DNA of 64,000 nt from Bacteroidaceae bacterium (lineage in GTDB: Bacteria; Bacteroidota; Bacteroidia; Bacteroidales; Bacteroidaceae): contig JAFSKK010000044.1 in NCBI GenBank assembly GCA_017448965.1, positions 62,001-126,000 on the forward strand, written 5' to 3'. How positions within the stretch are numbered: position 1 is the first letter of the stretch; the number at the start of each line of letters is the position of its first letter. Below are positions 1-64,000 of this stretch, one piece after another. The notes under the pieces were generated by a model, which was not told where the DNA came from, ran no database searches, and saw nothing but the letters and a program-made list of their open reading frames with translations. The position numbers and the translations under genes were made by a program.

Positions 1-556
1 CCTGTTTCTGCTGTCCGTATTTGAGCGTGTAGAGGCGGGTGGCGTTCATGCCAAGTGTCCAGTCGCCGATGGCGCGACAAAGTCCTGCCTCGTAGAGTGA
101 CTGATATTCGATTTGATCTTTGAGGCTGTTGAATCCCTCGCGGATAGCCTCTTCCGTCAGCGATGAAATCCAAAGTCGCTTGACTGGGCATTTCGCTCCC
201 GCTTTCTGCATCACCCACCGCTGAATCAGTTCACCTTCTTGGCCAGCATCGCCGCAGTTGATGATGCTGTCTGCTGCCTGCATCAACTTCTCAATCGTGG
301 CAAACTGCCGCTTCACCCCGTCATCATCCTTCAGCCGAATGCCGTAACGTGCTGGAATCATGGGCAGATCCCAGAGATCCCAACGCTTCCAACGGGGGGT
401 GTACTCATCAGGCTCCTTCAGTTCGCACAGGTGTCCGAACGTCCAAGTGACCTGATAGCCGTTGCCCTCGATGTAGCCTTGCTTCATCTCTTTGGCTCCC
501 AGCACGTTGGCAATATCTCTTGCCACACTCGGTTTCTCCGCTATACAAACAATCAT
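1..556 (-). CDS. topB: DNA topoisomerase III (N-terminal part, gene runs off the window)
   Basis: Reading leftwards from the ATG at 554-556, the translation begins MIVCIAEKPSVARDIANVLG, the TOPRIM start typical of type IA topoisomerases of the TopB family. It continues with WTFGHLCELKEPDEY and the acidic segment NCGDAGQEGELIQRW, which contains the metal-binding D/E residues of TOPRIM. Type IA enzymes relax or decatenate DNA through a single-strand break. The catalytic tyrosine domain lies outside the window, so completeness cannot be judged. The start codon overlaps the TGA of the upstream ATPase gene (ATGA), which suggests translational coupling although the functions differ. Confidence 0.93.
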   Translation of the reverse strand, partial: MIVCIAEKPSVARDIANVLGAKEMKQGYIEGNGYQVTWTFGHLCELKEPDEYTPRWKRWDLWDLPMIPARYGIRLKDDDGVKRQFATIEKLMQAADSIINCGDAGQEGELIQRWVMQKAGAKCPVKRLWISSLTEEAIREGFNSLKDQIEYQSLYEAGLCRAIGDWTLGMNATRLYTLKYGQQKQ

Positions 557-1323
557 AGTTTTTTCTGTTGGTCGTGCAGCTCCTTCGCCTGACGAAGTAT
601 ATCGCTGGCAAAGATGAAGTCCTCCAGTTTCTTGTTGGTGGCATCCATAATCTCCTTGTTGTTACCCTGCCACTCAGCCCTTCCTTCGCAGATGAAGGTG
701 ATGTTCTCGCCGATGCCCATCACGGAGTTCATGTCGTGGGTGTTGACGATGGTGGTGATTTTATCCTCGTGGGTGATGCCCGCGATGAGTTCGTCAATCA
801 CGATGCTGGTTTTGGGGTCGAGACCTGAGTTGGGCTCATCGCAGAACAGATACTTCGGCTGCAGCACAATGGCACGTGCGATGGCCACACGCTTCTGCAT
901 ACCGCCCGAAATCTCGCCTGGGAATTTGTTCTCGGCACCTTGCAGATTGACACGGGCGAGGCATTCGAGCGCCCGTTTCTTACGGTCCTCGTAAGCGTCA
1001 CGCGAGAACATGTCGAGCGGGAACATCACGTTGTCGAGCACCGACATCGAGTCGAACAGCGCGGCACTCTGGAAAATCATGCCCATCTCACGACGAAGGA
1101 GAATCTTCTCCCGTTTCGAGAGCGACACGAAATCGCGGTTATCGTAGTAGATGCTGCCCTTGGTCGGTGTGAGCAATCCCACGATGTTCTTCATCAGCAC
1201 CGTCTTGCCGCTACCGCTCTGTCCGATAATGAGGTTGACCTCGCCATCTCGAAACGTGGCGTTGATGTCCTTGAGCACCTCCTTATCATCAAAACTCTTG
1301 TATAAATGTTCTACTTTTATCAT
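553..1323 (-). CDS. MlaF-type ABC transporter ATP-binding protein
   Basis: A 256-residue ABC ATPase: Walker A GQSGSGKT at about 34-41, signature ISGGMQ at about 138-143, Walker B YLFCDEP at about 158-164. It pairs with the MlaE-type permease encoded just upstream. By family knowledge such a pair moves phospholipids between inner and outer membrane together with an MCE-domain protein, which is not in this window. I start at the ATG at 1321-1323 (MIKVEHLYKSF). An open frame continues upstream but only by reading through the palindromic array at 1399-1483, and that extra segment is not conserved protein. The stop overlaps topB by ATGA. Confidence 0.9.
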   Translation of the reverse strand: MIKVEHLYKSFDDKEVLKDINATFRDGEVNLIIGQSGSGKTVLMKNIVGLLTPTKGSIYYDNRDFVSLSKREKILLRREMGMIFQSAALFDSMSVLDNVMFPLDMFSRDAYEDRKKRALECLARVNLQGAENKFPGEISGGMQKRVAIARAIVLQPKYLFCDEPNSGLDPKTSIVIDELIAGITHEDKITTIVNTHDMNSVMGIGENITFICEGRAEWQGNNKEIMDATNKKLEDFIFASDILRQAKELHDQQKKL

Positions 1324-1369
1324 ATCTTTTATCGGTCTTTCGACCCTTTCGTTGTCTTTTTTGCCTTGC

Positions 1370-1483
1370 TGAAACAGCCTCTTTTTTGTTCCTTTCAGTG
1401 TTACACTTGTAACACACCCACTGTTACACTTGTAACACACTCACTGTTACATCTGTAACACTGTAACTGTTACAAATGTTACA
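1370..1483. repeat. Array of four 23-base palindromic units between mlaE- and mlaF-like genes
   Basis: Four copies of a 16-base palindrome (TGTTACACTTGTAACA and variants) start at 1399, 1422, 1445 and 1468, exactly 23 bases apart. Arms are TGTTACA/TGTAACA around a two-base centre, and the fourth copy is degenerate. On the minus strand the array is followed by GAGGCTGTTTCA (1370-1381), which resembles the flank of the arrays at 18503 and 28438. The array fills most of the 219-base gap between the two transporter genes, so it would lie in their mRNA. Confidence 0.85.
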
Positions 1484-1542
1484 AAACGTGCCGTTCGGAC
1501 ACGATGATGGATGCCGTTCGTCTGTCAGAAACGGTGTACGTC

Positions 1543-2289
1543 TCATGTGAGCATGTTGGTCAGGAAGATGTCGGAAAACAGCACCAGAATGCTGCTGGTG
1601 ACGACGGCATCGGTGCTCGACTTGCCCACCTCCACACTACCGCCTTCCACCGTGTAGCCCTTGTAGGCGGAGACGCTGGTGATGATGAACGCATAAACCA
1701 CAGCCTTGATCATTCCACACCAGAAAAACCACTGGTTAAACTGGTAGCGGAAACCCTCGTCCAGTTCAGGCACCGTGGTGGTTCCCATCAATGAGGTGGC
1801 GTATGCACCCAACACGCCCGCCGCCACACTCAGCGTGACGAGAATGGGCATGATGGTCATCAGCCCCACAATCTTCGGCAGGATGAGATAGTTGGCAGAA
1901 TTGACACCCATGATGTCGAGCGCATCAATCTGCTGCGTGATGCGCATCGTGCCAATCTCTGACGCGATGTTCGAGCCGACCTTACCCGCCAGGATAAGGC
2001 ACATGATGCTCGACGAGAACTCCAACAGCATGATTTCGCGCGTGGTGTAGCCGACCACCATACGGGGCATCCACGGGCTTTGAATGTTCAGTTTGATTTG
2101 AAGGCATATCACGGCTCCGATGAAAAAAGAAATGATGAGCACAATGCCTATCGAGTTATACCCTAATTGATACATCTCGGTCACATACTGTTTCAGGAAC
2201 ATCCGCCACCGGTCGGGCTGTGAAAGCACGCGTCCCATCAGCATGACATACTTACCGAGATGTGTTAATCCACTCTTGACTGAAAGCAC
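1543..2289 (-). CDS. MlaE-type ABC transporter permease
   Basis: A 248-residue membrane protein of the MlaE/DUF140 family. It has the amphipathic N-terminus LTHLGKYVMLMGRV, several hydrophobic segments (for example IGIVLIISFFIGAVICL), the family stretch KVGSNIASEIGTMRITQQIDAL, and EGGSVEVGKSSTDAVV near the end. It should form the channel of a phospholipid transporter with the ATPase downstream. I choose the GTG at 2287-2289: a longer reading starts at a TTG that is part of the promoter TAATTTTG (2332-2339), so it would lie upstream of the transcript start. The shorter form also has the usual family length. Confidence 0.88.
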   Translation of the reverse strand: MLSVKSGLTHLGKYVMLMGRVLSQPDRWRMFLKQYVTEMYQLGYNSIGIVLIISFFIGAVICLQIKLNIQSPWMPRMVVGYTTREIMLLEFSSSIMCLILAGKVGSNIASEIGTMRITQQIDALDIMGVNSANYLILPKIVGLMTIMPILVTLSVAAGVLGAYATSLMGTTTVPELDEGFRYQFNQWFFWCGMIKAVVYAFIITSVSAYKGYTVEGGSVEVGKSSTDAVVTSSILVLFSDIFLTNMLT

Positions 2290-2331
2290 TTTAATTGCGT
2301 TTAAATGATTTATAAATAGCAAAAATCTTCG

Positions 2332-2339
2332 CAAAATTA
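2332..2339 (-). promoter_or_regulatory. Promoter -7 element of the mlaE-like operon
   Basis: TAATTTTG on the minus strand matches the Bacteroidetes -7 consensus TAnnTTTG. A transcript from here would begin near 2326, about 37 bases before the GTG start of the permease. No good -33 element is seen at the expected distance. Confidence 0.5.
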
Positions 2340-2413
2340 GTTATTTTTGTTCAAAAGAGAGGCTTTTAACATAGTTTTTTGATTTAGAAAGTGACTAATC
2401 AACAAACAATTCG

Positions 2414-2421
2414 TACTTTTG
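2414..2421 (+). promoter_or_regulatory. Promoter -7 element of the lptB operon
   Basis: TACTTTTG matches TAnnTTTG and lies 19 bases before the lptB start codon, so the leader would be only about 12 bases. It is divergent from the mlaE-like promoter 75 bases away. Confidence 0.55.
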
Positions 2422-2439
2422 TCACTAATTTGAAGAAAT

Positions 2440-3288
2440 ATGGAGTTAAAAAGACAGTCTATCACGACCAATGCGGGCGATGAAAACATACCCGAATACT
2501 CGGACGACCGAAACACCCTCTACACACGCCACCTGGTGAAGACCTATGGTAAGCGCACGGTGGCCAACGACGTCTCCATCAGTGTGCGGCAAGGAGAAAT
2601 TGTGGGACTGCTGGGACCGAACGGAGCCGGCAAGACCACCTCTTTCTACATGACTACAGGTCTGGTGGTGCCCAACAGCGGACAGGTGTTCATCAACGAC
2701 ATGGAAATCACCAAAGACCCCGTGTCCACCCGTGCCAAGAAAGGCGTGGGCTATCTGGCACAGGAGGCCAGCGTGTTCCGCACCATGAGCGTCGAAGACA
2801 ACATCATGACGGTGCTGGAGATGAAATACAAGTCGGTGGACGAGCAACGAGAGCATCTGGAAAAACTGTTGGATGAGTTCAACCTGCAGAAAGTGAGGAA
2901 GAACCGAGGCAACCAGCTCTCAGGTGGCGAACGACGCCGCTGCGAGATTGCCCGCTGTCTGGCCATCGACCCGAAGTTCATCATGCTCGACGAGCCATTC
3001 GCCGGAGTCGACCCCATCGCTGTAGAGGACATCCAATATGTGGTGTGGAAACTGAAAGACCGCAACATCGGCATCCTCATCACCGACCACAACGTGCAGG
3101 AAACCCTCTGCATCACTGACCGCGCCTATCTGCTCTTCGAGGGGCGCATCCTCTTCAAAGGCACACCGCCAGAACTGGCCAGCAATGTCATCGTCAAAGA
3201 AAAGTACCTCGGCAGCAACTTCGTGCTGCGCCCCAAGGACTTCCAGATGATTGAAGAGAAAAAGAAACGGGAACTCGAGGAAAACTGA
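2440..3288 (+). CDS. lptB: LPS export ABC transporter ATP-binding protein
   Basis: A 282-residue ABC ATPase: Walker A GPNGAGKT at 59-66, signature LSGGE at 160-164 followed by RRRCEIARCLA as in LptB, Walker B IMLDEPFAGVDP at 181 onward, and the switch segment ITDHNVQETL. LptB drives LptFG to extract lipopolysaccharide from the inner membrane. The protein has about 28 extra N-terminal residues ahead of the usual start and a charged C-terminal tail (EEKKKRELEE). The start is fixed by the promoter 19 bases upstream. rsfS follows after a short gap. Confidence 0.92.
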   Translation: MELKRQSITTNAGDENIPEYSDDRNTLYTRHLVKTYGKRTVANDVSISVRQGEIVGLLGPNGAGKTTSFYMTTGLVVPNSGQVFINDMEITKDPVSTRAKKGVGYLAQEASVFRTMSVEDNIMTVLEMKYKSVDEQREHLEKLLDEFNLQKVRKNRGNQLSGGERRRCEIARCLAIDPKFIMLDEPFAGVDPIAVEDIQYVVWKLKDRNIGILITDHNVQETLCITDRAYLLFEGRILFKGTPPELASNVIVKEKYLGSNFVLRPKDFQMIEEKKKRELEEN

Positions 3289-3322
3289 GCCAATTAAACC
3301 GATATACATTATTTATATATAA

Positions 3323-3682
3323 ATGACAGAAACGCAACAGTTAGTACAAGCCTGTGTGGCAGGCATACAAGAGAAGAAAGGAAAGAAAATACGCGTCGTC
3401 AACCTGGAAGGCATTGATGACACGATCACCAAATATCTGGTCATCGGCGAAGGCAACTCCCCCAGCCAAGTGACAGCCCTCACGGAATCTGTGCGGGAAT
3501 TCGCACGCAAGCAGGCCAATGCACGTCCATCGGCCGTAGATGGCTTGCGCAACAGCCTTTGGGTGGCCATCGACTTCATCGACGTGGTGGTGCATCTTTT
3601 CGTGCCCGATGCGCGTGAGTTCTACGATGTGGACAACTTGTGGGAAGATGCTGAAATCACTGATATTCCAGACCTTGATTAA
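3323..3682 (+). CDS. rsfS: Ribosomal silencing factor RsfS
   Basis: A 119-residue protein of the RsfS/Iojap family. The family features [21 protein letters not shown] and the C-terminal [32 protein letters not shown] are clear. RsfS binds ribosomal protein L14 and blocks joining of the subunits under starvation. The gene sits directly before ftsH and cdsA, a common Bacteroidetes order. Confidence 0.93.
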
Positions 3683-3690
3683 GAAAACAA

Positions 3691-5805
3691 ATGGACAACA
3701 ACACTCAAAACAATACAAACAACAGAAACCGAATGCAAAAGCCGCGTTTCAACTTCTCGTGGCTTTACATCCTGCTCATTGCCGGATTGGCATTCATGAT
3801 TTTCACCCGTCACGACACGAGTGCATCGCACAATGTTGATTACACCACCTTCAAGGAATTCGTCACACGAGGGTACGTGTCGGAGGTGATCATCAACAAA
3901 GACAACAACACGCTGACACTGGCGATTGACCCGAAGTTCAACAAGCAAGTGTTTGGTGCAACCAGCAAAGACCAAAAGAATGCACGTATCAAGGTGGAGT
4001 TCGGTTCCATCGAAAATTTGGAGACCTATCTTGACGCTCAAAACCAAGAAGGAAACTTCAAAGGCAAAGTAAGTTATGAGCGTAATAACGACTTCATTAG
4101 CAATCTTTTATGGAATTTTGCTCCACTGATTGTTATCATACTGATCTGGCTGTTCATCATGCGAGGATTTGGCAGCGGTGGCGGTTTCATGGGAGGTGCA
4201 AGCAGCATCTTCTCTGTAGGAAAATCGAAGGCGCAGCTCTTTGAGAAAGACGATAAAAACTCTCCACAAATCACCTTCAAGGATGTGGCTGGACAGGCTG
4301 GTGCCAAACAGGAAGTGCAGGAAATTGTGGACTTCCTGAAAAAGCCGGAGAAATACACCAATCTTGGCGGTAAGATTCCTAAGGGAGCACTCCTCGTGGG
4401 TCCTCCGGGAACGGGTAAGACGCTGTTGGCCAAAGCAGTAGCAGGCGAGGCAGGCGTACCCTTCTTCTCGCTGTCAGGCTCTGAGTTTGTCGAGATGTTT
4501 GTGGGTGTGTGAGCCAGCCGTGTGCGTGACCTCTTCCAGCAGGCAAAAGCAAAAGCGCCCTGCATCATCTTCATCGACGAGATTGATGCTATCGGTCGTG
4601 CGCGCAGCAAGACTGCTGCGATGGGAGGCAACGACGAGCGTGAAAGCACACTGAACCAGTTGCTTACAGAGATGGACGGTTTTGGCACCAATAGCGGTAT
4701 CATCATCATGGCCGCCACCAACCGTGCAGACATTCTGGACAGTGCATTGCTCCGCGCCGGACGCTTCGATCGACAAATCCACGTTGACCTGCCCGACTTG
4801 AACGAACGCAAGGAAATCTTCATGGTGCACTTGAAGCCCCTCAAGATAGACGAAACGGTGGATGTGGCTCAGTTGGCACGCCAAACACCTGGATTCTCTG
4901 GTGCAGACATCGCCAACGTGTGCAACGAGGCTGCCCTCATCGCCGCCCGCAACAACAAGGAGTGGGTGGATAAGCAATGCTTCCTCGATGCCGTTGACCG
5001 CATCATCGGAGGTCTGGAGAAGAAAACGAAACTGCTCACCGCACAAGAGAAGAAGACCATTGCCCTGCATGAGGCTGGTCATGCCACCATCTCTTGGTTC
5101 CTCGAATATGCCAACCCATTGGTGAAAGTGACCATCGTACCACGCGGGCAGGCCTTGGGTGCTGCTTGGTACATGCCTGAAGAAAGGCAAATCTCCACCA
5201 AAGAGGAAATTCTCGATGAGATTTGTGCCACTTTGGGTGGCCGTGCTGCCGAAGAACTCTGCATCGGTCGCATCTCGACGGGTGCGATGAACGACCTTGA
5301 GAAAGTGACCAAACGTGCCTATGGCATGATTGCCTACGCAGGTATGGGCAAGAAACTTCCCAACCTCTGCTACTACGACAATCAAGAGTATCAGTTCAAC
5401 AAACCCTATAGCGACAAGACCGCTGAGACCATCGACGAGGAGGTGCGCAACCTCATCGCCGGAGAGTATGAGCGTGCGAAGAAAGTGCTGCTCGAACACA
5501 AAGAGGGTCATGCGAAACTGGCTCAAATTCTGATCGACCGCGAAGTCATCTTCGCAGAAGACCTCGAAGAAATCTTTGGAAAACGTCCTTGGACCTCACG
5601 AACGGAAGAGATCTTGGCCGCCAACGCTGAAGAGGAAACAGGCAAGGAGGAAAATGCGGACAACTCGACCGATCACAAGAAGGAGAATGAGGAATTCATC
5701 CGTCAGAAGATTGTACAAGCCGTGATAGAAAAAGCCGAAAAGGCTGAAAAACAATCAGAAGAGCAACCTAATCCAACAGAAAAAGACAAACAGAAAGAAG
5801 CGTGA
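3691..5805 (+). pseudogene. ftsH: ATP-dependent zinc metalloprotease FtsH, interrupted by an in-frame TGA
   Basis: The two halves together read as a normal FtsH of about 704 codons: membrane segments at about 24-38 and 142-157, Walker A GPPGTGKT at 237-244, Walker B IIFIDEID at about 292-299, and protease motif HEAGH at about 460-464. Codon 274 (4510-4512) is TGA exactly where the family has the glycine of [14 protein letters not shown] to TGA is one base change and the frame is otherwise intact on both sides, so this is a nonsense codon and not a frameshift. FtsH is a membrane AAA+ protease and usually important for growth, so a sequencing error or a mixed population is as likely as real loss. 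The TGA stop overlaps the cdsA start. Confidence 0.85.
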
Positions 5806-6662
5806 AAACCTTGATTATACGTGCCATCACGGGGGCTTTGTTCGTGATTCTGCTCGTCGCAGGCATCGTACTACACCCCTACTCACTCCTGATACTCTTC
5901 ACCATCATCACAGCATTGACGGTGTGGGAGTTCACTACCATTGTCAATCGCCACATGCACCTGCATGTCAACCGCTTCATCACGACGGTGGCAGCAGCCT
6001 ATCTCTTTGTGGCGGTTTGGGCGTTCAACACAAACCTGATGGGAGCCGAGGTGTTCATTCCATACCTCATCTCCATCAACTACCTACTGGTGGCCGAACT
6101 TTACTTCGACCGTCCTGACAATGTCCAGAACTGGGGCATGACCTTCATGGCGCAACTCTACATCGCCCTACCCTTTGCCTCACTCAACACACTCTGCTTC
6201 ATCGGCACACCCGCTGGAGTCACTTACTACTATTGGTACGCCCTGTCGCTCTTCATCTTCCTATGGTCGAACGACACGGGAGCCTACCTGTTCGGTTCGT
6301 GGTTAGGCAAGCATCGACTGTTCCCACGCATCTCACCCAAGAAGTCGTGGGAAGGCAGCATCGGAGGTGGCATCACAGCCATCGCCGCCTCGCAAGTCAT
6401 TGCCTACTTCATTCCTTTCGCAGAGACATTAACACCCCTGACAAGCCACCTGCTTTGGGCTGGATTAGCCCTGATCACTGTGCTGATCGGCACATGGGGT
6501 GACCTTGTGGAGTCGCTGCTCAAACGCCGTTTGGGCATCAAAGACTCTGGCAACATCCTACCCGGGCATGGGGGCATGCTCGATCGCTTTGATAGTTCAC
6601 TGCTCGCCATACCTGCAGCAGTTATCTATGTCTATACAATCATGCTTAACATAATACATTAA
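5802..6662 (+). CDS. cdsA: Phosphatidate cytidylyltransferase
   Basis: A 286-residue, strongly hydrophobic protein with about eight membrane segments. Near the C-terminus it carries the CDP-diglyceride synthetase signature (GIKDSGNILPGHGGMLDRFD). It makes CDP-diacylglycerol from phosphatidic acid and CTP, the entry point to phospholipids. The start is a GTG that overlaps the TGA of ftsH (GTGA), so expression may be coupled to ftsH translation. That makes the nonsense codon in ftsH relevant here too. Confidence 0.93.
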   Translation: MKTLIIRAITGALFVILLVAGIVLHPYSLLILFTIITALTVWEFTTIVNRHMHLHVNRFITTVAAAYLFVAVWAFNTNLMGAEVFIPYLISINYLLVAELYFDRPDNVQNWGMTFMAQLYIALPFASLNTLCFIGTPAGVTYYYWYALSLFIFLWSNDTGAYLFGSWLGKHRLFPRISPKKSWEGSIGGGITAIAASQVIAYFIPFAETLTPLTSHLLWAGLALITVLIGTWGDLVESLLKRRLGIKDSGNILPGHGGMLDRFDSSLLAIPAAVIYVYTIMLNIIH

Positions 6663-6668
6663 ACAATT

Positions 6669-8567
6669 ATGACTGAAATCAAGAACCCCACTGAGGAACC
6701 TGTAGTTGAACCTACAGTAGAACCAGCAACAGAACCCGTTGCGACTGAAGAACCTGCCATCGTTGCAGAGGAAGTGACTGAACCCGTTGCAGAGGAAGCC
6801 ACTGAAGCAGCAGCTGAAGAGGTTGCAGAAGAAGTTGCCGAAGAGCCTCAGGCAGAAACCTCTACAACTTCTATCGCCACCTACGAAACCAAAGCCGAGA
6901 TTATCGCACGGCTCAAAGAGATTTCGGAAGGAGACGAAGAGGTCGCTCGCCAAGAACTCGACAGCCTCAAGAGTCACTTCTACCGTATTCATCGTCAAGA
7001 GTCGGATGCGGCCTATAAGAAGTTCATCGAAGAAGGGGGTGTAGCCGAGGAGTATGTCTCGACACCAGACCCTGACGAGAACACGTTCAAGGAACTGATG
7101 GCTGTTGTACGTGAAAAACGTGCTACTGCTGCAGCCGCACTCGAACAATTGCGCGAGGAAAACTACCAGAAGAAAATTGAGATTATTGACAAGATAAAGG
7201 CACTGACCGAAAACCCCGACGAAATCAACCGCGGCTACAACGACTTCAAGGAATTGCAGCAGCAGTGGAACGATATCAAGGAAGTGCCAGCCGAGAAAGC
7301 CACTTCCCTCTGGAAAACCTACCAGCAAGCAGTCGAGGCCTTCTACGACACGCTCAAACTGAGCAACGAACTACGTGCCTACGACTTCAAGAAGAACTTG
7401 GAGAAGAAGACTGCACTGTGTGAAGCAGCAGAGCAACTGGCCGAAGAGACCGATGTCATCGTGGCCTTCCGCAAACTGCAACAACTGCATCAGGACTTCC
7501 GCGAGACAGGCCCTGTAGCCAGCGACTTGCGCGAACAGATTTGGACACGCTTCAAGGAGGCTTCAACCGTCATCAACAAGCGTCATCAGGAGTATTTCGA
7601 AGCACGTAAGCAGAAGGAAGAGGAAAACCTCGCCAAGAAGACTGCCATTTGCGAAACCATCGAGGGCATCAACTTGGGAGAGTTGAAAACATTTGCTGAA
7701 TGGAATGCCACCTCTGAGAGAATCACCGCATTGCAGGCTGAGTGGAAAACCATCGGTTATGCGCCACAAAAGATGAACACAAAAATCTTCGAACGTTTCC
7801 GTGCCGCATGCGACAACTTCTTCACACGCAAAAGCGAATACTTCCAAACAGTACGCGACAACCTCAACCAGAACTACGCCCTCAAACTTGACCTCGTAGA
7901 ACAGGCTGAGGCGTTGAAAGACAGCACCGACTGGAAAGCCACAACGGATGCTTTGGTGGAATTGCAGAAGAAGTGGAAAGAAATCGGCACTGTGCCCAAG
8001 AAGTACAGCGACCAGATTTGGGAACGCTTCAATGCTGCTTGCGACGCATTCTTCGCTGCCAAAAAGGAAGCCAACAAGGATGCACATGCTGAGCAGACAG
8101 CCAATATGGAAAAGAAGAAGGCTGTTATCGAACGTCTGGCCGCCATCGTTCCAGAGGAGTTCGAAGGTGACCTTCGCACCCACCTGCGTGAAGCACAAGA
8201 GGAGTGGAACCAGATTGGTCACGTTCCTTTCAAAGAGAAGGACAAGCTCTACAAGCAACTGCGTGAACAGATGGATCGCCTCTACGGCTATGCTAACCAG
8301 AATGCTGCCAAGCGTCGCATTGACCGCTTCAAGGAAAGCATCAAAGGCGGCAACGGCAACGACCTGCGTTCTCGCCTCACTCGCCAGATGGACATCCTCA
8401 AGAATGAAATCAAGACCTACGAGAACAACCTGGGCTTCCTTTCGCTCTCCAGCAAGTCGAAGCAAGGCAATGCACTCGTGGAGGAATTGAACCGCAAGAT
8501 GGACAAACTCAAGGCTGACCTCGCAGAGGTGAAAGCCAAGATTGCCGCACTTGACGAAACCAAGTGA
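6669..8567 (+). CDS. DUF349 domain-containing protein
   Basis: A 632-residue soluble, highly charged, mostly helical protein. Residues 1-70 are a low-complexity acidic segment rich in E, V, P, T and A. The rest contains several DUF349 repeats, each about 70 residues and recognised by W-K-x-I-G patterns (WNDIKEVP, WKTIGYAPQK, WKEIGTVPKK, WNQIGHVPFK) spaced regularly, and it ends in a coiled coil. The molecular role is not established. It lies six bases after cdsA, so it is probably the last gene of the lptB-rsfS-ftsH-cdsA operon; a terminator hairpin follows. Confidence 0.88.
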   Translation: MTEIKNPTEEPVVEPTVEPATEPVATEEPAIVAEEVTEPVAEEATEAAAEEVAEEVAEEPQAETSTTSIATYETKAEIIARLKEISEGDEEVARQELDSLKSHFYRIHRQESDAAYKKFIEEGGVAEEYVSTPDPDENTFKELMAVVREKRATAAAALEQLREENYQKKIEIIDKIKALTENPDEINRGYNDFKELQQQWNDIKEVPAEKATSLWKTYQQAVEAFYDTLKLSNELRAYDFKKNLEKKTALCEAAEQLAEETDVIVAFRKLQQLHQDFRETGPVASDLREQIWTRFKEASTVINKRHQEYFEARKQKEEENLAKKTAICETIEGINLGELKTFAEWNATSERITALQAEWKTIGYAPQKMNTKIFERFRAACDNFFTRKSEYFQTVRDNLNQNYALKLDLVEQAEALKDSTDWKATTDALVELQKKWKEIGTVPKKYSDQIWERFNAACDAFFAAKKEANKDAHAEQTANMEKKKAVIERLAAIVPEEFEGDLRTHLREAQEEWNQIGHVPFKEKDKLYKQLREQMDRLYGYANQNAAKRRIDRFKESIKGGNGNDLRSRLTRQMDILKNEIKTYENNLGFLSLSSKSKQGNALVEELNRKMDKLKADLAEVKAKIAALDETK

Positions 8568-8595
8568 AACCCTGTGTTATAGGGCAACAAACAAT

Positions 8596-8632
8596 GAGGG
8601 AAGACTCGATTTAGAGCCTTCCCTCTTCTTTA
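8596..8632 (+). terminator. Terminator after the DUF349 gene
   Basis: GAGGGAAG (8596-8603) and CTTCCCTC (8618-8625) form an 8-bp stem with a 14-base loop, followed by a T-rich tail. Confidence 0.75.
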
Positions 8633-8678
8633 TTATGCAAAATAATGTAATTTTCGTGTGAGTTCGGGGAAAAAAGCG

Positions 8679-8686
8679 TATCTTTG
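8679..8686 (+). promoter_or_regulatory. Promoter -7 element of the DUF1573 gene
   Basis: TATCTTTG matches TAnnTTTG and lies 33 bases before the start codon. The -33 element is weak. Confidence 0.55.
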
Positions 8687-8718
8687 CATCTAATAACCAT
8701 CTCCAAGACAATATAAAG

Positions 8719-9783
8719 ATGAAAAAATACGTTATAATAAGTGTGCTGGGAATCGTCTCTTCTTTGGGCGCATGGGCACAAAGAATCTCGTTTGATAAAA
8801 ACACCGTCAATGCTGGCACCACATTGTGGAAGAAGCCCATTACGGCCGTGTTCAAATTCACCAACAAAGATCGTGAGCCGCTGATTATCAAGGAAGTTGA
8901 TGCCGGATGCGGATGCTTGACGCCCCAATGGACACAGAGAGCCTTACCAAAAGGTGCTGACGGTGAAATACGAATCACGTATGACGCACAAATACTGGGT
9001 CACTTCGACCGCTACATTGACGTCTACACCAACGCCAGCGACAAACCCGTGCGCATCCGCATGAAAGCGTTGGTAAGCAACGGGACAAAGAAGACACTGG
9101 AGGAAATGTTTCCTTATGCGGTCGATGACATCCTGTTGAGCACCAATAACCTGGAGTTCACCGACATCAATTCGGGAGACTCAACCACTGTGGAGATTGA
9201 AGTGCTGAACAACAGCCAAACGGTGTACACACCCACATTGATGCACTTGCCATCCTATCTGACAGCGGAATACAAACCAGCCATGCTAGCCCGTGGCAGA
9301 CGTGGAAAAATCGAGTTGACCCTGCACAGCGAGAAGTTGCCCGATCTCGGTCTGAACCAGACGAGCATCTATTTGGCTCGTTTCTCTGGCGACAAGGTGA
9401 GTTCAAACAACGAGATTGCCATCTCTGCCGTCAAACTGCCCGACCTGCAATACGCCGAGGGCTTTGCCAAGAAACCCGATTTTCGTCTATCCACGACCGA
9501 ACTGAATATCGGGAAACTGGGCAAGAAAACCAAGCTGAAAGGAGTAGTGAAAATCAGCAACAAAGGCAATGGTGTGCTGAAACTGAACAAGATACAGGCA
9601 TTCAACCAAGCCATCTCCATATCACTGCCCAAAACAGAGTTGCAACCTAACGAAGAGGTGAGAATGATAGTGACAGTGGATGCCCGGTTCCTTGGAATGT
9701 CAAAGGCTCAACCACGTGTGCTGATTATCACAAACGACCCCAACAGACCCAAAGAGGTGGTGAACGTGCACTTTGAAAAATAA
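8719..9783 (+). CDS. Secreted DUF1573 domain protein
   Basis: A 354-residue protein with a signal peptide (MKKYVIISVLGIVSSLGAWA, cleavage near 21). The mature part looks like repeated immunoglobulin-like domains: RISFDKNTVNAGTTLWKKPITAVFKFTN is the DUF1573 start, with a GCGC pair (EVDAGCGCLTPQW) typical of the family, and a second such domain begins near RLSTTELNIGKLGKKTK. Probably periplasmic or surface-associated; the function is unknown. It is followed after 11 bases by meaB. Confidence 0.85.
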   Translation: MKKYVIISVLGIVSSLGAWAQRISFDKNTVNAGTTLWKKPITAVFKFTNKDREPLIIKEVDAGCGCLTPQWTQRALPKGADGEIRITYDAQILGHFDRYIDVYTNASDKPVRIRMKALVSNGTKKTLEEMFPYAVDDILLSTNNLEFTDINSGDSTTVEIEVLNNSQTVYTPTLMHLPSYLTAEYKPAMLARGRRGKIELTLHSEKLPDLGLNQTSIYLARFSGDKVSSNNEIAISAVKLPDLQYAEGFAKKPDFRLSTTELNIGKLGKKTKLKGVVKISNKGNGVLKLNKIQAFNQAISISLPKTELQPNEEVRMIVTVDARFLGMSKAQPRVLIITNDPNRPKEVVNVHFEK

Positions 9784-9794
9784 CAAACAAGATT

Positions 9795-10895
9795 ATGGAA
9801 CATCCAGAGAATAGTGAGGAATATGCTGGCTTGCAAGTGAATGCCGGTGTGGAGCAACCCTCCATCGTGAATCCTTACCTTCGTCAAATCAGGAAGAAGA
9901 GGCAGAGACTCTTCACCCCTGCGGAATATGTGGAAGGTATCTTGAAGGGCAACGTGAGCATGCTGAGCCAAGCCGTCACGCTGATAGAGAGTGTGCTGCC
10001 TGAGCATCAAGCCATTGCCCAGGAGGTGATAGAAAAGTGTCTCCCCTACTCTGGCAACTCCGTCAGAATCGGCATCAGTGGTGTGCCTGGCGCAGGAAAA
10101 TCGACCAGCATTGATGCATTTGGTGTACATTTGTTGGAAAATCGTGGAGGGAAGTTGGCAGTATTGGCCATCGACCCCTCATCAGAAAAGACTAAAGGTA
10201 GCATCCTTGGCGATAAAACACGCATGGAGAAACTGGCCGTACATCCGAAATCCTTCATTCGTCCCAGCCCAACAGCTGGCAGTCTTGGCGGTGTGGCTCG
10301 CAAGACACGAGAGACCATCATCTTGTGTGAGGCAGCAGGCTATGACAACATCTTCGTGGAGACAGTGGGTGTTGGACAAAGTGAAACAGCCTGCCACTCC
10401 ATGGTGGACTACTTCCTTCTCATCCAATTGGCTGGTACAGGCGACGAGCTGCAAGGCATCAAGCGTGGCATCATGGAGATAGCCGACGGAATCGTCATCA
10501 ACAAGGCCGACGGCAACAATGTGGACAAGGCACAAATGGCGGCATCGCATTTCCGCAACGCACTCCACCTTTTCCCTGTGCCCGACAGCGGCATCGTACC
10601 TGAAGTGATGTGCTACTCTGGTTTCTACGAACTGAACATCGATGAAGTGTTGGATATGATCTTCCGCTACATCGACAAAGTGAAAGAAAGCGGCTACTTC
10701 CAATACCGAAGGAACGAACAATCCAAGTATTGGATGTACGAAAGCATCAACGAGCACCTACGAAACAGTTTCTACTACAATCCAGCCATCAAAAGCCTCA
10801 TCGGCAACATGGAAAAAGAAGTGTTAGGCGGACAAATCACCTCATTTGTGGCTGCGAAGAAACTTTTAGACACCTATTATGAGACACTTAAATAG
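9795..10895 (+). CDS. meaB: Methylmalonyl-CoA mutase-associated GTPase MeaB
   Basis: A 366-residue G3E-family GTPase: P-loop GVPGAGKS at 96-103, the segment LAIDPSSEKTKGSILGDKTRM, FVETVGVGQSE (switch) and VINKADG (guanine recognition). MeaB guards methylmalonyl-CoA mutase and helps load and protect its cobalamin cofactor. The mutase genes are not in the window. The gene overlaps the start of porQ by 17 bases. Confidence 0.9.
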   Translation: MEHPENSEEYAGLQVNAGVEQPSIVNPYLRQIRKKRQRLFTPAEYVEGILKGNVSMLSQAVTLIESVLPEHQAIAQEVIEKCLPYSGNSVRIGISGVPGAGKSTSIDAFGVHLLENRGGKLAVLAIDPSSEKTKGSILGDKTRMEKLAVHPKSFIRPSPTAGSLGGVARKTRETIILCEAAGYDNIFVETVGVGQSETACHSMVDYFLLIQLAGTGDELQGIKRGIMEIADGIVINKADGNNVDKAQMAASHFRNALHLFPVPDSGIVPEVMCYSGFYELNIDEVLDMIFRYIDKVKESGYFQYRRNEQSKYWMYESINEHLRNSFYYNPAIKSLIGNMEKEVLGGQITSFVAAKKLLDTYYETLK

Positions 10896-11829
10896 ACTCT
10901 TTGCTTTGGCAACATTTCTGCTGATGACTGCAGTCATGCAGGCACAAGACGGGAAAGTGGGCTATCAATTCCTCCACATTCCCATGAGTGCCCATTCTGC
11001 AGCGTTAGGTGGTGCCAACATCAGCATCGTTGAGGACGACGCCACCATGATGTGGACAAATGCAGCCTTAATGACCAACGTGTCAGACAAGAGCATTGTA
11101 TTGGGATACAATTCCTACATAAAGTCCAGCAACCTGATGTCGGCAGGTTTCGTGAAAACCATCGGCGAAAGAGGCACATGGGCCATTGGCGCACAAATGC
11201 TGAACTACGGGAAGATGGACGAGACAGATGAAAGCGGCGCCGTGACAGGCAATTTCTCCGCCAAGGATTTGAACTTCCAGACATCCTATTCATATCTACT
11301 CAGCGACCGTTGGAGTGGTGCCATCACAGCCAAAGTGATACAGAGCAACTATGCCAACTACTCCAGCACCGCTTTAGGAGCAGATTTGGCACTCAACTAC
11401 TTTGACGAAGATAAAGGCTTCTCGTTCTCTGCTGTTGGAAGAAACCTTGGCGGTCAGATAAAACCGCTGTATGATGATGGCAGCAGAGAATCATTACCCT
11501 TCGATTTAGCCTTTGGACTCAGCAAAGATTTTGCCAATGCCCCTTTGCGCATCTCATTGACAGCCGATGACATCACACGCTGGGATGACGTGAAATTCAT
11601 TCAGCATTTCGTGTTGGGCGTAGATATTCTGCCCTCCCAAAACACATGGGTCGCTTTGGGCTACAACTTCCGCCGTGCGCACGAGATGAAAGTGGCAGAC
11701 AAAGGACACTGGGCTGGTTTCAGTCTCGGTGCCGGACTTAACGTGAAGAAATTCAAGGTAGGTGTATCCTATGGAAAATACCATGTGGCAGCATCTTCCA
11801 TCATACTCAACGCAGGATTCTCATTGTAG
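10879..11829 (+). CDS. porQ: Type IX secretion system protein PorQ
   Basis: A 316-residue outer-membrane beta-barrel protein with a signal peptide (MRHLNRLFALATFLLMTAVMQA). The N-terminal segment GYQFLHIPMSAHSAALGGANISIVEDDATMMWTNAAL is characteristic of PorQ and related PorV proteins. In Porphyromonas PorQ is required for type IX secretion. The gene order porQ-cmk-ispH seen here recurs in Bacteroidales by my recollection. A likely type IX substrate is encoded at 53476-56115. Confidence 0.87.
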   Translation: MRHLNRLFALATFLLMTAVMQAQDGKVGYQFLHIPMSAHSAALGGANISIVEDDATMMWTNAALMTNVSDKSIVLGYNSYIKSSNLMSAGFVKTIGERGTWAIGAQMLNYGKMDETDESGAVTGNFSAKDLNFQTSYSYLLSDRWSGAITAKVIQSNYANYSSTALGADLALNYFDEDKGFSFSAVGRNLGGQIKPLYDDGSRESLPFDLAFGLSKDFANAPLRISLTADDITRWDDVKFIQHFVLGVDILPSQNTWVALGYNFRRAHEMKVADKGHWAGFSLGAGLNVKKFKVGVSYGKYHVAASSIILNAGFSL

Positions 11830-11872
11830 AAAACCTGAGACACCCTAAGACCTCCAAAAAAAGCAATAAGAG

Positions 11873-12592
11873 ATGGAAAAAAAGATTATCATTGCAATAG
11901 ACGGCCATTCAAGTTGCGGAAAAAGTACCATGGCCAAGCAATTAGCCAAGGAAATCGGCTATGTGTATGTGGACACAGGAGCCATGTATAGGGCTGTCAC
12001 GCTTTATGCCATGCAAAATGGGCTCTATCCCGACGAAGGCATCAAAGAAGAAGAACTGAAAACAGCCGTTGACTCCAAGAAGATACAAATCAGTTTCAAG
12101 TTCAATCCCACGACAGGACGCCCCGACACCTACCTGAACGGCAATAAGGTGGAAGACGAAATCCGCCAGATGGACGTCAGCAACCGAGTAAGCCCCATTG
12201 CTGCATTGCCATTCGTCCGTGCATTGCTGACAGAACAGCAACAAGCCATGGGCAAGGAGAAAGGCATCGTGATGGATGGCCGAGACATCGGAACAGCTGT
12301 ATTTCCCCAAGCAGAGATGAAAGTGTTTGTGACCGCCAGTGCCAAAGTTCGGGCACAACGCCGATATGACGAGCTGATGGGAAAAGCCAAGACGGAAGAA
12401 GAGAAAGCCGCCCTCCATTTCGATGAAATCCTGAAGAATGTGGAAGAGCGTGACTACATTGATTCTCACCGCGAAGTGGCCCCACTCCGACAGGCAGAAG
12501 ATGCCATCGTCTTGGACAATTCCGACATGACACGCGAAGAACAAAGTGCATGGCTGCTCGAAAAATTCAATGAGATTGTTGCAAAATGCTGA
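11873..12592 (+). CDS. cmk: Cytidylate kinase
   Basis: A 239-residue (d)CMP kinase: P-loop GHSSCGKST at 11-19, [28 protein letters not shown], and a lid with RAQRRYDEL and [14 protein letters not shown]. It phosphorylates CMP and dCMP. It overlaps ispH by 7 bases. Confidence 0.95.
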
Positions 12593-13431
12593 TAGAAATT
12601 GACAGTGAGTCTGGCTTCTGTTTCGGTGTGACCACCGCCATCAGAAAAGCAGAAGAAGAACTGGCAACGAGCGACTCGCTCTATTGCCTGGGTGACATTG
12701 TGCACAATGGACGTGAAGTGGACAGGCTCAAGAATCAGGGACTTATCACGGTAGGACACGCCGACCTCAACACCCTGCACGACACCAAGATGCTGCTCAG
12801 AGCACACGGCGAACCTCCACAGACCTATGCCAAAGCAAAGGAGCGGAACATCCAACTCATTGATGCCACATGCCCTGTGGTGCTGAACCTCCAGAAACGC
12901 ATCCGGAAGGCCTACGAAGAAGGAGGGCAGATTGTCATCTATGGCAAGAACGGACACGCAGAAGTAGTGGGACTGGTGGGGCAAACAGACGGAACAGCCA
13001 TTGTCATTGAGAATCTTGAAGATGCGAAGAACTTAGACTTCAGTCATGACATCCTGCTCTTTTCACAAACCACCAAATCATTGGCAGGCTTCCGCGAAAT
13101 CGTCAACTACATCGAGGAAAACATACAAGAGGGGGCACGTTTCCAATACTTCGACACCATTTGCCGTCAAGTGGCGAATCGCATTCCCAACATCAAGAAA
13201 TTTGCCACCAAGCACGATGTCATCCTCTTCGTGTGCGGCAAGAAGAGTTCCAACGGAAGGGTGCTTTACAACCAATGCCGTTCCGTCAACCCACGTTCTT
13301 ACATGGTTGACGACCCGTCAGATATCGACCTTCGATGGTTCGAAGGAGTCAAATCTGTAGGTATCTGTGGAGCGACCAGCACCCCCAAGTGGCTCATGGA
13401 AGACTGTAAAAAGAAAATAGAAAATGCTTGA
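12586..13431 (+). CDS. ispH: 4-hydroxy-3-methylbut-2-enyl diphosphate reductase
   Basis: A 281-residue IspH/LytB protein. The three iron-sulfur cysteines are at 12 (FCFGV), 96 (ATCPVV) and 193 (TICRQV). The substrate residues H40, H74 (AHGEPP), H124 and E126 are all in place, so it looks fully functional. It carries out the last step of the non-mevalonate isoprenoid pathway. It overlaps both neighbours (cmk and fdtA). Confidence 0.95.
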
Positions 13432-13831
13432 CTACGAAATCATAGACCTTCCCAAAATCACTGATCCACGCGGCAACCTGACCGTGGCAGAGCAGATGAA
13501 GAATGTGCCGTTTGACATCAAACGCGTGTACTGGACATACGATGTGCCAGGCGGTGAAAGCCGTGGCGGCCATGCACACAAGAATCTCTACCAACTGGTC
13601 GTCGCCATGAGCGGCAGTTTCACCGTGACGCTCGACAACGGGAAGGAGCAGAAAACCATCTTGCTCAATCACCCATGGCAAGGACTGCTCATCAAGCCCA
13701 ACACATGGCGAACCTTGGACGACTTCTCCAGCGGTGCCGTATGCATGGTGCTGGCATCAGAACTTTTTGAGGAAGAAGACTACATCTACGAATACGACGA
13801 GTTCATCAAATATATCAAATGTTTGAAATAA
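13424..13831 (+). CDS. fdtA: dTDP-sugar 3,4-ketoisomerase, FdtA/WxcM family
   Basis: A 135-residue small cupin with GGESRGGHAHKNLYQL; H50 and H52 match the catalytic histidines of FdtA/QdtA. These enzymes convert dTDP-4-keto-6-deoxyglucose to a 3-keto isomer, ready for transamination at C3. The fdtB-type aminotransferase two genes downstream fits this. The gene overlaps ispH by 8 bases and the next gene by 13. Whether the product is the galacto or gluco isomer cannot be told from the sequence alone. Confidence 0.85.
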   Translation: MLDYEIIDLPKITDPRGNLTVAEQMKNVPFDIKRVYWTYDVPGGESRGGHAHKNLYQLVVAMSGSFTVTLDNGKEQKTILLNHPWQGLLIKPNTWRTLDDFSSGAVCMVLASELFEEEDYIYEYDEFIKYIKCLK

Positions 13832-14757
13832 GACGATACACCTGCTTGGAAAGGGAGCAATGGGACAAATACGTGGCAAAGGCACGCAACGCCACCTTCT
13901 TGTTCTATCGTGACTACATGGACTACCACAGCGACCGCTTCGAAGACCACTCACTCATGTTCTTCGTGGGCAATCGTCTGCACTCCATCCTGCCAGCCAA
14001 CATCGTCGGAACCACGCTCTATTCACACCAAGGACTGACCTATGGGGGACTCCTCATGGACATCAACGTGACTGCTGCCGAGGTCATCACCTTGTTTCAA
14101 GAACTCAATCACTACCTGCGCGCGCACGGCATACAGAAAGTCATCTACAAGCCCGTACCATGGGTTTACCATCAGGTGGCAGCAGAAGAAGACCTCTACC
14201 CTCTCTTCTGGATATGCAAGGCTCGACTCATCACACGCGACATCGGAACGACCATCTTCATGCAGCAGCATTTGGAGTGGCGAAAAGACCGCCGACGCCG
14301 ATTGCGTCGTGCACAAGAAGCAGGCATTGAAATTGTGCGCACCAACGACTTCGCCCCCTTCTGGGAAGTGCTCGAAACCAACCTGCTGGAGCGTCATCAA
14401 GTACGTCCTGTTCACACGCTGGAGGAAATTAAACTATTACACCAGAGATTTCCAAACAACATTCTGCAATACAACGCCTTACTCAACGGAGAAGTAGTGG
14501 CAGGAATGACCTTCTATCTGACCCAGCAGGTGCTGCATGGGCAGTATTGTTCCTCCAACGATCTCGGCAAGGCCAATGGTGCTGTCGATGCCCTTCACGA
14601 CTACGTGATGCACCACGAGTTTCCCGACATTCCCTACATGGACTTCGGACGCTCCACCGAGGGCGACGGCTCCATCCTCAACGAAGGACTTGTTGCCCAG
14701 AAAGAAGGTTTCGGTGGCCGCACCATCTGTTACGACACTTACGAATGGAACCCATGA
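13819..14757 (+). CDS. FemAB/GNAT-like acyltransferase
   Basis: A 312-residue protein with the pattern of FemAB-type or double GNAT acyltransferases: an N-terminal domain of the kind seen in sugar-nucleotide clusters ([20 protein letters not shown]) and a second domain with [19 protein letters not shown] and [11 protein letters not shown]. Sitting between fdtA and fdtB it probably acylates the amino sugar made by its neighbours. The classical FdtC of this pathway is instead a hexapeptide-repeat acetyltransferase. The overlap with fdtB is ATGA. Confidence 0.75.
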
Positions 14758-15854
14758 AAATACCCTATCTCAACCTCAAAGCCATCACCGCGCTTCATGC
14801 CGACGAGATACAAACTGCCGTACAAACGGTGGTGGAAAGCGGTTGGTATCTGCAAGGCAAGGCGGTGCAGCAATTCGAAGAGCACTATGCCCGCTACATC
14901 GGCACACGCCACTGCATCGGTGTGGCCAATGGGCTGGATGCCCTCACCCTCACCCTGCGAGCCTACAAGGAGATGGGGCGGTTGAATGAAGGAGACGAAG
15001 TGCTCGTGCCCGCCAACACCTTCATCGCCACCGTCTTGGCCATCACAGAAAACCATCTCTGCCCCATCTTCGTCGATGTGGAGGAAGACACGCTCGACCT
15101 CAACATCGAAGCGCTGAAACAAGCCATCACCCCCAACACCAAAGCACTCATGCTGGTGCATCTTTATGGACGGTGTACCTACAACGAGCGCATCCAGACA
15201 TGGTGCCACAAGCATCATCTTCTGCTCATCGAAGACAACGCACAGGCACACGGCTGCCTGTACGGTTCCCGTCGTACAGGTTCCCTCTCCCACGCTGCCT
15301 GCCACAGTTTCTATCCAGGCAAGAATCTTGGTGCACTCGGGGATGGCGGTGCAGTGACCACCAACGATGAAGAACTGGCTCACACCCTCCGCGCCCTTGC
15401 CAACTACGGCTTCTCAGAAAAGTATGTAGCCCCCATGCAAGGCCGCAACAGCCGACTCGACGAACTGCAAGCCGCGGTGCTCGACGTGAAACTCAAGTAT
15501 CTCGACCACGAGAACGACAGACGAATCAGCATCGCACGTACATATTATAACAATATCAAGAACCAAGCCCTCCGCTTGCCCACCCTGATGGACGAAGGCA
15601 ACAACGTCTATCACATCTTCCCCGTGTTCACACCTCGCCGCGAGGAATTGCAGCAATATCTGCAAGACAGAGGCATCCAAACCCTCATCCACTACCCCAT
15701 TCCACCCCATCAGCAAGGCTGCTACAAGGCCTACAACCATCTCTCCTTACCCGTCACCGAGAAATTGGCACACGAAGAACTGAGCCTACCACTCAACCCC
15801 GCAATGACCGACGAGGAGGTGATGTACATCGTGGAGTCACTCAATACATTCTAA
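14754..15854 (+). CDS. fdtB: dTDP-3-amino-3,6-dideoxyhexose transaminase, DegT family
   Basis: A 366-residue PLP aminotransferase of the DegT/DnrJ/EryC1/StrS family. Visible are [15 protein letters not shown], the PLP-contact segment EDNAQAHG at about 160-167, and the lysine that binds PLP at 190 ([16 protein letters not shown]). It should aminate the 3-keto sugar from FdtA. I start at the ATG at 14754, which overlaps the stop of the acyltransferase; an upstream extension would lie wholly inside that gene. Confidence 0.87.
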
Positions 15855-15894
15855 ATCAACCTAAACATTATTATTCACCTAAAACAAAACCACT

Positions 15895-16479
15895 ATGAAA
15901 AAGTATTTTCTTTTCCTTCTCATGGTAGCAGGAACACTCTGTCTCCATGCACAGCAGAGAACAACAACACAGAGACCAACCACCCAAGCAGGTGCAGCCA
16001 AAACATTTGTCCTTCAAAACGGCAAGTTAGGCCCCATCCAGGCAGGACAACGCTTTGCCAACATCCCTGCCACCTACGCTGGACTTTACGACAAGTACAC
16101 ACGAAAGACCGAAACTATGGCTGACGAAGACGGAGAATGGACGGTTGAGTATTACCAGTTCACCAAGGCAGGCAAGAACGTCTTCCGCGCAGACATCGGG
16201 GAGAACAAGGAAATCACAGGCATCACCCTGCAGGCAGGTTCTGCTTCCATCGTCAAGACCCAAGACGGTTACTACGTTGGCTATCCTGCACGCACCCTCT
16301 TCACCCAGAAACGCATGCAGTGGGAATGCTGGTATCAAGGAACCTCATTTGCCACAAGTGGACACTACACCTACCATGTGAACACCGACGACTTAACAAA
16401 CGAAGTTCCCACCAACGTCAACCACTTCAAACCCACCGCAAAAATAACATCCATCGTTTACAGCGCAGAAGTTTACTAA
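15895..16479 (+). CDS. Secreted protein of unknown function
   Basis: A 194-residue protein with a signal peptide (MKKYFLFLLMVAGTLCLHAQ) and a short T/Q-rich linker (QRTTTQRPTTQAG). It then has a beta-rich domain (LGPIQAGQRFANIPATYAGLYDKYTRKTET). I do not recognise the family. It is the last gene of the plus-strand run and ends in a terminator. Confidence 0.75.
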   Translation: MKKYFLFLLMVAGTLCLHAQQRTTTQRPTTQAGAAKTFVLQNGKLGPIQAGQRFANIPATYAGLYDKYTRKTETMADEDGEWTVEYYQFTKAGKNVFRADIGENKEITGITLQAGSASIVKTQDGYYVGYPARTLFTQKRMQWECWYQGTSFATSGHYTYHVNTDDLTNEVPTNVNHFKPTAKITSIVYSAEVY

Positions 16480-16511
16480 AAAGACGCCCCTTCCATGGGG
16501 CGCTTTTTATT
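16478..16511 (+). terminator. Terminator between convergent genes
   Basis: CGCCCC (16485-16490) pairs with GGGGCG (16497-16502), extended by A- and T-runs. The stop codon of the convergent metallo-hydrolase gene (16507-16509) lies inside its T-run. Confidence 0.8.
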
Positions 16512-17304
16512 TTAACTCATAGGTCATTCCACATGAGAAGGCATGAAGTCGGTCGCCCATCACACTTTTCAGAATCGCAAAAACGGCGTCACCCGTGCAA
16601 TGACTGGTGTAGAACTGAGTCGTGGGATAGTGCGCAGTCAGTCTTTGGGCAAGTGCTGTCAGTTCTTCTTTCGTCTCATGGTCATCCAGCAGATGGAAGC
16701 CACCGACAACAGTTTTGACGGGCCAAGGACATGCGGCAAGAATGTTCTCCAACCCACTGTGAGCACAACCCGTAAACAGCAAACCATCCACATATAGAGC
16801 CAGTTCGTGGCAGAAATTGTCGGGAACGTAATTGCCCTGGGCATCCAGAACAAAGAGGTGACTATTTCCCCGTGGAACAGCATGGATCTGAGGAATATGG
16901 GCTAAGACATGGACTCCCTTGTCTATCTCGCAAGTCTGGTCAACCATCAAGATACTCTTCTGCATATCCTCCGGCCACTGCGTCGAGATACTGTGCAAGA
17001 ACCTGCGTTTCGAATAGAACTTGCCTGTAACGGCATGAGGCGAGACAATCACCTTGGCATGATCATTGACATGCATCATCTGCCGAAGCCCGCCTGCATG
17101 GTCGGTGTGCCCATGAGAGACAAACACATAGTCCACCTTATCGAGGTCAACACCCATCACCTGCGCATTGCGAGAAAACACGTCGCTGGCTCCTGTATCA
17201 AGCAAGATACAGTGGTGTTCCGTTTCCAGAAGAATCGACAACCCATGCTCCGTCTGGAGCCGGCTGTCATTCGTGCGATTGTCCGACAATACCATCCACT
17301 TCAT
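16507..17304 (-). CDS. MBL-fold metallo-hydrolase
   Basis: A 265-residue metallo-beta-lactamase-fold protein. The metal motif SHGHTDH is at about 63-69 (H64, H66, D68, H69), with further ligands GCAHSGLENIL and GGFHLL. The N-terminal KWMVLSDNRTNDSRLQTEHGLSILLE resembles the group annotated as dihydropterin-PRPP methyl-aminobenzene phosphate synthase-like. The substrate is unknown. It is 12 bases downstream of the symporter gene and probably co-transcribed. Confidence 0.82.
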   Translation of the reverse strand: MKWMVLSDNRTNDSRLQTEHGLSILLETEHHCILLDTGASDVFSRNAQVMGVDLDKVDYVFVSHGHTDHAGGLRQMMHVNDHAKVIVSPHAVTGKFYSKRRFLHSISTQWPEDMQKSILMVDQTCEIDKGVHVLAHIPQIHAVPRGNSHLFVLDAQGNYVPDNFCHELALYVDGLLFTGCAHSGLENILAACPWPVKTVVGGFHLLDDHETKEELTALAQRLTAHYPTTQFYTSHCTGDAVFAILKSVMGDRLHAFSCGMTYELK

Positions 17305-17316
17305 AAACCCGTTCGT

Positions 17317-18270
17317 TTACTGCTGCAAAGTCTCGTTTCTTTCCGTATGATGATTCCACGTGTAAAGGCGGGCAACCATCGCTCCGCTGATGTTGTGCCA
17401 AACGCTGAAGATGGCACCAGGGATGGTGGCCATAGGATAGGCTGCGAAATGGAGCGTGGCCAGCGACGAGGCGAGGCCAGAGTTCTGCATGCCCACCTCG
17501 ATGGAGATAGCCCGCTTCTTCGGCTCAGTCAGTCCCAACAGCCGCCCAATCAGATAGCCAAGGCCCAGTCCGCAGAGGTTGTGGAGAATGACCACAATCA
17601 CGATGATCAGACCACCAGCCAACAGTTTGGAGGCATTGGCGGCAATGATGATGGCAACAATGAGGGCAATGGCAACAGACGAGAAGGCAGGAAGATAGTC
17701 CGTCGCTTTCTCCGTAAACTTTGGCCACAGTCCTTTCACCATCAATCCCACGACGATGGGCAAGATGACCACCCAGAGGATGCTCAGCAGCATACCCGCC
17801 ACATCTACATTGATGCTCTTTCCTGCCAAAGCCCATGTGAGCAGAGGTGTCATCAGCGGAGCCAGCAAAGTGGAAACACCCGTCATTCCCACGGAGAGAG
17901 CCAAGTCGCCTTTCGCTAGATAGGTGATGACATTCGATGCCGTGCCGCCAGGACAACAGCCCACCAGCACCACACCAAGAGCCAGCGCCTCGTCGAGTTG
18001 GAAGGCTCTCGAAAGTCCCCAAGCCAGCAGCGGCATGATGGTGAACTGCGCCAGACAGCCGATGATGACATCCTTCGGACGGCTGAACACGATTTTGAAG
18101 TCCTGGAGATTCAGCGTCAATCCCATGCCGAACATCACCACACCCAGCAGATAGTTGATGACCGTCGTTGGTATTTGTTGCAGCACACTTGGGAACACCA
18201 ATGCCAGCACAGCTGCCGCCAGCACCAGCACACCCATGTATTCCGATATGTAATGACAAAGTTTCTTCAT
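17317..18270 (-). CDS. Bile acid:sodium symporter family protein
   Basis: A 317-residue protein with about nine to ten hydrophobic segments and the family features LLGVVMFGMGLTLNLQDF, LVGCCPGGTASNVITYLAKGD and EVGMQNSGLASSLA. Relatives (BASS family) import organic anions with sodium. I start at the ATG at 18268-18270 (MKKLCHYISEYMG). An in-frame ATG at 18303 is possible. A reading from 18342 would begin at or before the likely transcript start. Confidence 0.85.
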   Translation of the reverse strand: MKKLCHYISEYMGVLVLAAAVLALVFPSVLQQIPTTVINYLLGVVMFGMGLTLNLQDFKIVFSRPKDVIIGCLAQFTIMPLLAWGLSRAFQLDEALALGVVLVGCCPGGTASNVITYLAKGDLALSVGMTGVSTLLAPLMTPLLTWALAGKSINVDVAGMLLSILWVVILPIVVGLMVKGLWPKFTEKATDYLPAFSSVAIALIVAIIIAANASKLLAGGLIIVIVVILHNLCGLGLGYLIGRLLGLTEPKKRAISIEVGMQNSGLASSLATLHFAAYPMATIPGAIFSVWHNISGAMVARLYTWNHHTERNETLQQ

Positions 18271-18305
18271 TGATCTATACTTTTGCACTAAGACATACTT
18301 CATTT

Positions 18306-18347
18306 GTCCGTCTCTTTCCGATAGACGGATATTAGTTTGCAAAGGTA
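18306..18347 (-). promoter_or_regulatory. Promoter -7 element and leader hairpin of the symporter gene
   Basis: TACCTTTG on the minus strand (18340-18347) matches TAnnTTTG. Just downstream, TCCGTCT (18306-18312) and AGACGGA (18322-18328) form a 7-bp leader hairpin. Confidence 0.5.
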
Positions 18348-18502
18348 CACATTTTCACGCCAAATCCACCTTTTTTATTCCATAAAAATGTCTTTTCTGG
18401 AACCATTTCTTGACTTTGTTTAGCGATTTGAAAGATGAACGTCGCTTCCTCTGGTAGGTCTTCGCCTTTGCCTCTCATTCGATGCTTCCACTACCTCAAA
18501 AT

Positions 18503-18584
18503 CGGTGTGAGTCACACCGTAGGGGTCGGTCTGAGTCACACCGAGGGTGGCGGTCTGACTCAGACCGATTATGAGGCTCTTACA
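18503..18584. repeat. Array of three 24-base palindromic units with TGAGGCT flank
   Basis: Three 17-base palindromes start at 18503, 18527 and 18551, exactly 24 bases apart: CGGTGTGAGTCACACCG, CGGTCTGAGTCACACCG and CGGTCTGACTCAGACCG. The first and third are perfect around one central base. The flank TGAGGCTCTTACA follows at 18572-18584 and recurs beside the array at 28438. Apart from this array the gap 18348-18797 holds nothing I can name. No gene is supported there. Confidence 0.85.
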
Positions 18585-18797
18585 CAGGGTTCTTGGAGGT
18601 TGTTGCAGGGAGTAATTGGTGGCACTTACACTACGTTTCAACTCAAAACATGAAAACACAATAAAAACATTTTTACGTTTTTTCATTTTACCCTTCACGG
18701 GGTGGTCTGAACTCAGGAAAAGACTCCTATTTCTTTTTTGTTAATAAATGATCAAATCACCTTTTTATCATTGTTTTTATGTTACTTTGCATACTGT

Positions 18798-18965
18798 ATG
18801 AAGAAGTATAGAATAGAAATAACGGAGACGTTGAGTCGCATCATCGAAGCAGAAGCTGAGAGTGAAGAAGTTGCAGTTGAGAAGGTGAGGCAACTGTATC
18901 GAAATGGCGACATTATTCTGGATGCTTCTGACTACATAGAAACAGAAATCAGCGTGAAAAGGTGA
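18798..18965 (+). CDS. DpnD/PcfM-like small protein
   Basis: A 55-residue protein (MKKYRIEITETLSRIIEAEA start) that resembles the small DpnD-PcfM family: a beta strand, a helix rich in E/A and V, then ILDASDYIETEISVKR. A sequence resembling the -7 element (TTACTTTG) ends about 8 bases before the ATG, so the leader would be very short or absent. DpnD was first seen in the pneumococcal DpnI cassette. Here it stands 317 bases before a DpnII-type system. The function is unknown. Confidence 0.6.
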   Translation: MKKYRIEITETLSRIIEAEAESEEVAVEKVRQLYRNGDIILDASDYIETEISVKR

Positions 18966-19005
18966 AAAAGCAAGAGTGGAATGCTTTTTTGTTGAGACAA
19001 TTGCT

Positions 19006-19013
19006 TAACTTTG
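19006..19013 (+). promoter_or_regulatory. Promoter -7 element before the candidate RNA and the DpnII operon
   Basis: TAACTTTG matches TAnnTTTG exactly. A transcript would begin near 19020. The -33 element is not convincing. Confidence 0.5.
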
Positions 19014-19075
19014 CATCTGCTTATTGCTCACTATGAGCGCTGGCAATATTTTGTGGAATTAGATAGCAGTATCTA

Positions 19076-19234
19076 AGTTCTAAGAGACTTTTAACGAAAA
19101 CGGTCCACCAAACTAACAGTAGTTACAGAGAGTCTCTGGGGATGAGGATACGCCTATGCTATATAGGCGTACCCCTTCCTTTCACCTCTCTGTATAGGCT
19201 TCTGTGGTGGACGGCCTTCGTTAAGTGGTGAACT
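19076..19234 (+). ncRNA. Candidate structured RNA, rod-shaped and 6S-like
   Basis: Nested pairings give one long rod: AGTTC 19076-19080 with GAACT 19230-19234; AACGAA 19093-19098 with TTCGTT 19217-19222; GTCCACCA 19103-19110 with TGGTGGAC 19205-19212; ACAGAGAG 19125-19132 with CTCTCTGT 19186-19193; TACGCCTAT 19149-19157 with ATAGGCGTA 19163-19171. A bubble of 14 and 11 bases lies between the third and fourth stems, which is the layout of 6S RNA. It could instead be a long leader of the methylase gene. I see no clear terminator, and family membership rests on shape only. Confidence 0.45.
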
Positions 19235-19250
19235 GGAGGAGGGTACGCTT

Positions 19251-19279
19251 TCTTTTGTCCACAGCCAAGAGACAAAAGA
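19251..19279 (+). promoter_or_regulatory. Hairpin directly in front of the DpnM-like start codon
   Basis: TCTTTTGTC (19251-19259) and GACAAAAGA (19271-19279) form a perfect 9-bp stem ending three bases before the ATG at 19283. There is no T-run, so it is not a terminator. It could hide the translation start region. Confidence 0.5.
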
Positions 19280-19282
19280 GCA

Positions 19283-20179
19283 ATGAGCATAGAAGCAAAA
19301 CCATTTTTGAAGTGGGCTGGAGGCAAAGGGCAATTATTAAGTCAATTGTCAGAACATCTACCAGACAAAATCAGAAAAAAGTCATTTACATACATTGAGC
19401 CGTTTGTTGGTGGTGGGGCAATGTTATTCTATATGTTGCAGCATTTTGGCAACATAAGGAAAGCTGTCATCAACGATGTCAATGAGGACTTGATGCTCAC
19501 CTATCGGATTATCAAAGAGGATGTCGAGGCATTAATCACCAATCTTGAGAAAATAGAGAGAGGATATTTGACGCTTACCGACCAAAACGAAAGGTGTCAA
19601 CTATTCTACGAGATTCGCGAACGATATAATCAGCATGTAGGAGACGATATAGAACGAGCCTCGCAATTGATGTTCCTGAACAAGACCTGTTTCAATGGTC
19701 TGTTCAGAGTGAACAAAAGAGGACTCTTCAATGTTCCTTGTGGCAGATATGCCAACCCGACCATCTGCAATGCGGAGGTGTTGAGAGCAGACAGCAAACT
19801 CTTGCAATCAGCGAATGTGGAAATTTGTCAAGGTGATTATGCTCAGACCATACAGTATGTTGATGAACTCACTTTCATTTATCTTGACCCGCCTTATCGC
19901 CCCCTGGATGCCACATCCAGCTTCACCTCGTATGCTAAAGGTGATTTCAATGATGATGACCAACGGGCACTTGCAGGTTTTTGCCATCAACTCTCTGACA
20001 GGGGATGCCTTTGGATGGAAAGCAATGCAGATTGCTCAGCCAAGAATCCGGAGGACACTTTCTTCGAAGAACTGTATAGAGATTATCGCATTGAACGTGT
20101 TTATGCATCACGCTTTATCAATGCAAATCCAAATAAACGTGGAAAACTAACCGAATTACTCATCAAAAACTATGAATAA
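19283..20179 (+). CDS. Dam-family adenine-N6 DNA methyltransferase of the DpnII system
   Basis: A 298-residue methylase of the alpha class. It has the SAM-binding starts FLKWAGGKGQ at 8-17 and EPFVGGGAMLFY at 39-50, the insert FNGLFRVNKRGLFNVPCG, and the catalytic DPPY at 202-205. It resembles DpnM/MboIA and should methylate adenine in GATC, protecting the host from the nuclease encoded next. The gene overlaps the nuclease gene by 8 bases. The island looks more AT-rich by eye than its neighbours, which suggests acquisition. Confidence 0.92.
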   Translation: MSIEAKPFLKWAGGKGQLLSQLSEHLPDKIRKKSFTYIEPFVGGGAMLFYMLQHFGNIRKAVINDVNEDLMLTYRIIKEDVEALITNLEKIERGYLTLTDQNERCQLFYEIRERYNQHVGDDIERASQLMFLNKTCFNGLFRVNKRGLFNVPCGRYANPTICNAEVLRADSKLLQSANVEICQGDYAQTIQYVDELTFIYLDPPYRPLDATSSFTSYAKGDFNDDDQRALAGFCHQLSDRGCLWMESNADCSAKNPEDTFFEELYRDYRIERVYASRFINANPNKRGKLTELLIKNYE

Positions 20180-20990
20180 GGACTTTAATCTATTCATGTC
20201 TCAACTGCAAGAGACAAACCAGACGCTGGATTTCTTCTGCGACTTCGACAAGATTTCTGCAAATGTGGCAGAGGTGGAAATGAGCCTGAACACACTCAAT
20301 TATCTCATTGGTAAGGAGAACTTTGAAAAAGGAGTTTCTGAAATATGGCAGCGCGACCCCAAAGTGTTTGAGGTGCTTGGCATTTTGATTGCCGTCAGAG
20401 ACGAGGGCAAGAAACCTGTAGTGGATAGCAAAGGCAATGTGGTGTTGCTGAAAAGCTTTTTTGAGTCAGAAACCAAAGTTGTTGAATTCCTGAGAGAAAC
20501 TGGACTTGCAGAGATCTTTTATTCTCGACGCATCAAGAATCTGGTCGATTACGTGTTTGGAATAGAGACGGGGCTTGACACCAATGCTCGCAAAAATCGT
20601 AGCGGACATATCATGGAGAATACTGTGGCAAGGATTTTCAAAGATAATGGCATCAACTTCCGTCAAGAAGTTTATTCATCAGAATTTCCACAGCTTTCTG
20701 TGCTTGGTACAGACGAAAAGCGTTTCGACTTCTATATTGAGACATATACCAAGAAATACCTCATCGAAGTGAATTTTTATAGTGGTGGTGGCTCTAAACT
20801 CAACGAGGTGGCTCGCGCTTACACAGATCTTGCGCCCAAGGTGAATTCTGTAAATGGGTTTGAATTTGTATGGATTACGGATGGTATTGGTTGGAAGTCT
20901 GCACGCAACAAGTTGGAAGAGGCATACAATACCATTCCAAGCGTGTATAACCTCACCAACATTGCATCCTTCATCAAACTCTTGAAATAA
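20172..20990 (+). CDS. DpnII-type restriction endonuclease
   Basis: A 272-residue protein that resembles DpnII/MboI nucleases: GLDTNARKNRSGHIMENTVARIF in the middle, then KRFDFYIETYTKKYLIEVNFYSGGGSKLNEVARAY, whose D...E-x-N-F-Y pattern fits a PD-(D/E)xK-like active site. It should cut unmethylated GATC. The position between two methylase genes supports the call. The stop overlaps the next start (TAATG). Confidence 0.88.
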   Translation: MNKDFNLFMSQLQETNQTLDFFCDFDKISANVAEVEMSLNTLNYLIGKENFEKGVSEIWQRDPKVFEVLGILIAVRDEGKKPVVDSKGNVVLLKSFFESETKVVEFLRETGLAEIFYSRRIKNLVDYVFGIETGLDTNARKNRSGHIMENTVARIFKDNGINFRQEVYSSEFPQLSVLGTDEKRFDFYIETYTKKYLIEVNFYSGGGSKLNEVARAYTDLAPKVNSVNGFEFVWITDGIGWKSARNKLEEAYNTIPSVYNLTNIASFIKLLK

Positions 20991-21874
20991 TGCTGAAAGC
21001 CTACTACAAATCTCCTTCCCATGATTTCAATCTGCTTCATGGCGACATGTTTGAATTGCTTCCACAGTTCAATTTCAAGTTCGACATGATATTTGCTGAC
21101 CCTCCCTACTTCTTGTCGAGTGGTGGCATCAGCGTGCAGAGTGGAAAGGTGGTTTGTGTGGATAAGGGTGACTGGGATAAAAGTATGTCTCAGGATGACA
21201 TCAATGCCTTCAACTTGAAATGGCTATCACTTTGTCGTGAGAAATTGAAGGATAATGGTACGATATGGATTTCTGGCACATATCATAACATCTTCTCTGT
21301 TGCCAATTGCCTGACTCAGTTAGGGTATAAAATCCTGAATGTTATCACTTGGGCAAAGACAAATCCACCACCAAACATCTCGTGTCGCTACTTCACCTAT
21401 TCAACGGAATTCATCATCTGGGCGAGAAAGGAAAAAAAGGTGGCACATTATTATAATTATGAGTTGATGAAGCACATCAATGACGACAAACAAATGACTG
21501 ATGTGTGGAGATTACCTGCCATTGCTTCATGGGAAAAGACTTGCACAAAGCATCCAACTCAGAAACCGCTTGGCTTGTTAAGTCGTATCATCATGTCTTC
21601 AACAAAGCCTGGTGCTTGGATTCTTGACCCGTTTGCAGGTTCTTCAACCACAGGAATTGCCGCAAATCTTTTAGGTCGTAGGTTCCTTGGCATAGAACGT
21701 GAAGAGGAATTCTTGGCTATAAGTAAAGCCCGCCGTGAAGAAATTGAGGAAATCAAGACGTTTGCTACATACAAAAGGAAGATACCTGACATAGTTAAGG
21801 CAGAAGATACACAAACGGATTGCTTTGTTTGTCAAGAAGAAATCGAAGAGCGATTACCGTTCTTGGAAGATTAA
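20990..21874 (+). CDS. Second adenine DNA methyltransferase, DpnA-like
   Basis: A 294-residue beta-class methylase: the catalytic FADPPYF comes first (DPPY at 37-40) and the SAM-binding LDPFAGSSTTG later (about 212-221), the reverse of the order in the first methylase. It resembles DpnA/MboIC, which in the pneumococcus can methylate single-stranded DNA. Gene order here is M-R-M, whereas the streptococcal cassette has both methylases before the nuclease. A terminator follows. Confidence 0.9.
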   Translation: MLKAYYKSPSHDFNLLHGDMFELLPQFNFKFDMIFADPPYFLSSGGISVQSGKVVCVDKGDWDKSMSQDDINAFNLKWLSLCREKLKDNGTIWISGTYHNIFSVANCLTQLGYKILNVITWAKTNPPPNISCRYFTYSTEFIIWARKEKKVAHYYNYELMKHINDDKQMTDVWRLPAIASWEKTCTKHPTQKPLGLLSRIIMSSTKPGAWILDPFAGSSTTGIAANLLGRRFLGIEREEEFLAISKARREEIEEIKTFATYKRKIPDIVKAEDTQTDCFVCQEEIEERLPFLED

Positions 21875-21886
21875 CAATGTTTTCTC

Positions 21887-21927
21887 AAAAATCATCCCGC
21901 TCTTTGTAATAAGGAACGGGATTTTTT
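21887..21927 (+). terminator. Terminator of the restriction-modification operon
   Basis: ATCCCG (21894-21899) pairs with CGGGAT (21917-21922), followed by a run of T. Confidence 0.7.
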
Positions 21928-21961
21928 AGTAGTATGAATTTGTGAAATTGTGAAAAACGTC

Positions 21962-22006
21962 AAGGAACAAAACCAAGCGAGGCTTCAGAAATCTCTGAAG
22001 CCTCGC
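21962..22006 (-). terminator. Terminator of tRNA-Gln
   Basis: A perfect 13-bp stem (21977-21989 with 21994-22006, four-base loop) just downstream of the tRNA on the minus strand, followed by a T-rich stretch. Confidence 0.75.
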
Positions 22007-22011
22007 CTGGT

Positions 22012-22082
22012 TGGGATACCCGGGCTCGAACCAGGAATAACAGGACCAGAATCTGTTGTGTTGCCAATTACACCATATCCCA
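22012..22082 (-). tRNA. tRNA-Gln (anticodon CTG)
   Basis: 71 bases on the minus strand with acceptor TGGGATA/TATCCCA, T-arm with GGTTCGAGCC, and anticodon loop TTCTGGT, giving anticodon CTG. One pair at the base of the anticodon stem is A-C. The gene forms the right border of the DpnII island. Confidence 0.92.
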
Positions 22083-22234
22083 ATTTTCTTTCAGCAATGG
22101 TCGGAAGAGTGCCCCTCTTGCGAATTGCGATGCAAAGGTAGAGGTTTCTTGGAAACTGACAAAGGGTTTTGGTATTTTTTTTCGCAGAATGGCGTTTTTT
22201 CGTCTTTTTTGGCGTGAAAGCCGATGGAATTGCT

Positions 22235-22242
22235 TAATTTTG
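22235..22242 (+). promoter_or_regulatory. Promoter -7 element of surE
   Basis: TAATTTTG matches TAnnTTTG, 21 bases before the surE start. A TTTG lies 23 bases upstream of it. Confidence 0.5.
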
Positions 22243-22263
22243 CAGTCAGAAAAGCAAGAATTC

Positions 22264-23040
22264 ATGGACAAACTTATATTTATCAGCAATGATGATGGCT
22301 ATGCTGCTGGCGGCATTCAGCAGTTGGCGGAGATGATGAGAGACTTGGGCGATGTGTTTGTGGTGGCTCCCGATGGGGGAAGAAGCGGTGCGAGCATGAG
22401 CATCAGCAGCCACAGCCCTGTGACGAACACGTTCATCAAACAGGAAGAGGGTTCGGAGACCAGAGGAAGCCTGACCGTGTGGGCTTGCAGCGGCACTCCG
22501 AACGACTGCACGAAGATGGCCTTCGAGAAGTTGTTGCCAAGAAGGCCCGACCTGGTGTTGGGAGGCATCAATCATGGAGACAACTGTGCGGTGAATGCAC
22601 ACTATTCTGGCACGATGTCCATCGCACTGGAGGGGTGCATCAAGCATGTGCCGTCCATCGCCTTTTCGAGCGGAAGGACAGCAGAGGATGCGGACTTCGG
22701 TTATATGAAGGAATATGTGCGACGCATTGTGAAGATGGTGTTGAAGGAGGGACTTCCCTTGGAGGTGTGCCTGAACGTGAACGTACCAGATGTAACACCT
22801 CTGAAGGGATTGAAAATCTGCAAGATGGGATTGGGTGATTGGCATGAGGAGTGGCAAGAGAGGAGCCATCCGAGAGGAGGTAAGTATTACTGGATTGCAG
22901 GATATTATGCGCCACATGACGCGAACGATGTGGATAGTGACACGTGGGCATTCGATCATGGGTATGTGGCTGTTACTCCTTTGCAGTTGGACATGACCTC
23001 ATACGAGACAATGAAGAAGTTGGGCGGATTGATGGTTTAG
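22264..23040 (+). CDS. surE: 5'-nucleotidase SurE
   Basis: A 258-residue SurE: metal-binding ISNDDG at 7-12, APDGGRSGASMSIS, CSGTPNDCTKMA, GINHGDNCAVNAHYSGTMSIALEG. It removes phosphate from nucleoside monophosphates. I start at the ATG at 22264; a longer reading would run across the promoter. lpxB follows after 19 bases. Confidence 0.93.
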   Translation: MDKLIFISNDDGYAAGGIQQLAEMMRDLGDVFVVAPDGGRSGASMSISSHSPVTNTFIKQEEGSETRGSLTVWACSGTPNDCTKMAFEKLLPRRPDLVLGGINHGDNCAVNAHYSGTMSIALEGCIKHVPSIAFSSGRTAEDADFGYMKEYVRRIVKMVLKEGLPLEVCLNVNVPDVTPLKGLKICKMGLGDWHEEWQERSHPRGGKYYWIAGYYAPHDANDVDSDTWAFDHGYVAVTPLQLDMTSYETMKKLGGLMV

Positions 23041-23059
23041 TGGCATTGAGCAGGAATTT

Positions 23060-24175
23060 ATGCGTTATTATTTGATAGCAGGAGAAGCATCGGGCGATTT
23101 GCACGCCTCGAATCTGATGGCTGCGCTGAAGCAGGAAGATGAGGGGGCGGAGTTTCGTTTCTACGGCGGCGAGAAAATGGCTGCCGTGGGTGGCACGTTG
23201 GTGAAGCACTACCGCGAACTCGCCTACATGGGCTTCATTCCCGTGCTGATGCATCTGCCTCAAATTCTGCGGAATATGCGCCAATGCAAGGCTGACATTG
23301 CGGCTTGGAAACCAGACGTGGTGATTCTGGTGGATTATCCAGGGTTCAATCTGGACATCGCCAAGTATGTGCACAGTCAGGGCATCTGCAAGGTGTACTA
23401 CTATATCAGCCCGAAGATTTGGGCATGGAAGGAATATCGCATCAAGAACATCAGACGGGATGTGGATGCGTTGTTCTCCATCTTGCCCTTTGAGGTGCAG
23501 TGGTTCAAGAAGAGAGGCTACGAGGTGTGCTATGTGGGCAACCCGTGTGTGGATGCGGTGGAGCGATGGAAAGAAGAAAAGGCCGAGGACATTCCGACGG
23601 AGAAGAAAGATTCCATCGCCATTCTGGCTGGTAGCCGACGACAAGAGATCAAGGACAACCTGCGGATGATGCTGGAGTGTGCCGCCACCTTTAAGGGGTA
23701 CAAACTGGTCATTGCGGGTGCTCCCAACATGGACGAGGCATACTACCGGAAGTTTATCCCCAAAGGCCTGGACGTGGAGATAAGGTTCGGACAGACCTAT
23801 CAGGTGCTGAGCGAATCGGTAGCAGCATTGGTCACTTCGGGCACCGCCACACTGGAGACCGCCATCCTGCGAGTGCCGCAAGTGGTGTGCTATGCCACCC
23901 CGTTAGGAAAATTCATCTCTTGGCTACGAAGCAAGGTGCTGAAAGTGAAGTACATCTCGCTGGTCAATCTGATTGTGGACAGAGAGATTGTGCAGGAACT
24001 GGTGGCCGACCGCATGACCCGAGAGAACATCATCAAATATCTGGGCGAACTGCTGCCTGGCAGTGCTGGCCGAGAGCAGATGCTGAAGGATTACGAGGAG
24101 ATGAACCGTGTGCTTGGCGAGGCAGGTGCCAGTGAAAGGGCTGCGAGGGAAATGGTGAAATTTCTTAAAGTTTAG
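23060..24175 (+). CDS. lpxB: Lipid-A-disaccharide synthase
   Basis: A 371-residue glycosyltransferase: MRYYLIAGEASGDLHASNLM, FNLDIAKYVHSQGICKVYYYISPKIWAWKEYRIK and LVTSGTATLETAILRVPQVVCY are LpxB hallmarks. It joins two glucosamine precursors to form the lipid A backbone at the inner membrane. It fits the other lipopolysaccharide genes of the window (lptB, OstA-like). Confidence 0.94.
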   Translation: MRYYLIAGEASGDLHASNLMAALKQEDEGAEFRFYGGEKMAAVGGTLVKHYRELAYMGFIPVLMHLPQILRNMRQCKADIAAWKPDVVILVDYPGFNLDIAKYVHSQGICKVYYYISPKIWAWKEYRIKNIRRDVDALFSILPFEVQWFKKRGYEVCYVGNPCVDAVERWKEEKAEDIPTEKKDSIAILAGSRRQEIKDNLRMMLECAATFKGYKLVIAGAPNMDEAYYRKFIPKGLDVEIRFGQTYQVLSESVAALVTSGTATLETAILRVPQVVCYATPLGKFISWLRSKVLKVKYISLVNLIVDREIVQELVADRMTRENIIKYLGELLPGSAGREQMLKDYEEMNRVLGEAGASERAAREMVKFLKV

Positions 24176-24197
24176 AGTTTAAAGTTTAGAGTAAGAG

Positions 24198-24449
24198 ATG
24201 ACATACAAGACCACTTACACGAAAGCAGAGATGGATGAACTCATCAACTGGTTCACCACGCATCAGTTTGAGAAGGAATTAGATCTTGGCAGCGGCATGT
24301 ACATCAGCGACATCGACGTAACGGTGCCGCCATTGATTCATGTGGCCAAGACAAAATATGACAACAGGGTGTTTTCTGGACAGATAAACCTCCTGTATAA
24401 AATAAAAGATGCACTGATTGCGCAGAACAAAGTGATTGGCGAGAAATAA
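24198..24449 (+). CDS. Small protein of unknown function
   Basis: An 83-residue protein beginning MTYKTTYTKAEMDELINWF, soluble, with no signal peptide. I do not recognise the family. It follows lpxB by 22 bases, separated by short repeats of TTTAGAG/TTTAAAG, and converges with rsmA, leaving only 5 bases between the two stops. An open frame, length and spacing support it as a gene. Confidence 0.65.
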   Translation: MTYKTTYTKAEMDELINWFTTHQFEKELDLGSGMYISDIDVTVPPLIHVAKTKYDNRVFSGQINLLYKIKDALIAQNKVIGEK

Positions 24450-24454
24450 TTCGC

Positions 24455-25243
24455 TTAACGAGAGGTGATCTCTGCCGATACCCTATTGGTTAACTCGACA
24501 AACTCCTGAACGGAGAGTTGTTCTGGTCGCTGTGTGAACAACGGGTCGGCCAGCATGGGAGAGTCTTTTCCGAGAATCTGCTTCATGCCATTGCGCATCA
24601 TCTTTCTCCGCATCGTGAAGACAGTCTTGACAATGCGACGGAACAACTGCTCGTCACATCCTAACGAAATTTTTCCATTGCGCGTGAGACGAATGACTGC
24701 ACTCTTCACTTTGGGTGGCGGATTGAACACGTGTTCGTCAACCGTGAAGAGATATTCGACATCGTACCACGCCTGAATCAACACACTCAACACCCCATAG
24801 GTCTTGCTGCCTGGAAGCGCAGCCATGCGTTCTGCCACTTCCTTCTGAATCATGCCCGTGCAACAGGGTATCAAGTCCTTGTTTTCCACCATCTTAAAAA
24901 ATATCTGCGAAGAGATGTTATAAGGATAATTGCCTGTCAAGACAAACGGTCGTCCATCAAATAGGTCGCGAAGATTCATCTGAAGGAAGTCGCCCTCTAT
25001 GATATTGTCGCCCAGTTGTGGAAAGTGTTCATGAAGATAAGGCACAGAATCGAAGTCTATCTCCACCACCTTGAACTCGCGTCCCTTGGGGAGGATGTAT
25101 TGCGTCAGCACTCCCATGCCTGGTCCCACTTCGAGCACAGGCAGGTCGGGGCAAGCGTCAACGGTGTCGGCAATGCGCTGTGCCACATGCAAGTCGGTCA
25201 GGAAATGTTGGCCGAGAAATTTCTTGGGTTTTACAGTATTCAC
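24455..25243 (-). CDS. rsmA: 16S rRNA dimethyladenosine transferase
   Basis: A 262-residue KsgA/RsmA: KKFLGQHFLTDLHVAQRI, SAM site VLEVGPGMGVLTQYIL, and catalytic NYPYNIS. It dimethylates two adjacent adenines in the 3' end of 16S rRNA during small-subunit maturation. It is transcribed divergently from the flippase-like gene, with promoters that overlap (25327-25405). Confidence 0.95.
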   Translation of the reverse strand: MNTVKPKKFLGQHFLTDLHVAQRIADTVDACPDLPVLEVGPGMGVLTQYILPKGREFKVVEIDFDSVPYLHEHFPQLGDNIIEGDFLQMNLRDLFDGRPFVLTGNYPYNISSQIFFKMVENKDLIPCCTGMIQKEVAERMAALPGSKTYGVLSVLIQAWYDVEYLFTVDEHVFNPPPKVKSAVIRLTRNGKISLGCDEQLFRRIVKTVFTMRRKMMRNGMKQILGKDSPMLADPLFTQRPEQLSVQEFVELTNRVSAEITSR

Positions 25244-25328
25244 GAAGAAAATTGAAGACTACTTTGTTACGTTTCATTTGCAAGACGGGAGAAGATGCAC
25301 TTTTCCGACAAAAATGAAGGACTTTCTT

Positions 25329-25359
25329 TTTGTATTGTTTATGCTTTTCCCTAACTTTG
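25329..25359 (+). promoter_or_regulatory. Promoter of the flippase-like gene
   Basis: TTTG (25329-25332), 19 bases, then TAACTTTG (25352-25359): a near-perfect Bacteroidetes promoter. The transcript would begin near 25366, about 100 bases before the start codon. Confidence 0.7.
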
Positions 25360-25373
25360 CATCAAATTCGTTG

Positions 25374-25405
25374 CAAAGATACGACTAAGTGAGTGAAAAG
25401 CCAAA
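25374..25405 (-). promoter_or_regulatory. Promoter of rsmA
   Basis: On the minus strand TTTG (25402-25405), 20 bases, then TATCTTTG (25374-25381). The transcript would begin near 25368, almost the same base pair as the opposing promoter. Confidence 0.7.
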
Positions 25406-25467
25406 TTTATTTGAGTTTTTCCGAACGAGAGTCTCTTCGAGCGAAGCCTAACGATACGACTTTTTTG

Positions 25468-26499
25468 ATGAAAAGCAACATAACGCTAAGAAAGATTTTG
25501 AACATTGCCTTTCCTTTTGTGCTGGGAGGTGCTATCTTGTGGTGGATGTACCGCGACACCGACTTCAAGGCAATGAGCGACACGCTTCTCCACAAGATGA
25601 ACTGGGGCTGGATGCTCTTCTCGCTGGTGTTTGGAGTGGCGGCTCAGGTTTTTCGTGGCGTCAGATGGAAACAGACGCTGGAACCTCTTGGCGAGCATCC
25701 CAGAATGATGGATTGCATTCATGCGATATTCATCTCCTATGCATCAAGCCTCATCATCCCACGAAGCGGAGAGTTGAGCCGATGCGGTGTGCTGGCCAAA
25801 TATGACGGCACTCCCTTCATGAAGTCCATCGGCACCGTCGTGACGGAAAGAGTCATCGACATGCTGCTGCTCATGCTGATTACGCTGTTGGTCATCTTCT
25901 CGCAAGTGGGAGTGTTCACCACCTTCTTCCAAAACACAGGCACCAACCTCGACGATGTGCTGAAACGGTTCACCACCACAGGGTATCTCGTCACCGCCAT
26001 CTGTTTTGTCATCACCATCATCTCTCTGTGGTTTGCCATGAAACGATTCACCTTCATGGACAAGGTGAAGGGGATGCTGAACAATATCAAGGAGGGAATC
26101 TTGTCGCTGAAAAAGGTGAAGAACAAAGGCTTGTTCACCTTCTACACATTCGCCATCTGGGCGAGTTACTTCTTCCACTACTGGATCACGTTCCAATGCT
26201 TCGAGTTCACTGAAGGGTTCGGATTCACCATCGCCATTGTAAGTTTCACCGTGGGAAGCATCTCCGTCATTGTTCCCACTCCCAACGGCGCAGGTCCTTG
26301 GCACTTTGCTGTGAAAACCATCCTGATTCTCTATGGCTTGGCTGACGCTGACGCAGTCACGTTTGTACTCATCGTGCACACCATCCAAACAGCGCTGATG
26401 CCGCTGCTGGGCATCTTCTCGATGGTGGCATTGGCAAGCAGAAACATACAAGAGAAAACCCAAAAGTATCATTCATCCAAATCATACAACACATTATGA
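25468..26499 (+). CDS. Membrane protein, lysylphosphatidylglycerol synthase TM/flippase-like family
   Basis: A 343-residue protein with about eight hydrophobic segments. The family features FGVAAQVFRGVRWKQTLEPLG, SSLIIPRSGELSRCGVLAKYDG, ERVIDMLLLM and VPTPNGAGPWHFAVKTIL identify the flippase-like domain of the UPF0104/AglD group. The substrate is unknown. Start at the ATG at 25468. Its stop overlaps the pepD start (ATGA). Confidence 0.85.
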   Translation: MKSNITLRKILNIAFPFVLGGAILWWMYRDTDFKAMSDTLLHKMNWGWMLFSLVFGVAAQVFRGVRWKQTLEPLGEHPRMMDCIHAIFISYASSLIIPRSGELSRCGVLAKYDGTPFMKSIGTVVTERVIDMLLLMLITLLVIFSQVGVFTTFFQNTGTNLDDVLKRFTTTGYLVTAICFVITIISLWFAMKRFTFMDKVKGMLNNIKEGILSLKKVKNKGLFTFYTFAIWASYFFHYWITFQCFEFTEGFGFTIAIVSFTVGSISVIVPTPNGAGPWHFAVKTILILYGLADADAVTFVLIVHTIQTALMPLLGIFSMVALASRNIQEKTQKYHSSKSYNTL

Positions 26500-27965
26500 A
26501 TCCAATAGAAGAACTTACACCCAAAGGGGTATGGAAAAATTTCTATGCTTTGACACAGATTCCACGCCCTTCCGGCCATACGGAGCAAGTAGCCAAGTTC
26601 TTGGTTGACTTCGCTCAAAAGAATGGTGCCGAGGCATACATCGACGATGCTGGTAACGTCATCATGAAAAAAGGTGCCACTCCTGGCTATGAGGACAGGG
26701 AAACCACGGTGCTGCAAGCACACATGGACATGGTGCCTCAGAAGACAAAGGACAGCAAGCATAACTTCGAAACTGACCCATTGGATGTCTATATCGACGG
26801 AGAATGGGTGACTGCTCGCGACACCACTCTGGGTGCTGACGACGGTATGGGTGTGGCGGCTGCAATGGCCATCATCGAGGATGACAAGGTGGAGCATGGC
26901 CCTATCGAAGTGCTCATCACCCGAGATGAAGAGACGGGGCTGGAAGGTGCGTTCGGCTTGAAGGCTGGCGTACTGAATGGCAAGTATCTGCTGAATCTGG
27001 ATTCTGAGGAAGAAGGCGAGATCACCATTGGCTGTGCTGGTGGTGTGGACATCCTTTGCCAGATGGAATATCAGGAGATGAATGTGGAGCCAGAGGGAAT
27101 GCTTTGTTACGACATCGTCATCAAGGGACTCTTGGGTGGTCATTCAGGTCTTGAAATCCCTCTGGGACGTGCCAATGCCAACAAGTTGATGGCTCGTCTG
27201 CTCTTTGCTGTGGTCAACACCAACATGGCTTGGTTGTGCAGTTGGCATGGAGGCAATATGCGCAATGCCATTCCTCGTGAATGCGAAGCGAAAGTGCTGG
27301 TTCCTCAGGCAATGAAGGACGAGTTTTTGACGATGGTGGAGAAGTGCAAGCAGACCTTCATGGAAGAGTATAAAGACATCGAAACAAAAGGCTTCCTGCT
27401 GACAGCCACGCAAGTGGAGGAGATACCAGCCAAGACCATTCCAGAAGATATTCAAGAGAACCTCATCAATGCTGTGTTGGCAGCACATGACGGCGTGTTG
27501 CGCTACACACCTTCGATGCCCGAGCTGGTGGAGACTTCGTGCAATTTGGCCATCATCGACATCGCTGACGGAAAGGCAGAAGTCATCACGCTGGCACGTT
27601 CATCGCAAGACAGCATGAAGCAGTATCTCTGCAACCAGTACATCGCCTGCTTCTCCATGGCTGGCATGAGTGTGAAACTGGAAGGTGGCTACAGCGGTTG
27701 GCAACCTAATCCTAAGAGTCCATTGGTGGAAATGATGTCGAGCATCTATGAAAAGATGTATGGCAAATGTCCCATTGTCGGAGCTTGTCATGCAGGACTG
27801 GAATGTGGCATCATCGGCGTGAACTATCCAGACATGGATATGGCCAGTTATGGCCCTACCCTCGTCAGTCCGCACACACCCAATGAGGCTTGCCTCATCC
27901 CGACGGTGGAAAGATTCTACAATTTCACCCTCGAAATCTTGAAGAATATCCCTAAAAAACAATAA
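26496..27965 (+). CDS. pepD: Aminoacyl-histidine dipeptidase (peptidase D)
   Basis: A 489-residue M20-family metallopeptidase. Zinc and catalytic residues are visible: H76 and D78 in QAHMDM, D115 in GADDGMG, E145/E146 in TRDEETGLEG. It cleaves Xaa-His and other dipeptides in the cytoplasm. The length matches PepD. Overlap with the upstream gene suggests coupling. Confidence 0.94.
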   Translation: MNPIEELTPKGVWKNFYALTQIPRPSGHTEQVAKFLVDFAQKNGAEAYIDDAGNVIMKKGATPGYEDRETTVLQAHMDMVPQKTKDSKHNFETDPLDVYIDGEWVTARDTTLGADDGMGVAAAMAIIEDDKVEHGPIEVLITRDEETGLEGAFGLKAGVLNGKYLLNLDSEEEGEITIGCAGGVDILCQMEYQEMNVEPEGMLCYDIVIKGLLGGHSGLEIPLGRANANKLMARLLFAVVNTNMAWLCSWHGGNMRNAIPRECEAKVLVPQAMKDEFLTMVEKCKQTFMEEYKDIETKGFLLTATQVEEIPAKTIPEDIQENLINAVLAAHDGVLRYTPSMPELVETSCNLAIIDIADGKAEVITLARSSQDSMKQYLCNQYIACFSMAGMSVKLEGGYSGWQPNPKSPLVEMMSSIYEKMYGKCPIVGACHAGLECGIIGVNYPDMDMASYGPTLVSPHTPNEACLIPTVERFYNFTLEILKNIPKKQ

Positions 27966-27970
27966 CGACG

Positions 27971-28321
27971 ATGGCACTAAACAAGAACAAAGACCTAAAG
28001 ATGTTCTACAGCATTGGCGAAGTGGCACAAATGTTCAACGTGACAGAAACTTTGCTTCGCTTCTGGGAGAAAGAGTTTCCAAACATTGCCCCCCAGAAAA
28101 CTGGGCGTGGCATCCGCCAGTACACCAAGGCTGATATTGAACAAGTCAGATTGGTTTACCATTTGGTAAAAGAGCGTGGCATGACGCTGCAAGGCGCCCG
28201 CGACATGATTAGACGTGACAAAAGTGGAGGTGTCAACCGTAATATTGAGGTCATCGAACGCCTCAAGTCCATCCGTTCCGACTTGCAAGCCATCAACAAA
28301 GAATTGAATGGCTTCGTGTGA
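27971..28321 (+). CDS. MerR-family transcriptional regulator
   Basis: A 116-residue protein with the MerR helix-turn-helix FYSIGEVAQMFNVTETLLRFWEKEFPNIAPQKTGRGIRQYTKADIEQ and a short helical tail. It has no cysteine-rich effector domain, so it is probably a DNA-binding protein without a metal sensor. Six bases after pepD and likely in the same operon. Confidence 0.87.
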   Translation: MALNKNKDLKMFYSIGEVAQMFNVTETLLRFWEKEFPNIAPQKTGRGIRQYTKADIEQVRLVYHLVKERGMTLQGARDMIRRDKSGGVNRNIEVIERLKSIRSDLQAINKELNGFV

Positions 28322-28386
28322 ATGTGCGAACCTCTACACCAGAAAACCGCCAACGTCAGTAGCGGAAAACCACCAACGGAACAAAA

Positions 28387-28425
28387 AAAGGGCTGGCAAA
28401 GCAATCATCGCTTTGCCAGCCCTTT
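28387..28425 (+). terminator. Bidirectional terminator
   Basis: A perfect 16-bp stem (28387-28402 with 28410-28425) with a 7-base loop. An A-run precedes it, so it serves the minus strand well too. It lies between the convergent MerR and RelA/SpoT genes. Confidence 0.85.
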
Positions 28426-28437
28426 CAGTTCCACAAA

Positions 28438-28519
28438 ACCGACGTCCCCGATGTCGGTGAACCGATGTCCCCGATGTCGGCAGACCGACGTCGGGGACGT
28501 CGGTTTTGAGGCTATTACA
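28438..28519. repeat. Array of three 23-base palindromic units with TGAGGCT flank
   Basis: Units start at 28438, 28461 and 28484, exactly 23 bases apart; each is a roughly 21-base palindrome with outer arms ACCGAC/GTCGGT. The third has 9-bp perfect arms around GGG. The flank TGAGGCTATTACA (28507-28519) matches that of the array at 18503 at 12 of 13 bases. The palindrome sequence is unrelated to the other arrays. Confidence 0.85.
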
Positions 28520-28556
28520 TAAATCTTGAGGAGGAAGTTCAATGAGGGAAGTCCCA

Positions 28557-30800
28557 TCATATACGAGAGACTTCTTTCACATCCTGTATAACACGAAGAC
28601 CCGCAATAATTTCATCCGTCTCCTTCGTGTCGTGTACAACCATCTGTATGGTGCACTCAAAGATACCATCTTCGCACGTCACCTCCAATTTGTGGATATT
28701 GACACCATGCAACTGGGAAATCACCTGCGTCATCTCGTGAAGCAACCCCATTTTATCGAAGCCTCTCACACGGATACTTACCGGGAAAAGTGCCTTCCCC
28801 CCCGTTTTCCATTCCGCACCCAACACACGATTGCCGTGATTGGCCTTCAGTTTCTCGGCTTTCGGACACTGCAACTTATGGATAATGATATGCTTGTCGT
28901 CGTCAATATACCCCATGACCGTATCACCTGGTATTGGTTTGCAACAATCACACAATGTATACTTCTTCTGGAGCGTTTCCTCTGTTAGTGACAGAATTTG
29001 TTTCTTGTCGAAATTGGGGCCTATCTTCTCTTTACCACCTGTTTGGCTCTGTTTGGCAGACTTCTTGCCGAAGGAGAAGAGGCGTTTCCACCCTGCCACC
29101 TCATTCTTCTGCCTCAACGCATCTGCGTCAGAGCGTCCCAACTGCACCTTACCTTCTGCGATGGCCACATACAAGACATCAGGCTTAGCAAGATTGTGTA
29201 TGGTACACAACTTATCAATAATGAGGGTATCTTTCGGAAGGTCATTCCCTTTCAAGAATTCATCAAGCATCGCTTCTCCCCTCTTGCGATATTCACGCTC
29301 TTCCTTGCGAAGAATGGAGAGTATCTTTGTCGTGGCTTTAGCAGTCGTGGCAATATTGAGCCACTCACGGGTGGGATGAACAGACTTTGAGGTCAGAATC
29401 TCTACCTGGTCACCACTTTGGAGCACATAACTGATAGGCTCAAGTTTGTGATTCACCTTGGCACCTATACAATGGCTACCCACAAAGGTGTGGATGCTGA
29501 AGGCAAAGTCAAGCGTGGTGCTACCTGCCGGCATCGTGCGCAGTTCACCTTTCGGAGTGAAGACAAAAATCTCGGAAGCAAAGAGGTTCAACTTGATGGT
29601 GTCAAGAAAATCCATCGCATCAGGCTGTGGATCATCCAGTATCTCCTTGATGGTAGCCAACCACTTGTCCAGTTCAAGTTCCGAAGCTGTTTCTGTCTTA
29701 TCACCATCCTTGTATTTCCAATGCGCGGCAAAACCCTTCTCCGCAATATCATCCATGCGACGTGAACGGATCTGTACTTCAATCCATTCACCCTGTTTCG
29801 ACATCAGCGTCACATGCAATGCCTGATAGCCATTGGCTTTGGGATGACTCACCCAATCGCGTGTTCGGTCAGGGTGAGACGTGTATATCTTACAGAGTTT
29901 CACATAGATGTCAAAACAGTCATTCAGTTCCGTATCTATGTCAACAGGATCGAAAATGATACGAACAGCCAGAATATCATAGATTTCCTCGAAAGGAATA
30001 TGCTTGGTCTGCATCTTATGCCAAATCGAATAAGGTGACTTGACACGTTGCTTGATTTCATACGTGATGCCCAAACCATCCAACTGCTTCCGGATGGGAG
30101 CAGCGAACTCAGCAAACACGATGTCACGCTCTTTCTTCGTTGCCTCCAGTTTACCCCCAATCTCCGCATACTCAGCAGGATGTTCAAACTTAAAACTCAA
30201 ATCCTCCAATTCCGTCTTGATAGAATTGAGACCCAGTCTGTTAGCCAACGGAGCATAGATATAGAGCGTTTCTCCTGCAATCTTGTACTGCTTGTTGACG
30301 GCCTGGCTGCCCAATGTACGCATGTTGTGCAAACGGTCAGCAATCTTGATGAGGATCACACGGATGTCATCACTCATCGTGAGAAGCAGTTTCTTGAAGT
30401 TCTCAGCCTGTGCTGACGCATGATCGCCAAAGATACCACCAGAGATTTTGGTCAGACCATCCACAATCTGGGCAATCTTGGGACCAAACATGTTCTCGAT
30501 ATCCTCAACTGTGTAGTCGGTATCTTCCACCACATCGTGCAAAAGGGCAGAACAGATAGACGTAGAGCCAAGACCAATCTCGCAGCACACAATCTTGGCT
30601 ACTGCTATCGGATGCATGATGTATGGTTCTCCTGACAAACGGCGCACACCCTTATGAGCATGCTTCGCAAAGTTGAACGCTTTGGTTATCAGCTCAACCT
30701 TTTTGCGATGCTTGCTGGCAAGATAAGCCGTAATCAAGCTTTGAAACTCATCATTGACCATCTGTTCGTCATTCTCAAAACTCGTCATCACTGCATCCAT
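28557..30800 (-). CDS. RelA/SpoT-family (p)ppGpp synthetase/hydrolase
   Basis: A 747-residue Rsh enzyme: HD hydrolase domain (H62, then SALLHDVVEDT with H88, D89), synthetase domain (KSPYSIWHKMQTK, YDILAVRIIF, GYQALHVTLM), TGS domain (VFTPKGELRTMPAGSTTLDFAF) and a C-terminal ACT domain. Both catalytic halves look intact, so it is probably bifunctional, controlling the stringent response. It is the last gene of the parA-parB run. Confidence 0.93.
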   Translation of the reverse strand: MDAVMTSFENDEQMVNDEFQSLITAYLASKHRKKVELITKAFNFAKHAHKGVRRLSGEPYIMHPIAVAKIVCCEIGLGSTSICSALLHDVVEDTDYTVEDIENMFGPKIAQIVDGLTKISGGIFGDHASAQAENFKKLLLTMSDDIRVILIKIADRLHNMRTLGSQAVNKQYKIAGETLYIYAPLANRLGLNSIKTELEDLSFKFEHPAEYAEIGGKLEATKKERDIVFAEFAAPIRKQLDGLGITYEIKQRVKSPYSIWHKMQTKHIPFEEIYDILAVRIIFDPVDIDTELNDCFDIYVKLCKIYTSHPDRTRDWVSHPKANGYQALHVTLMSKQGEWIEVQIRSRRMDDIAEKGFAAHWKYKDGDKTETASELELDKWLATIKEILDDPQPDAMDFLDTIKLNLFASEIFVFTPKGELRTMPAGSTTLDFAFSIHTFVGSHCIGAKVNHKLEPISYVLQSGDQVEILTSKSVHPTREWLNIATTAKATTKILSILRKEEREYRKRGEAMLDEFLKGNDLPKDTLIIDKLCTIHNLAKPDVLYVAIAEGKVQLGRSDADALRQKNEVAGWKRLFSFGKKSAKQSQTGGKEKIGPNFDKKQILSLTEETLQKKYTLCDCCKPIPGDTVMGYIDDDKHIIIHKLQCPKAEKLKANHGNRVLGAEWKTGGKALFPVSIRVRGFDKMGLLHEMTQVISQLHGVNIHKLEVTCEDGIFECTIQMVVHDTKETDEIIAGLRVIQDVKEVSRI

Positions 30801-30892
30801 AAGCCTTGTATTTTAAATGTTACTATTATCAGGAGAAGAAAGACATCCCTTTTTGGGGGAAAGAAGGAGAAAGAGAAGAAGGACTGTTCAGC

Positions 30893-32275
30893 CTACTTGA
30901 CACGAACGGATTGTCCTGGATGTATCATATCACCCTTCAGACCATTCATCTTCTTCAACTTCGATACTGTCGTTCCATTTTTCTTCGCAATACTTGACAA
31001 CGTGTCACCACTCTTCACCGATACACTTTGAGTCTTTTGTTTGCGAGAACGAGTATCGCGAGAGGAACGCGACTTCTTGTCCGTTGAACGAGTCTTTGTT
31101 TTTGATGAACGGCTGGAACTTGCATTGGAACGGCTGGAGCTCGTATAGGAACGAGAAGTAGTTGTTGTGGTGGCAGCAGCTCTTTCCACGGGAGCCTCTT
31201 CCACATCACTCACCACAGACCTGCGAGTTGAGGAAAGGAACGCCCCGCTACCAGGAGCAACACCATATATGCTATCCTCTTTCACCAAGAACTCTTCGAC
31301 AGTTCCAGCGGGCAAACGGAGCACATAATCCGCTGGAACAATATCCTTTCGATACTGAGGATTGATGGCACGAAGTTCATCGATGGTAATATTACATTTT
31401 GCAGCAATCTGGGAGAATTTCACATCTCTCTGAACCACAACGGTATCCGACTCAAGAGGAAGAGAGGCCTCGTGAGGGACAATTCCATGCTCACAATAAT
31501 AGTTCATAATGTAAGTTGCTGCAATAAAAGCAGGCACATATCCTCTGGTCTCGCGAGGCAGTCTGTCATAAATAGACCAGAAGTCTGCTCCGTCCTGATT
31601 GCCTGAGCGTATCAGGGCTTTCTGAACATTTCCCTCACCACAATTGTAAGCAGCAATGGCCAGACTCCAATCGCCAAACATTCCATATAGCCTGCTAAGG
31701 TATTGTGCAGCTGCTTCACTGGCCTTAATGGGGTCACGTCGCTCGTCCACCAACGTGTTCACCTCCAAACCATAACGTTTTCCTGTTGCCAACATGAATT
31801 GCCAAAGTCCAGCAGCACCAACAGGCGACGTGGCAGTTGGACGTAATCCAGACTCTATCACAGGAAGGTATTTCAGTTCCAGTGGCAAACCATGACGTTC
31901 CAAAGCTTCCTCAAAGATTGGGTTATAGAAATTGGAGGAGCCCAACATGATGGCCACAGAATTCTTCATGCGGGTGCTATACGTGTCTATGTATTTCCTT
32001 GTCACATCGTTCAAGGGCAGATCTATCGTCGTTGGAATGCGTGAAAGACGACTCACAAGCACAGAGTCTGAATAGGACAACACACGACTGGTGCCTGTTC
32101 CTGCAGTCAGGTTTGTAGCGTTCGTATAGTCTGACATCAATTCATCTTCGCTGACCAGAATTCCTTCTGGCATATCAACAGCCTCACCCTCAATGCTATC
32201 AGTCACATCTTCTTGAGCATAGCCCCAAGATACAAACAAAACGGACAAACACGTTACTAAGAATTTTTTATTCAT
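30893..32275 (-). CDS. Lytic transglycosylase with LysM domain, MltD-like
   Basis: A 460-residue secreted protein: signal peptide MNKKFLVTCLSVLFVSWGYA, SLT domain with catalytic glutamate E141 (LPVIESGLRPTATSPVGAAGLWQFM) and NCGEGN motif, a second LysM-like stretch near 270-320, a basic S/T/R-rich linker (about 360-410) and a C-terminal LysM (VKSGDTLSSIAKKNGTTVSKL). It cleaves peptidoglycan in the periplasm. Placed between DUF5683 and the Rsh gene. Confidence 0.9.
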   Translation of the reverse strand: MNKKFLVTCLSVLFVSWGYAQEDVTDSIEGEAVDMPEGILVSEDELMSDYTNATNLTAGTGTSRVLSYSDSVLVSRLSRIPTTIDLPLNDVTRKYIDTYSTRMKNSVAIMLGSSNFYNPIFEEALERHGLPLELKYLPVIESGLRPTATSPVGAAGLWQFMLATGKRYGLEVNTLVDERRDPIKASEAAAQYLSRLYGMFGDWSLAIAAYNCGEGNVQKALIRSGNQDGADFWSIYDRLPRETRGYVPAFIAATYIMNYYCEHGIVPHEASLPLESDTVVVQRDVKFSQIAAKCNITIDELRAINPQYRKDIVPADYVLRLPAGTVEEFLVKEDSIYGVAPGSGAFLSSTRRSVVSDVEEAPVERAAATTTTTSRSYTSSSRSNASSSRSSKTKTRSTDKKSRSSRDTRSRKQKTQSVSVKSGDTLSSIAKKNGTTVSKLKKMNGLKGDMIHPGQSVRVK

Positions 32276-32319
32276 ATAATATCTTTAAATTAGGTTTTCG
32301 ATAAACAAATCATTAAAAC

Positions 32320-33198
32320 TCAGAAATTCAGGCTACACTGCAAACCATAAGAACAGGGCTTATGGTTCCGCATGGCTGAATACTTATCATTGATCACCGC
32401 TGGATGCACCTTCAACGTCAAATCGCGAGAAATGTCAAAACTCGACAACTCCGCGTCCACATAGGCATCCAAAATGGAAAGCGCATATACTCCTATCATA
32501 CAAAACATACTCAAATCACGATATCGACGGTAATAATTCTTCTTCCTCTTGAATATCTCTTGCAGACGGGTTTTATTGGCATTGATGTCGTATCGTTTGG
32601 AGATGAAGTTCTCATAACTCTTGGTGTTCTCATCGCTGTCCATGATGTCTATATATGCCTGAGAATAATCACGATACATCGTGTTATTCCAATTTAAGGC
32701 ATACAAACATCCTAAGAATCCACCATACACCAAGGGAAGTTTCCAGTATTTACGATTGTATATCTGACCGCCACCTGGAAAGATAATCGCTAACCACAGC
32801 GCCTTCTTGGGGTCTGGGATGAACCGTTCTCCCTTCAACTGTGAACCCAGATGCGTCTTCAAAGAGTCTTCCGTCAAAAAGAAACGGACAGAGGTGGTAT
32901 CAGCCGCCCGCTGAACCAACAACTCCAACTCTTCCTCATCTATCACAACCGAATCAATGGCAGCATCCTGCAGCACCTCTTCCTCATCGAGCGTGTCAAC
33001 CTGCAGAATGTCACCTTCCGGCTCTCCCTCCTGAAAAGGAAGCATTGACATACCCATCTCTGTCCCAGCCTCTTGCGAGTATCCGCTGAGAAAGAAGAAC
33101 ATTGCCAACATGACCATGCCCATCAGTTGATATGTATGTCTTACCGCGCTCAAAACAGTCTTACTTTTGGAAAAGCGACACCAGACGACGTAAATCAT
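32320..33198 (-). CDS. DUF5683 domain protein, exported
   Basis: A 292-residue protein with an N-terminal hydrophobic segment (MVMLAMFFFLSGYSQ) and acidic stretches. The C-terminal DUF5683 has KKALWLAIIFPGGGQIYNRKYWKLPLVYGGFLG followed by membrane segments. The function is unknown. The ATG at 33198 overlaps parB by 38 bases and has AAGGA just upstream; a TTG at 33153 or an ATG at 33123 are alternatives. Conserved position behind parAB in Bacteroidales. Confidence 0.82.
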   Translation of the reverse strand: MIYVVWCRFSKSKTVLSAVRHTYQLMGMVMLAMFFFLSGYSQEAGTEMGMSMLPFQEGEPEGDILQVDTLDEEEVLQDAAIDSVVIDEEELELLVQRAADTTSVRFFLTEDSLKTHLGSQLKGERFIPDPKKALWLAIIFPGGGQIYNRKYWKLPLVYGGFLGCLYALNWNNTMYRDYSQAYIDIMDSDENTKSYENFISKRYDINANKTRLQEIFKRKKNYYRRYRDLSMFCMIGVYALSILDAYVDAELSSFDISRDLTLKVHPAVINDKYSAMRNHKPCSYGLQCSLNF

Positions 33199-34045
33199 CC
33201 GTATCCTTAAACGATATGGTCAGTCGGCCACTGCCTTGGGATGAACAGGAAATCTTCACATTCGCGCTCAAGAGTTGTGACAACTGATTGCGCACAGCCT
33301 CTATCTCTTCATTCGATTGCTTGGGAGTCACCTGTCCTCCACGCAGCGCTTTCATATCATTTCCAGCGTTAATCCCCTTGATGATGTCTTCCACCTGACG
33401 GACGGAATACCCTTTATGCTGAATCTCATTGAAGAGTTTCACCTGGTCTTTAGGATCTTCGAGTGCGAGCAAAGCTCTGGCATGCCCTGTATCTATACGA
33501 TGATTCTGGATGGCCACCTGAACAGGTGCAGGCAACTTCAGCAGACGGAGATAGTTTGCCACTGTCGCACGCTTCTTCCCCACACGCTCACTCAACCTCT
33601 CTTGGGTCAACTGGTAGGCATCTATCAGGTGCTGATATGCCAACGCAATCTCTATCGAGTTAAGGTCTTGGCGCTGAATATTCTCCACCAACGCCATCTC
33701 CATCATGTTCTCGTCATCCGCGGTTCGGATATATGCAGGAACAGTCTTGAGCCCCACCCTTTGTGATGCCCGCCAGCGACGCTCGCCTGCAATAATCTGA
33801 TAGCGCCCATTGTCCAAAGCACGCAAGGTGATGGGCTGAATGATGCCAATCTCCGAGATGGAATCCGCCAACTCTTGCAGCGCCTCTTCATCAAACTCTC
33901 TACGAGGCTGATTCGGATTACGTTCTATCAGGTTGATATCTATTTCATTGATGGTTGACGAACCTTCTGTGTGAATCTCTTCCGTAGAAATCAGTGCGTC
34001 CAAACCACGCCCTAACGGGGAACCAAACTTCTTTCTTACAGCCAT
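33161..34045 (-). CDS. parB: Chromosome-partitioning protein ParB
   Basis: A 294-residue ParB/Spo0J: MAVRKKFGSPLGRGLDALI, CTP-binding motifs NPNQPRREFDEEAL and IIAGERRWRASQ with MALVENIQRQDLN, helix-turn-helix around LTQERLSERVGKKRATVANYLRLLKLP, and a C-terminal dimerisation part. It loads at parS sites and works with ParA, 30 bases upstream. I found no perfect parS palindrome in the nearby intergenic sequence. Confidence 0.95.
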   Translation of the reverse strand: MAVRKKFGSPLGRGLDALISTEEIHTEGSSTINEIDINLIERNPNQPRREFDEEALQELADSISEIGIIQPITLRALDNGRYQIIAGERRWRASQRVGLKTVPAYIRTADDENMMEMALVENIQRQDLNSIEIALAYQHLIDAYQLTQERLSERVGKKRATVANYLRLLKLPAPVQVAIQNHRIDTGHARALLALEDPKDQVKLFNEIQHKGYSVRQVEDIIKGINAGNDMKALRGGQVTPKQSNEEIEAVRNQLSQLLSANVKISCSSQGSGRLTISFKDTDDLRRLVSLFQK

Positions 34046-34075
34046 GTTTCTTCCTCCACTTTTTCTATTTTACTT

Positions 34076-34843
34076 CTACTTTTTGTCATGAGCCACAATT
34101 TCCTTGGCCAATGAGATATAATTCTTCGCACCGTTCGAAGTAGCATCATACAAAATGCATGGAATACCATGACTCGGTGCCTCCGACAACTTGACGTTTC
34201 GCTGTATCACCGTGTTGAAGACCAACTCCTGGAAGTGGCGTTTCACCTCCTCATAGATTTGGTTAGCAAGACGCAGACGAGAATCAAACATCGTCAGCAG
34301 GAAACCTTCAATCTCCAAACGAGTGTTCAATTTCGACTTGATAATCTTGATGGTGTTCAGCAACTTGCTGATTCCTTCAAGCGCAAAATACTCACATTGT
34401 ACTGGAATGATCACAGAATCAGCAGCAGTCAAAGAGTTCACTGTGATGATGCCCAATGACGGAGAACAGTCAATCAAGATATAATCATATTCTGAACGGA
34501 GTGGATCGAGAATGCGTTTCAGCACCATCTCGCGTTTCTCCACATTCAGCATCTCTATCTCTGCTCCCACCAAGTCAATGTGGCTTGGTATCACATCCAG
34601 CCCATCCACATCGGTCGTATAAATGGCAGAATGAGGGTCTGCATCACTGACAATACAATCATAGATGGAAGTATCAACTTGTTGAATATCAACACCCAAT
34701 CCTGAAGAAGCATTCGCTTGTGGGTCGGCATCCACCACCAGAACCTTCTTTTCGAGCGCAGCGAGACTCGCCGCAAGATTGATGGCTGTTGTTGTCTTAC
34801 CTACACCACCCTTTTGATTGGCCATTGCAATAATTTTTCCCAT
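34076..34843 (-). CDS. parA: Chromosome-partitioning ATPase ParA
   Basis: A 255-residue ParA/Soj: deviant Walker [11 protein letters not shown] at 9-18, [14 protein letters not shown], and Walker [15 protein letters not shown]. It forms DNA-bound gradients that move ParB-parS complexes. It is the first gene of the run down to the Rsh gene; a good promoter lies 30 bases upstream. Confidence 0.95.
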
Positions 34844-34872
34844 GTCTTTTTCCTTTCATTCAATTCACTATG

Positions 34873-34903
34873 CAAAGTTACGCATTTTCTGTGGAACGAA
34901 CAA
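34873..34903 (-). promoter_or_regulatory. Promoter of parA
   Basis: On the minus strand TTG (34901-34903), 20 bases, then TAACTTTG (34873-34880). The transcript would begin near 34866, 23 bases before the parA start. Confidence 0.65.
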
Positions 34904-34981
34904 CAAGAGTTGCGTGGAACATCTATGTTTTTACATACTTTAGCACAGAAACTGCGCTTTCCTGCAAGGCTGAAGACAAAC

Positions 34982-35022
34982 AAAAAAAGCACTCGATGTT
35001 TTATTCACATCAAGTGCTTTTT
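34982..35022 (-). terminator. Terminator of the tRNA operon
   Basis: AGCACTcGATG (34988-34998) pairs with CATCaAGTGCT (35008-35018) with one internal mismatch, then a T-run on the minus strand. Confidence 0.75.
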
Positions 35023-35033
35023 CATTCTAAAGT

Positions 35034-35133
35034 GTGGGCGCTAATGGAGTGTTTTCAACGAACCGTCATCTTTTTCCACTTTGTGGGCGCTGACGGAGTG
35101 TTTTCAACGAACCGTCATCTTTTTCCACTTTGT
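35034..35133. repeat. 49-base tandem repeat carrying the tRNA-Val 3' end
   Basis: Two full 49-base copies start at 35034 and 35083. The tRNA-Val 3' end begins a third copy at 35132, in phase. Each copy contains GTGGGCGCTGACGGA (first copy with two changes), the complement of the tRNA 3' end, plus AACGAACCGTC, which resembles the T-loop. Confidence 0.9.
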
Positions 35134-35207
35134 GGGCGCTGACGGATTCGAACCGCCGACCCTCTGCTTGTAAGGCAGACGCTCTGAACCAGCTGAGCTA
35201 AGCGCCC
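35133..35207 (-). tRNA. tRNA-Val (anticodon TAC)
   Basis: 75 bases including the discriminator A; acceptor GGGCGCT/AGCGCCC, D-arm AGCTCAGCTGGTTCAGAGC, anticodon loop CTTACAA (TAC), T-arm CGGTTCGAATCCG. Co-transcribed with tRNA-Pro upstream. Confidence 0.95.
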
Positions 35208-35214
35208 GTGTTGG

Positions 35215-35287
35215 TCGGGATGACACGACTCGAACGTGCGACCCCTTGGTCCCAAACCAAGTATACTACCAACTGTACTACATCCCG
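35215..35287 (-). tRNA. tRNA-Pro (anticodon TGG)
   Basis: 73 bases; acceptor CGGGATG/CATCCCG, anticodon loop TTTGGGA (TGG), T-arm CACGTTCGAGTCGTG. Seven bases upstream of tRNA-Val, with a strong promoter before it. Confidence 0.95.
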
Positions 35288-35337
35288 ATTGTCAACTTTT
35301 CACGCTGCTTTCGAACCTTCTTTTCTCAAAAGCAGTG

Positions 35338-35369
35338 CAAAGGTACTGCTTTTTTCCGAACGTACCAAA
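35338..35369 (-). promoter_or_regulatory. Promoter of the tRNA-Pro/tRNA-Val operon
   Basis: On the minus strand TTTG (35366-35369), 20 bases, TACCTTTG (35338-35345): strong match to the Bacteroidetes consensus. Confidence 0.7.
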
Positions 35370-35436
35370 TAAATGGCTCCTTTTTTTTCGAATCTCTTGA
35401 AAAAACAAGAGAAGACGTGAAGAAAAGGGAAAAAAG

Positions 35437-35468
35437 AAAGGGAATGCACTCAATAGTACATCCCCTTT
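35437..35468 (-). terminator. Probable terminator of the OmpA-family gene
   Basis: AAAGGGaATG (35437-35446) pairs with CATcCCCTTT (35459-35468) with one mismatch; a T-rich stretch follows on the minus strand. Confidence 0.5.
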
Positions 35469-35503
35469 TGTTTCAGTGCCGAGCACTTTATCTAATCACT
35501 TTC

Positions 35504-36673
35504 TTATTTGAAAGAGATGACAGCGCGACGGTTGAGGTTGAATGGTTCAACTTCGTTTACACCACCGATACCCTTAACTTCGATGTTAGAACGGCTAACG
35601 CCGAGGTTAACGAGTTCTTCAGCAACAGCCTGGGCACGAGCCTCAGAAAGTTTCTGGTTGTAAGCAGAAGAACCTGTCTTGCTATCAGCAGAACCTGTTA
35701 CGACGATCTTAGCGCCAGAGTTCTTAGCAGCAGCAGCAACAGCCTCGATGTTAATCAGATCCTTCTTAGAGTTCAACTTAGCAGAGTTGAGGTCGAAGAA
35801 TACAGATGTAGCAGAGAAAGTAGGAGCTACAGTTGGGCACTTGTGGTTAGCCCACTTTGCGAGTTCTGCACGCAGACGAGCGTTCTCATCCTGCTCAGCC
35901 TTGAGCTGTGCGCGGAGAGCAGCGAGCTTAGCGCATGCCTCAGCAGAAAGAGCCTCGTAGTCGTCGAGAGAAACAGCCTTTGACCAGCCAGTCTTACCGA
36001 TGTTGTAAGTGATACCGAGGTCTACACCTGCGATGTTGTTAGCACGGAAAGCGCTCCACTTATTATCCCAGTAAGGAATGAAGTCATTAGTTGTCCATTG
36101 GTAAGATACGTCAGCATAAACACCTACACGCTTTGAAATCTTCCAAGTTGACTCGAAACCTACGCCCAAAGTTGGAGCATAAGAGTTAAGGCCAAAGTTG
36201 CGGATCAAACCAAAGCGTGGGAAGAAGATGAGGTTCCAAACACGATCCTCGTTGTAACCGCAGAAGATGTTGCTGAGGTTGAACTCAGTGTCGAACAAGA
36301 GCTGAGCATAACCACCCTTGCAGCCGTTAGGAGCTTCCCAAACGTGATCAGCATTGCGGAAAGCGTGGTGGAATGCACCGTTCTCCCAGTTGAGCTTCAG
36401 ACGAGCACCAATGCTTGGAGCGAACCACTTACCAACAGCAAAGTCAAAGCCATAAGTACGGCCATCGTGCCAGTCCTTCTTGAAGAGACCACCATAACGG
36501 TAAGAGCTAACAACATTAGCATCAATACCAGCCTGAACAAACCAGTTTGACCAGAAAGAGTTGGTAGCAACACTGTACTTGCTAGTTGCTGGTGTTGCGA
36601 ATTCGTCGCACTGTGCGTTAGCAGCAACAGTACCAAGGCTTACAAAAGCCAACGCCATCAAAAACTTTTTCAT
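35504..36673 (-). CDS. OmpA-family outer membrane protein
   Basis: A 389-residue protein: signal peptide MKKFLMALAFVSLGTVAANA, an N-terminal beta-barrel (about 20-260), a short coiled-coil (KLAALRAQLKAEQDENARLRAELAKW) and a C-terminal OmpA peptidoglycan-binding domain (ASVFFDLNSAKLNSKKDLINIEA, EARAQAVAEELVNLGVSRSNIEVKGIGG, NRRAVISF). It links the outer membrane to the wall and is usually abundant. Start at the ATG at 36673; an upstream extension covers the 5' leader only. Confidence 0.92.
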   Translation of the reverse strand: MKKFLMALAFVSLGTVAANAQCDEFATPATSKYSVATNSFWSNWFVQAGIDANVVSSYRYGGLFKKDWHDGRTYGFDFAVGKWFAPSIGARLKLNWENGAFHHAFRNADHVWEAPNGCKGGYAQLLFDTEFNLSNIFCGYNEDRVWNLIFFPRFGLIRNFGLNSYAPTLGVGFESTWKISKRVGVYADVSYQWTTNDFIPYWDNKWSAFRANNIAGVDLGITYNIGKTGWSKAVSLDDYEALSAEACAKLAALRAQLKAEQDENARLRAELAKWANHKCPTVAPTFSATSVFFDLNSAKLNSKKDLINIEAVAAAAKNSGAKIVVTGSADSKTGSSAYNQKLSEARAQAVAEELVNLGVSRSNIEVKGIGGVNEVEPFNLNRRAVISFK

Positions 36674-36803
36674 AATTACTTTTAATTTAATAATGAAACA
36701 ATAATTTTTATTCTCTTTTCTTTTTCCTTTTTTACAGCGCTTGAAGCACCATAAAACTGTATGAAACATCACCCCAATGGGCGTAATCCATACTATTTTG
36801 ATG

Positions 36804-36831
36804 CAAAGTTATATATTTTCCTTTATTCCAA
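36804..36831 (-). promoter_or_regulatory. Promoter of the OmpA-family gene
   Basis: On the minus strand TTG (36829-36831), 17 bases, TAACTTTG (36804-36811). It gives a leader of about 124 bases. Confidence 0.55.
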
Positions 36832-36835
36832 CCAT

Positions 36836-36897
36836 ACAAAAAACAAAAAAAATGTAAAAAAAAATAGATTTTTTTTGTTTTTTTTACATTTTTTGTA
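36836..36897 (-). terminator. AT-only hairpin after mutL
   Basis: A long A-rich arm (36836-36864) faces a T-rich arm (36869-36897), both containing ATGTA/TACAT cores, in the gap between mutL and the OmpA-family promoter. It could end mutL transcription on the minus strand. Confidence 0.5.
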
Positions 36898-36923
36898 CAA
36901 ATAGGCCTTTATTCGTGCATTTT

Positions 36924-38831
36924 TCAGAATAAATCTGCCAGATATTTATCCTCAACAAGGGTGTACACCAGTTTTCCATCGGGAGTTCTTGCCGGCATTT
37001 TCGTCGCAAACAAGTCCTGCAAGAGGCGTTCCATCTCCACAGAAGACAGAATTTGGCCATAAACAACCGCAGCATTTTCCGCCATCGTCAAAGCCAACGC
37101 CTCTTGGGCATCCTTGCGGATGTTGCCCGTTTTCTCCTTGGCCGAAGTTACCATCTCATGAAGAAGGTTGTCAACGTCCACCCCTTCAATACCCGAAGGG
37201 ATGCCATTGAGAGAGTATGCCCCTCCTCCAAGATTCGACAAGTCGAAGCCCAAACTGCTCAGGTCATCCATGAAACTCTCCACCACAATGGAGTCGCTCG
37301 GATCAAACTGTATGACACTCGGGAAAAGTTCTTTCTGCGATGGCCTATTGTTGGAGTTGATGCACTGCATGTTCTGTTCAAAAAGAATCCGCACATGTGC
37401 CCTATGCTGGTTCACCACCATAATGCCATTACTCCCAGGCAGTACGATATACTTTCCTTTGTATTGAAACTTCTGCACCGTAGCATCGAACGTCATCGGA
37501 GTCTTGCCGCCTTCCACCATGTCGTTCCAGATAGAACGCTGGAGGTGTTCTTCCTCCAAACCTGTTTCCTCTTGTTCATTTCCAGAAAAGAGTGAAGCAT
37601 CCAACAGCGCGGTCTCCCCTTCCCCTCCTTCGGACGGGAGAACATCGTCGACATCAGCGTGGGAATAGCGTTCATACAACTTCTCCCAGCCAGAAGAACG
37701 AGCATAAGTCCGCTCGGTTCCGTTTGCGAAAGGATTATATGTCGAAGCGGGTGCTTTGGGTAGATGCGGGATGGAAGTCTGAGTTCCCATCACTGGAATA
37801 TCAGGTTTTCCTTCCACATCAAAGTCAATCATGGGAACATTGCAGAACTGCCCCAAGGTCTCTTTCACCGCAGCAGAAAGCACTTGCCAAATCGGCTGTT
37901 CGTTGTCAAACTTAATCTCCGTCTTTGTGGGATGCACATTCACATCTATAGAGGATGGTTCCACAGCCATATAGATAAAGTAAGAGACCTGTTCCCCCAC
38001 GGGTACAAGATTTTCATACGCCTTCACAATGGCACTATGGAAATAAGGATGCCGCATGTATCGCCCATTGACGAAGAAATACTGATGTGCGCCTTTCTTT
38101 TTCGACGATTCCGGCTTGCCCACATAGCCCGACAGCGTCACCAACGATGTCTCCACTTCCACAGGCAACAAATCTGCGTTCATCTTTTTGCCAAAAACAT
38201 TGACAATTCTCTGCCGCACCGTCGTAGCTGGGAGATGGTACATTTCCACACCATTATTATATAATGAGAAAGAAATGTCGGGGTGCACCAACACGATGCG
38301 TTGAAAATCCGACACCACATTCGTCAGTTCCGTTTGATTCGACTTCAGAAACTTTCTTCTGGCCGGAACATTGAAAAACAGATTTCTCACAGAAAAGTTA
38401 CTGCCTGCAGCACAAGCCACTGGTTCTTGACACTCAATCTTAGAACCATTCACCTGAAGCATGGTACCCAGTTCATCCTCTGGCCTTCTTGTCTTCAGTT
38501 CCACTTGTGCCACAGCAGCAATGCTCGCGAGCGCCTCACCCCTGAAACCCATCGTGGTCAAACTGAACAGATCCGCCGCAGCGTGTATCTTTGAAGTGGC
38601 ATGACGTTCAAACGACAGTCTTGCATCCGTTTCCGACATGCCTTTCCCATCGTCCACCACCTGAACAAGCGTCTTGCCGCCGTCCGTCACCAGCACCTTC
38701 ACACTTTTCGCCTCCGCGTCAATGGCATTCTCCATCATCTCCTTCACAATGGAAGAAGGACGCTGGACCACTTCACCTGCAGCAATCTGGTTAGCCACAG
38801 AATCAGGCAAGACATGTATGATATCGTTCAA
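36924..38831 (-). CDS. mutL: DNA mismatch repair protein MutL
   Basis: A 635-residue MutL: GHKL ATPase motifs EMMENAIDAE, DDGKGM, TMGFRGEALASI, the transducer segment FVNGRYMRHPYFHSAI, a linker of about 350-430, and a C-terminal dimerisation domain (QHRAHVRILFEQNM). The Q-H-R-A-H motif and C-terminal length match Bacteroidetes MutL. Last gene of the run starting at 43655. Confidence 0.95.
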   Translation of the reverse strand: MNDIIHVLPDSVANQIAAGEVVQRPSSIVKEMMENAIDAEAKSVKVLVTDGGKTLVQVVDDGKGMSETDARLSFERHATSKIHAAADLFSLTTMGFRGEALASIAAVAQVELKTRRPEDELGTMLQVNGSKIECQEPVACAAGSNFSVRNLFFNVPARRKFLKSNQTELTNVVSDFQRIVLVHPDISFSLYNNGVEMYHLPATTVRQRIVNVFGKKMNADLLPVEVETSLVTLSGYVGKPESSKKKGAHQYFFVNGRYMRHPYFHSAIVKAYENLVPVGEQVSYFIYMAVEPSSIDVNVHPTKTEIKFDNEQPIWQVLSAAVKETLGQFCNVPMIDFDVEGKPDIPVMGTQTSIPHLPKAPASTYNPFANGTERTYARSSGWEKLYERYSHADVDDVLPSEGGEGETALLDASLFSGNEQEETGLEEEHLQRSIWNDMVEGGKTPMTFDATVQKFQYKGKYIVLPGSNGIMVVNQHRAHVRILFEQNMQCINSNNRPSQKELFPSVIQFDPSDSIVVESFMDDLSSLGFDLSNLGGGAYSLNGIPSGIEGVDVDNLLHEMVTSAKEKTGNIRKDAQEALALTMAENAAVVYGQILSSVEMERLLQDLFATKMPARTPDGKLVYTLVEDKYLADLF

Positions 38832-38855
38832 AACGAAGTTCCTTTCCTTTTTGAG

Positions 38856-39152
38856 TTAGAAAAACAAGTTTCCCGTATACAGGTAACGCATCAGAAGAAG
38901 CAGAAGGACGATGGCTAAAATCAGCACGCCATACGACAGCGGTTTCCTTCCGCTTTCCTTGCGATGTTTCAGATGCTTCGTGGCCTGTACAAACTTACCA
39001 CGAATATCCTCAGGAGAAAATTCCTTAGGAGGCAACAGACCCAATTCTCGTTTGGCCCGTTCATCTATTTCCTTTAGCTTCTCCTTCCGAGGGTCATAAT
39101 AGATGTAGTTATGGTGGAAACCGCGAGGTTTCCTGACTGAGAACATTCCCAT
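38856..39152 (-). CDS. Small protein with one C-terminal membrane segment
   Basis: A 98-residue protein beginning MGMFSVRKPRGFHHNYIYYD with a charged, helical middle and a single membrane segment near the end (YGVLILAIVLLLLLMRYLY). No known family by eye. Between the OstA-like gene and mutL, same strand, 24 bases before mutL. Probably a tail-anchored or bitopic inner-membrane protein. Confidence 0.75.
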   Translation of the reverse strand: MGMFSVRKPRGFHHNYIYYDPRKEKLKEIDERAKRELGLLPPKEFSPEDIRGKFVQATKHLKHRKESGRKPLSYGVLILAIVLLLLLMRYLYTGNLFF

Positions 39153-39217
39153 ACTTTCACTATATTATATAATATGTGTAACACCCATCTCCGTCCTTCT
39201 CTCCCACACATCTCCTG

Positions 39218-40855
39218 CTACAACTCGTCCAGATGTTGTTTCGGCACCACCTTCTTCTCCGTCTTCTTCAGCATCTGATCCTCCTTCTTGGTTCTCCAGC
39301 CGAATATGTCATCCTTGTTCTTGGGACGTATATAGTCGAACCAGGCAAAACCCACAAGATAACGCCGATCCTCTGGAATTGCAAAGGGAGGGTACATCAC
39401 ACCTGTGGGGGTCAACATCCACACCTTGCTCACCTTTTTATTCACCATATACAGGCTCAAGTCAGGTGTTTCCGTGTAGTTCAAACCAATGCGGCTGCCG
39501 TCATCCTCTTCCATGTAGTAACACACATACACATTTCCCTTGGCATTGTTATGCTCGATGACGCCATCCACAAAATAGCAGAACATCTCCTTCGACGACA
39601 CTTGGTTGTAGGAGACAGAATCCAGCATCTCTATCGTCATGGCCTGATTGATGATGTGTATCCAATCCACCGTGCTGTCATTGTTGTACACCCGAATCTC
39701 TTCGCCAAAAACCTGTTGTCCTTCATTCCAGAGAATGGGCTGACCGTACATGTAGGTGCAGGAATCCCGTTCATGCGACACCAGCGAGTCACAAACACCC
39801 TGAAAATCATTTCTGAACATCCTCACCTTATGGTAAGCGAACAAGTCCCTGTACATGGAGTCCGTGTTCTGGTTATAGGTAATCATCTTCAACGTATCGC
39901 CATGCACATACAGCGTGTCTGCTCCAGAAAACTCATAGCAAACTGCGCTGTCTGTGGCCAACGCCAAGCCTGTCTTTTCCTCATAGCGACAATAATTGCC
40001 TGTCAGCATACACCTGTTCTCCACGTCAATCAGCACCACATCGCCAAAAGCCTCACTCACACCCCTCTCGTCATCACAGTACAGGCTGTCACCCACGATG
40101 TCACGCATATCCTTATACACATGCGAACGATCCATCAGGTTCGCTTGACCCGTTTGTGTGTTATAGTCACCGCGCAAGGCATACACGAACGTACTATCTG
40201 ATGAGATGATATTCGTCTCCGACACAATGCGTGCCACCTTCGTGTTTGAGTAATAGTACAGTTCATTTGTCTTCAAGTTGAACTTCGGGTTCTCCAACAC
40301 GACATTATCCTTGAAGATAGCTTCATGCAGCGCTGGCGTGTACTGACCATAGTCTGAGTTCAGCACATTGTCGCCGTCATACAGCGTACCATGCATCGGA
40401 TAGAAACCGATACCCTCCAGACGATCGTAATCTATGACCGAAGTCTTCAATTTCGTCTTCTTGTGAGTCAGCACGGCATTGCCCTGTGCATGTGCCTGCA
40501 TCATGGGACCATTATACAGAAGCGTGTCACTCGTCAGGGTCAACGTGTCACCCTGCACCATCTTCACATGACCATAAGCGTTAAACGTATTCTCGTCCTT
40601 ATAGAAACGAGCACTGTCGCAATCCAGATACATGCCATCATGGTACAATTTCACATGTCCCACCAGCACATCTGCACGCACATCCATCTGGTTCTTGTAC
40701 AAGACATCAGCATGCAGCAACTTCACCTCCTCACTCGACTTCTTGCGGGGCTTATCCTCTGGCACAGCAGCAAAAACCACATAAAAGACTGATAGACACA
40801 ATGTGCCTATCAATATCTTTGTTCCTATGTTACCACGCTTTCCCAATGCTATCAA
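39218..40855 (-). CDS. OstA-like protein, LPS transport (LptA-type fold)
   Basis: A 545-residue exported protein: N-terminal hydrophobic segment (ILIGTLCLSVFYVVFAAVPE) then repeated LptA/OstA-type strands (LLHADVLYKNQMDVRADVLVGHVKLYHDG, AYGHVKMVQGDTLTLTSDTLLYNG, NAVLTHKK). It probably takes part in lipopolysaccharide passage across the periplasm. The neighbouring SurA-like chaperones fit an outer-membrane assembly operon. Confidence 0.85.
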   Translation of the reverse strand: MIALGKRGNIGTKILIGTLCLSVFYVVFAAVPEDKPRKKSSEEVKLLHADVLYKNQMDVRADVLVGHVKLYHDGMYLDCDSARFYKDENTFNAYGHVKMVQGDTLTLTSDTLLYNGPMMQAHAQGNAVLTHKKTKLKTSVIDYDRLEGIGFYPMHGTLYDGDNVLNSDYGQYTPALHEAIFKDNVVLENPKFNLKTNELYYYSNTKVARIVSETNIISSDSTFVYALRGDYNTQTGQANLMDRSHVYKDMRDIVGDSLYCDDERGVSEAFGDVVLIDVENRCMLTGNYCRYEEKTGLALATDSAVCYEFSGADTLYVHGDTLKMITYNQNTDSMYRDLFAYHKVRMFRNDFQGVCDSLVSHERDSCTYMYGQPILWNEGQQVFGEEIRVYNNDSTVDWIHIINQAMTIEMLDSVSYNQVSSKEMFCYFVDGVIEHNNAKGNVYVCYYMEEDDGSRIGLNYTETPDLSLYMVNKKVSKVWMLTPTGVMYPPFAIPEDRRYLVGFAWFDYIRPKNKDDIFGWRTKKEDQMLKKTEKKVVPKQHLDEL

Positions 40856-40864
40856 CTTTCAACT

Positions 40865-42217
40865 TTACTTAATCCAACCTGGATATCTGAACTCACAGTT
40901 TCGCCAATCCTCGTTAATGTGGATATAGGTGGTTTGCTGCTTTTCACGAATCCACTTTTCCAACTTCTCCTCGCAGAGTTTATCCACAACCACATCCTGC
41001 AACGCCTGGTAGTCATCAGTCATCGTAGCCCTGTGACCATTGATGCGGTTTTTCAGCTTCACGATAGCCACCACTTCTTTACCACTACTGTTCACCATGA
41101 TGAACGGCTTCGAGATTTCCCCCACTTTCATGCCCGCCACAGCGCGAGCCACTTCTGCTGGAAGATCTTTCATCTCAAACTTGGAAACACCTCGGCTCTT
41201 GTCAAACAGCAAACCATAATTGTTGCGGGTGTCCTTGTCGTATGAGACAATCGAAACGCACTCGTCAAACGTGTACAGTCCCTTGTCAATTTCTGCCGTG
41301 ATAGAATCCAAGTCATTGATGCATTCCTGCAAAGCCTCTATCGACACGCGAGGTCTTCTCAAGATATGGCGGCAATTCACCATGTCACCACGCTTCTCTA
41401 TCAACTGTATGATGTGGAAACCATACTCCGTTTCCACAATCTTCGACACGGCTTTCGGGTCTGTCAGATTGAATGCCACCGAGGCAAACTCTGGCACGAA
41501 AGAACCACGTCCGGAGAAGCCCAACTCGCCACCCTGTTGTGCCGAGAGTTTATCCTCCGAATACAGCAAAGCCAGCGTCGAGAATTGTGCCGAGCCATTG
41601 TTCACACGCTCCGTATAACCACGCAATTCATTCTTCACACGGTCAATCTCCTCCTGAGGAATCTTCGGGTTGCGTGTGATGATCTGACATTCCACCATCG
41701 TCGGCACAAACGGAATGCTGTCTTCAGGCATATCCTTGAAGTAACGGCGCACCTGTGCAGGAGTCACCTTCACATTCTTGACAAGATTACGCTGCACCTC
41801 TTCCACGATGGCCTTGTCTTTATAACTGTCAAACATTCTCTCACGAATCTGCGAGAGCGGTTTGCCCATGTATTCTTCCAATTTCTCCCGTGAACCGAAA
41901 TTGAGAATGGCATTGTTGATGTCATCGTCCACCCTCTGGAACACCTCTGCATCCGTCACCTCCACTGAGTCGATGACCGCCTGATGCAGAAACAGTTTCT
42001 GAACAGCCAACTGCTCGGGTATCACACAATACGGGTCACCTTCCAGACGCTGACCCTGTTGCATGATCTCCATGCGGGCATTCTCCACATCTGACCGCAA
42101 GATGGCCTCATCACCCACAATCCATATCACCTCGTCAATCACATTCGACTGTCCCTGAGCACAAAGGTTCAGGGCACACAAGATGAACATTCCCACAAAA
42201 TAACTCCGGAGCTTCAT
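40865..42217 (-). CDS. SurA-like periplasmic peptidylprolyl isomerase
   Basis: A 450-residue protein: signal peptide MKLRSYFVGMFILCALNLCAQG, a SurA N-terminal chaperone domain (VIDEVIWIVGDEAILRSDVENARME), a parvulin domain (VPTMVECQIITRNPKI to FHIIQLIEKRGDMVNCRHIL) and a second, degenerate parvulin stretch. It helps fold outer-membrane proteins. Adjacent to a second isomerase gene with a gap of only 1 base. Confidence 0.9.
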   Translation of the reverse strand: MKLRSYFVGMFILCALNLCAQGQSNVIDEVIWIVGDEAILRSDVENARMEIMQQGQRLEGDPYCVIPEQLAVQKLFLHQAVIDSVEVTDAEVFQRVDDDINNAILNFGSREKLEEYMGKPLSQIRERMFDSYKDKAIVEEVQRNLVKNVKVTPAQVRRYFKDMPEDSIPFVPTMVECQIITRNPKIPQEEIDRVKNELRGYTERVNNGSAQFSTLALLYSEDKLSAQQGGELGFSGRGSFVPEFASVAFNLTDPKAVSKIVETEYGFHIIQLIEKRGDMVNCRHILRRPRVSIEALQECINDLDSITAEIDKGLYTFDECVSIVSYDKDTRNNYGLLFDKSRGVSKFEMKDLPAEVARAVAGMKVGEISKPFIMVNSSGKEVVAIVKLKNRINGHRATMTDDYQALQDVVVDKLCEEKLEKWIREKQQTTYIHINEDWRNCEFRYPGWIK

Positions 42218-42218
42218 A

Positions 42219-43655
42219 TCAGTGCTTATTTACAGTCTTGACAACATCCTCATAAACTTCCCAAGGGAACTTCTTGCGCAGACCTTCCACCCACTGAAGT
42301 TCCATCTCGTTTTGGTAGTCTGACACCACCAGTCCATGCACATCCTTATAGGTACGGGGAGCCTTGGCCCTCGTGCCAATCACATCGGTCACAGGGAAGT
42401 CCGTTCTGGGCTTCAGTTCTTTCTTCTGCTTGAACACCAGATTGTCCACGTATGCATTGTCACCCTGCTTGAAGATGCCGCGTTCCACACGCACCATGCG
42501 TACAGAATCATTGTTCAAAGCTGTCGTCAACGTCTTCACCCAATTTTCCTCTGGCACACCTTTCACCAGACGCTTGGCCTCAGCCAGCACTTTCTTATCC
42601 TTCGCATGCACCACAACACCACAGAAACGAGGGCTGTCCCATGCGTAATCCTTCTGGTGAGCCTTGAAATAGGCCTCTTGACCTACCGCATCCGCTTGTA
42701 CTTTGTCCCACACATCCTTCTTGCTCACCTCATACATCATAGTGCCATCATAATATTCCAATGTCAGATTGCGCAAATCATCATCAACAGCCTGCATTTT
42801 CTCCAGCAACTCATCCACCAGTTCACCACGAGTGATGCCGCGTTCACGAGAAACAGAATCCAGATAAGCTGAAGCTGAAGCCTCTTGTACACCGCGTTGA
42901 TCCAAGAAACGGAGAATGGCTTCACGATGGAACTCATAAGGCTCAAACGGATGGCGATCCGTCATATAAATGAGATGGTAACCCACTGTCGATTTCACAG
43001 GAGCCGACATCTCACCAACCTTCAAGGCAAAAGCAGCCTGCTCAAAGTCTGGAATCATCATGCCCTTGCCAAACTGACCCAAAGCACCACCACGCGATGC
43101 ACTACCTTTGTCGTCGCTGACCTCTTTGGCTAGAGCCGCGAAACGTTCTGCCAGTTGCCCTTGGGGCACCGCTTTCAGCACACCGTAAATGCTATCAATC
43201 TTGGCCTTTGCTGCAGCCTGCTGTGCCTCTGTAGCATCCTGACGCATCAGCACCAGAATATGGCTGGCAGTCAGCAGGTCCTGACCCGCAAAACGAGAGG
43301 CTGTATTCTCGTATGTCCGCCGTGCTTCGCGCTCGATGAAAGCGGAGTCAACCAGCGTCGGGAGCACCATCTGCTCCTTATATCCATCCAATTCCTTACG
43401 GATGGACGTGAGCGTGTCCAAATGCTGACTCTCAGCCTCAGCCACTTTCAGTTTGAAGTTCACAAACAACGGCACATACTCCTCCACCGTCTTCTTGTCT
43501 ATCACACCGTCGGAGTTGTTCTTGTTAAACGAATATTCAAATGCGCTCCTCGTGATGCTCTTGCCATTGATTTTCATAATAACAGGGTCATCCGTCTGTG
43601 CCACAGCCGAGAGACCCATCACCAGAGAAGCAACAATAAATGCTATCTTTTTCAT
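42219..43655 (-). CDS. Periplasmic peptidylprolyl isomerase (parvulin type)
   Basis: A 478-residue protein: signal peptide MKKIAFIVASLVMGLSAVAQ, a SurA/PpiD-like N-terminal helix bundle, and one clear parvulin domain (LLTASHILVLMRQDATEAQQAAAKAKIDSIYGVL to MSAPVKSTVGYHLIYMTDRHPFEP). First gene of the run that ends with mutL. Confidence 0.9.
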   Translation of the reverse strand: MKKIAFIVASLVMGLSAVAQTDDPVIMKINGKSITRSAFEYSFNKNNSDGVIDKKTVEEYVPLFVNFKLKVAEAESQHLDTLTSIRKELDGYKEQMVLPTLVDSAFIEREARRTYENTASRFAGQDLLTASHILVLMRQDATEAQQAAAKAKIDSIYGVLKAVPQGQLAERFAALAKEVSDDKGSASRGGALGQFGKGMMIPDFEQAAFALKVGEMSAPVKSTVGYHLIYMTDRHPFEPYEFHREAILRFLDQRGVQEASASAYLDSVSRERGITRGELVDELLEKMQAVDDDLRNLTLEYYDGTMMYEVSKKDVWDKVQADAVGQEAYFKAHQKDYAWDSPRFCGVVVHAKDKKVLAEAKRLVKGVPEENWVKTLTTALNNDSVRMVRVERGIFKQGDNAYVDNLVFKQKKELKPRTDFPVTDVIGTRAKAPRTYKDVHGLVVSDYQNEMELQWVEGLRKKFPWEVYEDVVKTVNKH

Positions 43656-43687
43656 TTTTACCTTGTTCTTTTTTACAAATTTGGGTA

Positions 43688-43695
43688 CAAAGTTA
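43688..43695 (-). promoter_or_regulatory. Promoter -7 element before the isomerase operon
   Basis: TAACTTTG on the minus strand, 32 bases before the start codon. No clear -33 element; the expected position falls in the guaB terminator. Confidence 0.5.
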
Positions 43696-43713
43696 CAAAA
43701 AAAATAAAGAAAA

Positions 43714-43741
43714 AGCGACCACCACCTTCGTGGTAATCGCT
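43714..43741 (-). terminator. Terminator of guaB
   Basis: AGCGA and ACCAC (43714-43725) pair with GTGGT and TCGCT across a two-base internal loop, followed by T-rich sequence on the minus strand. Confidence 0.75.
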
Positions 43742-43776
43742 CCTATAATACTTTTTTAACAATTCAAGCGTCTTTT

Positions 43777-45267
<1,491 letters not shown>

Positions 45268-45277
45268 TTATTGCATG

Positions 45278-45308
45278 CAAAGGTAAGGCTTTTTTACAAC
45301 ATGACAAA
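45278..45308 (-). promoter_or_regulatory. Promoter of guaB
   Basis: On the minus strand TTTG (45305-45308), 19 bases, TACCTTTG (45278-45285). It starts directly next to the recQ terminator hairpin. Confidence 0.7.
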
Positions 45309-45315
45309 GAAAAAG

Positions 45316-45343
45316 AAAGTGAAAAGTTCGATTTTTTCACTTT
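45316..45343 (-). terminator. Terminator of recQ
   Basis: AAAGTGAAAA (45316-45325) and TTTTCACTTT (45334-45343) form a 10-bp stem, followed by T-rich sequence on the minus strand. Confidence 0.65.
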
Positions 45344-45368
45344 TCACTTTCCATTTTTCACTTTTGCC

Positions 45369-47957
45369 TTAATTCGCCATCTCGCTGATGAACTTGATGC
45401 GCACTAAACGCACATCCTCTTCATAGATGTCGCCATCAAGATGGTCAAGAGCCGTGTCGAGGTCATCGGTTTCGCTCGTACGGAAGTAGTCATAGATTTC
45501 ATCAATGACATCTTCGTCCATCTCGATGTCCTCAAAATAATAGTCGATGTTGAGTTTGGTGCCACTGTAAACGATGGCCTCCATCTCGTCAAGCAACTCA
45601 TCAAAATCAAGGCCAGTGCTCTTGGCGATGTCGTCAAGGCTCACCTTACGGTCGATGGCTTGAATAATCTTCACTTTCATTTTTGACTTATTGGCAACAG
45701 TACGCACACGCATATCGGTGGGGCGCACAATGTCGTTATCCTCGCAGTGGCGCTGAATGAGTTTGCAGAACTCGGAACCATAGCGCTTGGCCTTACCCGC
45801 TCCCACACCTGGAATATTCTGCAGTTCCTCCTCATTGATGGGATAGAGGGTTGACATCGACTCCAGCGAGGCATCCTGGAACACCACATAAGGAGGCACA
45901 TCATATCGTTTAGCTATCTTCTTGCGCAGGTCGAGCAGCATGCCGTAGAGCACTTCATCTGCCACACCCGTTCCGCCTTGGTCAGCACTGTCATCGAAGT
46001 CATCATCAAAGTCCTGATTCTCCACCACCATGAAAGGCACTGGCTTCTTCAAGAACTTCTTACCTGCCTTGGTCAGTTTGAGCGAGCCATAACTCTCCAC
46101 CTCTTTCTCGATATAACCTTCCAAACTGGCCTGAATGAAGATGGCATCCCACATGGTCTCCTCCACGTCGGCACCAGCACCAAACTGCTCCAGTTTGTCG
46201 TGGTTATGGCTCAAAAGCGTCTCATTCTCCTCGCCACGCAAGATGTGGATGATATACTCCTGACGGAAGTTTTCCTTCACGGCCTGAATCACCTGCATCG
46301 CCAGCAACAGGTTCTCCTTCTGGTCAGTCCTCGTCTTCGGATGCAGACAGTTATCGCAGTTGCCGCAATTCTCCTTCGTGTATTCCTCTCCGAAATAGTG
46401 GAGCAACATCTTGCGGCGACACACCGACGACTCACAATAGGCAGCGGTCTCGCTCAACAGATGCGTACCGATGTCCTTCTCAGCAGGCGTCTTGTCCTTC
46501 ATGAACTTCTCCAACTTCTCCAAGTCCTTGTGACAATAGAAAGTGATGCACTTCCCTTCCCCACCGTCACGACCAGCACGGCCCGTCTCTTGGTAATAGC
46601 CTTCCAGACTCTTCGGAATGTCGTAGTGGATGACATAGCGCACATCGGGCTTGTCGATGCCCATGCCAAAGGCAATGGTGGCCACAATCACATCCACCCG
46701 CTCCATGATGAAGTCGTCCTGGGTCTCATTGCGGTCTTTGTTGTCCATGCCCGCATGATAGGCAGCAGCCTTGATATTATTGGCGCGCAGCACCTCTGCC
46801 AAGTCTTCCACCTTCTTACGGCTCAGACAGTAGATGATGCCACTCTTATTCGGATTCTGTTTGATGAACTTGATGATGTCCTTATCCACATTAGCCGTCT
46901 TCTGACGCACCTCGTAATAGAGGTTCTGGCGGTTAAAGGACGATTTGAAGTCCTTCGCCTCCGTAATGCCGAGGTTCTTCTTGATGTCGTTACGCACCTT
47001 GTCCGTCGCAGTGGCAGTCAAAGCAATCACAGGTGCATCGTAAAGTTTCTGAGCAGCCTCACGGATAGACTCGTCCGTCGGCAGGTCGGGAAGGTTCGCC
47101 ACAGCAGGCTCGTCAGCCATGCGAGTCTTCAAAGCCTGATAGTCACGACGAATCGCCGGCATCATCTCCAGCAACGACTCCACAAACCGGCTGTTCAGAC
47201 GAGGACACTTGTCCGACTTCTCCTTAATCTGCTCACGCATGTCCGACATGAACGCGATGACCTCCGCCAAGCCTTTCACACGCACATCCAAAGCCGCCAG
47301 TTCCGCCTCGTCCACACGGTCAGGGAACTGCTTGAACTCCTTGTTCATGGCATCATAACGCTGCTTCTGACTCCTATAGGCATCGGTCAGCGCCTTGATG
47401 GTGATCAATTTCTCACGCGGCAAGAACAGTTCGATGATAGGAGCCATGGCAATCCAGTTGATGACTGGACGTATCTTACGATACTCTGGGCGGAAGTCGT
47501 GACCCCACTCCGAGATGCAGTGCGCCTCATCGATGGCATAGAAAGAGATGTTGACCTGTCGGAGGAAATCCACATTATCCTCCTTCGTCAACGACTCCGG
47601 TGCCACATACAGCATCTTGGTCTTGCCCGACATGATGTCCTGCTTCACCTGCTCAATGTTGGCCTTGCTCAGCGACGAGTTGATGAAGTGAGCCACCCCA
47701 TCGTCCTCACTGATGTGCTTGATGGCGTCCACTTGGTTTTTCATCAACGCAATCAGCGGCGAAATCACAATAGCCGTTCCCTCCATCAGCAAAGCGGGCA
47801 ACTGGTAGCAAAGCGACTTGCCACCACCCGTCGGCATGAGCACAAACGTGTCTTGACGGTCAAGAAGATTCTGGATTATCGCCTCCTGATCGCCTTTGAA
47901 CGTGTCAAAACCGAAGTAGTATTTCAGCGCTTGCTGTAGTGTTGCCTGTTTTTCCAT
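45369..47957 (-). CDS. recQ: ATP-dependent DNA helicase RecQ with an insertion in the helicase core
   Basis: An 862-residue RecQ: Walker [15 protein letters not shown] at 41-54, [20 protein letters not shown] at 141-160, [24 protein letters not shown], the zinc cysteines [12 protein letters not shown]...CGNCDNC, an HRDC domain and a winged-helix-like acidic tail. Between RPVINWI (to about 168) and [11 protein letters not shown] (from about 308) lie roughly 138 extra residues, where family members have only about 8. The insert is charged and helical. The enzyme unwinds recombination intermediates. Longer than typical family members mainly because of this insert. Confidence 0.92.
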
Positions 47958-48010
47958 GTGATGTTAGAGTGTTTTTACGAGCATAAATGGGATATGACGC
48001 ATTTCATCAA

Positions 48011-48042
48011 CAAAGTTATAAAACTCTTTTTGTATTATCCAA
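48011..48042 (-). promoter_or_regulatory. Promoter of recQ
   Basis: On the minus strand TTG (48040-48042), 21 bases, TAACTTTG (48011-48018). The transcript would begin near 48004. Confidence 0.6.
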
Positions 48043-48084
48043 GAAAAACAATGAAAAAATGCAGAAAAGGTGATATTTTCTATT

Positions 48085-49317
48085 TTATTTGTCTTCCGTA
48101 CTCTCTTTTAGCACCGACATGTTCGCATTTTCCACTTGCTGACGTGCAAAATCAAGAGTGACCACATACTCCGTCACGCCAGTAGATGGAACCTCAAACA
48201 TGGGCTTCATCATGATGACCTCGATGAGCGAACGCAAACCACGGGCACCCAGGCTGAACTCGATGGCCTTGTCCACCACATAGTCCAGCACCGCCTCCTC
48301 GAACGTCAGCTTCACACCATCTATCTCGAACATTTTCTTGTACTGCTTCACGATGGAGTTCTTCGGCTCCGTCAAGATGCTGCGCAAGGCTTCACGGTTC
48401 AGCGGCTCCAAGTGTGTCAGGACGGGCAGACGACCGATAATTTCTGGAATCAGACCAAACGACTTCAAGTCCATCGGCGCGATATACTGCATCATGTTCG
48501 ACTTATCAATCTTGGCCACATTCCTCGATGCGTCAAAACCCACCACATGGGTGTTCAGACGCTGGGCTATACGCTTCTCGATGCCGTCGAACGCACCGCC
48601 ACAAATGAAGAGGATATTGCGCGTGTCCACCTGAATGAACTGCTGTTCGGGATGCTTACGTCCACCCTGAGGCGGCACGTTCACCACACTACCCTCCAGC
48701 AGTTTCAGCAGACCCTGCTGCACACCCTCGCCACTCACGTCACGCGTGATGCTGGGGTTGTCACCCTTACGCGCAATCTTGTCTATCTCGTCGATGAACA
48801 CAATACCCTTCTCTGCCAACTTCACATCGCCATCCGCAGCCTGCAGCAAACGTGCCAGAAGGCTCTCCACATCCTCACCCACATATCCAGCTTCGGTCAG
48901 CACCGTGGCATCCACAATCGAGAACGGAACCAGCAGCATCTTCGCGATGGTTCGTGCCAGCAGTGTCTTGCCAGTACCTGTGCTGCCCACCATGATGATG
49001 TTCGACTTCTCCAACTCCACATCGTCCGTCTCACCACGATGGTTCAGACGCTTGTAGTGGTTATACACCGCCACCGACAGCGCAATCTTGGCAGCATCCT
49101 GACCAATCACATACTGATCCAGATACTCCTTAATCTCCTTCGGCTTCGGCAGGTCCTTCAACTTCGTGTCAGCGCCCTTACCCTTCTGATGTTCCTTGAC
49201 AATCTCATTTGCCTGCTTCACACAGTCATCACAGATATAGCCCTCCATCCCATAAATGAGCAGATTGACCTCCCTCTCTGTGCGTCCGCAGAACGAACAT
49301 TTATTTATCTTTGCCAC
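48085..49317 (-). CDS. clpX: ATP-dependent Clp protease ATP-binding subunit ClpX
   Basis: A 410-residue AAA+ unfoldase: N-terminal zinc finger with C7, C10, C29, C32; Walker A GSTGTGKT at 111-118; Walker [12 protein letters not shown]; sensor and pore regions typical of ClpX. It feeds substrates to ClpP, encoded 33 bases upstream on the same strand. Confidence 0.96.
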
Positions 49318-49350
49318 TTCTTTCTCCTTATATTATATATAATGTGTACA

Positions 49351-50025
49351 TCATTCTCCCACTTTCCTCTTCAGCACTTCATCCACCATGCCGTACTCCT
49401 TCGCCTCCTCGGCAGTCATCCAATAGTCGCGGTCGCTGTCCGCCCACACCTTGTCGAAAGGCTGGTGGCTATGGTCGCTGATAATCGTGTAGAGTTCCTT
49501 CTTCAACTTCTGAATCTCACGAGCCGTGATCTCGATGTCGCTGGCCTGACCTTGCGCACCTCCCATTGGCTGGTGAATCATGATGCGGCTGTGAGGCAAC
49601 GCGCTGCGCTTACCCTCCTTGCCTGCCACCAAGAGCACTGCAGCCATTGATGCCGCCATGCCTGTGCAGATGGTCTGCACATCGCTGTTGATGAACTGCA
49701 TCGTGTCGTAGATGCCCAGACCTGCATACACGCTGCCACCCGGCGAGTTGATGTAGATGCTGATGTCCTTCGCGCTGTCCACGCTATCCAGATAGAGCAT
49801 CTGTGCCTGCAGCACATTCGCCGTATAGTCATTCACTTCTGTACCCAAGAAAATGATTCTATCCATCATCAGACGTGAAAAAACATCCAGTTGAGTGACA
49901 TTCAACTGTCGTTCCTCCAGAATGTAAGGGTTCAGATACCCTGCCTGTGATTTCACCACATCGTCGAGCACCATACTGCTCATTCCCAAATGCTTAGTAG
50001 CATATTTCCTAAAATCCTGTATCAT
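49351..50025 (-). CDS. clpP: ATP-dependent Clp protease proteolytic subunit ClpP
   Basis: A 224-residue serine protease: catalytic S126 in [11 protein letters not shown] and H151 in IMIHQPMGG, with [16 protein letters not shown]. It forms the 14-mer chamber served by ClpX. Start at the ATG at 50025 ([12 protein letters not shown]); a longer reading would leave only a handful of bases after the likely transcript start. Confidence 0.95.
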
Positions 50026-50066
50026 AATATTCTTTTCTTTTTTTCTTGTTAACACGAAACGAGTCA

Positions 50067-50097
50067 CAAAGGTATAAAAAAAGTGGTAAGAACCAAA
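50067..50097 (-). promoter_or_regulatory. Promoter of clpP-clpX
   Basis: On the minus strand TTTG (50094-50097), 19 bases, TACCTTTG (50067-50074). The -33 element lies in the loop of the tig terminator. A second -7-like TATCTTTG is at 50143-50150. Confidence 0.65.
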
Positions 50098-50110
50098 ATT
50101 CTTGCCACTT
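50081..50110 (-). terminator. Terminator of tig
   Basis: A 12-bp stem (50081-50092 with 50099-50110, one G-T pair) with a six-base loop. A/T-runs on both sides make it usable in either direction. Confidence 0.8.
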
Positions 50111-50207
50111 TTTTTCTATTTTTTAAGAATTGCTTGCTTATGCAAAGATAATGCAAGTCGAACACAAAAGCCAAGTTGGCTTAAGCCTTGCTGAGACGCA
50201 GCTTATC

Positions 50208-51539
50208 TTATGCAAACATCTTGTTGAAGTCCTCTGCACTGACGGTGCTCTCCTTCAGCGTCACCTTATCCTTCAGGGCAGCGCCGAGTTTCACCTCGAT
50301 GCAGCGGTCGATGAGGTTATCCACCGTCTCGCGCTTCTTCAGCATCTCCTTCACAGAGTTCTCAAGATACTCATCTGGGATGTTCAGCATACCATACTGA
50401 GCAAACTGCATGCGAGTCACCTCCTTGGCCATGTTCTTCACATCATCGTCGTCCACCTTGATCTCGTTCTGCTCCACCAGCTTCTCCTTGATGAGGTGCC
50501 AAGTCAATTCCTCAATGCTCTTCTCAAACTGAGCATCCACCTTCTCTTGGTCGCCGGTGTTGGCAAGAAGAATCTTCTTCAACTTCTCCTCTGGGAACTC
50601 CAGCTTGCCCACCTTCTCAGTCACGTACTTACGCACGTCAAGCAAGAACTTGTAGTCACTGTCCTTCTTGAACTGGTCAGCAATCAACTCTTTCACCTTG
50701 GCACGGAAGTCAGCCTCTGTCTTCACCTCACCACCAGGGAACACCATGTCGAAAAGTTCCTGATTGAAAGGACCTGGCACGAAGCGAGTGATTTCCGTGA
50801 TTTGGAAGTTGAACTCACCCTTGTGGTTCAGCGCATCCTCCTTCGCCACCTTCAGCAGCGAAGTCAGTTCAGCCTCGTTGTTATCGTAAGCCACCGATGG
50901 GTTGAAGGTCACAATGTCGTTCACCTTCACACCGTCGAAGAGCTTCTTTTGGTCGTCATTCTTGAAATACTTAGGCAGCATCACCACATCCTCAGCCGTT
51001 ACAGGAGTCTCCACATCCAGTTCAGTGACAACACCCTTCACCATGTCGTTATCCTCGTAGGAATCCACCTTCTCATACTTGCCGCCACGCTGACGGTACA
51101 TGTCCACCTGGTTCTCCACCATCTGTTCAGTCACGTCCACGTTGTAATAGTCCACCTTATCCTTCTTCGTCAGGTTCACCTCAAACTCAGGAGCAATGGC
51201 CAACTCAAACTTAAAGGTGAAGCTCTCGCCCTCCTTCAGTTCCACGTTGTTGTTCTCCTCTGTAGGCAGTGGCTCGCCCAGCATATTGATCTTGTTCTCA
51301 CGGATATAGCCAAAGAGACCTTCCTGAAGAATCTTGTTCACCTCGTCGGCAAGGATGCTCACGCCAAACTGCTTCTTGATCAGTCCAACAGGCACCATGC
51401 CCGGACGGAAGCCCGGCATATTCATTTTCTTCTTCGCGTCTTTGATAGCCTTCTCATACTTCTCCGTATAGTCGGCAGGTTCCACCACGGCGGTCATCAC
51501 CGCGTTCACCTTGTCAATGTTCTCTACTGAAATGTTCAT
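50208..51539 (-). CDS. tig: Trigger factor
   Basis: A 443-residue protein with the ribosome-binding segment DAKKKMNMPGFRPGMVPVGLIKKQFG (about 34-59, near the FRxGxxP signature), a central FKBP-like region that appears degenerate, and a long helical C-terminal part. It binds nascent chains at the tunnel exit. It stands just upstream of clpP-clpX, the classical order. Confidence 0.93.
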   Translation of the reverse strand: MNISVENIDKVNAVMTAVVEPADYTEKYEKAIKDAKKKMNMPGFRPGMVPVGLIKKQFGVSILADEVNKILQEGLFGYIRENKINMLGEPLPTEENNNVELKEGESFTFKFELAIAPEFEVNLTKKDKVDYYNVDVTEQMVENQVDMYRQRGGKYEKVDSYEDNDMVKGVVTELDVETPVTAEDVVMLPKYFKNDDQKKLFDGVKVNDIVTFNPSVAYDNNEAELTSLLKVAKEDALNHKGEFNFQITEITRFVPGPFNQELFDMVFPGGEVKTEADFRAKVKELIADQFKKDSDYKFLLDVRKYVTEKVGKLEFPEEKLKKILLANTGDQEKVDAQFEKSIEELTWHLIKEKLVEQNEIKVDDDDVKNMAKEVTRMQFAQYGMLNIPDEYLENSVKEMLKKRETVDNLIDRCIEVKLGAALKDKVTLKESTVSAEDFNKMFA

Positions 51540-51593
51540 ATTAAATGCTTAATGTTTATGAGTTTTCAACATACCCGATGATAAAATCGGCTG

Positions 51594-51624
51594 CAAAGGT
51601 ACAACTTTCTTTCCGATTGACCAA
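51594..51624 (-). promoter_or_regulatory. Promoter of tig
   Basis: On the minus strand TTG (51622-51624), 20 bases, TACCTTTG (51594-51601), about 54 bases before the start codon. Confidence 0.65.
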
Positions 51625-51752
51625 TTTTGCAGCCGACTAAATACATTTTTCGCACAAGAAACCCCTTCCAGACCCACCGTTTGACACCAACAGCTTTTGG
51701 GGAATCCCCCACAAAATCCTTGTTTCATCCTCCAAATCCACCGAATCTTTGT

Positions 51753-51825
51753 AATCTGCCGCTTTAGCGGTGTAGTGGAGAGACTACACCGACAGGTCGG
51801 CAGATTGGGAGAATGAGGGAGATTT
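51753..51825. repeat. Imperfect hairpin repeat, related to 56735-56790
   Basis: Two 24-base arms (51753-51776 and 51783-51806) pair in their outer and inner 9 bases with a 6-base mismatch between. Each arm contains a CCG...CGG mini-palindrome. The right arm and the following AGATTGGGAGAATGAG recur near 56735. The rest of the gap 51625-51960 shows nothing else I can name. Confidence 0.75.
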
Positions 51826-51940
51826 TCTCTGCCGAAATCTGTTCAATCAGTGTAATCATCCCGCAGGGATATGTTTTGATTGAAAACCGCCCCAAAACCC
51901 TGCAATTTAAAAATCAGACTTTAAATTTACAAGATTTTTA

Positions 51941-51971
51941 TTGCAGATTTAAAGCCCAATGCTTATCTTTG
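51941..51971 (+). promoter_or_regulatory. Promoter of the DUF4143 ATPase gene
   Basis: TTG (51941-51943), 20 bases, TATCTTTG (51964-51971), 18 bases before the ATG at 51990. Confidence 0.65.
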
Positions 51972-51989
51972 CCACAAAAATGGAAAAGT

Positions 51990-53156
51990 ATGATTGAAAG
52001 AACATTGCAAAGCAAGTTGATGGAAATGACCAAGCTGTATCCAGTTGTGACATTGACAGGTCCGCGACAATCAGGGAAGTCCACACTATTGAAATACGCT
52101 TTCCCCGACTATCATTATGTGTCACTCGAAGACCTTGACATCCGAGAATTTGCAACAAACGACCCTCGCGGTTTCCTGAACACATATTCCAGCCACGTCA
52201 TCATTGACGAAGCACAACGTGTACCCACCTTGTTTTCCTACATCCAAACACATGTGGATCAGCAAGATGCGACTGGAACATTTCTATTGGCAGGATCACA
52301 AAATTTCCTGCTAATGGACACCATCAACCAGTCCTTGGCCGGAAGAACAGCGGTGCTGAAGCTGTTGCCATTCTCACACAGCGAGATGGCATCAGGAGGC
52401 GTCTTGCCTGACAGCATCGACGAGGAACTGTATAAGGGTTCCTATCCCAGATTGTACGACAAAGCCATTCCTCCAACGGATTACTATCCATATTATATAC
52501 AAACGTATGTGGAACGCGACATACGCCAACTCAAAAACATTGGAGATTTGAGCCGCTTTATCCGTTTCGTCAAACTCTGCGCCGGACGTATCGGACAATT
52601 GTTAAACCTATCTTCTTTAGCCAACGAATGTGGCATCACGGCACCAACGGCAACGGCGTGGCTGTCCATTCTGGAGGCAAGCTACATCTGCTACCGGCTC
52701 AAACCAGACTGGAACAATTTTGCAAAACGACTGGTGAAAACGCCCAAACTTTACTTTTACGACACGGGGCTGGCATGCTCTCTACTCGACATCAAGTCGC
52801 CCGAACAGGTGGCGACACACTTTCTAAGGGGAGGACTGTTTGAGAACATGGTCATCAACGACTTTCTGAAAAAGGCCTGGAACGCTGGGAAAGAAACCGA
52901 CATTCGCTTTTGGCGCGACAGCCAAGGAAACGAGGTCGACCTACTTGAATACGAGGGCACACGTGCCCAAGCCTATGAAATCAAGTCAGGAGCCACTTTC
53001 TCAACAGACTTTTTTAAGGGGCTGAACAAGTGGGCTGCATTATCAGGTACGCCAACAGAAAATCTCAATGTCATCTTCGGAGGAGAGCACAATCTTCAAA
53101 CGTCCCAAGGCAAACTATGGGCATGGAGCACGTTTCATGACACCGCCGCTGGGTAA
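51990..53156 (+). CDS. AAA-family ATPase with DUF4143 domain
   Basis: A 388-residue protein: Walker A GPRQSGKST at 24-32, Walker B HVIIDEAQRVP, FLLAGSQNFLLM, then a DUF4143 domain (YIQTYVERDIRQL, LSSLANECGITAPTATAWLSILEASYICY, ENMVINDFLKKAW, FWRDSQGNEVDLL). Such proteins are common orphan genes in Bacteroidales with no settled role; the C-terminal D...E-x-K pattern hints at a nuclease-like fold. The start is set by the promoter just upstream. Confidence 0.87.
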   Translation: MIERTLQSKLMEMTKLYPVVTLTGPRQSGKSTLLKYAFPDYHYVSLEDLDIREFATNDPRGFLNTYSSHVIIDEAQRVPTLFSYIQTHVDQQDATGTFLLAGSQNFLLMDTINQSLAGRTAVLKLLPFSHSEMASGGVLPDSIDEELYKGSYPRLYDKAIPPTDYYPYYIQTYVERDIRQLKNIGDLSRFIRFVKLCAGRIGQLLNLSSLANECGITAPTATAWLSILEASYICYRLKPDWNNFAKRLVKTPKLYFYDTGLACSLLDIKSPEQVATHFLRGGLFENMVINDFLKKAWNAGKETDIRFWRDSQGNEVDLLEYEGTRAQAYEIKSGATFSTDFFKGLNKWAALSGTPTENLNVIFGGEHNLQTSQGKLWAWSTFHDTAAG

Positions 53157-53243
53157 GCATTCGTTGAATCACCCGCGGGGGGGTATTGAAGAAGAAAGAG
53201 TTCCCATGAGAGAACTCTTTCTTCTGTACATACAAGTGTTTCT

Positions 53244-53447
53244 TTACCAGAGGCTGCGGTTGTAGCCATTGTCGGGAGCGGAGAAGATGCCGCCGCGTTC
53301 ACGACCTTCCATTACAGGATCCGTTTCAGTTCCTGATGTGTTCGCTGTTCCACTAGAGAAAAGTTTTGGTGATGATACGGTTTGTAACATTTCTTTCACA
53401 CCCATAACAAAAGTCCCTGTTTCTGGTTTTAAATATGTCTTTTTCAT
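53244..53447 (-). CDS. Small Prevotella-type peptide gene
   Basis: A 67-residue peptide that begins MKKTYLKPETGTFVMGVKEM and ends in a G/S/T/R-rich part (SSGTANTSGTE and DNGYNRSLW). Small proteins beginning MKKTYxKPE occur in Prevotella and Bacteroides next to secreted-protein genes, by my recollection; their role is unknown. An ATG two codons upstream (53453) is an alternative start. It follows the large secreted protein gene by 28 bases on the same strand. Confidence 0.6.
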   Translation of the reverse strand: MKKTYLKPETGTFVMGVKEMLQTVSSPKLFSSGTANTSGTETDPVMEGRERGGIFSAPDNGYNRSLW

Positions 53448-53475
53448 TGTCATATCTTTTTTGAGAATTAAACAC

Positions 53476-56115
53476 TTACTTTACTAAAATCTTTTTCCCG
53501 TTCTTGATGACGATGCCCTTATAGTCTTTGTTCACACGCTGACCAGCCATATTATAGACGGTCCCATCTTCAACAGCCTTCACCTCTGGGGTAGCAACAC
53601 CTGTAGTCTCCTCTTCATTGAAGAAGATGGCACGAAGAGCAGCACCAGAATTACTATTTGTGAGGTAAGCACGATAAGCGATAGAACTAGCAGCCGGCAG
53701 TTCAGCCTCCAATTGATAGAAGCCTTGAACACCACCCTGGGTCTGAAGGACATAACTGTTAGCCGGGATTGCCTGCTGAGTCAGGATTCCTGTCAAAGCC
53801 CCCTCAGTATAATCATCTTGTTTAGCTGTTCCATAGCCTTGAAGAGTTGTATTAACAGCTTCCAAAGAAGAATCATTATTCTTGAGAATGTAAGGCACGT
53901 TGGCAACTGGATTATCCACTTCTGTCAGGTCAATGGCATCATTGCTGACTACAGCAGTATAGAAACTCACATCTGCTGGGAGGTCTTCTGCTGCTGGCAC
54001 AAACGGGAAGATACATGTACCCCATTTCTTGCCTGCTCCAATCTTGACAGTCACTGAAGCTTGAGAGGCTTCATCGAAGGAGAATGTGGCAGAGTTGTTA
54101 GTGTACATATCATTGTTGGAAGATCCATTGTGTGCAATTATCGCACTATTTTGCAAGGTGTTCAACAACTCATATTGTCCGCTCGTTGTGGTTACCTTAA
54201 TCTCTACGGGGAGTGCATCACCCTCTTCCGTGGTGGTACGGATTGCTCTATGATTATTGCTCTCCCCATATCCCTTGGTTGCCGTGGTGAGATATCGTTC
54301 CACACCATCAGTTCCAATAAAACTTATTTTGTATTGATTGCCCGAAACCCAAGTGAATTTGAAAGCTTGTGCATAATTATCATTCACGGATGATGTATAG
54401 TACTTGAATCCATACAGACCTTGATTACTTCTTGCATTATGGATTGCTGTCAGCACATAACCATCATTATTATGACCAGAACTATGGAATGTAAGCGTAT
54501 AACGCTTGTCCTCTACAGGTTGGTTAAGCTCTGCTGCATTGTAGGTCTCAATTGCTCCGTTCAAATCCTCTATAGCCTGATTCACCTCACTTACAGTCGC
54601 ACTTGTATTGTCATAAACTTCTTGAGCCGTTGAGATGGAAGAATTAAAAATCGTACCTTTTGCTGTTGGTATCTGGAATGCGTCCGCTCCGACATTTGTT
54701 CCATTATTATATAGTGCTTCCGCATTCTCTATTATCCCCAACAGATCGGCTTTAGCAGCAGAAACGGGAGAAAGGTATGACAATGTTACATTGTCCCAGA
54801 AATATACACCTTCAGCGGATTGATTCGTGTTAGAACGCGTGTCAAACTTGTAATCCATTCCAAGAATGATATTCAATGGGCCAGCTTCGTTTAGTTCAAC
54901 AACAGTCGAAACCGTATTGAACTCCGAGGTTGAAACCTTAATATTCTCACATTTTGTATCATTACCCTGTATATAGGCATATTCAGTAGAATTGTTGTCA
55001 GAATATGCGCGGACATCAGCTGTAAGCGTGTATCGTCCAGCAGGAAGGCTGGGAAGTTCCTGAGATAAACTATATGTCGTGTTTGACCAGTTAAACCGAA
55101 TTTTATAAGAACTCTCTCCCTCCGACTTTTTGTCATTATCTTTTATTGAATAGCTGTAAGAAGACCCCACAAAAGGACTTTCATTAGTCCAACCACCTAC
55201 ATAATAGGAATCGCCACCATTAGTTTTTATATACTGAGTTTGGTACTCTTCAAAACCAGGGTTCCATACGAGGAACGTAACATCTCCATCCTGTAATGAT
55301 GCTGAAGCTAAAGCAGAAGATATTGCCGACTTCAAACCAGCAATATCATCAAAGGTGGTATTGCTTTCTGTATTATTCACTACACTTTGAGCAGTCGAAA
55401 TAGCTGTTTCTAAAGAGTTGCTGTTCAACTGGCCATTAAGATTCGTAGCATAAGTAATAAGGCTGCTCAATTCCGTTCTGTAAGCTTCAAAATCTTCCAC
55501 TAATTTAAGTGCTGAAATAGCTTCCATGCAGTCATAGCCACTATCATTCCCCTTAGTATAGTCAGCCGTAAACACAATCTGAATTTCCGTATTTGTCGTT
55601 ATGGTACTTGAAGCCTTGAACTTAGAGCCAACCGAATATAGGGTCTGCTTTTTTGTGACTTTTTTTGACATTTCAGCCAAAGTATGCGTTCCTTCTTTCA
55701 ACGTTACGGTAAAAGTTGGGTTACTATTATTGTTGTGCCACCCAACAAGTCCAGAGAAATCATAGTAATGATCCGCCTCTAACCCTTTGAAGGTATAGGT
55801 ATATGTCTTACCAGAAGTTGCATTATAACGTACCCAGAATATTACGCTACTTGGATCCGAAGAGGCGGAATAAGAGTAGGATGTATTATCTTCTAACTTA
55901 TAATTAGAATAAGTGGTTGTCATACGAGCCCCACCGCTGGCATTTCTCCCATTAAGATTCGCACTAGAAGTGGTTGACCAACCAAAATTTGATGGTGAAG
56001 ATGTGTCGTTGCCGCCATCCCAGCCAGCAACATAGTTAGTTTGTGCCCTCAGGGAATTACCCCCCCCTGTTGCAAATGCGACAAAAAGTGCCGCCATAAG
56101 TAATTTTCTTTTCAT
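53476..56115 (-). CDS. Large secreted protein with type IX-like C-terminal tail
   Basis: An 879-residue protein: signal peptide MKRKLLMAALFVAFATGGGNSLRAQ, a carbohydrate-binding-like N-terminal beta domain (YKLEDNTSYSYSASSDPSSVIFWVRYNATSGKTYTY), two FIVAR-like helical segments (about 215-280 and 450-530), a beta-rich second half, and a C-terminal tail (VYNMAGQRVNKDYKGIVIKNGKKIL) of the Bacteroidetes sorting type. It is probably exported by the type IX system that includes PorQ. No catalytic motif is recognised; it may bind glycans. Start at the ATG at 56115. Confidence 0.8.
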   Translation of the reverse strand: MKRKLLMAALFVAFATGGGNSLRAQTNYVAGWDGGNDTSSPSNFGWSTTSSANLNGRNASGGARMTTTYSNYKLEDNTSYSYSASSDPSSVIFWVRYNATSGKTYTYTFKGLEADHYYDFSGLVGWHNNNSNPTFTVTLKEGTHTLAEMSKKVTKKQTLYSVGSKFKASSTITTNTEIQIVFTADYTKGNDSGYDCMEAISALKLVEDFEAYRTELSSLITYATNLNGQLNSNSLETAISTAQSVVNNTESNTTFDDIAGLKSAISSALASASLQDGDVTFLVWNPGFEEYQTQYIKTNGGDSYYVGGWTNESPFVGSSYSYSIKDNDKKSEGESSYKIRFNWSNTTYSLSQELPSLPAGRYTLTADVRAYSDNNSTEYAYIQGNDTKCENIKVSTSEFNTVSTVVELNEAGPLNIILGMDYKFDTRSNTNQSAEGVYFWDNVTLSYLSPVSAAKADLLGIIENAEALYNNGTNVGADAFQIPTAKGTIFNSSISTAQEVYDNTSATVSEVNQAIEDLNGAIETYNAAELNQPVEDKRYTLTFHSSGHNNDGYVLTAIHNARSNQGLYGFKYYTSSVNDNYAQAFKFTWVSGNQYKISFIGTDGVERYLTTATKGYGESNNHRAIRTTTEEGDALPVEIKVTTTSGQYELLNTLQNSAIIAHNGSSNNDMYTNNSATFSFDEASQASVTVKIGAGKKWGTCIFPFVPAAEDLPADVSFYTAVVSNDAIDLTEVDNPVANVPYILKNNDSSLEAVNTTLQGYGTAKQDDYTEGALTGILTQQAIPANSYVLQTQGGVQGFYQLEAELPAASSIAYRAYLTNSNSGAALRAIFFNEEETTGVATPEVKAVEDGTVYNMAGQRVNKDYKGIVIKNGKKILVK

Positions 56116-56458
56116 TGTAGTTTGATTTGTTAGTAAAAGTTTAGTTAATGTATAATAATCAGTTATCAAAGATTGGGGTGCCTGGTGCACAAGGACATAA
56201 GTGCACTTGTGGTACAAGCACATCATGGGCAAATGTACGAGTTGTTCGTGGAAAGTGGAAGGGAACAGGGAGGAAAACTGGGGAGAAACCATCGTTTTTA
56301 ACAGAATTTAATAAAAGAAGGGGCGAATGTGGGGGTGAATTGACACATCAAGCTGACAAATTCATCCTGTCTAAGGAATCAAGGAATCAGGGAAGAGGCG
56401 TCTTGCGAGACGCTGACAAATAATCCTTTTCAAGTCTCGCATTTACTTCTAATTAATT

Positions 56459-56696
56459 CAAGTTTCGTATGTTTATTTCAACCACGAATTTCACGAATTA
56501 AACGAATTTTGCCATGCGGACAGGAATCCTATTGCTCAAAGCCGCAAGCGGCGACGAATAGCACGAACCATCCGGATGGCATTAGTGCAATTCGTAGCAC
56601 AGAAGGTGCTTTGTGTAATAAATTCTCGCTGCATAGTTTTGTGAAAATTTGTGTAATTCGTGTTAAAATGAACAAGTTGAACACTTCCGAAACTTG
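56459..56696. repeat. Element with nested inverted ends in the 56116-57290 gap
   Basis: CAAGTTTCG (56459-56467) faces CGAAACTTG (56688-56696), and inside them ACCACGAATTTCACGAATT (56481-56499) faces an imperfect complement at 56641-56664. The interior has small palindromes (GCCGCAAGCGGC, CATCCGGATG). It looks like a small non-coding repeat element without a transposase. Confidence 0.6.
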
Positions 56697-56734
56697 TATG
56701 AGTAATCCTTTATTCCTGAATTCCTTAGAATATA

Positions 56735-56790
56735 ACTACACCGCTTTGCGGTAGATTGGGAGGATTGGGAGGATGAGACCATCTTTTGTA
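56735..56790. repeat. Copy of the ACTACACCG...CGG-AGATTGGGAG repeat
   Basis: ACTACACCG, a spacer, CGGTAGATTGGGAG and a doubled GATTGGGAG segment ending in GGATGAG match the right half of the repeat at 51783-51825. Confidence 0.65.
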
Positions 56791-56854
56791 TCTTTTATTC
56801 AACTTTCGGAAGTTACCGGTTCTTTGCGAGCAAAGCGCTACGCGATGGCGCTCA

Positions 56855-56962
56855 GGAGTTATAGGAGTTATAGGAGTTAAAGCCTATACTCTGTCAACTG
56901 TGGAGAGGAGTTTTCACGCCAGCATTACATTCGGCTTTAACTCCTCTAACTCCTCTAACTTC
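56855..56962. repeat. Long hairpin built from a 10-base GGAGTTATA repeat
   Basis: Arm 56855-56884 has three direct copies of GGAGTTA; arm 56933-56962 has the complementary copies; 27 of 30 positions pair around a 48-base loop. It lies in the same gene-free gap. Confidence 0.75.
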
Positions 56963-57101
56963 TTTAACTCCAAGAAAGTAGAACTTGCGAAACTTAAATC
57001 TTTTATATCTAGCACGTAGTGCGATGTTCTCTCTCAACAAAGATGGAAAGGATACAAAAGATATTTGTGACATTCGTGTTCGTAACTACCACATTTACAG
57101 C

Positions 57102-57229
57102 AACGGCAGTGCCGTAATTACGATTACGGCGTAAAGGTAATTACGGCACTGCCGTTCTTAATTAATTGGCAACGGGGGAATCAATTGATCAGAAACGGGC
57201 TTGTTAATTCACAGGCAACGGCGTTGCCT
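57102..57229. repeat. Degenerate palindromic array with 23-base beat
   Basis: A perfect inverted repeat with 20-base arms (AACGGCAGTGCCGTAATTAC at 57102-57121 with 57137-57156) is followed by looser units. AATT cores lie at 57116, 57139, 57160, 57183 and 57206 (spacing 23, 21, 23, 23). It ends with the palindrome GGCAACGGCGTTGCC near 57214-57228. Confidence 0.75.
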
Positions 57230-57290
57230 TTAGCAGCCCAATTCTTTTTGCGAAACCAGGGACATCAAAGGCGCATTCGATTCTTACAAA

Positions 57291-58403
57291 TCAAGTTTTC
57301 AACAATTTTGTGATGATTTTATCTGTGAAGAACATCAATGGACTATTGCTAAAGTTCCAAGTCGTTCCTCCAAGCACTTGACGTACATAAAAATCCATGT
57401 GCATACTTTGTGAAGTTGTCAGATTGTCATCCATCGAATAAGTGATATGGGTGGACAAAGGATTCATACCTTCCAAATCAGGAACGTCGATTTTTTCACC
57501 TCGTTTTAAATCGGTAAACAATTCCACACTATGTTCATTGTCTTTTGCAAAGCCCTTCTCTGCGAAATAAGGCAAGTAGTTTTTTACAACATCATACTCA
57601 GCAGCGGCATTTCTGGTTGTCACCCATGTTTTTCCTTGGCCGATATCTTGCGGTTTCAATGACACTGACGACATGGGAGGAATTGAGATAACGCGCTGAG
57701 AATAAGAGTCATTGGAACTTCCATTGTCTGCCTGGGATGCATCTGCAATATAGTAAGGTTTGGCTTCGTTGTTATGCAAAACAAAACTATTAGCCAAATC
57801 AATGTAAATGGGGGTATTGGTCTTATTTTTAAGCGTAACCACAATCTTATATTGATCATTGTAGAATGGCATTCCCGGATCCTCTCCCAAATCTAATAAT
57901 CGCTCATTCTTCACCTTGTTTCCAAACATCGTAACACGACCGTACCAGTGCTTCATGACAAATGAAGCTTTCAATTCAGGGGTCTCTATGATTGAACCCT
58001 CTTTCAATCCAAATAAAATGGTAAGTTGAGAGTCCTTTTTCTTTTTTCCCTCCACATAAGTGGCCTCACTATTGTTATAGCCTTGCACAATCTTCAGGTT
58101 GTCGGCTGCCAAACTGGGATTGTTTGTGAATGTGTTGCCTTCCGCTGTGGACTTTGTGGAAGGCTGCGAATCAGCAAAAGTGTCCATCTCGCCATTTTCA
58201 TAGTTGATGGATAAAATATCCGACTTTTTGATGGTATAGGTAGGGCCGTTGGGGTTGGAGAACTTCTTGTACTTGATGTCTGTTTCGTTTACTTCAAGCA
58301 CCTTTGAAAGAATGGTGGCACCATCTTTCTTCACAATCACATCCTGTGCAGAAAGAGGACAAAACAAGCATAGGAGCAATGTTACAATAATAAGCTTTCT
58401 CAT
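57291..58403 (-). CDS. Secreted protein of unknown function
   Basis: A 370-residue protein with a signal peptide (MRKLIIVTLLLCLFCPLSAQ), then DVIVKKDGATILSKVLEVNETDIKYKKFSNPNGPTYTIKKSDILSINYENGE, a small SH3-like repeat also seen in other Bacteroidetes exported proteins, and a long beta-rich second half. Family not recognised. Start at the ATG at 58403. Isolated between the repeat gap and the transporter operon. Confidence 0.75.
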   Translation of the reverse strand: MRKLIIVTLLLCLFCPLSAQDVIVKKDGATILSKVLEVNETDIKYKKFSNPNGPTYTIKKSDILSINYENGEMDTFADSQPSTKSTAEGNTFTNNPSLAADNLKIVQGYNNSEATYVEGKKKKDSQLTILFGLKEGSIIETPELKASFVMKHWYGRVTMFGNKVKNERLLDLGEDPGMPFYNDQYKIVVTLKNKTNTPIYIDLANSFVLHNNEAKPYYIADASQADNGSSNDSYSQRVISIPPMSSVSLKPQDIGQGKTWVTTRNAAAEYDVVKNYLPYFAEKGFAKDNEHSVELFTDLKRGEKIDVPDLEGMNPLSTHITYSMDDNLTTSQSMHMDFYVRQVLGGTTWNFSNSPLMFFTDKIITKLLKT

Positions 58404-58528
58404 ATCTAAAATTGTTAAGTTGATAACCGAACAACAGCCCATAGGCTTTGCAATGCGGCTACATTCACTTTTGTTTTAGTGATTGAAATATACAGAATGG
58501 TGCGAAAGGCACTTAAAGTACATTTTCG

Positions 58529-58564
58529 TAGGCAAAGGTAAATCTTTTTTGCCTATACAACAAA
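58529..58564 (-). promoter_or_regulatory. Promoter of the 57291-58403 gene, merged with a hairpin
   Basis: On the minus strand TTTG (58561-58564), 20 bases, TACCTTTG (58533-58540). The -7 element sits inside a hairpin, TAGGCAAA (58529-58536) with TTTGCCTA (58548-58555), that could end the transporter operon. The leader would be about 125 bases. Confidence 0.5.
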
Positions 58565-58638
58565 ATATTTTCATCGTTTTTTGAAGCCTGTCCATAAAGG
58601 GCACAACAAAGATGGGAACAAGGACGTGTCGACACGGT

Positions 58639-60027
58639 TCACTTCCACAAGTTGAACAGCCCCAACTCGTTGGCAAAGATGAGAAAGATGCAGAGGGGTG
58701 CGAAGTAGCGGATGATAAATCGGTAAACAGGATAGAGCGGACTCTTGATGGTACCGTGATTGGTGAGTTCGGCACGGAGCACCTTTTCGTCGACCACCCA
58801 TCCTAAGAAGATGCACATGAGGAAGCCACCAACAGGCATGATGAGTTTGGCCACCAGGAAGTCGAAGAGATCGAAGAGACCCATGCCAAAGAGGGTGACG
58901 TCTTTCCAATCGCCAAACGACCACGAACAGAAGGTGCCCAACAGCATGCAGACAACACTGACCAGCACAGCGGCCAATGGACGAGGGATGCGCAAGTTCG
59001 TGTGGAAATAGGCGGCAGACATCTCAAGCATGGAGATGCTGCTGGTGAGGGCCGCCATGACCAACAAAAGATAAAAGATGAGAGAAAATAGATAAGCCAG
59101 CCAAGGAAGATTGCCAAACACCTGCTGGAAGACGTTTGGCAGGGTGATGAACACCAATGATGGGCCTGCATCGGGTTGCAAACCCTGAATGCTGTAAACA
59201 GCAGGAAAAATAATGAGACCACTGAGCAGGGCGACGAGCGTGTCGATAGCGGCTACGCTGAATCCATCCTTCATCAGGTCGATGTCTTTACGGAAATAGC
59301 AGGCGTAGGTACACAAGCAGCCTAAGCCCACGCTGAGGGAGAAGAAGGCCTGTCCCATCGCATTGAGAATGACGGAACTGGTCACTTTGGAGAAGTCGGG
59401 CTTGAACAGGAAAGTCAATCCCTTGCCTGCATCGGGCAACGACAAGGAGCAACCGACCAACACTAAGATAAAGAGGAAAAGCAGGGGCATCATGATTTTG
59501 GCACCCCGTTCAATACCACGCTGTACGCCGAGCGCCACGATGCCGCAGGTCAAGACGATGACAAGAGCCATCCAGAAGACGGGCATGAGGGAGTCGGAGG
59601 AGAAGGTCACAAAGTCGTTGGTGAAGGTCTCTGGAGTCTTGCCAGAGAAACCATCAATCAAGGCTTCGTAGGTGTAGTAGAGTGTCCATCCCGCCACCAC
59701 AGCATAGTAACTGAGCACAAGGAAGCCGCTGACCACGGGCATCAAACCCATCCATCGCCAGCCACGTCGTCCGCCACTCATCTTCTCGAAGGCATGGGTG
59801 ACATCGCGACCGCCATGCCGACCGATGGCAAACTCGGCCACCATGATGGGCATAGCCAACAACAGCATGAAAAGGATATAAATCAGGATGAAGGCTGCAC
59901 CACCGTTCGTGCCTGTCTCGGTGGGGAAACGCCACACGTTGCCTAAGCCTACGGCACTACCTGCTGCCGCAAGGATGGCTCCCACCTTCGAGGCAAACAC
60001 GTTCTTATTTGACGCTTCCTTTCCCAT
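58639..60027 (-). CDS. Sodium-dependent transporter, neurotransmitter:sodium symporter (SNF) family
   Basis: A 462-residue protein with eleven to twelve membrane segments and the family start KVGAILAAAGSAVGLGNVWRFPTETGTNGGAAFILIYILFMLLLAMPIMVAEFAIGR. Relatives import amino acids or related compounds with sodium; the substrate cannot be read from the sequence. Downstream of a lipoprotein gene, 10 bases apart. Confidence 0.9.
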   Translation of the reverse strand: MGKEASNKNVFASKVGAILAAAGSAVGLGNVWRFPTETGTNGGAAFILIYILFMLLLAMPIMVAEFAIGRHGGRDVTHAFEKMSGGRRGWRWMGLMPVVSGFLVLSYYAVVAGWTLYYTYEALIDGFSGKTPETFTNDFVTFSSDSLMPVFWMALVIVLTCGIVALGVQRGIERGAKIMMPLLFLFILVLVGCSLSLPDAGKGLTFLFKPDFSKVTSSVILNAMGQAFFSLSVGLGCLCTYACYFRKDIDLMKDGFSVAAIDTLVALLSGLIIFPAVYSIQGLQPDAGPSLVFITLPNVFQQVFGNLPWLAYLFSLIFYLLLVMAALTSSISMLEMSAAYFHTNLRIPRPLAAVLVSVVCMLLGTFCSWSFGDWKDVTLFGMGLFDLFDFLVAKLIMPVGGFLMCIFLGWVVDEKVLRAELTNHGTIKSPLYPVYRFIIRYFAPLCIFLIFANELGLFNLWK

Positions 60028-60037
60028 GTCTGAGTGC

Positions 60038-60430
60038 CTAATTTCTCAACCTGATTTTCCACACTTCGCCTTGTCGTACCATCTTCTGCGAACTCACTTC
60101 TTTCTTGCCATCAGCAAAGGTGTACTGATAATAGACGGTGCAGATGCTGTCGCCCCGCATCTTGGCATTCACGATGTCAATGCCCACAACGGCTGCATAT
60201 TCAGAACGTTGCCACTCCAAATGTTGCTTGAGTGCATCATGCATGAAGGCTTCCTGAACGGAGTCCATCTCTGCACCAAAGTCAACGTGCTGTAGATAGG
60301 TGTCGTAGTCTTCTCGGTTCAAAGCCTCCAATGCCATCTGCAAGGCTCCTTCCGGTTCACGTGCCGGGTCTTGGCAAGACAGCAGACACAGCAAGAAAGA
60401 GAAGAGAAATATATAACGGAAAAACGACAT
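60038..60430 (-). CDS. Small lipoprotein, DUF4878-like
   Basis: A 130-residue protein with a lipoprotein signal (FLFSFLLCLLSCQDP, lipidated cysteine near 19) and a small alpha+beta domain (PEGALQMALEALNREDYDTYLQHVDFG, VYYQYTFADGKKEVSSQKMVRQGEVWKIRL) like DUF4878/NTF2-type lipoproteins. Start at the ATG at 60430; the further upstream frame adds an unlikely N-terminus. Confidence 0.75.
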   Translation of the reverse strand: MSFFRYIFLFSFLLCLLSCQDPAREPEGALQMALEALNREDYDTYLQHVDFGAEMDSVQEAFMHDALKQHLEWQRSEYAAVVGIDIVNAKMRGDSICTVYYQYTFADGKKEVSSQKMVRQGEVWKIRLRN

Positions 60431-60463
60431 GATGTAATAACGGGATAATGGATTCTCCATCAA

Positions 60464-61777
60464 CTATTTCTGCCTGATATACACATTGATAGGCGTACCC
60501 TTGAAGTTCCAATGCTCACGTATCTGATTCTCCAAGAAGCGCTTGTATGGCTCTTTCACATACTGGGGCAGGTTGGCGTAGAAGACGAACGATGGAACAC
60601 GTGTGTCGGGTATCTGCATGACATATTTAATCTTGATGTACTTTCCCTTCAACGATGGTGGTGGCGTAGCCTCGATGATGGGCAGCATCACCTCGTTGAG
60701 TTTGGCAGTAGAGACCTTGTTGGTACGTGACTGATAGGCTTTCTGTGCTTCTTCCAACACTCTGAAAATGCGTTGCTTAGTCACTGCAGAGGCAAAAATG
60801 ATGGTAAAGTCGGTGAAGGGGGCAAAACGGTCACGGATGGCTCGTTCAAAGTGACGAATGGCCTCATTAGACTTATCAGTCACCAAGTCCCACTTGTTCA
60901 CTACCACAACCATGCCTTTCTGGTTCTTCTGAATCAGTTGGAAGATGTTGATGTCCTGTCCTTCGATGCCTCTCGTTGCATCGACCATCAGCACACACAC
61001 ATCGGAGTTCTCGATGGCACGAATGCTGCGCATGACGGAGTAATACTCAAGGTCTTCAGTCACCTTGTTCTTCTTGCGGATGCCTGCGGTATCAACCAGA
61101 TAGAAGTTGAAGCCAAACTTCTCATACTTCGTATAGATAGAGTCGCGCGTGGTGCCTGCAATGTCGGTCACCACATTGCGGTTATCGTCCAAAAAGGCGT
61201 TGATGATGGATGACTTGCCCGCATTCGGACGACCCACTACGGCAATCCTCGGAATGTCTTCTTCTATCACTTCCGTCATCTCCTTCGTGAAACTGCCCAC
61301 CACGGCGTCCAGAAGGTCGCCCGTGCCACTGCCTGTCAGCGAACTGATGCAATGGGGGTCGCCCAGCCCAAGACTGTAGAACTCAACAGCACCATAGCGG
61401 TGTTCGTTGCTGTCAACCTTGTTGGCCACCACAAATACAGGCAGCTTGCTACGGCGCAGAATGTCAGCCACTTGCATATCAAGATCGGTCACTCCCACCC
61501 TGACGTCCACCATGAAGAGAATCACGTCGCACTCCTCAATGGCGATGAGCACCTGACGACGGATTTCTTCCTCAAAGATGTCATCTGAATTAACCACCCA
61601 ACCGCCAGTGTCAACAACGGAGAACTCTTTATTTCCCCACTCACACTTACCATACTGACGGTCACGTGTGGTGCCCGCTTCATCACTCACAATAGCATGA
61701 CGAGTCTTTGTCAATCGATTGAACAGCGTGGACTTACCCACGTTCGGGCGACCTACAATCGCTACTAAATTTGCCAT
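60464..61777 (-). CDS. der: Ribosome biogenesis GTPase Der (EngA)
   Basis: A 437-residue protein with two GTPase domains: GRPNVGKST at 9-17 with DTGGW, and GRPNAGKSS with DTAGI and NKWD, then a KH-like C-terminal domain ([25 protein letters not shown]). It assists 50S assembly. The start is the ATG at 61777. Confidence 0.95.
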
Positions 61778-61849
61778 ATACAATTATATTGAGGTTCGAG
61801 ATTTGAGATTGGAGGTTTGAGATTTAATTCCTCATTCCTAACTCCTAAT

Positions 61850-62731
61850 TCACTCAGGATTGTATCCAAACAGATTCAATGCCTTCGTGGAGTTTCGCCA
61901 GTCTTTATCAACCTTGACGAAGGTCTCCAAATAGATGCTCTTACCAAAGAACTTTTCAAGGCTCTTGCGGGCTTCGGTGGCTACTTTCTTGAGGGCCTTG
62001 CCACCGTGCCCAATGATGATGCCCTTCTGGCTGTCACGCTCTACGTAGATGACTGCATTAATGTGGATATGGGTCTTGTCTTCCTTGAAACTCTCTACAC
62101 CCACCTCTACGGAGTATGGAATTTCTTTGTCGTAGTAAAGCAGGATTTTCTCGCGGATAATCTCCGTAACAAAGAATTTTGCCGGCTTGTCAGTCAACTG
62201 GTCCTTGTCGAAGTAGGGAGGACACTCGGGTAGCAGTTCCTTGATACGCGCCAAAACGGGTTGGACATTGAACTTATGGAGCGCTGAGATGGGCAGGATT
62301 TCGGCTTTGGGCAAGAGTTCATGCCACTGCTCCACCAGCCCAACCAGACTTTTCTCGTCGGTCAAGTCTATCTTGTTGATGAGCACCAACACGGGCACGT
62401 CCATCTGCGCCACTTTTCCCAGAAAGTCTGCGTTCTTGTCAATCTTCTCCATCGGGTCAGTCACGTAGAGCAGCACATCGGCATCGACCAGCGCGCTCTC
62501 GGAGAAGGCAAGCATGGACTCCTGCAACTTGTAATTGGGTTTCAGCACACCAGGGGTATCGGAAAAAACAATCTGTGCATCGTCATCATTGATGATGCCC
62601 ATGATGCGATGGCGTGTCGTCTGCGCCTTGAAGGTGGCGATGGAGATGCGTTCACCCACCAAGAGGTTCATCAACGTGGACTTGCCTACGTTCGGATTAC
62701 CCACGATGTTTACAAAACCTGATTTATGCAT
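61850..62731 (-). CDS. era: GTPase Era
   Basis: A 293-residue protein: GNPNVGKST at 11-19, TTRHRIMG, DTPGVLKP, NKID, and a C-terminal KH domain (IIREKILLYYDKEIPYSVEV to GIIIGHGGKALKKVATEARK). It binds 16S rRNA near the sites methylated by RsmA. Followed by der. Confidence 0.95.
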   Translation of the reverse strand: MHKSGFVNIVGNPNVGKSTLMNLLVGERISIATFKAQTTRHRIMGIINDDDAQIVFSDTPGVLKPNYKLQESMLAFSESALVDADVLLYVTDPMEKIDKNADFLGKVAQMDVPVLVLINKIDLTDEKSLVGLVEQWHELLPKAEILPISALHKFNVQPVLARIKELLPECPPYFDKDQLTDKPAKFFVTEIIREKILLYYDKEIPYSVEVGVESFKEDKTHIHINAVIYVERDSQKGIIIGHGGKALKKVATEARKSLEKFFGKSIYLETFVKVDKDWRNSTKALNLFGYNPE

Positions 62732-62753
62732 AGTTCTTATTACGTGAAAAAAA

Positions 62754-62829
62754 GAAGAGTGAAGAGTGAAAAATTTAAGTTACCAACCCTTCTTGGCAGG
62801 TAATTTAGATTTTTCACTCTTCACTCTTC
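62754..62829. repeat. Long hairpin of GAAGAGT repeats between fabH and era
   Basis: 31-base arms (62754-62784 and 62799-62829) pair at 29 of 31 positions with a 14-base loop. Each arm contains direct copies of GAAGAGT/ACTCTTC. It fills nearly all of the 109-base gap. Confidence 0.8.
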
Positions 62830-62840
62830 ACTCTTTGATA

Positions 62841-63923
62841 TTACTTTCTGCCTCTCTTGGCGTACCACTCCTCACGGCTGATGGTTCCTTCCTTGTAGAA
62901 CTCTGCTGGAGTGTCTGCGAACTTGCTTCCATCGTAGCCCCAAATCATGTAGCTTGCGCCCCATGTGAAGCCTGCGCCAAAAGCGGTAAAGATGAGTTTA
63001 TCACCCTTCTTGAGTTTTGGTTCGTACTCCCACAGACAAAGGGGAAGCGTGCCACCAGAGGTGTTTGCCATGTGGTCAACGTTAATCATCACATGGTCTT
63101 CCTCCACACCGATACGACGTGCAACAGCACTTTCAATGCGCACGTTTGCCTGATGAGGAACAATCCATGCAATGTCGTCTTTAGTGAGGTTGTTGCGTTT
63201 AGCCACCAACTCCACTGCATCAGACATGTCTGTCACAGCGTGCTTGAACACGGTGCGACCCTCCTGATAAACGAAGTGGAGACGCTGGTCAACCGTCTCA
63301 TGGCTAGGCATGTTGGCTGAACCACCTGCTGCCATGTGAAGGTGCTCATATCCCTTACCATCAACACGGAAATAACTGTCCATCAGACCATAATCTTCTT
63401 CCGTTGCCTCCATCATCACACACGCTGCACCGTCACCGAAAATAGGACATGTGTTGCGATCCTGATAGTTGGTCATGGATGACATGTGGTCACCGCCACA
63501 AACGATAATTCTCTTATATCGTCCGCTACGGATGAAGTTCGCTCCAGTCTCCATGGCGTAAAGGAAACCTGAACAAGCAGCCTCCATGTCGAAGCCAAAT
63601 GCCTGTTTCAAATCAAGATTACCAATGATGATTGAAGCGGTTGAAGGGAAATGATAATCGGGCGTGGTTGTCGCAACAATCACAGCCTCAATCGTGTCAG
63701 GGTCAGCGCCAGTCTTGTCAAGCAATTGCTTCACAGCCTTCGTCATCATGAAGGAGGTACCCACGCCTTCTTCTGGTTTCAGAATGTGACGTGTTTTCAC
63801 ACCTATGCGCTCCATAATCCACTCATCGCTGGTCTCAACGATAGTAGACATCTCCTCATTGTCAAGGATATACGTAGGAACCCATCCACCTACACCAGTT
63901 ATAACAGCATTGATCTTTCCCAT
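62841..63923 (-). CDS. fabH: 3-oxoacyl-ACP synthase III
   Basis: A 360-residue KAS III enzyme: catalytic C117 ([12 protein letters not shown]), H257 ([11 protein letters not shown]), N287 ([11 protein letters not shown]). It starts fatty acid synthesis by condensing acetyl-CoA with malonyl-ACP. A little longer than many FabH proteins. Between rpmF and era, the usual Bacteroidetes order. Confidence 0.95.
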
Positions 63924-63940
63924 AAAAGAGGTTTATTTTT

Positions 63941-64000
63941 TTAGATTGCAGCTTCCTTCTCTATAGCCACCTTGCCACGGTAGTAACCGCATGAAGGGCA
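63941..64000 (-). CDS. rpmF: 50S ribosomal protein L32 (C-terminal end, partial)
   Basis: The last 19 residues read CPSCGYYRGKVAIEKEAAI before a TAA stop, with the CPxCG pair of the L32 zinc ribbon. The rest lies beyond the window. Seventeen bases before fabH. Confidence 0.9.
   Translation of the reverse strand, partial: CPSCGYYRGKVAIEKEAAI

Follow-up and report, generated by a model that had tools for sequence, protein, structure and literature searches.

The window, by which we mean the whole stretch of 64,000 nucleotides that was analysed, comes from a Bacteroidaceae genome (G000, a 3.03-Mb draft in 74 contigs, 85.6% complete) and carries the palindromic arrays 1, 2 and 3. Array 3 lies between a MerR-type regulator gene and a convergent RelA/SpoT gene. 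The features discussed below are as follows.

27971..28321, plus strand: MerR-type regulator gene, neighbour of array 3
28386..28426, minus strand: ordinary, strong intrinsic-terminator-like hairpin adjoining array 3 on the left
28422..28434, minus strand: array 3 left arm, mirrored and decayed, CTTTCAGTTCCAC, by comparison with the consensus
28438..28458, unstranded: array 3 X unit 1, loop CCC
28461..28481, unstranded: array 3 X unit 2, loop CCC
28484..28504, unstranded: array 3 X unit 3, loop GGG, perfect 9-bp arms
28508..28520, plus strand: array 3 right arm motif, copy 1, decayed, GAGGCTATTACAT, from the consensus of the arm-motif survey
28531..28543, plus strand: array 3 right arm motif, copy 2 at +23, GAGGAAGTTCAAT, from the 23-nt pitch
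28557..30800, minus strand: RelA/SpoT gene, neighbour of array 3
1395..1483, unstranded: array 1, Z palindromes TGTTACAnnTGTAACA at 23 nt
18485..18497, minus strand: array 2 left arm, intact, CTTCCACTACCTC
18502..18568, unstranded: array 2, three Y units at 24 nt
18573..18585, plus strand: array 2 right arm, copy 1, GAGGCTCTTACAC
18596..18608, plus strand: array 2 right arm, copy 2 at +23, GAGGTTGTTGCAG

Array 3 contains three 21-nt quasi-palindromes that start at 28438, 28461 and 28484, which confirms the exact 23-base spacing of three palindromes described in the initial annotation. Unit 3, a 9-bp palindrome with a GGG centre, is the only perfect unit of the trio; units 1 and 2 carry C/T changes in their arms. 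In a scan for long mirror symmetry, array 3 gave 31 of 42 pairs, against 0 matches in block-shuffled sequence (one shuffle per contig). When folded as single-stranded DNA, the element is predicted to form one rod on either strand, in which unit 1 pairs with unit 3 and unit 2 lies at the tip (z -9.1 and -7.7 on the two strands, with 0 of 200 shuffles reaching the former). Because of the symmetry scan and the fold, a chance origin of array 3 is unlikely. The rod was predicted for 4 of the 7 strands folded and is shared by two other elements; in array 2 it is units 2 and 3 that pair, and array 1 has a different fold.

Within the set, the hairpin arms gave no covariation: variable positions do not preserve local pairs, and pair 6-16 of X unit 2 was complementary in 0 of 17 cases, with 8.2 expected. 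The X units are directional. On the CCC strand, 49/54 of them have CG or TG in both arms and hence at most G-T wobbles, so that changes keep these wobbles on that strand only. The loop orientations of 19 trios fall into two of the four possible classes (11 CCC and 7 CCG, with one of another type). This directionality could reflect strand-biased mutation or pairing on one strand.

A search of the window for known RNA families returned nothing beyond three tRNAs at gathering scores. Elsewhere in the window, a 49-nt tandem repeat (35033-35146 and 35133-35287) runs into two adjacent tRNA genes.

Mirrored arms and the 23-nt pitch

The initial annotation had proposed that arrays 2 and 3 have the same flank. 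The flank is real, and it is one decayed arm of a mirrored pair. Taken alone, the 13-mer TGAGGCTATTACA, found at 28507-28519 beside array 3 and with one change at 18572 beside array 2, is unremarkable: it has 13 matches in the window at up to 3 mismatches, where chance predicts 13.3, and 13 genome-wide at up to 1 mismatch, where the reversed control gives 14. We rejected it as a genome-wide tag, given this lack of excess. What recurs is the arm motif TTTTGAGGNNGTGGAAG, which stands mirrored on both sides of the core and is repeated outward at 23 nt. The further TCTTG-AGG match to array 2 comes from a second copy of the arm, which lies 23 nt beyond the first in each array, at 28531 (array 3) and 18596 (array 2).

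We surveyed the arm motif in elements with 150 nt on both sides, using a strict unit pattern that under-counts decayed units. Exactly 23 nt separate successive copies of GAGGNNGTGGAAG in 47/72 gaps, and 7 gaps are of 46 nt; 162 matches have the expected orientation and 5 the opposite one. Pairs of arm copies at the 23-nt pitch gave 77 and 74 genome matches at up to 3 mismatches, compared with 29 and 16 for the reversed control.

At the loci read, X and Y trios have common mirrored arms, CTTCCACTRCCTCAAAA ... TTTTGAGGYAGTGGAAG, which are often decayed. The arm motif also flanks, on a single side, one of the three W arrays read (TTCATAAGTTATGAA, 21 nt; the other two had no arm) and the only T array read (CCGTAATTACG, 23 nt). 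Array 1, which is kept in the sister species G010 with 4 units, matched the motif weakly, and arrays made of the arm motif alone are also present. The earlier observation of a like architecture around unlike repeats is thus borne out for X and Y, with the arm extending to one W and one T array.

Tandem Repeats Finder reported ten arrays of period 23, nine of 21, four of 24 and one of 19 in 464 kb of G000, and none of period 20, 22 or 25-27. In 364 kb of G010, it reported 16 of period 23, ten of 24, seven of 21, three of 22, one of 20 and two of 19. Part of the 21- and 24-nt arrays may be coding sequence.

Other repeats were seen in G000. W palindromes at 21 nt, in about four units, lie at C13:90322, C11:30632 and C11:50512. 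In a further inverted-repeat family, tandem AGTGAAA-like repeats face a mirror copy, most with AATTTGCTACCGCA inside; at least six copies lie in 464 kb (C13:100126, 104004, 116470 and 134979; C11:36919 and 49673).

Copy number, distribution and gene context

With up to 2 mismatches allowed, G000 contains 138 sites of the X palindrome seen in array 3 (reversed control, 2) and 99 of the Y palindrome seen in array 2 (reversed control, 1). The palindromes had been thought idiosyncratic and unlike REP families. With these copy numbers they are more REP-like than was supposed, and one part of the claim that stands is that cores of two unlike types occur within the same arms. Three is the usual number of units, at a pitch of 23 nt for X and 24 nt for Y: trios make up 17/20 X and 14/17 Y matches at loci from several genomes, the others having one, two or four units. 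These counts leave out a single X unit that is a chance match (L095) and a single Y unit that is a remnant in G007 (L061). Under a stricter unit pattern, 40 of 55 elements have three units.

The arm-to-arm pattern occurs in 6 of 45 same-genus genomes, the source genome among them. A species-level genome collection yielded 21 stretches with this pattern, 16 of them in MAGs titled Prevotellaceae or Bacteroidaceae; the remaining 5 are unrelated chance matches in other taxa. Of 251 genomes sampled from the family, 9 have tandem X units; all 9 belong to the 17 drawn from this genus, and 0/234 genomes of the other 29 genera have them, with a reversed control of 0 throughout. X arrays are present too in G007, which lies outside the 251-genome sample. 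Within the sample, the X repeat is restricted to this genus, whose members are uncultured and Prevotella-like. We also considered carriage of the element by phages and rejected it, as the arm-to-arm pattern had 0 matches in viral contigs. The hexamer GTCGAC is scarce in both sister genomes (128 occurrences versus 429 expected in G000; 220 versus 468 in G010); this scarcity as a restriction site neither explains nor excludes anything.

Gene context was tabulated with a simple ORF caller. Twelve of 36 arrays overlap a called ORF, and the other 24 lie in 6 divergent, 5 convergent and 13 tandem gaps, compared with 84, 49 and 259 of all intergenic gaps. One X trio stands in frame within a long NRPS-like ORF in three species:

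C13:14230-14296 in G000 (L092): ORF of 1367 aa, loops CCC/CCC/CCC
C3:22105 in G010 (L225): ORF of 1346 aa, loops GTC/GAC/GAC
C11 in G043 (L226): ORF of 1362 aa, loops GGG/GGG/GGG

A domain scan of the G000 protein alone places the trio between the carrier (PP-binding) and reductase (NAD_binding_4) domains. Three 23-nt units amount to 69 nt, so the reading frame is kept. As the loops differ by species, the encoded linker has changed with the core. For the NRPS pair, 49/67 core positions are identical compared with 966/1133 in the flank (p 0.013, weak taken alone). This copy demonstrates that the core can vary with no apparent regard for the encoded protein. In G006, the same carrier-reductase linker has its own short repeat array (L227).

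These contexts bear on the possibility that the arrays are transcription terminators or mRNA 3'-end hairpins. Such a role would suit the A and T runs that flank the hairpins on both sides, the position of array 3 between convergent genes, and the pairing of 49/54 X units with at most G-T wobbles on the CCC strand. Against it, a strong terminator-like hairpin already stands beside array 3, which was itself not called a terminator; a third of the arrays overlap an ORF and the rest are spread over divergent, convergent and tandem gaps; and termination is difficult to square with the copy that three species carry within a long ORF. We consider this role distinctly unlikely.

Core turnover, gain and loss at orthologous loci

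The initial annotation had expected that, between pepD/merR and the RelA/SpoT gene of related strains, the palindrome would change while the flank stays. RelA matched in 44/45 genus genomes. In 40 of these the identity is 69% or more, over the whole protein or a part of it; the remaining matches showed a paralog of 37-39% alone. MerR stands beside RelA in 9 of the 30 RelA loci read. At this junction the sister species G010, with a RelA identity of 98%, has no array and carries just a different terminator-like hairpin. The G043 junction likewise has no array, that of G007 has a decayed Y-like unit, and that of G008 has one different palindrome with TTTTGAGGCTGTG. Unlike palindromes do occur at the merR-relA junction, and one inherited flank cannot be claimed there. 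At the G015 junction (L066), we observed an AT-rich four-unit palindrome array with perfect outer inverted repeats.

We then compared elements at orthologous places in G000 and G010, over part of each genome and with both flanks required for placement. Of 46 G000 elements queried, 15 were placed (31 were not): 11 are shared, 2 are down to one unit and 2 are absent in G010. In the reverse direction, 11 of 25 were placed (14 were not), and 1 is absent in G000. Six X loci have a unit left in both species. In four of these, all the units that remain have switched loop type, with GGG/CCC in one species and GTC/GAC in the other; the other two loci are unchanged. Ortholog identity at two of the switched loci (0.73 and 0.75) is below that of the closest paralogs, which is 0.96 and 0.99 within G000 and 0.81 and 0.91 within G010. 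One of the unswitched loci has an ortholog (0.91) nearer than its best paralogs (0.81, 0.87). The dominant loop differs between the genomes, with GGG/CCC to GTC/GAC at 22:3 in 866 kb of G000 and at 6:27 in 739 kb of G010.

The sharpest case is a locus in G007 and G026, which was noticed by eye before testing, the best pairs having been chosen by eye. Its core is identical at 48/67 positions and its flanks at 629/670 (Fisher p 1.6e-7), with four units with CCC/GGG loops in one species and three with GAC/GTC loops in the other. In all four Y pairs compared, conservation of the core roughly equals or exceeds that of the flanks, and core replacement is therefore shown for X only. A palindrome that changes while its flank stays is found at some orthologous X loci, where the core has changed as a block; the Y pairs gave no such turnover. 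Some X loci are near-identical across species, core included: L238 (G007) with L252 (G043), and L242 (G030) with L248 (G026), to which L249 (G029) is, by eye, likewise near-identical. Since, among the matches listed, G026, G029, G030, G031 and G036 have GTC/GAC loops, one odd unit apart, GGG is probably the newer X loop type.

Species-typical loops of this kind would also be expected if the arrays were binding sites for a DNA-binding protein, such as a chromosome-organising factor, and the core tracked the changing specificity of that protein in each species. The dyad symmetry and the fixed 23-24-nt pitch in unlike cores and arms speak for this idea, as do the Y units of G029 and G030: in the one Y element seen in each, all three units have AGA..TCT where G043 reads TGA..TCA. 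It is at odds with the several core types that occur side by side in one genome, with the copy within a coding gene that switched type too, and with the lack of copies at orthologous places in the sister species. We therefore hold a binding-site role to be rather unlikely.

Whole units are lost or gained in steps: 23 nt at L157 compared with C55, and 63 nt, or 3 x 21, at a W locus, the place in G010 orthologous to the W array C11:30632 having one degenerate unit. In G010, units are more alike within than between elements (0.862 versus 0.824, a value reached in 0 of 500 shuffles). Both observations would fit a plain minisatellite that slips without exchange between loci. In G000, units are no more alike within than between elements (0.920 versus 0.916; 134 of 500 shuffles reach the value), a small set of loop types keeps recurring at many unlinked loci, and paralogs exceed orthologs in identity at the two switched loci. 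Slippage as the whole explanation, already disfavoured for X, is highly improbable.

Neither a target-site duplication nor a clean empty site was found at the two G000 elements absent in G010 or at the one absent in the other direction; at loci without the element, the intergenic sequence has diverged. Mobility is thus inferred. At one place in G000 (C13:141131-141197), an X trio absent in G010 lies at the 3' end of a gene whose reading frame, on inspection by eye, seems to continue into the array.

Relation to known repeats and interpretation

In layout, the nearest system by description is BOX of Streptococcus pneumoniae and S. suis, which in the excerpted account has end modules and variable tandem middle modules, is foldable and varies in length between strains (PMC3049150). 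As that account gives it, BOX of S. suis places unlike ends around the same middle boxB, whereas the present repeat has unlike middles between common ends (PMC3049150). Its ends, unlike those described for BOX, are mirrored copies of one short motif, and its middle units, usually three, are themselves palindromes. BrickBuilt, a MITE of Porphyromonas gingivalis, is likened by description: it too is an interspersed element of the Bacteroidales with a 23-nt tandem repeat and inverted ends (PMC4596501). According to the excerpt, BrickBuilt has 1 to 22.8 repeats, a leader that can reach 285 nt and a tail that can reach 318 nt, with IS5-like ends, and is reported as always intergenic (PMC4596501). 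Against that description, the present repeat is set apart by short arms of GAGGNNGTGGAAG repeats and by mostly three units.

CGTC REPs, including two Rickettsia palindromic elements, likewise have 8-9-bp stems, are dispersed and lack a dedicated transposase, and intragenic and in-frame copies of them are known, as far as the excerpts describe them (PMC3733652, PMC10969869). For insertion into coding sequence, the Rickettsia palindromic elements are the nearest parallel. In the same accounts, CGTC REPs have loops of 4-5 nt, a CCA tail and a CGTC tag that is unpaired; most of their dimers are head-head, and head-tail dimers are negligible (PMC3733652, PMC10969869). X differs in having no unpaired tag, 3-nt loops and tandem trios; by eye, the letters CGTC lie within the paired arm. 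We rejected membership of the CGTC REPs on the absent tag and the 3-nt loops.

A further candidate explanation is that the arrays are REPs spread by a RAYT, or a MITE that a resident transposase mobilises. REP/BIME sequences with RAYT are likewise described as dispersed short palindromes in composite structures (PMC3733652, PMC2817692); the present copies are dispersed, palindromic and numerous, have mirrored ends and differ between species. Moreover, Y1_Tnp scores over the cut-off in 14/45 genus genomes, including G030, where 28 tandem X matches accompany a match of 29.9 bits in a 328-aa frame. By comparison with REP/BIME, the palindromes here form tandem trios with mirrored arms and have no constant GTAG tag: by eye, GTAG occurs in arm copies that read GAGGTAG only, others read GAGGCAG, GAGGCTG or GAGGTTG, and the palindrome feet vary. 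No Y1_Tnp match was seen in G043 or in the 85.6% complete G000; G010 scores below the cut-off only, G026 and G029 give nothing above it, and no target-site duplication was found. Assignment to the GTAG REP/RAYT group was rejected for want of a constant foot GTAG and of Y1_Tnp in G000 or G043, and movement by a RAYT or resident transposase appears improbable. A literature search on palindromic intergenic repeats of Prevotella returned no paper, and among the titles listed for repeats of rumen Prevotella and for Bacteroidetes palindromic repeats with concerted evolution, none described the element. We group it with the small interspersed palindromic repeats, as a variant set apart from REP/RAYT and CGTC REP and, by description, from BOX and BrickBuilt.

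The reading that we favour, with somewhat better than even confidence, takes array 3 as a member of a family of small, non-autonomous palindromic repeats, interspersed in the genome, in which recombination probably homogenises the X core from copy to copy. In each copy, a core of 19-21-nt quasi-palindromes, usually three and set 23-24 nt apart, would stand between outward repeats of the arm motif GAGGNNGTGGAAG (23-nt pitch) and their mirrored counterpart. Copies would come and go between species and sit mostly between genes, in any orientation; a protein linker tolerates one of them in frame. Within a genome, recombination or gene conversion between dispersed copies would probably homogenise the X core, and slippage would lead to loss or gain of units. 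The layout, the copy number, the restriction to the genus within the sample, the differences in presence and absence, and the turnover of the X core are established. We infer recombination as the agent, the hairpin as an intermediate and the absence of a host function.

The pitch of 23 nt shared by unlike units is not accounted for by a homogenised repeat. An alternative that we regard as somewhat unlikely would turn this pitch into the central feature: the constant mirrored arms on a 23-nt ruler would act as a slot in which whole cores are swapped as cassettes and homogenised across the genome, so that sister species converge on different cores. If so, the pitch common to unlike cores (X, Z and T) and to the arms would suggest that a dedicated enzyme or protein recognises geometry and not sequence.

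Interspersed bacterial palindromes are usually recognised by their conserved palindrome. Here, unlike cores have their arms and layout in common, and whole X cores are replaced as blocks at fixed loci, one of which lies within a gene. The 23-nt pitch, also found in BrickBuilt of P. gingivalis as excerpted (PMC4596501), raises the question of a common Bacteroidales mechanism. The element offers a natural system for asking how short dispersed bacterial repeats evolve in concert.
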